The translations under genes and the position numbers were made by a program. Below, piece by piece: positions 1 through 24,369 of a stretch of DNA of 24,369 nucleotides. The DNA comes from Deltaproteobacteria bacterium UBA2385 (GTDB taxonomy: Bacteria > Myxococcota_A > UBA796 > UBA2385), in the NCBI GenBank assembly GCA_002343455.1, contig DDSR01000254.1:1-24369 (forward strand), read 5' to 3'. Under the pieces are notes generated by a model that worked only from the letters and a program-made list of their open reading frames with translations, was not told the origin of the DNA and ran no database searches. Numbering within the stretch: the stretch's first letter is position 1; every line of letters starts with the position of its first letter.

Positions 1-478
1 TCTTGGGGGGCTTGGGGCCCTTGGGGGGCTGGGATGGCGGGAGGGGAGCGGTGGCGGTCCGAGGCGCCTGGGCCGGAGGGGCGGGCGCCGGACTGAGGCT
101 ACGAACCGCCGGAGGAGGGAGGGGCTGGGTGGCCAGAGGGGTGTGCAGGCGCTCGGTCGGGTCGGTGGGCCTCGGGCCGGGCCGATCGACCTGGGTGCGG
201 TCCTGGCCCGTCTGGGTCGGCTGCGGTGTCGCGTGCGCCTGGACCCGCGGCGGAGCTGTGGGCTGTGGCGCGCTGGGGGGAGCGGCGGGCACCGGATCGG
301 CGAAGGGGTCGTCGAAGCGCACTCCCTCGTTGCGCATCCGGTCGACCAGCCCCGGCGGGTAGGAGATGGCCAGCCCGCGCCCACATCCTTCGCATTGCAC
401 CTCGCTCCCCGGCATCGGGTAGGGCTGGGCCAACCGACGGACCGTGCTGCAGTGGGGGCAGTTGATCTTCAGCGCCAT
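1..478 (-). CDS. Zinc-ribbon, proline-rich protein (partial, C-terminus beyond window)
   Basis: This minus-strand reading frame opens at the ATG at 478 and stays open to the window edge, so only about 159 N-terminal residues are visible. The first 40 residues form a zinc-ribbon-like module with CPHC at residues 7-10 and CEGC at 29-32, close to the MJ0042-type finger found at the N-termini of many myxobacterial proteins. After it comes a low-complexity stretch very rich in Pro, Ala, Gln and Thr, ending in repeated Pro-Lys motifs at the edge; this looks like a flexible linker to a domain outside the window. The ribosome binding site is weak. The gene is divergent from the S41 protease, with 187 bases between the starts. 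The downstream domain cannot be known from here, so no function is assigned. Confidence 0.72.
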   Translation of the reverse strand, partial: MALKINCPHCSTVRRLAQPYPMPGSEVQCEGCGRGLAISYPPGLVDRMRNEGVRFDDPFADPVPAAPPSAPQPTAPPRVQAHATPQPTQTGQDRTQVDRPGPRPTDPTERLHTPLATQPLPPPAVRSLSPAPAPPAQAPRTATAPLPPSQPPKGPKPPK

Positions 479-497
479 TCAAGCGTTCCGAGGGCTG

Positions 498-516
498 GGG
501 CCCATCTCCTGGGCCC
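498..516. repeat. Perfect inverted repeat in the divergent intergenic region
   Basis: A 7-bp perfect inverted repeat (GGGCCCA, 5-base spacer, TGGGCCC) lies about 20 bases upstream of the zinc-ribbon gene start and about 150 bases upstream of the S41 protease. It could be an operator or an RNA hairpin in the leader of the minus-strand gene. In GC-rich DNA such repeats also arise by chance. No good sigma-70 promoter was found around it. Confidence 0.35.
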
Positions 517-665
517 GGCGAGGCCCCTGCATATCCAGGGATGGCTTCACCTGCGGGAGGGGCAGGGCTGGTCAGTGGCCCTTTGCGGCTGTAGGGTTGA
601 TCACAAGCCACGCTGCGTCGGCTGGCGGTTCGTGCCGAGCCGCTGGGACGCGGGGAGGGATCCGA

Positions 666-3524
666 ATGTCGCAGCTCCTCAAGCACCTCGTGGCCGTGGG
701 CATCGCGGTGCCCCTGGGGGTGGGCGGTTACCACCTCGGCACGACGGTCCTGCACCGGGAGGGTGGCCCCATCGCCGGCGTCGCGGGCGCGGCGGATCGC
801 TCCTTCGTCCGGGCGCCCTACCGCCTGGGCGCGCTGCCCGTCCTGGAGCGGGACATCTACTGGCTCGAGAGCCGCTACGTCGAGCGCCACCGGCTGGTGC
901 CGCAGGAGATGTTCGAGGGCGCGCTGAACCGGGTCGAGCGCCAGGTGGCCGAGGTGATGGTCGAGCACGACGTGGTGGGCAAGCGCGTCCACCTCTCCAT
1001 CGGCGAGCACAGCTCCACCCTCTCCACCCAGCCGCTGAACAACCTCCAGGACCTCTCCGCCCGGCTGCGCGAGGTCGCGGTGCTGCTGGACCGGCACCTC
1101 GATCCCGAGGTGGACCGGCGCGAGGTCGAGTACGACCTGATCAACGGGGCGCTGGCCTCGCTGGACCCCCACACCCTGCTGATGCCCCCCGCCGCCGCCG
1201 AGGACATGAACGTCGACAACAAGGGCGAGTTCGGCGGGCTCGGCATCGAGATCATCGAGCGCCAGGGTCAGCTGATCATCAAGCAGCCGATCGCCGACAC
1301 CCCCGCCTCTCGGGCCGGGCTGAAGGCCCAGGACCACATCGTCCGCATCGAAGAGGAGTCCACGATCAACATGGACCTGACCGACGCGGTGGGCAAGCTG
1401 CGCGGCAAGCCCGGTGATCCGGTGACGATCATGGTGATGCGCAAGGGCTTCTCCGAGCCTCGCCCCTTCACCATCATCCGGGACGTCATCAAGGTCAACC
1501 CCGTCGAGGGCGAGCTGCTCGAGGGCAACGTCGGCTACGTGCGCATCAAGCAATTCAACATGCGCGCCAGCAAGGACCTCTCCGACCTGATCTCCCGCCT
1601 CCAGCGCGAGGCGGACGGCCCGCTGCAGGGGCTGGTCCTGGACCTGCGAAACAACCCGGGCGGCTACCTCTCCGAGGCGGTCGACGTCGCGGACCACTTC
1701 CTCGACGACGGCTCGATCGTCATCACGGTGGACGGCGGCACCGGCCGCCGCGAAGAGCAGAAGGCCAAGCGCGCCGCGGGCAACGAGGACTACCCCATCG
1801 CCGTGCTGGTCAACGGCAACAGCGCCAGCGCCTCGGAGATCGTCGCGGGGGCGCTGAAGAACCGCGACCGGGCCGTGATCATCGGCGAGCGCACCTTCGG
1901 CAAGGGCTCGGTCCAGAACCTCTACGACCACGACGACGGCAGCCGCCTGAAGCTCACGGTGGCCCGCTACCTGACGCCGGGGGACCGCAACATCCAGGCC
2001 GTCGGGGTGGCCCCGGACATCCTGCTTCGACCCGCGGTCGTCCGCCCGGCCGATCCGGAAGCCAAGGAGACCGAGCCGCTGGCCTCGCTGTACTTCCGCG
2101 AGTGGATCGACCGCGAAGAGGCGCTGGACAACGTGCTTCGGGCCGACGGTCCACTGGACGCGGAGCCGGCCTTCGATCTACGCTTCTTGCGGGCGACCGA
2201 CGACGACGAGCCGGACTCCAGCGCGAAGCGGGACTGGGAGGTGCTCTTCGCCCGGGACGTCCTGGTCTCGGCCGATGGAAGCCGCCGCCCGGACGTCCTG
2301 ACCTCGGCGGGGGCGATCGTGGAGCAGCGCCGGGCTCAGGAAGAAGCCCGCATCGAGCAGGCCTTTCAGCGGATCGACATCGACTGGCAGGCGGGGCCTT
2401 CGGCCGGAACGCCCAGCGTCGAGGTGCGGATCGAGGCGGGCGAAGGCGGCGCGCTTCACGCCGGAAAGGCAGACCAGGTCAACCTGATCGCCACCAACAC
2501 CGGGACGGAGACGGTCCGGCGGCTGTCGGTGCTGACCCGCTCGGAAAACCCCTACCTGGACCACCGCGAGGTCTACTTCGGTCAGCTCGCCCCCGGAGAG
2601 TCAGCCCAGGGCTCCTTCCGCGTCCAGGTGGTCGACGGGTACCCCGCCGAGCAGGTCCCCGTCGAGGTCGAGCTGCGCAGCCCGGACAGCCCCTCGCTCG
2701 CCCACATCGACGTCCCCCTGCGGACCGAGGGCCGGCCCTTGCCCGCGCTCGCCTACGAGATCCAGGTGCTGGACGACGGCAGCGCCGGCAGCCAGGGCAA
2801 CGGCGACGGCCTCCCGCAGGCCGGCGAGCGGCTCGCCCTCTCCATCCGCCTGAAGAACCAGGGGCAGGGCGCGACCGCCGACGCCTTCGCGCGCCTGCGC
2901 AACCGATCGGGCAAGGGGCTGGACATCGACAAGGGCAGCCTGCGTCCGGGCGAGGTGGTGCCCGACGACAGCGCCGCCTGCAAGGCCGACGAGGCCGCCT
3001 GTCCGCGCACCTTGCTGGCGGGTCAGGAGTGGTCCGGGGCCTTCCTCTTCGAGCTGCGCGAGCTGCCGACCGACGGGGCCTGGACGCTGGAGCTCCAGAT
3101 CGGGGACAACCGGGCCCACGACTACGCCGCGGTGCAGCGGGCGGGCTTCTCGGAGTACTTCCAGCAGGTCGAGACGATCCGGCTCTCGCCCGACCAGCCC
3201 CTGCCCCAGGGCTCGCGAGCGCCGCCCGAGATCCAGATCTCTCGCGCCCCCGAGATCGAGGTGCTCGACTCTCGGGTGGTGCTCAGCGGGATGGTCAGCG
3301 ACGACGTAGGCGTCCGGGACGTGATGGTCTTCCACGGCGAGGACAAGGTCTTCTACCAGGGTGGCCGGGCCGGCAGCCCAGGGACCCCCTTCACGGTCGA
3401 TCGCAACCTCGACCCGGGGGCCAACCTCTTCGTGGTCCTGGCCCGGGACGTGGACGGCTTCACCTCGACCCGGAGCCTGACGGTCTGGCATCCCGAGCCC
3501 GACGCCCAGGCGCTGCGACCCTGA
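666..3524 (+). CDS. S41 family C-terminal processing protease with long Ig/CARDB-like tail
   Basis: This is a 952-residue exported serine protease of the CtpA/Prc (S41) family, which cuts near the C-termini of envelope proteins. The N-terminus is a signal peptide or anchor (hydrophobic residues about 8-28). A PDZ domain covers roughly 187-273, starting at the motif GEFGGLGIEI, and the catalytic core runs to about 460. The Ser/Lys dyad is visible as S388 in the motif SASASEIVAG and K413 in TFGKGSVQ, 25 residues apart as in E. coli Prc. From about 580 to the end there are beta-rich, Ig/CARDB-like segments, including one with an NGDG..QAGE motif and a final domain beginning near 852. CtpA proteins are usually about 400-500 residues, so the tail roughly doubles this one. 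The ATG at 666 is chosen because GGAGGG lies 5 bases upstream and the signal peptide starts there; the frame extends upstream to 444 without protein-like sequence. Confidence 0.93.
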   Translation: MSQLLKHLVAVGIAVPLGVGGYHLGTTVLHREGGPIAGVAGAADRSFVRAPYRLGALPVLERDIYWLESRYVERHRLVPQEMFEGALNRVERQVAEVMVEHDVVGKRVHLSIGEHSSTLSTQPLNNLQDLSARLREVAVLLDRHLDPEVDRREVEYDLINGALASLDPHTLLMPPAAAEDMNVDNKGEFGGLGIEIIERQGQLIIKQPIADTPASRAGLKAQDHIVRIEEESTINMDLTDAVGKLRGKPGDPVTIMVMRKGFSEPRPFTIIRDVIKVNPVEGELLEGNVGYVRIKQFNMRASKDLSDLISRLQREADGPLQGLVLDLRNNPGGYLSEAVDVADHFLDDGSIVITVDGGTGRREEQKAKRAAGNEDYPIAVLVNGNSASASEIVAGALKNRDRAVIIGERTFGKGSVQNLYDHDDGSRLKLTVARYLTPGDRNIQAVGVAPDILLRPAVVRPADPEAKETEPLASLYFREWIDREEALDNVLRADGPLDAEPAFDLRFLRATDDDEPDSSAKRDWEVLFARDVLVSADGSRRPDVLTSAGAIVEQRRAQEEARIEQAFQRIDIDWQAGPSAGTPSVEVRIEAGEGGALHAGKADQVNLIATNTGTETVRRLSVLTRSENPYLDHREVYFGQLAPGESAQGSFRVQVVDGYPAEQVPVEVELRSPDSPSLAHIDVPLRTEGRPLPALAYEIQVLDDGSAGSQGNGDGLPQAGERLALSIRLKNQGQGATADAFARLRNRSGKGLDIDKGSLRPGEVVPDDSAACKADEAACPRTLLAGQEWSGAFLFELRELPTDGAWTLELQIGDNRAHDYAAVQRAGFSEYFQQVETIRLSPDQPLPQGSRAPPEIQISRAPEIEVLDSRVVLSGMVSDDVGVRDVMVFHGEDKVFYQGGRAGSPGTPFTVDRNLDPGANLFVVLARDVDGFTSTRSLTVWHPEPDAQALRP

Positions 3525-3528
3525 GGGC

Positions 3529-4533
3529 TCAGGCCCTGCGCAGCAGCGAGCGCAGCTCCAGGCGGAGGCGGTCGACGTCCTCGTCGTGGAAGGCCTCCTG
3601 GGGCCGCATCCGAGCCTGGCGCAGCCGCAGGCCCAGGGTGATCGAGGTGCGGACGTAGGCCGTCCGGTCGACCATCGGCGGGCACCAGGCGCGCCCGGAG
3701 CGGCGCAGGGGGCTGACCAGGATCGGGACGTGGGCGAGGGGCAGGGTGCCGCGCTCGGCCTCCTGCCGCAGCTCGCGAGAGATCGAGCGGCGCTCGGCCA
3801 GCAAGGCGACCTGGAAGACGAGGAAGACCCCCAGCGCCTCCAGCGGCATCAGGACCAGGTTCAGGTTCCAGGTCCAGCTCGGCCCGATGCCGGCCCCCCC
3901 CATGGTGACGAGGCCGTTGAAGGCGGCGTGCATGGCCATCGCCACCAGCAGCCCGGAGGGGATCACCAGCAGGCGGACCGGGGTCCCCCGAAAGCGCGAG
4001 AAGCCCAGGCCCGCCCCCAGGACCGCCGAGGCCGAGGCGTGCAGGACGGCGCTGTAGCAGGTGCGCATCAGGACGGTCTGTCCCCAGGCCATCAGCCCCT
4101 GCATGGGGTCGTAGGAGGCCAGCGAGGCGACCTGCCAGAAGTAGAGCAGGTTCTCGGTCATGGCGAAGCCCAGCCCGGTGGCTGCCCCGTAGACGAAGCC
4201 GTCGACGGTGTTGTCGAAGTGGCGGCTCATCCAGATCAGGGGCAGGATCAGCGCCTTGGCGGGCTCTTCGACCAGGGGGGCGACCACGACGGGCGTCCAG
4301 CGGCCTGCCAGCTCGGCCCCGAAGGCGGCCGCCAGGGCCAGGCTGGCGCCGCTGTTGAGCAGCAGGGAGATCAGCGTCGCCCCGAAGGCCCCCCAGAGGA
4401 AGGTCAGGCCCAGGACCCAGACCGGCTCGCGTTCGTGGCGGTCCAGCCACCACAAGGCGGTGACCAGCCCGAGCAGCGGGATGATCGCGCAGGCGACGGA
4501 GAGCAGGGCCAGCAGGAAGTGGAGGGCGGGCAT
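3529..4533 (-). CDS. PrsW family intramembrane metalloprotease
   Basis: This is a 334-residue polytopic membrane protein of the PrsW family, related to the CAAX/Rce1-type membrane proteases. In Bacillus PrsW cleaves an anti-sigma factor; the substrate here is unknown. Family motifs are all visible: EEPAK at 89-93, F123xxxE127 in GLGFAMTENLLYF, H165 in a membrane segment and H202xxxN206 in MHAAFNG. About seven to eight hydrophobic segments fill residues 1-250. A basic, cytosolic-looking tail of about 85 residues follows and is not typical of the core family. The ATG at 4533 is preferred because AGAGG sits 7 bases before it and the first membrane segment follows at once; an upstream in-frame ATG at 4605 would add 24 polar residues. 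The stop lies 4 bases from the stop of the S41 protease, tail to tail. A link between the two proteases is possible but unproven. Confidence 0.9.
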   Translation of the reverse strand: MPALHFLLALLSVACAIIPLLGLVTALWWLDRHEREPVWVLGLTFLWGAFGATLISLLLNSGASLALAAAFGAELAGRWTPVVVAPLVEEPAKALILPLIWMSRHFDNTVDGFVYGAATGLGFAMTENLLYFWQVASLASYDPMQGLMAWGQTVLMRTCYSAVLHASASAVLGAGLGFSRFRGTPVRLLVIPSGLLVAMAMHAAFNGLVTMGGAGIGPSWTWNLNLVLMPLEALGVFLVFQVALLAERRSISRELRQEAERGTLPLAHVPILVSPLRRSGRAWCPPMVDRTAYVRTSITLGLRLRQARMRPQEAFHDEDVDRLRLELRSLLRRA

Positions 4534-4629
4534 CGAGAGCCTCTTTGCGCACGTTCGGGAATGGGGTATTCCAACCGCGTCCGGTCGGGTGGGGCAGAAC
4601 GCCACATCCAGGCCTGGGAGGACGTCCCG

Positions 4630-5115
4630 ATGAGCATTCTAAACCGCATCAAGCGAAAGCTCCCCGTGGTCGGCGGCTCAGCCCCTCCGCCGTCCTCCAC
4701 CCCTGGCGTGGCCTCGGCCCGCCCCCAGCCTGCGGCTCCGACCTGGAGCCCCCCCGAAGAAGAACAGGAGTCCAATGTGCGTGCCGGTCGTCCCGTCCCC
4801 GAGTTCCTCGCCGAGTTCGTCAAGAGCAGCCCCGTCGTCCTCTTCATGAAGGGCTCCCCGAACAACCCGATGTGCGGCTTCAGCGCCAACGCCGCCGGCA
4901 TCCTCCGCAACTACGACGTCGCCGTGGCGTCCTTCGACGTGCTCTCCGACGCGGCCGTCCGCGACGGGATCAAGCAGTTCAGCCAGTGGCCGACCATCCC
5001 GCAGGTCTATGTGGGCGGTGAGTTCATCGGCGGATCGGACATCCTGATGCAGATGCACCAGTCCGGCGAGCTGCGCGAGATGATCGACCAGGCCCGCTCC
5101 GCTCAGGGCGCCTGA
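4630..5115 (+). CDS. grxD: Monothiol glutaredoxin (Grx4/GrxD type, CGFS) with N-terminal extension
   Basis: This is a 161-residue protein whose residues about 52-158 match the monothiol glutaredoxin family, which binds glutathione-coordinated [2Fe-2S] clusters and delivers them to target proteins. The key features are K74 in the FMKGSP motif, the CGFS active site at 82-85, the WPTIPQVYV motif with the cis-proline, and the GGSDI motif that contacts glutathione. Normal Grx4 proteins have about 105-115 residues; here about 50 extra residues rich in Pro, Ser and Glu precede the domain, starting with the basic segment MSILNRIKRKLP. The start is the ATG at 4630, with GGAGG about 8 bases upstream. 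The gene is divergent from the PrsW gene, and its last 13 bases overlap the stop of the UvrA-like gene on the other strand. Function in Fe-S trafficking is by family; the extension's role is unknown. Confidence 0.93.
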   Translation: MSILNRIKRKLPVVGGSAPPPSSTPGVASARPQPAAPTWSPPEEEQESNVRAGRPVPEFLAEFVKSSPVVLFMKGSPNNPMCGFSANAAGILRNYDVAVASFDVLSDAAVRDGIKQFSQWPTIPQVYVGGEFIGGSDILMQMHQSGELREMIDQARSAQGA

Positions 5116-7445
5116 GCGTCGATGTCCAGGGCGTAGTCGGCCTGGGCCATCAGGATCGGATCGTGGGTGCTGGCCAGGATGGTCGCACCCCGGTCGGCCA
5201 GCTGCCGTAGGACCTGGGCGATGCGTGAGCCCTCTCGCGGGTGAAGTCCGGCCGTAGGCGCGTCCAGCAGGAAGATGCGCCCCGCCAGCGCCTGGCTGCG
5301 GTTGGCGTTGCCGCGAGCCAGCTCTCGGGCGAGGCGCAGCCGCTGGCGCTCGCCGCCGGAGAGGCTGCGGGTGGACTGCCCCAGGGGCAGGTGACCGAGT
5401 CCGACCGACTCGGCGGCGGCCAGGATCGGGCCCAGCACCCGATGCGCGCTGAAGAGCGCGGCGCAGCTCTGGAGGTCCAGGTCGAGCAGCTCGGGCAGCG
5501 TGCCCCCCTTGATGCGCACCCGCAGCAGCTCGGGGGTGAAACGACGGCCCTCGCAAGAGGGGCAGGGCTCGTCGGTGGCCTCCGCCAGCCCCTGCGCGTC
5601 CAGCCGGTCCTCTCGGCCCGCGTGGACCAGGCCGGAGCCCTCGCACTCCGGGCAGCGCCCACCCGGCCGGTCCAGGCGGAAGCTGGCCGCGTCGAACCCG
5701 GCCATGCGCGCCTGCCGGGTGGCGGCCAGCAGCTCCCGCAGGGGTGTCCAGGCTCCCAGCGAGGTGGCGACGATCGCGTGCGGGCTGCGGGTCGCGGTGC
5801 CCGCCTCGACCTGGAGGAGCTGCACGTCGCCGCCGAGGCCCTCCAGGGTGCTCAGGCCGGGGGGCAGGCCGGTCACGCCCGCCAGCCGCCCGGCGATGGC
5901 CGGGGCCAGGAGCTGGTGCAGCAGCCGGCTCTTGCCCGCTCCGGAGGGACCTCGCAGCACGCCCAGGCGGCCGGGCGGGAGGTGCAGCGGATCCAGGCCG
6001 AGGGCCTCCAGCGCGGGGCCTGACAGTCGCAGACCCTGCGGAGGGGGGGAGGGGAGGGCGGGCGCCTCGGGGACCGGGTCGAGCAGGCCGTCCGGCAGGT
6101 CGACGCCGGACCCCTGCCAGACCCGCGCGCCTCCGCTGCGCCCCGAGCCGGGCCCGAAGGCGATCAGCTGCCCGGCCCTCCGAGCCAGGGCGGGGTCGTG
6201 ATCGAGCACCAGCACGGCTCGACCTCGGTCGGTCCAGCGCCCCAGGCATGACCGCACCCGCTGCGCAGCGAGGGGGTCGAGGTGGGCGAAGACGTCGTCG
6301 AGGATCAGCAGCGAGCCGGGCAGCTCCAGCGCCCCTGAGCGGGCGAGGCGCGCGCGGGCCAGCTCGCCAGAGGAGAGATCGCGGGCAAGCCGGCTGAGCG
6401 GGAGGGTGCCCAGCCCGAGCTCGCCCGCCAGTCCGGCGCGGCGAAGGAACAGGGCCCGGGCGCCCTCCAGTCGGCTGGGCGGTGAGGTGCGCTCGACGAG
6501 CTCGGTCAGCTCGTGCAGGGGGCGATCGAGCAGGCGGGCCCAGCTCAGCTCGGGGTGCGACCAGAACAGCGACGCCTGGACGGAGGCGCCACCGGGCCCG
6601 GGCAGCAGGTCGGCGGCCCGGATCCGGCGATGCGGGATGCCCGGATGCTGAGGGCACCAGGGTCGGTCGGACCAGCTGCGCTCCTGGGCATGGCCCGAGG
6701 GTTCGCCCGAGGGTTCGCCCGAGGGACCAGAGCGCTCGACCAGCAGGGTGCCGGCGCCCGCGGCCAGCGCGGTGCCGACGGCGTCCTCCAGCCGCTCTCG
6801 CTGGTCGGGGCCGACCCTCAGGCGGTCGATCACCAGGTCCAGATCGTGCGGAAGCCGGGCGTCGATCGACGGCAGGTCCTCCAGGCTGAAGGTCTGCCCG
6901 TCCAGGCGGACCCGCGAGAAACCCTGGCGGCGCACTTCGTCGAGCAGGCCGGCCAGGCCCTGGGTGCGCTGGCGCGCCAGCGGGGCCATCAGCGCGAGTC
7001 GGCTGCCGACCGGCAGGGCGCTGAGCTCGTCGACCATCGCCGCGGGGCTGTGGACGGGCAGGGCCCGGCCGCACTCGGGGCAGTGGGCCTGGACCCGGCT
7101 GAGGCCCACCGCGGCCAGCGGCGCGGCGAGGTCCAGCAGGTCGCCGAGGCAGCCTTCGCCTCGGACCGGCTCTGGCCCCAGGTAGAGGCAGAGGGGCAGC
7201 CCCTCGATCAGCTCGACCTGGGCTCCGGCCAGCGCCCGGGCGGCCTGCTCTTCAGCGCGGGCCTCACCGATGACCGCGGCGATCGTCCGGCGCGAGGCGG
7301 CGTGGATGGTGTCCCTGGCCAGCGACGACTTGCCCGACCCGCTGGGGCCGATGAAGGCGATCAGCCCGTCCAGGTGCAGATCGAGATCGATGCCGCGCAG
7401 GTTGTGGGTCCGCGCCCCGCGGATTCGAAGGAGGGCTCCGGCCAC
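5103..7445 (-). CDS. UvrA-like tandem ABC ATPase, shortened, with altered Walker B residues
   Basis: This is a 780-residue paralogue of UvrA, the damage-recognition ATPase of nucleotide excision repair; true UvrA has about 940 residues. Two nucleotide-binding domains are visible: NBD1 has Walker A GPSGSGKS at 33-40 and signature DLSSGE; NBD2 has Walker A GPSGAGKS near 500 and signature SLSGGERQR. A UvrA-type zinc module is present (C598, C601, C628, C631); the first zinc module is reduced to C122/C125. The catalytic glutamate after Walker B is missing in both halves: NBD1 reads LILDDVF (D383-D384) and NBD2 reads FLLDAPTAGLH (D728-A729). The start is inferred as the GTG at 7445, with GGAG just upstream and homology starting at once (LLRIRGARTHNLRGI); the frame continues to 7802 but the divergent gene occupies that DNA. 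It is more likely a specialised UvrA relative than the housekeeping uvrA. Confidence 0.85.
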   Translation of the reverse strand: MAGALLRIRGARTHNLRGIDLDLHLDGLIAFIGPSGSGKSSLARDTIHAASRRTIAAVIGEARAEEQAARALAGAQVELIEGLPLCLYLGPEPVRGEGCLGDLLDLAAPLAAVGLSRVQAHCPECGRALPVHSPAAMVDELSALPVGSRLALMAPLARQRTQGLAGLLDEVRRQGFSRVRLDGQTFSLEDLPSIDARLPHDLDLVIDRLRVGPDQRERLEDAVGTALAAGAGTLLVERSGPSGEPSGEPSGHAQERSWSDRPWCPQHPGIPHRRIRAADLLPGPGGASVQASLFWSHPELSWARLLDRPLHELTELVERTSPPSRLEGARALFLRRAGLAGELGLGTLPLSRLARDLSSGELARARLARSGALELPGSLLILDDVFAHLDPLAAQRVRSCLGRWTDRGRAVLVLDHDPALARRAGQLIAFGPGSGRSGGARVWQGSGVDLPDGLLDPVPEAPALPSPPPQGLRLSGPALEALGLDPLHLPPGRLGVLRGPSGAGKSRLLHQLLAPAIAGRLAGVTGLPPGLSTLEGLGGDVQLLQVEAGTATRSPHAIVATSLGAWTPLRELLAATRQARMAGFDAASFRLDRPGGRCPECEGSGLVHAGREDRLDAQGLAEATDEPCPSCEGRRFTPELLRVRIKGGTLPELLDLDLQSCAALFSAHRVLGPILAAAESVGLGHLPLGQSTRSLSGGERQRLRLARELARGNANRSQALAGRIFLLDAPTAGLHPREGSRIAQVLRQLADRGATILASTHDPILMAQADYALDIDAQAP
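6694..6725. repeat. 12-bp tandem repeat inside the UvrA-like gene
   Basis: The 12-base unit CCCGAGGGTTCG occurs two full times and a third time in part. On the coding (minus) strand it gives a Gly-Glu-Pro-Ser repeat within a flexible segment of NBD1, about residues 240-250. It is in frame and probably arose by slippage. Confidence 0.8.
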
Positions 7446-7538
7446 CAGGTCTCCAGCGCCCGCCCTATGCCAACGGAGCCGGCCCGGCGAGGCCCCAGCC
7501 CCCCCCGCTGTTTCCGGATAATGCGCCCTGCCCCAACG

Positions 7539-9794
7539 ATGGGAGCGACCGTGCTGTTGCTGACCTTCCTCACCGGCGCAGGGCTCCTGCTCGCTGGCTT
7601 CCTCGGCTACGAACAGGTCCTGGTCCAGCACGGGGCGCAGCCCGGCGCCTGGTGCGTCGCGGAGGAGGCCTGCGCTGCGGCGATGCGGTCGCCGGGCGCG
7701 AGCCTGTCGGGCGTGCCGATCCCGGTCTGGTCGATGCCGCTGCTGGTGGTGGTGGCGGCGCTCCTGCCGGGTGCCCGGGGTAGCAGCCCTCGCGCCCTGC
7801 ACGCCCGCGGGGGCATCCTCACCGTGGCGGCGCTGCTGGCGCTCCTGGGGGCGCTCTCGGTGGCCCTCACCCCCTCGCTCCTGCGCTGCCCTCCGCTGCT
7901 GCTGCTGGGTGTGCTGGTCCTGGGCCTCCTCGCCCAGTCGGCCCGGCTCAGCGCCGGTCGACCCGCCGTGCCGCAGGTCGAGGACTGGCTCCCGGCCCTG
8001 CTGGTCGGCCTGACCGTGCTGATGGGCGCAGGCTTCGCGGCTCGAATCCTGGACTTCCGGCTGACCCAGCAGGAGGAGAGGGCTCGCACCGAGCCCGCCC
8101 TGACCCTGCCCGCGGGCGCGCCCCTGGTGATGGAGCGGGTCTCGGCCGGCCGGGTGGCCGTCCCTCCCGTTCGCTCACCCGCGCCGATCGACGACCAGGA
8201 TCCCTGGATCGGGGATCGAGACGCAGCGGTCACCGCGGTCGTCTTCCTGGACCTGCTGGACCCGGCCTCCCGCGACCTCGCCTGGGTCCTCTCCGTGCTG
8301 GAGCCTCGATACGAGGACCGGGTCCGCTTCGTGACCAAGCACCTGCCCATGGACGCGAGCTGTAACGAGAAGCGGCGTCGGACGCAGCACCCGCGCGGCT
8401 GTGAGGTCGCGGTGGCGCTGCAGTGCGCCCATGCCCAGCGCGGCTTCCGGGGGATGAGGCAGGCGATCCTCCGTGACCCGGGGGCGGTCGAGGACGAGGA
8501 CCTCCGGAACCAGGCGGCGCGCTTGGGGCTCGACCTGGAGCAGTTCAACGCCTGCCTCTCCAGCAAGGAGGCGCTGCAGTCGGTCGAGGCGGATGTGGAG
8601 CAGGCGGGCAAGGGCAGCCTGGTGGATCCACCCTGGCTCTTCGTCGAGGGCCGCGTCCTGAGCGCCGGGGCCAGCGAGGCCGAGGTGGACGCCTTGCTGG
8701 CCGTGGCGCTGGGCGAGCGCCCCCTCGGGGAGGACGGCATGGCGGAGGCGTTCGTCGATCGGCCGGCATCCTCGCCGGTCCCCGAAGGTGCGGCGCCCAT
8801 GGTGGCGGTCCCCGGCCACTCCGGGCTGTGGATCGACGCCGTCGAGGCCGCGCTCCAGGGCGAGGGAGGCGCCGTCGCGCGCTTCGGGGTGGCACCCTGG
8901 CCGGCGGACCTGGACCAGGCGCGGGGAGCCTGCGCGGCGGCCGGAAAGCGCCTCTGCACCCGCGCGGAGTGGGTGAGCGCCTGCCAGGGGGCGGCCCCGA
9001 TCGACGACGACGGCGACGGCGACGCCTTCGACGATCTCTCCGAGGGGCGCACCTGGCCGTACGGCGACGGCCCCTCCCCGGGATGGTGCGCCTCGCAGCT
9101 CCCGATCGATCCGACGGGCGCCCGCTCGGCCTGTCGGACCCCCGAAGGGGCCTACGACCTGGCCGGCAACATGGCGGAGTGGGTCGAGGAGGGGATCCTG
9201 CTGGGCGGCAGCTCGGGAGAGGCCGGGCTGGCCCGCCGAGGCTGCGCCGCCGTCCAGGAGGTGCCGGGCCCAGGCTGGAGGGCCCAGACCACCGGCTTTC
9301 GCTGCTGCGCAGGCGAGGCCCGGGTCGAAGGGGAGGCCCGGGTCGAAGGGGAGGGGACACCACCGCTGGCGTCCCCGCCGGTCCTGCCGGTGTCGACGCT
9401 GCCCGACTCGCTCCGGGGAGGTCCGGCGGCGCCCGGGGAGACCCAGCCGGTCCTGGTGGTGGCCTGGTCGACCGAGTGCGCGGCCTGCCAGGTGGGGCTG
9501 CGGGTGGCCGAAGAGGTCGCGAGGGTCGGCGCGGAGTCCGGAGGCCGCTCGCTGCGCGTCGTCGCCCTCTCGGTCCAGGCCGACAGCGAGGGCGCCCAGA
9601 AGTGGCTGGACCTCTCGGGCCTGAAGGTCGAGCCCCTCGCCGACCCCGAGGCCCGCCTCGCAGGCCAGCTCGGCATCGCCTCCCTGCCCTGGATGGGGCT
9701 CTACGACGCCCAAGGCGCCTTGCTCGACGACTGGAGCGAGCCTCCGACCGCCGAGGCCGTCCGGGCGGCCCTCTCGGCCGCTCCGGCCCGCTGA
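7539..9794 (+). CDS. Membrane redox fusion: VKOR-like + DsbA-like + FGE/SUMF1-like + TlpA-like thioredoxin
   Basis: This is a single uninterrupted frame of 751 residues. Residues 1-170 are a VKOR-like membrane domain with the loop pair C39/C45 (CX5C) and the SPGASLSGVPIPVW motif, but the CXXC site reads C117-P-P-L. Residues about 228-395 resemble a DsbA-like thioredoxin fold in which the CPxC site aligns with D241-P-A-S244. Residues about 420-590 are an FGE-sulfatase (SUMF1) domain (AGKRLCTRAEW, YDLAGNMAEW, TTGFRCC), with C569 at one active-site position and no obvious second cysteine. Residues about 620-750 are a TlpA/thioredoxin-like domain with C647-A-A-C650 and the cis-Pro motif SLPW at 716-718. 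The start is uncertain: ATG 7539 opens directly onto the first membrane helix, while ATG 7521 would add six residues; neither has a clear ribosome binding site. The soluble domains are probably extracytoplasmic. It probably acts in envelope thiol oxidation or reduction; substrate unknown. Confidence 0.85.
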   Translation: MGATVLLLTFLTGAGLLLAGFLGYEQVLVQHGAQPGAWCVAEEACAAAMRSPGASLSGVPIPVWSMPLLVVVAALLPGARGSSPRALHARGGILTVAALLALLGALSVALTPSLLRCPPLLLLGVLVLGLLAQSARLSAGRPAVPQVEDWLPALLVGLTVLMGAGFAARILDFRLTQQEERARTEPALTLPAGAPLVMERVSAGRVAVPPVRSPAPIDDQDPWIGDRDAAVTAVVFLDLLDPASRDLAWVLSVLEPRYEDRVRFVTKHLPMDASCNEKRRRTQHPRGCEVAVALQCAHAQRGFRGMRQAILRDPGAVEDEDLRNQAARLGLDLEQFNACLSSKEALQSVEADVEQAGKGSLVDPPWLFVEGRVLSAGASEAEVDALLAVALGERPLGEDGMAEAFVDRPASSPVPEGAAPMVAVPGHSGLWIDAVEAALQGEGGAVARFGVAPWPADLDQARGACAAAGKRLCTRAEWVSACQGAAPIDDDGDGDAFDDLSEGRTWPYGDGPSPGWCASQLPIDPTGARSACRTPEGAYDLAGNMAEWVEEGILLGGSSGEAGLARRGCAAVQEVPGPGWRAQTTGFRCCAGEARVEGEARVEGEGTPPLASPPVLPVSTLPDSLRGGPAAPGETQPVLVVAWSTECAACQVGLRVAEEVARVGAESGGRSLRVVALSVQADSEGAQKWLDLSGLKVEPLADPEARLAGQLGIASLPWMGLYDAQGALLDDWSEPPTAEAVRAALSAAPAR
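9315..9350. repeat. 18-bp tandem duplication in the FGE-thioredoxin linker
   Basis: Two exact copies of an 18-base unit (GAGGCCCGGGTCGAAGGG) lie head to tail and encode GEARVE repeated in frame at residues about 592-604. They fall at the junction between the FGE-like and thioredoxin-like domains, which supports this stretch being an unstructured linker. Confidence 0.85.
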
Positions 9795-9851
9795 GCCGCG
9801 CTCCGGCGCTGCTTGCCGCGGCCGCTGGACCTTCATAGGACCGCTGTCCGT

Positions 9852-9922
9852 TGGGGCGTCGACTAATGGCAAGTCACCGGTCTTTGGAACCGGCCATGTA
9901 GGTTCGATCCCTACCGCCCCAG
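9852..9922 (+). tRNA. tRNA-Gln (anticodon TTG)
   Basis: A 71-base cloverleaf folds by eye. The acceptor stem is TGGGGCG with CGCCCCA, the D stem GACT/AGTC, the anticodon stem CCGGT/ACCGG with loop CTTTGGA giving anticodon TTG for glutamine, and the T stem GTAGG/CCTAC with loop TTCGATC. The discriminator base is G. The following bases are CCC, so the CCA end is not encoded. It ends 39 bases before prs, with no clear promoter between, so co-transcription with prs is plausible. A glutamine tRNA before prs is a recurring arrangement in deltaproteobacterial lineages. Confidence 0.97.
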
Positions 9923-9961
9923 CCCCAGCCTGTCCGGCAACCTCCTCACCGGGAAGTCCCC

Positions 9962-10906
9962 ATGCGATCCGAGATCAAGCTCTTCACGGGGAACGCCAAC
10001 CCGCTGCTGGCCCACGCGATCGCCGACTACCTGGACCTCCAGCTCGGCCGGGCCCGGGTCGGCCGCTTCAGCGACGGCGAGATCAACGTCGAGATCGCCG
10101 ACAACGTGCGCGGCCGGGACGTCTACCTGGTGCAGTCCACCTGCGCTCCGACCAACGACCACCTGATGGAGCTGCTGATCCTGGGGGACGCCTGCAAGCG
10201 GGCCAGCGCGGGGCGGGTGACGGCGGTGGTCCCCTACTACGGGTACGCCCGCCAGGATCGCAAGGTGGCCCCCCGGGCGCCGATCAGCGCCAAGCTGGTG
10301 GCGGATCTGCTCTCGGCCTCGGGCATGGACCGGGTGCTGACGATGGAGCTCCACGCGGGGCAGATCCAGGGCTTCTTCAACATCCCGGTCGACAACCTCT
10401 ACAGCAACGCCTGCCTCAGCAGCTTCCTCGAGCGGGAGCTCCCGCTGGACAAGCCGGTGCTCGTCTCCCCCGACGCCGGGGGTGTCGAGCGGGCGCGGGC
10501 CTTCGCCAAGCGGCTGGGGGCGGGGCTGGCGATCATCGACAAGCGTCGCAGCGGGCCCAACGTTGCGGAGGTGATGAACCTGATCGGCGAAGTGGACGGC
10601 ATGACCGCCGTGCTGGTGGACGATATGATCGACACCGCCGGGACCCTCTGCGGGGCGGCTGCCGCGGTCAAGGAGCAAGGCGCGGTCAAGGTCTTCGCCG
10701 TGGCCACCCACCCGGTCCTGTCGGGGCCGGCGGTCGAGCGCATCAAGGCCAGCGTGATCGAGAAGGTGGTCGTCACGGACACCATCCCGCTCAGCGCGGC
10801 GGCGGTGGCCTCGGGCAAGTTCCACGTCGTCAGCGTGGCCAGCCTGTTCGGCGAGGCCATCCGGGCCATCCACCACGACGACTCGGTCAGCCGACTCTTC
10901 CTCTGA
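9962..10906 (+). CDS. prs: Ribose-phosphate pyrophosphokinase (PRPP synthetase)
   Basis: This is a 314-residue class I PRPP synthetase, which makes 5-phosphoribosyl-1-pyrophosphate from ribose-5-phosphate and ATP for purine, pyrimidine, NAD, histidine and tryptophan synthesis. The length matches the family. Visible motifs are FSDGEINVEI near 36, the ATP-site segment GYARQDRK at 94-101, the ELHAGQIQGFF motif with H131, and the ribose-phosphate binding loop VLVDDMIDTAGT at 217-228. The ATG at 9962 is preceded by GGGAAG. It sits just after tRNA-Gln and before rplY. A 7-bp hairpin follows its stop. Confidence 0.98.
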   Translation: MRSEIKLFTGNANPLLAHAIADYLDLQLGRARVGRFSDGEINVEIADNVRGRDVYLVQSTCAPTNDHLMELLILGDACKRASAGRVTAVVPYYGYARQDRKVAPRAPISAKLVADLLSASGMDRVLTMELHAGQIQGFFNIPVDNLYSNACLSSFLERELPLDKPVLVSPDAGGVERARAFAKRLGAGLAIIDKRRSGPNVAEVMNLIGEVDGMTAVLVDDMIDTAGTLCGAAAAVKEQGAVKVFAVATHPVLSGPAVERIKASVIEKVVVTDTIPLSAAAVASGKFHVVSVASLFGEAIRAIHHDDSVSRLFL

Positions 10907-10926
10907 TCGATGCGATGAGCCGATCA

Positions 10927-10946
10927 GCGGCTTGACGCCAAGCCGC
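10927..10946 (+). terminator. Possible terminator hairpin after prs
   Basis: GCGGCTT and AAGCCGC form a perfect 7-bp stem around a 6-base loop, starting 20 bases after the prs stop. There is no T-run after it, so it would be a weak or Rho-assisted terminator. The same bases include the -35-like TTGACG of a possible rplY promoter, so both readings are open. Confidence 0.4.
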
Positions 10947-10960
10947 GGGCGCACTAAGCA
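10932..10960 (+). promoter_or_regulatory. Possible sigma-70 promoter for rplY-pth
   Basis: TTGACG (10932-10937) and TAAGCA (10955-10960) are separated by exactly 17 bases. The -35 matches consensus in five of six positions; the -10 is poor. If used, it would give rplY a leader of about 255 bases. It overlaps the hairpin after prs, which makes it less certain. Confidence 0.3.
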
Positions 10961-11223
10961 CGCGGCGCTCCGTCGGCTAATCCTTCGGGCCGTCCCTGGA
11001 CCTGTTCCATCGGGCGACATCTTCGCGGCTCGCCGCGATCCATCGGCTTCATCGCTCGCGTCGTCGGCCCCTCTCGGGTCCAATGTCCAGGACGACGCCT
11101 CAGCAGCCTGGCTGCGGGTGAGGAAGCCATCAATCGACTGGACTGCGTGGATCTGCGTTCGCCGGATCTCCGCCCACCTGCCACGCCGGCCTGCTCAGGC
11201 CAGCCCGGTACCGAGGAAAAGCC

Positions 11224-11832
11224 ATGGCCACCGTCAGCCTCGACGCCACCCTCCGCTCCACCACCGGCAAGGGCGCCGCCCGCAAGGACCGGGCCGCCGG
11301 CCGGGTCCCCGCGGTGGTCTACTCCCGCGGTCAGGCGGCCACCTCCGTCTCGATCGACCCCGACGCGCTGGAGATCGCCTTCAAGCGCACCCAGGACCGC
11401 AACACCCTGGTCGAGCTGAACGTGCCGGGCCAGGGGATGCGCTCCTGCCTCATCCGCGAAGCTCAGCGCCACCCGGTCAGCCGCCGGCTCGAGCATGTGG
11501 ACTTCTACCAGGTCGGCGACGACCAGAGCTGCATCATCCAGGTCAAGGTCGTTCCGGTCGGAACCGCCATCGGCACCAAGCTCGGCGGCAAGCTCCAGCT
11601 CATCCGCCGCGATCTGCGGGTGCAGTGCAAGGCCTCCGACATCCCCTCCGCGGTCGAGGTCGATGTCACCAAGCTCCAGGTCGGCGCCTTCGTGAAGGCC
11701 TCGGCCCTGGTCATGCCCCCCGGCTGCACGCTGGTCTCCACGGGCGACTTCAACGTCGTCACCGTGACCGGCAAGCGCGGCGCGGTGGCCGTGAGCGACG
11801 ACGCCGAAGAGCCCGGCGACGGGGAGGCCTGA
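11224..11832 (+). CDS. rplY: 50S ribosomal protein L25, CTC (long) form
   Basis: This is a 202-residue protein of the L25/TL5/CTC family, which binds 5S rRNA in the large subunit. The N-terminal half carries the family pattern: a GKGAARKDR segment near 15, then RVPAVVYS, and the HPVSRRLEHVDFYQV segment that ends the 5S-binding domain. The second half is the beta-rich CTC domain typical of the long form, followed by an acidic C-terminal tail (DDAEEPGDGEA). The ATG at 11224 has GAGG upstream in GAGGAAAAGCC. The stop lies 4 bases before the GTG of pth, indicating translational coupling. Confidence 0.96.
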   Translation: MATVSLDATLRSTTGKGAARKDRAAGRVPAVVYSRGQAATSVSIDPDALEIAFKRTQDRNTLVELNVPGQGMRSCLIREAQRHPVSRRLEHVDFYQVGDDQSCIIQVKVVPVGTAIGTKLGGKLQLIRRDLRVQCKASDIPSAVEVDVTKLQVGAFVKASALVMPPGCTLVSTGDFNVVTVTGKRGAVAVSDDAEEPGDGEA

Positions 11833-11836
11833 GATC

Positions 11837-12478
11837 GTGAAGCTGGTCGCCGGACTGGGAAACCCAGGCAAGCAGTACGCCGAGACACGACACAACACGG
11901 GCTTCCGCGTGGTCGAGGTGCTCGCGTCGCGCTGGGGTTTCCCTGCCGGACAGGCTCAGTATGGAAGCCTCATCTCGATGGGCTCCATCCGGCAGGAGAA
12001 GGTGGCCCTGGTGCGGCCCAACACCTTCATGAACCTCTCCGGTCAGCCCCTGGCCTCGATCTCCGGCTACTACAAGGTGGACCTGGCCAACCTGATCGTC
12101 GTCCACGACGACCTGGAGCTGCCGGCCGGAGTGGTGCGCATCAAGCAGGGCGGAGGCCATGGCGGCCACAACGGCCTGCGCAGCATCAACCAGCAGCTCG
12201 GCCCCGACTACCTCCGGGTGCGAGTCGGCGTTGGCCGGCCCCCCGAAGGCTGGGACACGGCCGCCTTCGTGCTGCAGCGCCTCGATGCCGCCGGCCTGGC
12301 GGCCCTCGACCAGGCGGTGGACGCCGCCGCCGACGCGGTAGAGGCCATCCTGCGGGATGGGCCGATCGCCGCCATGAACACCTTGAACACGCGCGCCGCC
12401 GCGGGACCCGTCACTGGGGGGCCCTCGGCGGCTCTCCGCATTTCCACGCAGATCCGCAACAGCCCTGCCGCCCTCTGA
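11837..12478 (+). CDS. pth: Peptidyl-tRNA hydrolase
   Basis: This is a 213-residue bacterial Pth, which frees tRNA from peptidyl-tRNA that drops off the ribosome. Catalytic and binding residues can be seen: N9 in GLGNPG, the catalytic H19 in RHNTGF, N66 in TFMNLSG, D91/D92 in HDDLELP, and H111/N112 in GGHGGHNGL. The start is GTG, with GGGGAGG about 9 bases upstream inside the end of rplY, and only 4 bases separate the genes. The last 25 or so residues after the conserved fold are Ala/Pro/Gly-rich and variable. The rplY-pth pair is very common in bacteria. Confidence 0.97.
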   Translation: MKLVAGLGNPGKQYAETRHNTGFRVVEVLASRWGFPAGQAQYGSLISMGSIRQEKVALVRPNTFMNLSGQPLASISGYYKVDLANLIVVHDDLELPAGVVRIKQGGGHGGHNGLRSINQQLGPDYLRVRVGVGRPPEGWDTAAFVLQRLDAAGLAALDQAVDAAADAVEAILRDGPIAAMNTLNTRAAAGPVTGGPSAALRISTQIRNSPAAL

Positions 12479-12502
12479 GCGACAGGACAGGAGCAAACGC
12501 CC

Positions 12503-14623
<2,121 letters not shown>

Positions 14624-14689
14624 ACCCGGGCCTGGGTCGATCCTGACCACAAGCCCATCCATCGGCGCCTTCGGGCTCCGAGCCTCCCC

Positions 14690-14712
14690 GGGGGGCCGCC
14701 TGTCGGCCCTCC
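14690..14712 (+). promoter_or_regulatory. Strong hairpin upstream of rpsF
   Basis: A 9-bp stem (GGGGGGCCG with CGGCCCTCC, one G-T pair) closes a 5-base loop (CCTGT). It sits 67 bases after the hppA stop and 30 before rpsF. There is no T-run, so it may be a weak terminator of hppA or part of an rpsF leader. It does not clearly match the known S6:S18 leader motif. Confidence 0.45.
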
Positions 14713-14726
14713 CTTCCAGTCCAAGT

Positions 14727-14739
14727 GGAGGACTCCTCC
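14727..14739 (+). promoter_or_regulatory. Hairpin that sequesters the rpsF Shine-Dalgarno
   Basis: The rpsF Shine-Dalgarno GGAGG (14727-14731) is followed, after the 3-base loop ACT, by its exact complement CCTCC (14735-14739), two bases before the ATG. In the mRNA this 5-bp GC-rich hairpin would hide the ribosome binding site. This suggests translational control of the S6-S18-L9 operon, but no factor can be named from sequence. Confidence 0.5.
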
Positions 14740-14741
14740 CC

Positions 14742-15173
14742 ATGATCCGTCACGAGTACGAGACGATCTACGTCACCCGCCCTGACCTCGACGAGGCTCA
14801 GCAGGCGCGCATCGACGACAAGCTCAAGGGCATTGTCGAGAATGGCGGCGACCTGCTGATCTTCGAGCAGTGGGGCAAGCGCAAGCTGGCCTACCCCATC
14901 CGCCATGTCCTGCAGGGAAGCTACCAGTTCCTGCACTACGTCGCGCCGGCCGAGCTCCCCCAGGAGCTCGAGCGCAACATGAACCTCGAAGACACGCTCA
15001 TCCGCTACATCACCGTTCGCCTGAACGAGAACGTGGATGCAGAGGTGGCCCGCGCCGAGGCGCTGGCTGCCGTGGACCTTCGCGCGTCGCGTCTGGGCCT
15101 CAACGCCGAAGACGAGGATGGCGAGTCCATTGGCGACGACGACACCGACGATCCCCACAGCGAGGAGGGCTGA
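14742..15173 (+). CDS. rpsF: 30S ribosomal protein S6
   Basis: This is a 143-residue S6, a small-subunit protein that binds the central domain of 16S rRNA together with S18. It opens with the typical RHYETIYV-like segment ([16 protein letters not shown]) and contains the conserved [10 protein letters not shown] motif and the YQFLHYVAP strand. After about residue 100 it carries a long acidic C-terminal tail ([12 protein letters not shown]), as in some S6 proteins that receive glutamate additions. It starts the rpsF-rpsR-rplI operon, and its stop lies 3 bases before rpsR. Confidence 0.97.
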
Positions 15174-15176
15174 ACC

Positions 15177-15437
15177 ATGTCCACCCCCGAAAAGGCCAAT
15201 GTTGAATCCGTGATGCGGGCCCGTCGGCGCCGCCGCAAGAGCTGCCCCTTCTGCTCTGACAAGGTGAAGGACATCGACTACAAGGACCCGAAGCTGCTCC
15301 GGCGCTTCATCACCGAGCGCGGCAAGATCGTTCCTCGGCGGGTCTCTGGCGTCTGTGCCCGCCACCAGCGGATGCTGTCGCTGGCCATCAAGCGCAGCCG
15401 GCACATCGGCTTCCTGCCCTTCCTCGCTACCGAGTAG
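15177..15437 (+). CDS. rpsR: 30S ribosomal protein S18, zinc-binding form
   Basis: This is an 86-residue S18, the partner of S6 on 16S rRNA. A basic N-terminal stretch (MRARRRRRKS) precedes C23PFC26, and C60 and H63 in the GVCARHQR motif complete a possible zinc site, making it the C+ form. The C-terminal motif KRSRHIGFLPF is typical. The ATG lies 3 bases after the rpsF stop and the stop is 10 bases before rplI, so the three genes form a tight operon. Confidence 0.97.
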   Translation: MSTPEKANVESVMRARRRRRKSCPFCSDKVKDIDYKDPKLLRRFITERGKIVPRRVSGVCARHQRMLSLAIKRSRHIGFLPFLATE

Positions 15438-15447
15438 GAACGAACCC

Positions 15448-15891
15448 ATGAAGGTCATTCTTCAGCAGGACGTCGCCAACCTTGGCCGCATCGGTGACAT
15501 CGTGCGCGTCCGGGACGGCTACGCCCGCAATTTCCTCGTGCCTCGGGGCCTGGCGGTCAGCGCCGACGAGAGCAACATCCGGCGCCTCGAGCACCAGAAG
15601 CGGGTGGCCGCTGCGGTCGCTGCCCGCCTGCTGGCCGAGGCTCGCGCGCTGGCCGAGCGTATCGGTCAGACCGCGGTGTCGATCAAGGTCCAGGCAGGCG
15701 AAGAGGGCAAGCTCTTCGGTGCCGTGACCAACCGGGACATCGTCGACGCCCTCGCGGCCGAGGGTGTGCAGGTCGATCGTCGCCATGTCGAGCTCGCCGA
15801 GCCGATCAAGCAGATCGGGGTCTTCACGGTACCCGTTCGCCTCCATCCCGAGGTGAGCGGCAACGTCAAGGTCTATGTGATCCAGCAGTAG
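15448..15891 (+). CDS. rplI: 50S ribosomal protein L9
   Basis: This is a 147-residue L9, at the base of the L1 stalk on the large subunit. The N-terminal domain shows the full family signature MKVILQQDVANLGRIGDIV and the GYARNFLVPRGLA motif. A long helix of Ala/Glu/Arg joins it to the C-terminal domain, which contains GKLFGAVTNRDI. The ATG at 15448 follows AGGAA. A longer in-frame extension to 15355 is ruled out because it overlaps rpsR and lacks family sequence. dnaB starts 10 bases after the stop. Confidence 0.97.
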   Translation: MKVILQQDVANLGRIGDIVRVRDGYARNFLVPRGLAVSADESNIRRLEHQKRVAAAVAARLLAEARALAERIGQTAVSIKVQAGEEGKLFGAVTNRDIVDALAAEGVQVDRRHVELAEPIKQIGVFTVPVRLHPEVSGNVKVYVIQQ

Positions 15892-15901
15892 GCGAGAGCC
15901 G

Positions 15902-17275
15902 ATGCCTGGTGCCCCCGAGTACGACTCCGCTCGCCCCTTGCCACAAAGCTTGGAGGCCGAGCGGGCTGTGCTCGGGGGCATCATGTTGGATGGGTCCCAG
16001 GCGCTCAGCATCGCTGAGGTCCTGGACCCCGACGACTTCTACAGCGACAAGCACCAGGCGCTCTTCCGGCAGCTGCTGGCGATGGCCCAGGCCGACCAGC
16101 CGACCGAGCTGCTGGCGGTGGTGGATCGCATCGCGGCGACGAACACCGGCGAAGAGGTGGGGGGCATCGCCTACGTCAGCGCCCTGGTCGACCAGGTGCC
16201 CAGCGTCGAGAGCCTGGAGTACTACGCCCGCATCGTGAGGCAGCGGGCCGTCTCGCGGCGCCTGATCCAGGCCTCGCGCGAGATCGCCGACCGGGCGATC
16301 GGCGGGACGGACGATCTCTCCGAGCTGCTGGACTTCGCCGAGTCCAGCATCTTCCAGGTCACCCAGCAGCGCGCCGCCCAGGACTGGCACGCGCTGAGCG
16401 AGGTCGTGGACAAGGAGTTCGTGCGGATCGAGGGCCTCTCGCAGGCCTGGGCCGAGGGCGGCGGCAACCGCGGCCTGACCGGCACCACGACGGGCTTCAT
16501 CGACCTCAACCGCAAGCTGGCCGGCTTCCAGCCCACGGACATGGTGGTCCTGGCCGCGCGGCCGGCGATGGGCAAGACGGCCTTGGCCTTGAACTTCGCC
16601 CACTCGGCGGCGATGTCGGGGGCAGGGGTAGGGATCTTCTCCCTGGAGATGAGCAAGGGCCAGCTGGCCACCCGGCTGCTGACCTCAGCCGCCCGGGTCG
16701 ATGCAGGGCGGATCCGGACGGGTGACCTGGGGCGGGACACCGACTGGCCCAAGCTGCGGGACGCCGCGGAGTCGCTGTACCAGCTGCCGATCCACATCGA
16801 CGACTCGCCGGGCCTGACCATCACGCAGGTGCGTAGCAAGTGCCGGCGGCTGAAGAGCCGGCACCCGGACCTCAAGATGATCATCCTCGACTACATCGGC
16901 CTGATGGCAGGCGATCCGAAGGTCTCTCGCCAGGAGCAGATCAGCGCCGCCAGCCGAGGCATCAAGCTGATCGCCAAGGAGCTGGAGGTGACCTTCGTCT
17001 GCCTCTCGCAGCTCAACCGCGGGGTCGAGGCCCGCCCGAACAAGCGGCCGGTGCTCTCGGATCTGCGCGAGTCCGGCGCTATCGAGCAGGACGCCGACAT
17101 CATCATGTTCATCTACCGGGACGAGTACTACAACCCGGAGACGACACCCGATCCCGGTGTGGCCGAGGTCATCATCGCCAAGCAGCGAAACGGCGAGATC
17201 GGGACGGTCAAGCTCTCCTGGCAGGGCGAGCACAGCCTCTTCGGCAACCTGGCGCACGACGCCGGGTACCTCTGA
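15902..17275 (+). CDS. dnaB: Replicative DNA helicase DnaB
   Basis: This is a 457-residue replicative helicase, the hexameric motor at the replication fork. The N-terminal domain (about 1-115) opens with PLPQSLEAERAVLGGIML, the usual family start, and ends near YYARIVRQRAVSR. The RecA-like C-terminal domain has Walker A AARPAMGKTALAL at about 218-230, Walker B MIILDYIGLM near 330, the QLNRGVE segment, and the SDLRESGAIEQDADIIMF motif with YRDEYY after it. No intein interrupts the P-loop. The ATG has GGCGAG upstream. It follows rplI directly, as is common in deltaproteobacterial genomes, and overlaps the next start by 1 base (TGATG). Confidence 0.98.
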   Translation: MPGAPEYDSARPLPQSLEAERAVLGGIMLDGSQALSIAEVLDPDDFYSDKHQALFRQLLAMAQADQPTELLAVVDRIAATNTGEEVGGIAYVSALVDQVPSVESLEYYARIVRQRAVSRRLIQASREIADRAIGGTDDLSELLDFAESSIFQVTQQRAAQDWHALSEVVDKEFVRIEGLSQAWAEGGGNRGLTGTTTGFIDLNRKLAGFQPTDMVVLAARPAMGKTALALNFAHSAAMSGAGVGIFSLEMSKGQLATRLLTSAARVDAGRIRTGDLGRDTDWPKLRDAAESLYQLPIHIDDSPGLTITQVRSKCRRLKSRHPDLKMIILDYIGLMAGDPKVSRQEQISAASRGIKLIAKELEVTFVCLSQLNRGVEARPNKRPVLSDLRESGAIEQDADIIMFIYRDEYYNPETTPDPGVAEVIIAKQRNGEIGTVKLSWQGEHSLFGNLAHDAGYL

Positions 17276-17841
17276 TGCCGCGCGGCTCGTTGGCGCACGC
17301 TGCGCTGCTCCTCCTCCTGCCCTGGCTGTGCGCCTTCGGAGGCAACGACCGCTTCGAGCTGGTCCTGGAGGGCGGGGCAACCGTGACAGGTTGGTACGTC
17401 TCGGTGGATCAGGGCGTCCTGCGGCTGAGCGGAGACAACCAGATCGTGCCAGTGCCGGTCGATCTCGTCGTCGCCGTGAGGCTCAACGACGAGCCGATCA
17501 CGGTGGACGCCTTCCTCGAAGAGGTCCGCCAGAGCCAGGAGCGGCTGGACCTCCTTCGCGCCGCCCCGGGCCCCTCGGCCTCGCCCGCCCTCGCCGGAGG
17601 CCTCTCCATGGCCTGGGCGGGGGCCGGGCACCTCGCCGTCGGCCAGCCCAAGGAAGCGGTCGGCTGGGCCGTGCTGGACGGCGCGCTGCTTGGCGCCGCC
17701 GTGTGGACCCTGGCCGGTGAGCGCTCGGTGGGGGCCACGGTCCCGATCCTGGCCCTGGACGTGCTGGTCCGCGTGGCGGCGGCGACCGACGCGACCCGGA
17801 CCGCGCGGCGCAAGCGCCGGGTGTTGGCGGACTCACCGTAG
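17275..17841 (+). CDS. Small exported/membrane protein of unknown function
   Basis: This is a 188-residue protein that I do not recognise. It begins with a signal peptide (basic start, then the hydrophobic ALLLLLPWLCAF), followed by a beta-rich segment at about 25-75 with alternating hydrophobic residues and the pattern LEGGATVTGWYV...GVLRLSG, possibly a small barrel. An Ala/Gly-rich pair of probable membrane helices follows (about 100-160), beginning with GGLSMAWAGAGHLAVGQ, a pattern seen in small TM2/DUF5683-like membrane proteins. The end is basic (TARRKRR). The ATG overlaps the dnaB stop by 1 base, so it is translationally coupled to dnaB. A role in replication is not implied by that alone. 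Confidence 0.72.
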   Translation: MPRGSLAHAALLLLLPWLCAFGGNDRFELVLEGGATVTGWYVSVDQGVLRLSGDNQIVPVPVDLVVAVRLNDEPITVDAFLEEVRQSQERLDLLRAAPGPSASPALAGGLSMAWAGAGHLAVGQPKEAVGWAVLDGALLGAAVWTLAGERSVGATVPILALDVLVRVAAATDATRTARRKRRVLADSP

Positions 17842-17874
17842 AATCCCTATTTGACGGGGAAGCCTGCCCCTGCC

Positions 17875-17904
17875 TTGACAGGAGGGTGCCGCGTCCACTA
17901 TCAG
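17875..17904 (+). promoter_or_regulatory. Likely sigma-70 promoter for the FHA gene
   Basis: A consensus -35 TTGACA (17875-17880) is followed after 18 bases by TATCAG (17899-17904), about 100 bases before the FHA protein start. It lies in the only gap between the small exported protein and the FHA gene, where a new transcript would be expected. A second TTGACG lies 24 bases further upstream. Confidence 0.45.
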
Positions 17905-18003
17905 ACCCCCACCATGATCCCGTCGACCGCCTGGGTCGACCCACCTGCAACCTCCCCCCTTCGACCTCCATTGAAGGGCCGCCCTACGGAGACCCCAAAC
18001 GCC

Positions 18004-19206
18004 ATGGCGCACGACGAATTGATCCACGAGTTCAACGGGCTGCTCGACGACTATGCCAAGCACCGCGAGTACATCGCCAAGGCCAAGGCCCAGGCCGCCA
18101 AGTTCTCGCCCGCGGTGATCGAGAAGGTCATCCTCGACCACGAGATCAAGTCCTCCGACACGGCCGAGCGGGTCCTCCCGCATGTGCCCTCGCTGCTGGC
18201 TGGGATCGTCGAGATCGACAGCGAGAAGGCCCGGATCGACCGCGACAAGTCGGGCTCGGTCGAGAAGATGGAGGAGCTCGAGCTCCGCGCGGCGATCGGC
18301 GAGATCACCTCCGAGGAGTTCGATGAGCTCTCCAGCGAGTTCCGCGCGACCCTCGACGGCGCGGCCGGCCGGGTCAACGAGCTGGACCACGATCGGGCGA
18401 TCCTCCAGTCGGCCCTGGATCGCTGGGTCGAGCTCGCCACCTCCGCAGGGCAGGCGACCGGGGTGACCCAGGCGCCCTCGACGGCCGAGGACAACACCCT
18501 CCTCGGCGACGAGATGGACGAGGCTCCGGCCGAGCCCGACCTCATGGCGGTCGACGACCAGCCGGTCGTCGACGACGGCCGCGGCCAGCACCTGACGGTG
18601 GGCCACACCCGCGAGGATGTCTCGGCCGTCTTCAGCGACAGCCCGGCCGTCCAGGCCGACCAGGCGCTGGCCGAGGACGACGCCCTGATCGAGGTGGCCG
18701 AGGCCATTGAGGGCACCGGCGACGAGGCCAGCTCGGACGTGGACTTCGGCTTCGACGATGGGGACGACTTCCTGGCCGAGGCCGATGGGGCCGAGGTTCA
18801 GCTCGACCTCGTGGAAGAGAACGCCGACGCCGACGAGGACATCGCGGTGGTGCTCGGCACGGCCAACAACTCGGCCCAGGCCAGCCCCTCGGCCGACGAG
18901 GGCGATCAGGGCCGCAGGGCGCTGCTCCTCTACCAGGAGGGCACGGCCGAGGAGCAGATCTACCCCTTCACGGGCGATGTCCTGACGGTCGGTCGCGGTC
19001 GCGACAACGACATCCAGATCAAGAACGACTCCAAGGTCAGCCGGTTCCATTGCCGGATGTTCCGCAAGGGCGGGCAGTTCTACATCGAGGACAACAAGTC
19101 CAGCAACGGGACCCTGGTCAACGGCGAGCTCATCACCGAGCGCCGCCTGTTCGGCGGCGAAGAGGTGATCATCGGCGAGACCTTCTTCCGCTTCCGGATC
19201 ATGTGA
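18004..19206 (+). CDS. FHA domain protein with coiled-coil N-terminus and acidic linker
   Basis: This is a 400-residue cytosolic protein. Residues about 1-155 are helical and charged (heptad-like Glu/Lys/Ile segments such as MEELELRAAIGEITSEEFDE), probably coiled coil. Residues about 160-300 form a strongly acidic, Ala/Asp/Glu-rich, disordered-looking linker. Residues about 306-400 are a forkhead-associated domain, which binds phosphothreonine peptides: G330RGRDND, then S346 and H349 in SRFHCRM, and SSNGTLVNG, all the usual contact residues. The start at the ATG 18004 is preferred because GGAGA lies upstream; the frame opens earlier at 17851 but only through the promoter region. No Ser/Thr kinase is visible in the window, so its phosphorylated partner is unknown. 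The HTH gene follows after 22 bases, probably in the same transcript. Confidence 0.9.
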   Translation: MAHDELIHEFNGLLDDYAKHREYIAKAKAQAAKFSPAVIEKVILDHEIKSSDTAERVLPHVPSLLAGIVEIDSEKARIDRDKSGSVEKMEELELRAAIGEITSEEFDELSSEFRATLDGAAGRVNELDHDRAILQSALDRWVELATSAGQATGVTQAPSTAEDNTLLGDEMDEAPAEPDLMAVDDQPVVDDGRGQHLTVGHTREDVSAVFSDSPAVQADQALAEDDALIEVAEAIEGTGDEASSDVDFGFDDGDDFLAEADGAEVQLDLVEENADADEDIAVVLGTANNSAQASPSADEGDQGRRALLLYQEGTAEEQIYPFTGDVLTVGRGRDNDIQIKNDSKVSRFHCRMFRKGGQFYIEDNKSSNGTLVNGELITERRLFGGEEVIIGETFFRFRIM

Positions 19207-19228
19207 ACCTGGCTACGCTAGCTTCCGG

Positions 19229-19867
19229 GTGGAACAGAGAGTGCCGGACCGGAAGTACCTGAGCAGCAAGCAGGTCGCCGAACTCCTCGGGGTCAGCCTC
19301 GGTTCGGTCGCCAACTGGGAGCGCCAGCAGAAGCTCGTTGCCCACCGGACCCCCGGTGGGCATCGTCGTTTCAGCAAGGGCGAGGTGCGGCGCTACTGCC
19401 TGCTCCACGGGCTGCCGATCCCCGAGCAGCTCGGCACCGGCCAGCCGGGGACCGCCTTGTCGACGCCGGTGGTCCTGGTGGTCCATGGAGATCCGCTGGT
19501 CTGCGGTCGTCTGGTGGGTCAGCTGCCCGAGCGCTGCGGGCTGGATCTGCGCCACTGCGACACCGCCATCGGCCTGGGCTTCGAGCTGGGCCACTCCAGC
19601 CCGAGCGTCCTTGTGGTGGACCTCGTCCGCCCGATCGTCAGCTGGGTGCGGCTGGTCGAGACCTGCGCCCGGCTCCGGACCCGACCGGCCATCCTGGGCC
19701 TGCTCGAGCCGGAGACGCCCCGCCCCACGCCGACCGAGGACCTGGCACCTGCGACCCGGGTCCTGCTGGAGAGCCCCTCGGACGCTGAGGTCGTCGAGAG
19801 CTTGCTGGACCTGCTCGCGCACGCTCAGTCGGACTCGTCGGGCCCCTGGGAGGTCGCTGTCGGCTGA
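19229..19867 (+). CDS. MerR/BldC-like HTH protein with degenerate receiver-like domain
   Basis: This is a protein of about 212 residues. Residues 9-58 form a MerR/excisionase-type winged HTH (YLSSKQVAELLGVSLGSVANW and the wing motif RTPGGHRRF). Residues about 80-200 look like a response-regulator receiver fold: a hydrophobic strand VVLVVHGDP, a second strand VLVVDLVRP with D131 at the phospho-acceptor position, then a helical end. The acidic pocket is reduced to one Asp (D88) and the conserved lysine is not apparent, so it is probably a pseudo-receiver. The start is GTG 19229, or GTG 19241, which has the better purine-rich upstream sequence. It follows the FHA gene by 22 bases. Its 3' end overlaps the XdhC gene by 43 bases, tail to tail. 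It probably binds DNA; targets unknown. Confidence 0.78.
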   Translation: MEQRVPDRKYLSSKQVAELLGVSLGSVANWERQQKLVAHRTPGGHRRFSKGEVRRYCLLHGLPIPEQLGTGQPGTALSTPVVLVVHGDPLVCGRLVGQLPERCGLDLRHCDTAIGLGFELGHSSPSVLVVDLVRPIVSWVRLVETCARLRTRPAILGLLEPETPRPTPTEDLAPATRVLLESPSDAEVVESLLDLLAHAQSDSSGPWEVAVG

Positions 19868-20739
19868 GGGCGCTCGGGCGGTAGAGAGCGGCGCTCTTCG
19901 TTCTGCCACGCCTGGGGGACCGCCGGGCCCGAAGCCCCGCGCGCTGGCATCTCCAGGCTGGACAGGGGCAGGGGAGCCTGCCGCGCGCCGCGCCGGACGC
20001 GGATCAGCTCGGCCGCGATGCTGACCGCGATCTCCTCGGGCGTCTCGGCGCCGATGTCCAGGCCCACGGGGGCACACAAGCGGGAGAACAGAGACTCGTC
20101 CATCCCGGCCGCCCGCAGGCGGATCAAGAAGCGGGTCACCTTGGTCCGGCTGCCGATCATCCCCAGCCAGGCGTGGGGCAAGGGCAGGAGCCGCTCGACC
20201 AGGTCCTGGTCGAGGGCGTGCTCGTGGGTGAGCACCAGCAGCCAGGTCCGCGGATCGATGCCCAGCTCGTCGACGAGGCGGAGCGGGCTGCCGCAGCGGC
20301 GCTCCACGCCGGGCGGGAGGAGGGCGTCTTCGAGCAGCTCGGGGCGCTCGTCGATCACGCTCACCCGGAAGCCCAGGGGCTCGGCGAGGCGCGCCACCGC
20401 GGCGCCGACATGACCGGCCCCGAAGATCACCAGCCGCTCCTGGGCGGGCAAGGGCTCGATGAAGGCCTCCATCTGTCCTCCGCAGCACATGCCGAGATCA
20501 CGGGTCAGGTGGACCTGAAAGCGCCGGGGGCGCCCCTGGGCGATGGCCTCGATGGCCGACGCGATCACCCGGTGCTCGAAGGTCCCGCCCCCGACGCTGC
20601 CGACGATGGCGCCGTCGGCGAAGACCAGCATGCGGGCGCCCCCGTGGCGCGGTGCGGAACCCTGGACGCCGATCACGGTGACCAGCGCGGCGGCCTGTCC
20701 GCCCTCGATCGCCTCGATCGCGGCCCTCAGCACGTTCAT
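19825..20739 (-). CDS. XdhC/CoxI family molybdoenzyme-maturation-like protein
   Basis: This is a 304-residue protein of the XdhC/CoxI family. Family members bind molybdenum cofactor and help sulfurate and insert it into xanthine dehydrogenase-type enzymes. The N-terminal XdhC domain shows VTVIGVQGSAPRHGGARMLV and VGSVGGGTFEHRV; a CCGG motif at 85-88 precedes MEAFIEPL. The C-terminal Rossmann domain has VIFGAGHVGAAVA at 104-116 with acidic D130 at the end of the second strand, as in NAD-binding folds, and the LGMIGSRTKVTRF motif. The last 45 residues are Pro-rich and variable. The ATG at 20739 is chosen because GAGGTGG lies 6 bases before it; ATG 20745 lies on that site. No xanthine dehydrogenase or cofactor gene is nearby, so its client is not visible. 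Confidence 0.9.
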   Translation of the reverse strand: MNVLRAAIEAIEGGQAAALVTVIGVQGSAPRHGGARMLVFADGAIVGSVGGGTFEHRVIASAIEAIAQGRPRRFQVHLTRDLGMCCGGQMEAFIEPLPAQERLVIFGAGHVGAAVARLAEPLGFRVSVIDERPELLEDALLPPGVERRCGSPLRLVDELGIDPRTWLLVLTHEHALDQDLVERLLPLPHAWLGMIGSRTKVTRFLIRLRAAGMDESLFSRLCAPVGLDIGAETPEEIAVSIAAELIRVRRGARQAPLPLSSLEMPARGASGPAVPQAWQNEERRSLPPERPQPTATSQGPDESD

Positions 20740-20831
20740 GCCCATCCACCTCTGCCAGACCCGGGCGGCCGACCATCGGCAGCCTTGATCCGCTCCGGCT
20801 GCTGGCATACCCTGGCGGCAGGAGCGATGCG

Positions 20832-22766
20832 GTGGGATCAGGTGGATGGCGCAGGTCTGGCGGCCGATGGGCGTGGCTCTGCCTCGCCTCGTTTCCCGTG
20901 GTGCTGCTCCCCGTAGCCCAGGCCCAGGACCCGCAGGCCCCCGAGACCGAGGTCCTGCCGCCGGCCGCTCCGCCCCCCCTTCGCTCCTGGGGTTCGGACC
21001 ACCAGTGGCGCTCCACGGGGCTGGTCCGGCCGATCCTCAGCGTGCAGGTCACCGCTCAGGGCAGCCGCCTGGCGATGGCGGCCGATGGCGAGCTCCTGCG
21101 CAGCGCCTCGGGCGGCCCCTGGCGGCGCGTGCAGGCCGGCGTCAACGGCCCCGGCGAGGAGATCAGCCAGGACGAGAACATCCTGCTCGAGGCCGAGGCC
21201 ACCTTCGACGAGCTGATCGACGACAGCCAGCCGGACGTGGAAGAGGTCGAGCAGGACCCCACGGGCGGCGAGGACCTCTTCTCCGACCAGGTCGAGGAGC
21301 TCCAGTCCTTTGAGGCGCCCGAGCTCGAGGTGGACCTCGCCGACGAGGTCGAGGTCGCCTTGATCGACCTCGAGGCTCGCCAGGAGGACGAGGCCCCCTC
21401 GGCCGAGGGCAGCCTCTGGGCCAGCCAGGATCGGGTAGAGCTGGTCCTCGCCGGTCGCTCCGACGGGCTCTGGCGCAGCGTGGACGACGGCCGCAGCTGG
21501 GTCAAGGTCGACGAGGCCCAAGGTCTGCGGGCCTTCGTCGAGCTGGTCGACGGCCGGATCATCGCCGGAGGGCCCGGCGGGCTGTTCGAGTCCTCGGACG
21601 ATGGCCGGAGCTGGAGCTCCGAGCGGGACAACCTGGGCGAGCGGGCCGTCTGGGGCCTCGACGCCGTGGGCGAGGCGCTGGTGGCGGCGACCGATGAGGG
21701 GCTGCAGCACTCGATCGACGGGCTGCGCTGGTCGGCCATGGCCGTCCCGATCGAGCGGGTGAGGGGAGTGCTCGCCGACCCCAACTGGCCAGGCGGGCTC
21801 TGGTTCTGGACCCCGGACGGGCTCTACCGCAGCGATGATCTCGGCCAGACCTCCCGCCTCGCCGGCCGCAACCCGATGCCCGGCACGCGGGCGCTCTCCC
21901 GCATCGCGACCACCGGACAGCTCATCCTCGGCGGCAGCGATGGCGCCTGGGAGTCGCTGGACGGCGGGCTGACCTGGAGCCCGCTGCCCTTGGGTCTGGC
22001 GGATCCGGATCTGCAGTCGGTCGCCACCTGGTTCGACGTGGTCCTCGCCGCCGGGCCCCGGGGCGTGCAGCAGCTCGGACGGCGCGCCAGCCAGGCCGAC
22101 CCCGCGGCGACCGGCGAGGCTGAAGGGGCGCTGCGTCCTCGACGGGACCCGCCGCTGGCCAAGGTGGTCGGGCAGGCCCTGGAGCGAAAGGGCCTGGACC
22201 TGGACGACATGACGCTCGGCAACACGGTGATCCTCACCCAGTTCATGCCGCGCCTCGTGGTCGATGGCTACTACGGGATCTCCCGCTACCGCGACACCGT
22301 CTACGACTCCTTGCGCACCTCCGAGGGCAAGGATCCCGACTACGGCTTCGAGGTCGCCCTCTGCTGGGGCGCCTGCTCGGGCACCTACTCCTCCTACGAC
22401 GTCTCCGACGACCCCTACGACGTGGCGGTCGAGGCCAGCGAGCTCGCCGTGGAGGAGCTCGCCGTGATCGACGGCGAGGTCTACGACCTCAGCGACGAGG
22501 GCTCCTTGCCCTCGGTCGCCGCCAACATCGCCCAGCGGGCGTCCACCTATCGGACCGAGGTCGCCCAGGTCGTGACCGCGGCCTGGGGCACCCGCCAGAG
22601 CCTGCTCGCCGAGAGCGCCCAGATGGCCTCCCTCCCGCTGGGCGAGCAGGTGACCCACCTGCTCCTCCTCGACGAGCTCGACGCCCGACTCGATGCCTAC
22701 ACCGACGGCTGGTTCACGCGCACGCGTGATCTCGCCTCGGACGCACCACCCGCCTCTTCCCCCTGA
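20832..22766 (+). CDS. Exported beta-propeller (BNR/YCF48-like) protein with shared C-terminal domain
   Basis: This is a 644-residue exported protein. The start is the GTG at 20832, with AGGAG 7 bases upstream; a signal peptide follows with likely cleavage after AQA at residue 31. Residues about 50-430 contain propeller-like blades with Asp-box style motifs (LWRSVDDGRSWVKV, LFESSDDGRSWSS, LQHSIDGLRWSA, AWESLDGGLTWSP). An acidic insert of about 85 residues (about 110-195) splits the first blade from the rest. Residues about 437-640 form a separate helical domain containing FMPRLVVDGYY, an aromatic YGFEVALCW strand, and ending LDELDARLDAYTDGWF. A matching domain is found in the next protein. 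It is divergent from XdhC by 92 bases. Function unknown; the propeller suggests binding rather than catalysis. Confidence 0.85.
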   Translation: MGSGGWRRSGGRWAWLCLASFPVVLLPVAQAQDPQAPETEVLPPAAPPPLRSWGSDHQWRSTGLVRPILSVQVTAQGSRLAMAADGELLRSASGGPWRRVQAGVNGPGEEISQDENILLEAEATFDELIDDSQPDVEEVEQDPTGGEDLFSDQVEELQSFEAPELEVDLADEVEVALIDLEARQEDEAPSAEGSLWASQDRVELVLAGRSDGLWRSVDDGRSWVKVDEAQGLRAFVELVDGRIIAGGPGGLFESSDDGRSWSSERDNLGERAVWGLDAVGEALVAATDEGLQHSIDGLRWSAMAVPIERVRGVLADPNWPGGLWFWTPDGLYRSDDLGQTSRLAGRNPMPGTRALSRIATTGQLILGGSDGAWESLDGGLTWSPLPLGLADPDLQSVATWFDVVLAAGPRGVQQLGRRASQADPAATGEAEGALRPRRDPPLAKVVGQALERKGLDLDDMTLGNTVILTQFMPRLVVDGYYGISRYRDTVYDSLRTSEGKDPDYGFEVALCWGACSGTYSSYDVSDDPYDVAVEASELAVEELAVIDGEVYDLSDEGSLPSVAANIAQRASTYRTEVAQVVTAAWGTRQSLLAESAQMASLPLGEQVTHLLLLDELDARLDAYTDGWFTRTRDLASDAPPASSP

Positions 22767-22781
22767 ACGCCGAGGTTGCCC

Positions 22782-23609
22782 ATGGCCCCCATCTCCCTCC
22801 TGCTCCTCGCCCTGGGCGCACCCGCGACGGCGGGCGAGCTCTCGCTCAACGCGGCCAGCGCCGAGCAGCTCTCGGCCCTGCAGGACGTCGACCCCTCCGA
22901 GGCCGAGCGCATCGTCGCCCTCCGCCAGGAGCGCGGCAGCCTCTCCTCGGTCGAGGCCCTGCGGGTGCTGGGCTTGGACGAGCCGACCCTGGACAGCCTC
23001 CGCTCGGGCACCTGGGTCAACATGTCGCTCCAGAAGGTGGACAACGGCAAGCGCTACGCCTCGGCGGCCGAGGTGCTCGCCGAGTTCGCCAACGAGCCCT
23101 CCATCCAGGATGTGCACGACTGGTCGATGTCCTACACCCGGACCAACCCCGAGATGGTCGAAGGCTGGATGCGGGCCTCGCGCAACGCCTACCTGCTGCC
23201 CAAGGTCAACCTGAAGTACAAGAAGGACCTGGACTTCTCGGATACCAACCGCTACGAGGAAGAGCTTGACGACCCCGGCGTCTACAGCGCCTACGACTAC
23301 TCCGACGCCTATGGCAACGACGACGAGTACGAGGTGAAGCTGGAGTGGCGCCTGGACAAGCTGATCATCAGCTCCGAGCGCATCCGTGTGATCAACGAGG
23401 GGCAGGACGTCGTCAAGCTGCGCGACAAGGTCCTCGACGAGGTGACCCGGATCTACTTCGACCGCCGCCGCCTGCAGGTCGAGCTGCTGCTGAACCCGCC
23501 CACCAACCTGCGGGAGCAGATCAAGGACGAGCTGCGCCTGCAGGAGCTCAGCGCGGGCATCGACGCCTACACGGGCGGGCGGTTCTCCGCCGGCCTGCCG
23601 AAGGGCTGA
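22782..23609 (+). CDS. Exported helix-hairpin-helix protein sharing the C-terminal domain of its neighbour
   Basis: This is a 275-residue protein. A signal peptide at 1-17 (ISLLLLALGAPATA) is followed by a ComEA-like helix-hairpin-helix domain at about 19-78 (LSLNAASAEQLSALQDVDPSEAERIV pattern, hydrophobic spacing as in ComEA). Residues about 100-270 carry the same pattern as the end of the preceding protein: LLPKVNLKYKK at 138-148, an acidic/Tyr-rich insert, EYEVKLEWRL, a long helix VVKLRDKVLDEVTRIYFDRRR, and ELRLQELSAGIDAYTGGRF. ATG 22782 is preferred, with GAGG 6 bases before it, over TTG 22776. Only 15 bases separate it from the preceding stop, so the two are co-transcribed. Exported HhH proteins often bind DNA, but that is only a family-level hint. 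Confidence 0.83.
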   Translation: MAPISLLLLALGAPATAGELSLNAASAEQLSALQDVDPSEAERIVALRQERGSLSSVEALRVLGLDEPTLDSLRSGTWVNMSLQKVDNGKRYASAAEVLAEFANEPSIQDVHDWSMSYTRTNPEMVEGWMRASRNAYLLPKVNLKYKKDLDFSDTNRYEEELDDPGVYSAYDYSDAYGNDDEYEVKLEWRLDKLIISSERIRVINEGQDVVKLRDKVLDEVTRIYFDRRRLQVELLLNPPTNLREQIKDELRLQELSAGIDAYTGGRFSAGLPKG

Positions 23610-23616
23610 GCGCGCC

Positions 23617-24369
23617 GTGGACCACGACATCATCCTGATCCTGGACTTCGGCTCGCAGTACACCCAGCTCATCGCCCGCCGGGTCCGGGAGGCGGGTGTC
23701 TACAGCGAGATCCTGCCCTGGGACGCGGATCCTGACGAGATTCGTGCCTTCGCACCCGCCGGCATCATCCTGTCCGGCGGCCCCGAGTCGGTGATCTCGG
23801 GGGCAACCTTCGGCGACGTCACGCCCGCCATCCCCGCCGTGGTCTTCGCACTTCAGGTGCCCGTACTCGGCATCTGCTACGGCATGCAGTCGATGGCTGC
23901 CCAGCTGGGCGGCGAGGTGGAGGCTTCGAGTCACCGGGAGTTCGGTCACGCGGTGGTGCGTGCCGCCGGATCGTGCCGGCTGCTCGACGGCCTGCCGGGC
24001 CCCGAGCTCAGCGTCTGGATGAGCCACGGCGACCGCATCGCCGCGATGCCCACGGGCTTCGTGAACCTCGGCACGAGCGACAACACCCCGTTCTGCGCGG
24101 TCGCCCACCACGACAAACGCATCTACGGCGTGCAGTACCACCCCGAGGTCGTGCACTCGACCGAAGGGCGCGCGCTCATCGAAGCCTTCCTCTTCGACGT
24201 CGCGGGCCTCGAGCCGAACTGGACGGCGTCGAGCTTCGTCGACGAGGCGATCCACGCGGTGCGCGAGCGCGTCGGCGACGCACACGCCGTGCTCGGGCTC
24301 TCCGGCGGCGTCGACAGCTCCGTCGCGGCGGTGCTGATCCACGAGGCGATCGGCGACCAGCTCACCTGC
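23617..24369 (+). CDS. guaA: GMP synthase (glutamine-hydrolysing), partial, cut by window edge
   Basis: This frame starts at GTG 23617, 7 bases after the HhH gene, and runs open to the edge (251 residues of about 510-520). GuaA converts XMP to GMP using glutamine and ATP. The class I glutamine amidotransferase domain is complete: ILILDFGSQYTQLIARRVRE at 5-24, oxyanion region SGGPESV, nucleophile C87 in GICYGMQ, and H175/E177 in GVQYHPEV. The ATP-pyrophosphatase domain begins near 206 and its P-loop LSGGVDSSVAAV (228-239) is visible just before the edge. No strong ribosome binding site precedes the GTG, so coupling to the upstream gene is likely. Confidence 0.96.
   Translation, partial: MDHDIILILDFGSQYTQLIARRVREAGVYSEILPWDADPDEIRAFAPAGIILSGGPESVISGATFGDVTPAIPAVVFALQVPVLGICYGMQSMAAQLGGEVEASSHREFGHAVVRAAGSCRLLDGLPGPELSVWMSHGDRIAAMPTGFVNLGTSDNTPFCAVAHHDKRIYGVQYHPEVVHSTEGRALIEAFLFDVAGLEPNWTASSFVDEAIHAVRERVGDAHAVLGLSGGVDSSVAAVLIHEAIGDQLTC

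Follow-up and report, generated by a model that had tools for sequence, protein, structure and literature searches.

VKOR-thioredoxin and VKOR-DsbA fusions occur in bacteria and plants, and the VKOR-thioredoxin fusions are known as oxidases. They share an N-terminal VKOR part, a fifth helix and a thioredoxin-fold domain with the protein analysed here, which differs in adding FGE-like and TlpA-like domains and in belonging to a clade that has lost catalytic cysteines. The FGE-like domain has the fold of SUMF2, CalU17, TvpA, PvdO and the Major Tropism Determinant, all FGE-fold proteins that are not formylglycine-generating enzymes (FGEs), but it is distinguished from these by eight conserved cysteines and by its location inside a thiol-redox protein. 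The TlpA part shares its fold and CxxC motif with the TlpA/ResA/DsbE (CcmG) thioredoxins; unlike them, it is joined to a membrane part plus two domains without catalytic function, and the tryptophan preceding the CxxC has been lost in its clade. A redox-inactive thioredoxin fold without CxxC beside a catalytic one is also the arrangement of the PDI b domains, whereas the present case is bacterial and DsbA-type, carries a fixed DxxS motif and occupies a genomic slot that an intact relative also fills. A search of the open-access literature by title and start of abstract, with most subscription journals outside its scope, gave no paper among the hits listed that describes the four-domain architecture or its disarmed form.

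Domain organisation and relatives

The gene occupies positions 7539..9794 of the plus strand of the window (the whole stretch of 24,369 nucleotides that was analysed) and encodes a protein of 751 residues, identified from its open reading frame, Pfam matches and homology. The preliminary description had proposed that VKOR, DsbA, FGE and TlpA parts follow one another in a single frame, and this order was seen in Pfam, in profile comparison and in predicted structures; it also recurs in relatives with the same four domains. The four-domain fusion in a single Myxococcota membrane protein is confirmed as real. An assembly join or frameshift was ruled out because other independent proteins, and open frames from other genomes, have the identical order; homology across nearly the full length ruled out a chance open frame in GC-rich DNA. 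An NCBIfam search of the window protein gave matches only far under the cut-offs.

A protein database search provided 20 related proteins. A scan of genome contigs gave 320 relatives, from which the best 80 were kept; the weaker ones mostly match the FGE part only. Matches at E ≤ 1e-30 were present in 19 of the 58 genomes searched, including the window's own. The set of 52 non-redundant rows comprises the window protein, 19 of the 20 database proteins (without P0021) and 48 loci (29 of the best 80 from the contig scan and 19 from the genome search), minus 16 near-copies; the weaker loci L036-L086 (51) and L155-L159 fall outside the motif counts. Two architectures were found among the homologues, one with four domains and one with VKOR-DsbA-FGE without TlpA. 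Active sites were compared across 46 rows (12 from the window clade, 19 four-domain and 15 three-domain), the other six (L016, L018, L024, L031, L033 and L103) being fragments or near-copies. In a 47-row tree, from which five fragments were excluded, the 12 rows of the window clade form one side of a branch with 100/100 support, as do the 15 rows of the three-domain group.

Genomes are assigned for three of the 12 clade rows, namely the window protein (G000), P0006 (G001) and P0012 (G002, partial), and the remaining nine are on unplaced contigs. P0012 is labelled ‘Oligoflexia bacterium’, yet it is a near-copy of a protein (L088) from G002, which belongs to the window's own genus. Contigs L042 and L047, titled as a Klebsiella pneumoniae MAG, carry this Myxococcota kind of FGE-like domain and are probably mislabelled bins.

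Active sites of the four domains

The VKOR-like membrane domain spans residues 1–137 (7539..7949, plus strand), as delimited by Pfam and motif comparison. Its match to the VKOR family (PF07884) scored 24.4 bits against a cut-off of 27.5 in one search and 28.6 in another; in profile-profile comparison, this part matched the intact four-domain relatives at 99.0% and canonical VKORs directly at 8.7%. Three of the four catalytic cysteines are kept (C39, C45 and C117), and Leu120 replaces the second cysteine of the CxxC. The predicted model contains five long N-terminal helices, the fifth of which (residues 147–184; 7977..8090, plus strand), supported by hydropathy, leads into the part taken as periplasmic. 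In a structure search with the whole model, the rows shown were filled by the DsbA domain, with no VKOR chain among them. Within the window clade, all four VKOR cysteines are retained in P0004, P0005, P0009 and P0011, and at least one is missing in the other 8 of the 12 rows.

The DsbA-like domain (residues 209–395; 8163..8723, plus strand) was assigned by Pfam and structure search. It has the thioredoxin fold with a helical insert and keeps C275, C288, C296 and C339, but its active-site cysteines are lost: DPAS (residues 241–244; 8259..8270, plus strand) stands at the position of the relatives' CxxC. This change to DxxS is fixed in all 12 window-clade rows, whereas all 34 rows outside the clade have an intact DsbA CxxC and both VKOR cysteine pairs. 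Pro365 aligns with the proline of the cis-proline loop, a position given by sequence alignment rather than by observed cis geometry, and the residue preceding it has changed from threonine to proline in the window clade. According to PMC13269488, substituting the cis-proline abolishes turnover; the window protein differs from that substitution in keeping the proline and altering its neighbour.

Besides the active-site positions, the DsbA-like domain has four cysteines and the FGE-like domain eight; all twelve are present in 46 of 46 rows. Mean pairwise identity within the window clade is 0.653 for the DsbA-like, 0.600 for the FGE-like, 0.462 for the TlpA and 0.350 for the VKOR domain, and 58 of 177 columns of the DsbA-like domain are invariant. 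Because it is the best-conserved domain of the clade (0.653 against 0.350 for VKOR), the disarmed DsbA-like domain is, judged from these alignments, under constraint, and such strong conservation argues against simple decay.

The FGE/SUMF1-like domain (residues 416–592; 8784..9314, plus strand) was delimited by profile alignment and fold, and structure comparison confirmed the FGE fold. In the PDB, the domain profile matches SUMF2 best by sequence (E 1.1e-12); SUMF2 is a non-catalytic paralogue and inactive as an FGE. Human FGE, as described in PMC4505483, has an active site formed by Cys336 and Cys341 and structural disulfides 346-235 and 365-218. When a 28-row profile was compared with SUMF1 in HMM alignments, the single cysteine following GG aligned with Cys346. 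C465, C589, C482 and C569 match the SUMF1 cysteines of disulfides 218-365 and 235-346 and are kept in 46 of 46 rows; the corresponding disulfides in the FGE-like domain are predicted from these aligned cysteines. A catalytic pair of the Cys336/Cys341 type is absent from all 52 rows, each of which has one cysteine in this segment. Because this pair is missing, FGE activity would not be expected in any member examined. The window's genome (G000) contains 26 FGE-family and 28 sulfatase-family matches, so a true FGE function, if present, more likely resides elsewhere; the best FGE-family match in the genome scores 159.3 bits, against 24.6 for the window protein.

The TlpA/DsbE-like domain (residues 616–750; 9384..9788, plus strand), found by Pfam and structure search, adopts the thioredoxin fold and carries CAAC (residues 647–650; 9477..9488, plus strand), which motif comparison identifies as the sole complete one of the three active-site CxxC motifs. 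Its match to the Pfam AhpC-TSA family, at 16.6 bits against 26 (P0001), is under the cut-off that the intact relatives P0013 and P0016 pass. The CxxC is retained in all 11 window-clade rows with a C-terminus (P0012 ends earlier) and in all 19 four-domain rows outside the clade; 14 of 91 compared columns of this domain are invariant within the clade. The three-domain group encodes a TlpA-type thioredoxin with WCxxC as the immediate upstream neighbour of the VKOR-DsbA-FGE gene, in the same orientation, at each of the 12 loci whose sequence extends that far. This comparison covered 14 three-domain loci, two of which begin inside the gene, and P0018-P0020 were outside it. Measured from the end of the upstream frame to the first aligned base of the VKOR-DsbA-FGE gene, rather than to its start codon, the gap is 3 to 173 nt.

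Fusion in one group and adjacency in another are classical evidence that parts work together, and VKOR-DsbA-FGE with TlpA looks like a conserved functional unit. The functional link between the four parts suggested in the preliminary description therefore gains support from fusion and from adjacency in 12 of 12 loci. The evidence does not support the biochemistry proposed there, in which a thiol relay is coupled to an FGE, since the catalytic pair is missing from the FGE-like domain and the relay is broken at Leu120 and at Asp241/Ser244. One DsbD_TM-family (CcdA/DsbD-type) match was found in the genome, which is about 88% complete. Near the gene, at window positions 4692-5115 (plus strand), lies a monothiol glutaredoxin-like protein with CGFS, named by recognition from its translation.

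A conserved genomic slot

The gene is flanked in the window on one side by a UvrA-like ATPase gene (5103..7490, minus strand, start approximate) and on the other by tRNA-Gln (ttg; 9851..9925, plus strand, found by scan), which is followed by prs (ribose-phosphate pyrophosphokinase; 9962..10906, plus strand); both protein-coding flanks were named by recognition. The same flanks surround the copies in genus-mate G001 (L007), G008 (L008) and G006 (L009), and the UvrA-like gene adjoins those of G004 (L010) and G002 (L088). L185 contains a 34-residue match (E 5.9e-4) ahead of tRNA-Gln and prs, and probably holds the end of the G004 gene. The tRNA-Gln was present in 7 of 7 slot loci scanned. The window's UvrA-like ATPase is 36–47% identical to its counterparts in the slot, against 70–89% for prs, a fast-evolving UvrA relative beside a housekeeping cluster.

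Slot copies with all catalytic cysteines were found in G004 (3' end cut), G006 and G008, and disarmed copies in G000, G001 and G002, which all belong to one genus (g1). A second genus of the same family, g2 (G003 and G009), has slot relatives of 519 and 530 residues, lengths that rest on starts chosen in the analysis. These relatives, L183 (1411-3948, minus strand) and L184 (1293-2966, minus strand), lack the VKOR catalytic cysteines, the DsbA CxxC and the TlpA domain, and each keeps 12 of 12 other cysteines in an open frame. In G007 the slot is empty, with the UvrA-like gene within about 100 bp of tRNA-Gln and then prs; a search of G005 gave no prs match. Separately from the slot, a canonical VKOR is present in all ten family genomes, with DsbA attached in nine of them, while the G002 piece stops short of the DsbA part; in the window's genome this canonical fusion is L002/L153. 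Three genomes carry, besides the canonical VKOR-DsbA, an extra VKOR-family protein whose divergent thioredoxin-like part has CPSC (L172 in G003, L174 in G001 and L177 in G008).

Because intact, disarmed and redox-free copies occupy the same slot, disarming appears to have happened inside orthologous loci, and the window gene is, on sequence and gene order, the positional orthologue of a putative intact Myxococcota disulfide machine. In the gene tree, the g1 copies join those of g2 with support of 83/91 (not starred); the alternative grouping of g2 with L009 and P0015 was not rejected (p 0.146). In the flank-gene tree, g2 pairs with G006, whose copy is intact, with support of 94/99 (not starred). 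A topology holding the window clade together with L008, L009, L010, P0013, P0014 and P0015 was likewise not rejected (p 0.256). The disarmed state may thus have had one or two origins.

Possible roles of the intact and disarmed proteins

We give a probability of about 0.5 to the reading that the window protein is a membrane-anchored TlpA-type thiol reductase or isomerase with two non-catalytic, probably client-binding domains; this activity is predicted. In its favour count the pattern of lost and retained cysteines, the constraint on the DsbA-like domain, the slot shared with intact copies, the TlpA fusion and adjacency, the separate canonical VKOR of the family genomes and the DsbD_TM-family match. 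The roles of VKOR and DsbA are established for the families, and we infer how all the parts are combined. In intact members, VKOR would oxidise DsbA with quinone, DsbA would in turn oxidise a client that the FGE-fold module holds, and reduction or proof-reading would fall to TlpA. Only the TlpA step could remain in the window protein. Its VKOR part would now be a membrane anchor, the pseudo-DsbA and FGE-like domains would bind thiol- or disulfide-containing clients without chemistry, and the TlpA domain would reduce or reshuffle client disulfides; its likely electron source is the genome's DsbD_TM-family protein, which would probably keep it reduced. Several points count against this reading. 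The gene can be maintained without redox chemistry: in g2, the slot relative has also lost TlpA and still has an open frame and the 12 other cysteines. Also, the window-clade TlpA domain is without the tryptophan and has few invariant columns, and that of the window protein scores below the Pfam cut-off. In addition, genomes are assigned for no more than three of the 12 clade rows.

The same g2 copies, which keep 12 of 12 other cysteines without catalytic cysteines or TlpA, would suit a redox-independent, membrane-anchored binding or scaffold protein in which a pseudo-DsbA stabilised by disulfides is joined to an FGE fold resembling C-type lectins, with TlpA as a dispensable remnant. The FGE fold is common to non-enzyme binding proteins such as the Major Tropism Determinant and TvpA. 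We nevertheless regard this explanation as doubtful, given that the TlpA CxxC is retained in every clade member with a C-terminus and that a very long branch leads to the g2 copies, which may be special. A decaying gene with no present role after loss of the oxidase would fit the poorly conserved VKOR domain, the degenerate g2 copies and the empty slot in G007. Such a vestige is improbable in view of the open frames found in the window as well as in L007 and L088, the predicted proteins of 619–768 residues that make up the rest of the clade, the conservation of the DsbA-like domain, the fixed DxxS and TlpA CxxC, and a coding-like GC content by codon position.

A direct transfer of disulfides from VKOR to TlpA, skipping the dead DsbA, is conceivable for the four clade members that combine all four VKOR cysteines with the TlpA CxxC. 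The second CxxC cysteine of VKOR is missing from the window protein, however, and 8 of the 12 clade members miss at least one, which limits a short circuit to some relatives or an ancestor and makes it a poor candidate overall. Least credible is an active FGE fed electrons by the attached thiol relay. The FGE fold and the genome's 28 sulfatase-family matches speak for it, but none of the 52 rows has the catalytic pair, the window protein's relay is broken and a far stronger FGE-family match exists elsewhere in the genome. In PMC4505483, moreover, the specific activity of human FGE was unchanged after strong reductant treatment. For such proteins, ‘FGE-sulfatase’ matches do not warrant annotation as formylglycine-generating enzymes.

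Beyond our preferred reading of the window protein, we tentatively propose, at less than even odds, a Myxococcota unit of TlpA and VKOR-DsbA-FGE-fold that occurs as a four-domain protein or a two-gene cassette, in which the FGE fold would serve as an integral receptor for clients. At least one genus would have turned it into a pseudo-oxidoreductase whose DxxS-locked DsbA may still capture clients for the attached thiol reductase. A single locus shows the unit in intact, disarmed, redox-free and absent states. The same machine is found in one slot either intact, with its oxidase half disarmed, or with no active-site cysteine, the other cysteines remaining fixed throughout. This natural series makes it possible to study the contribution of non-catalytic parts to disulfide machines.
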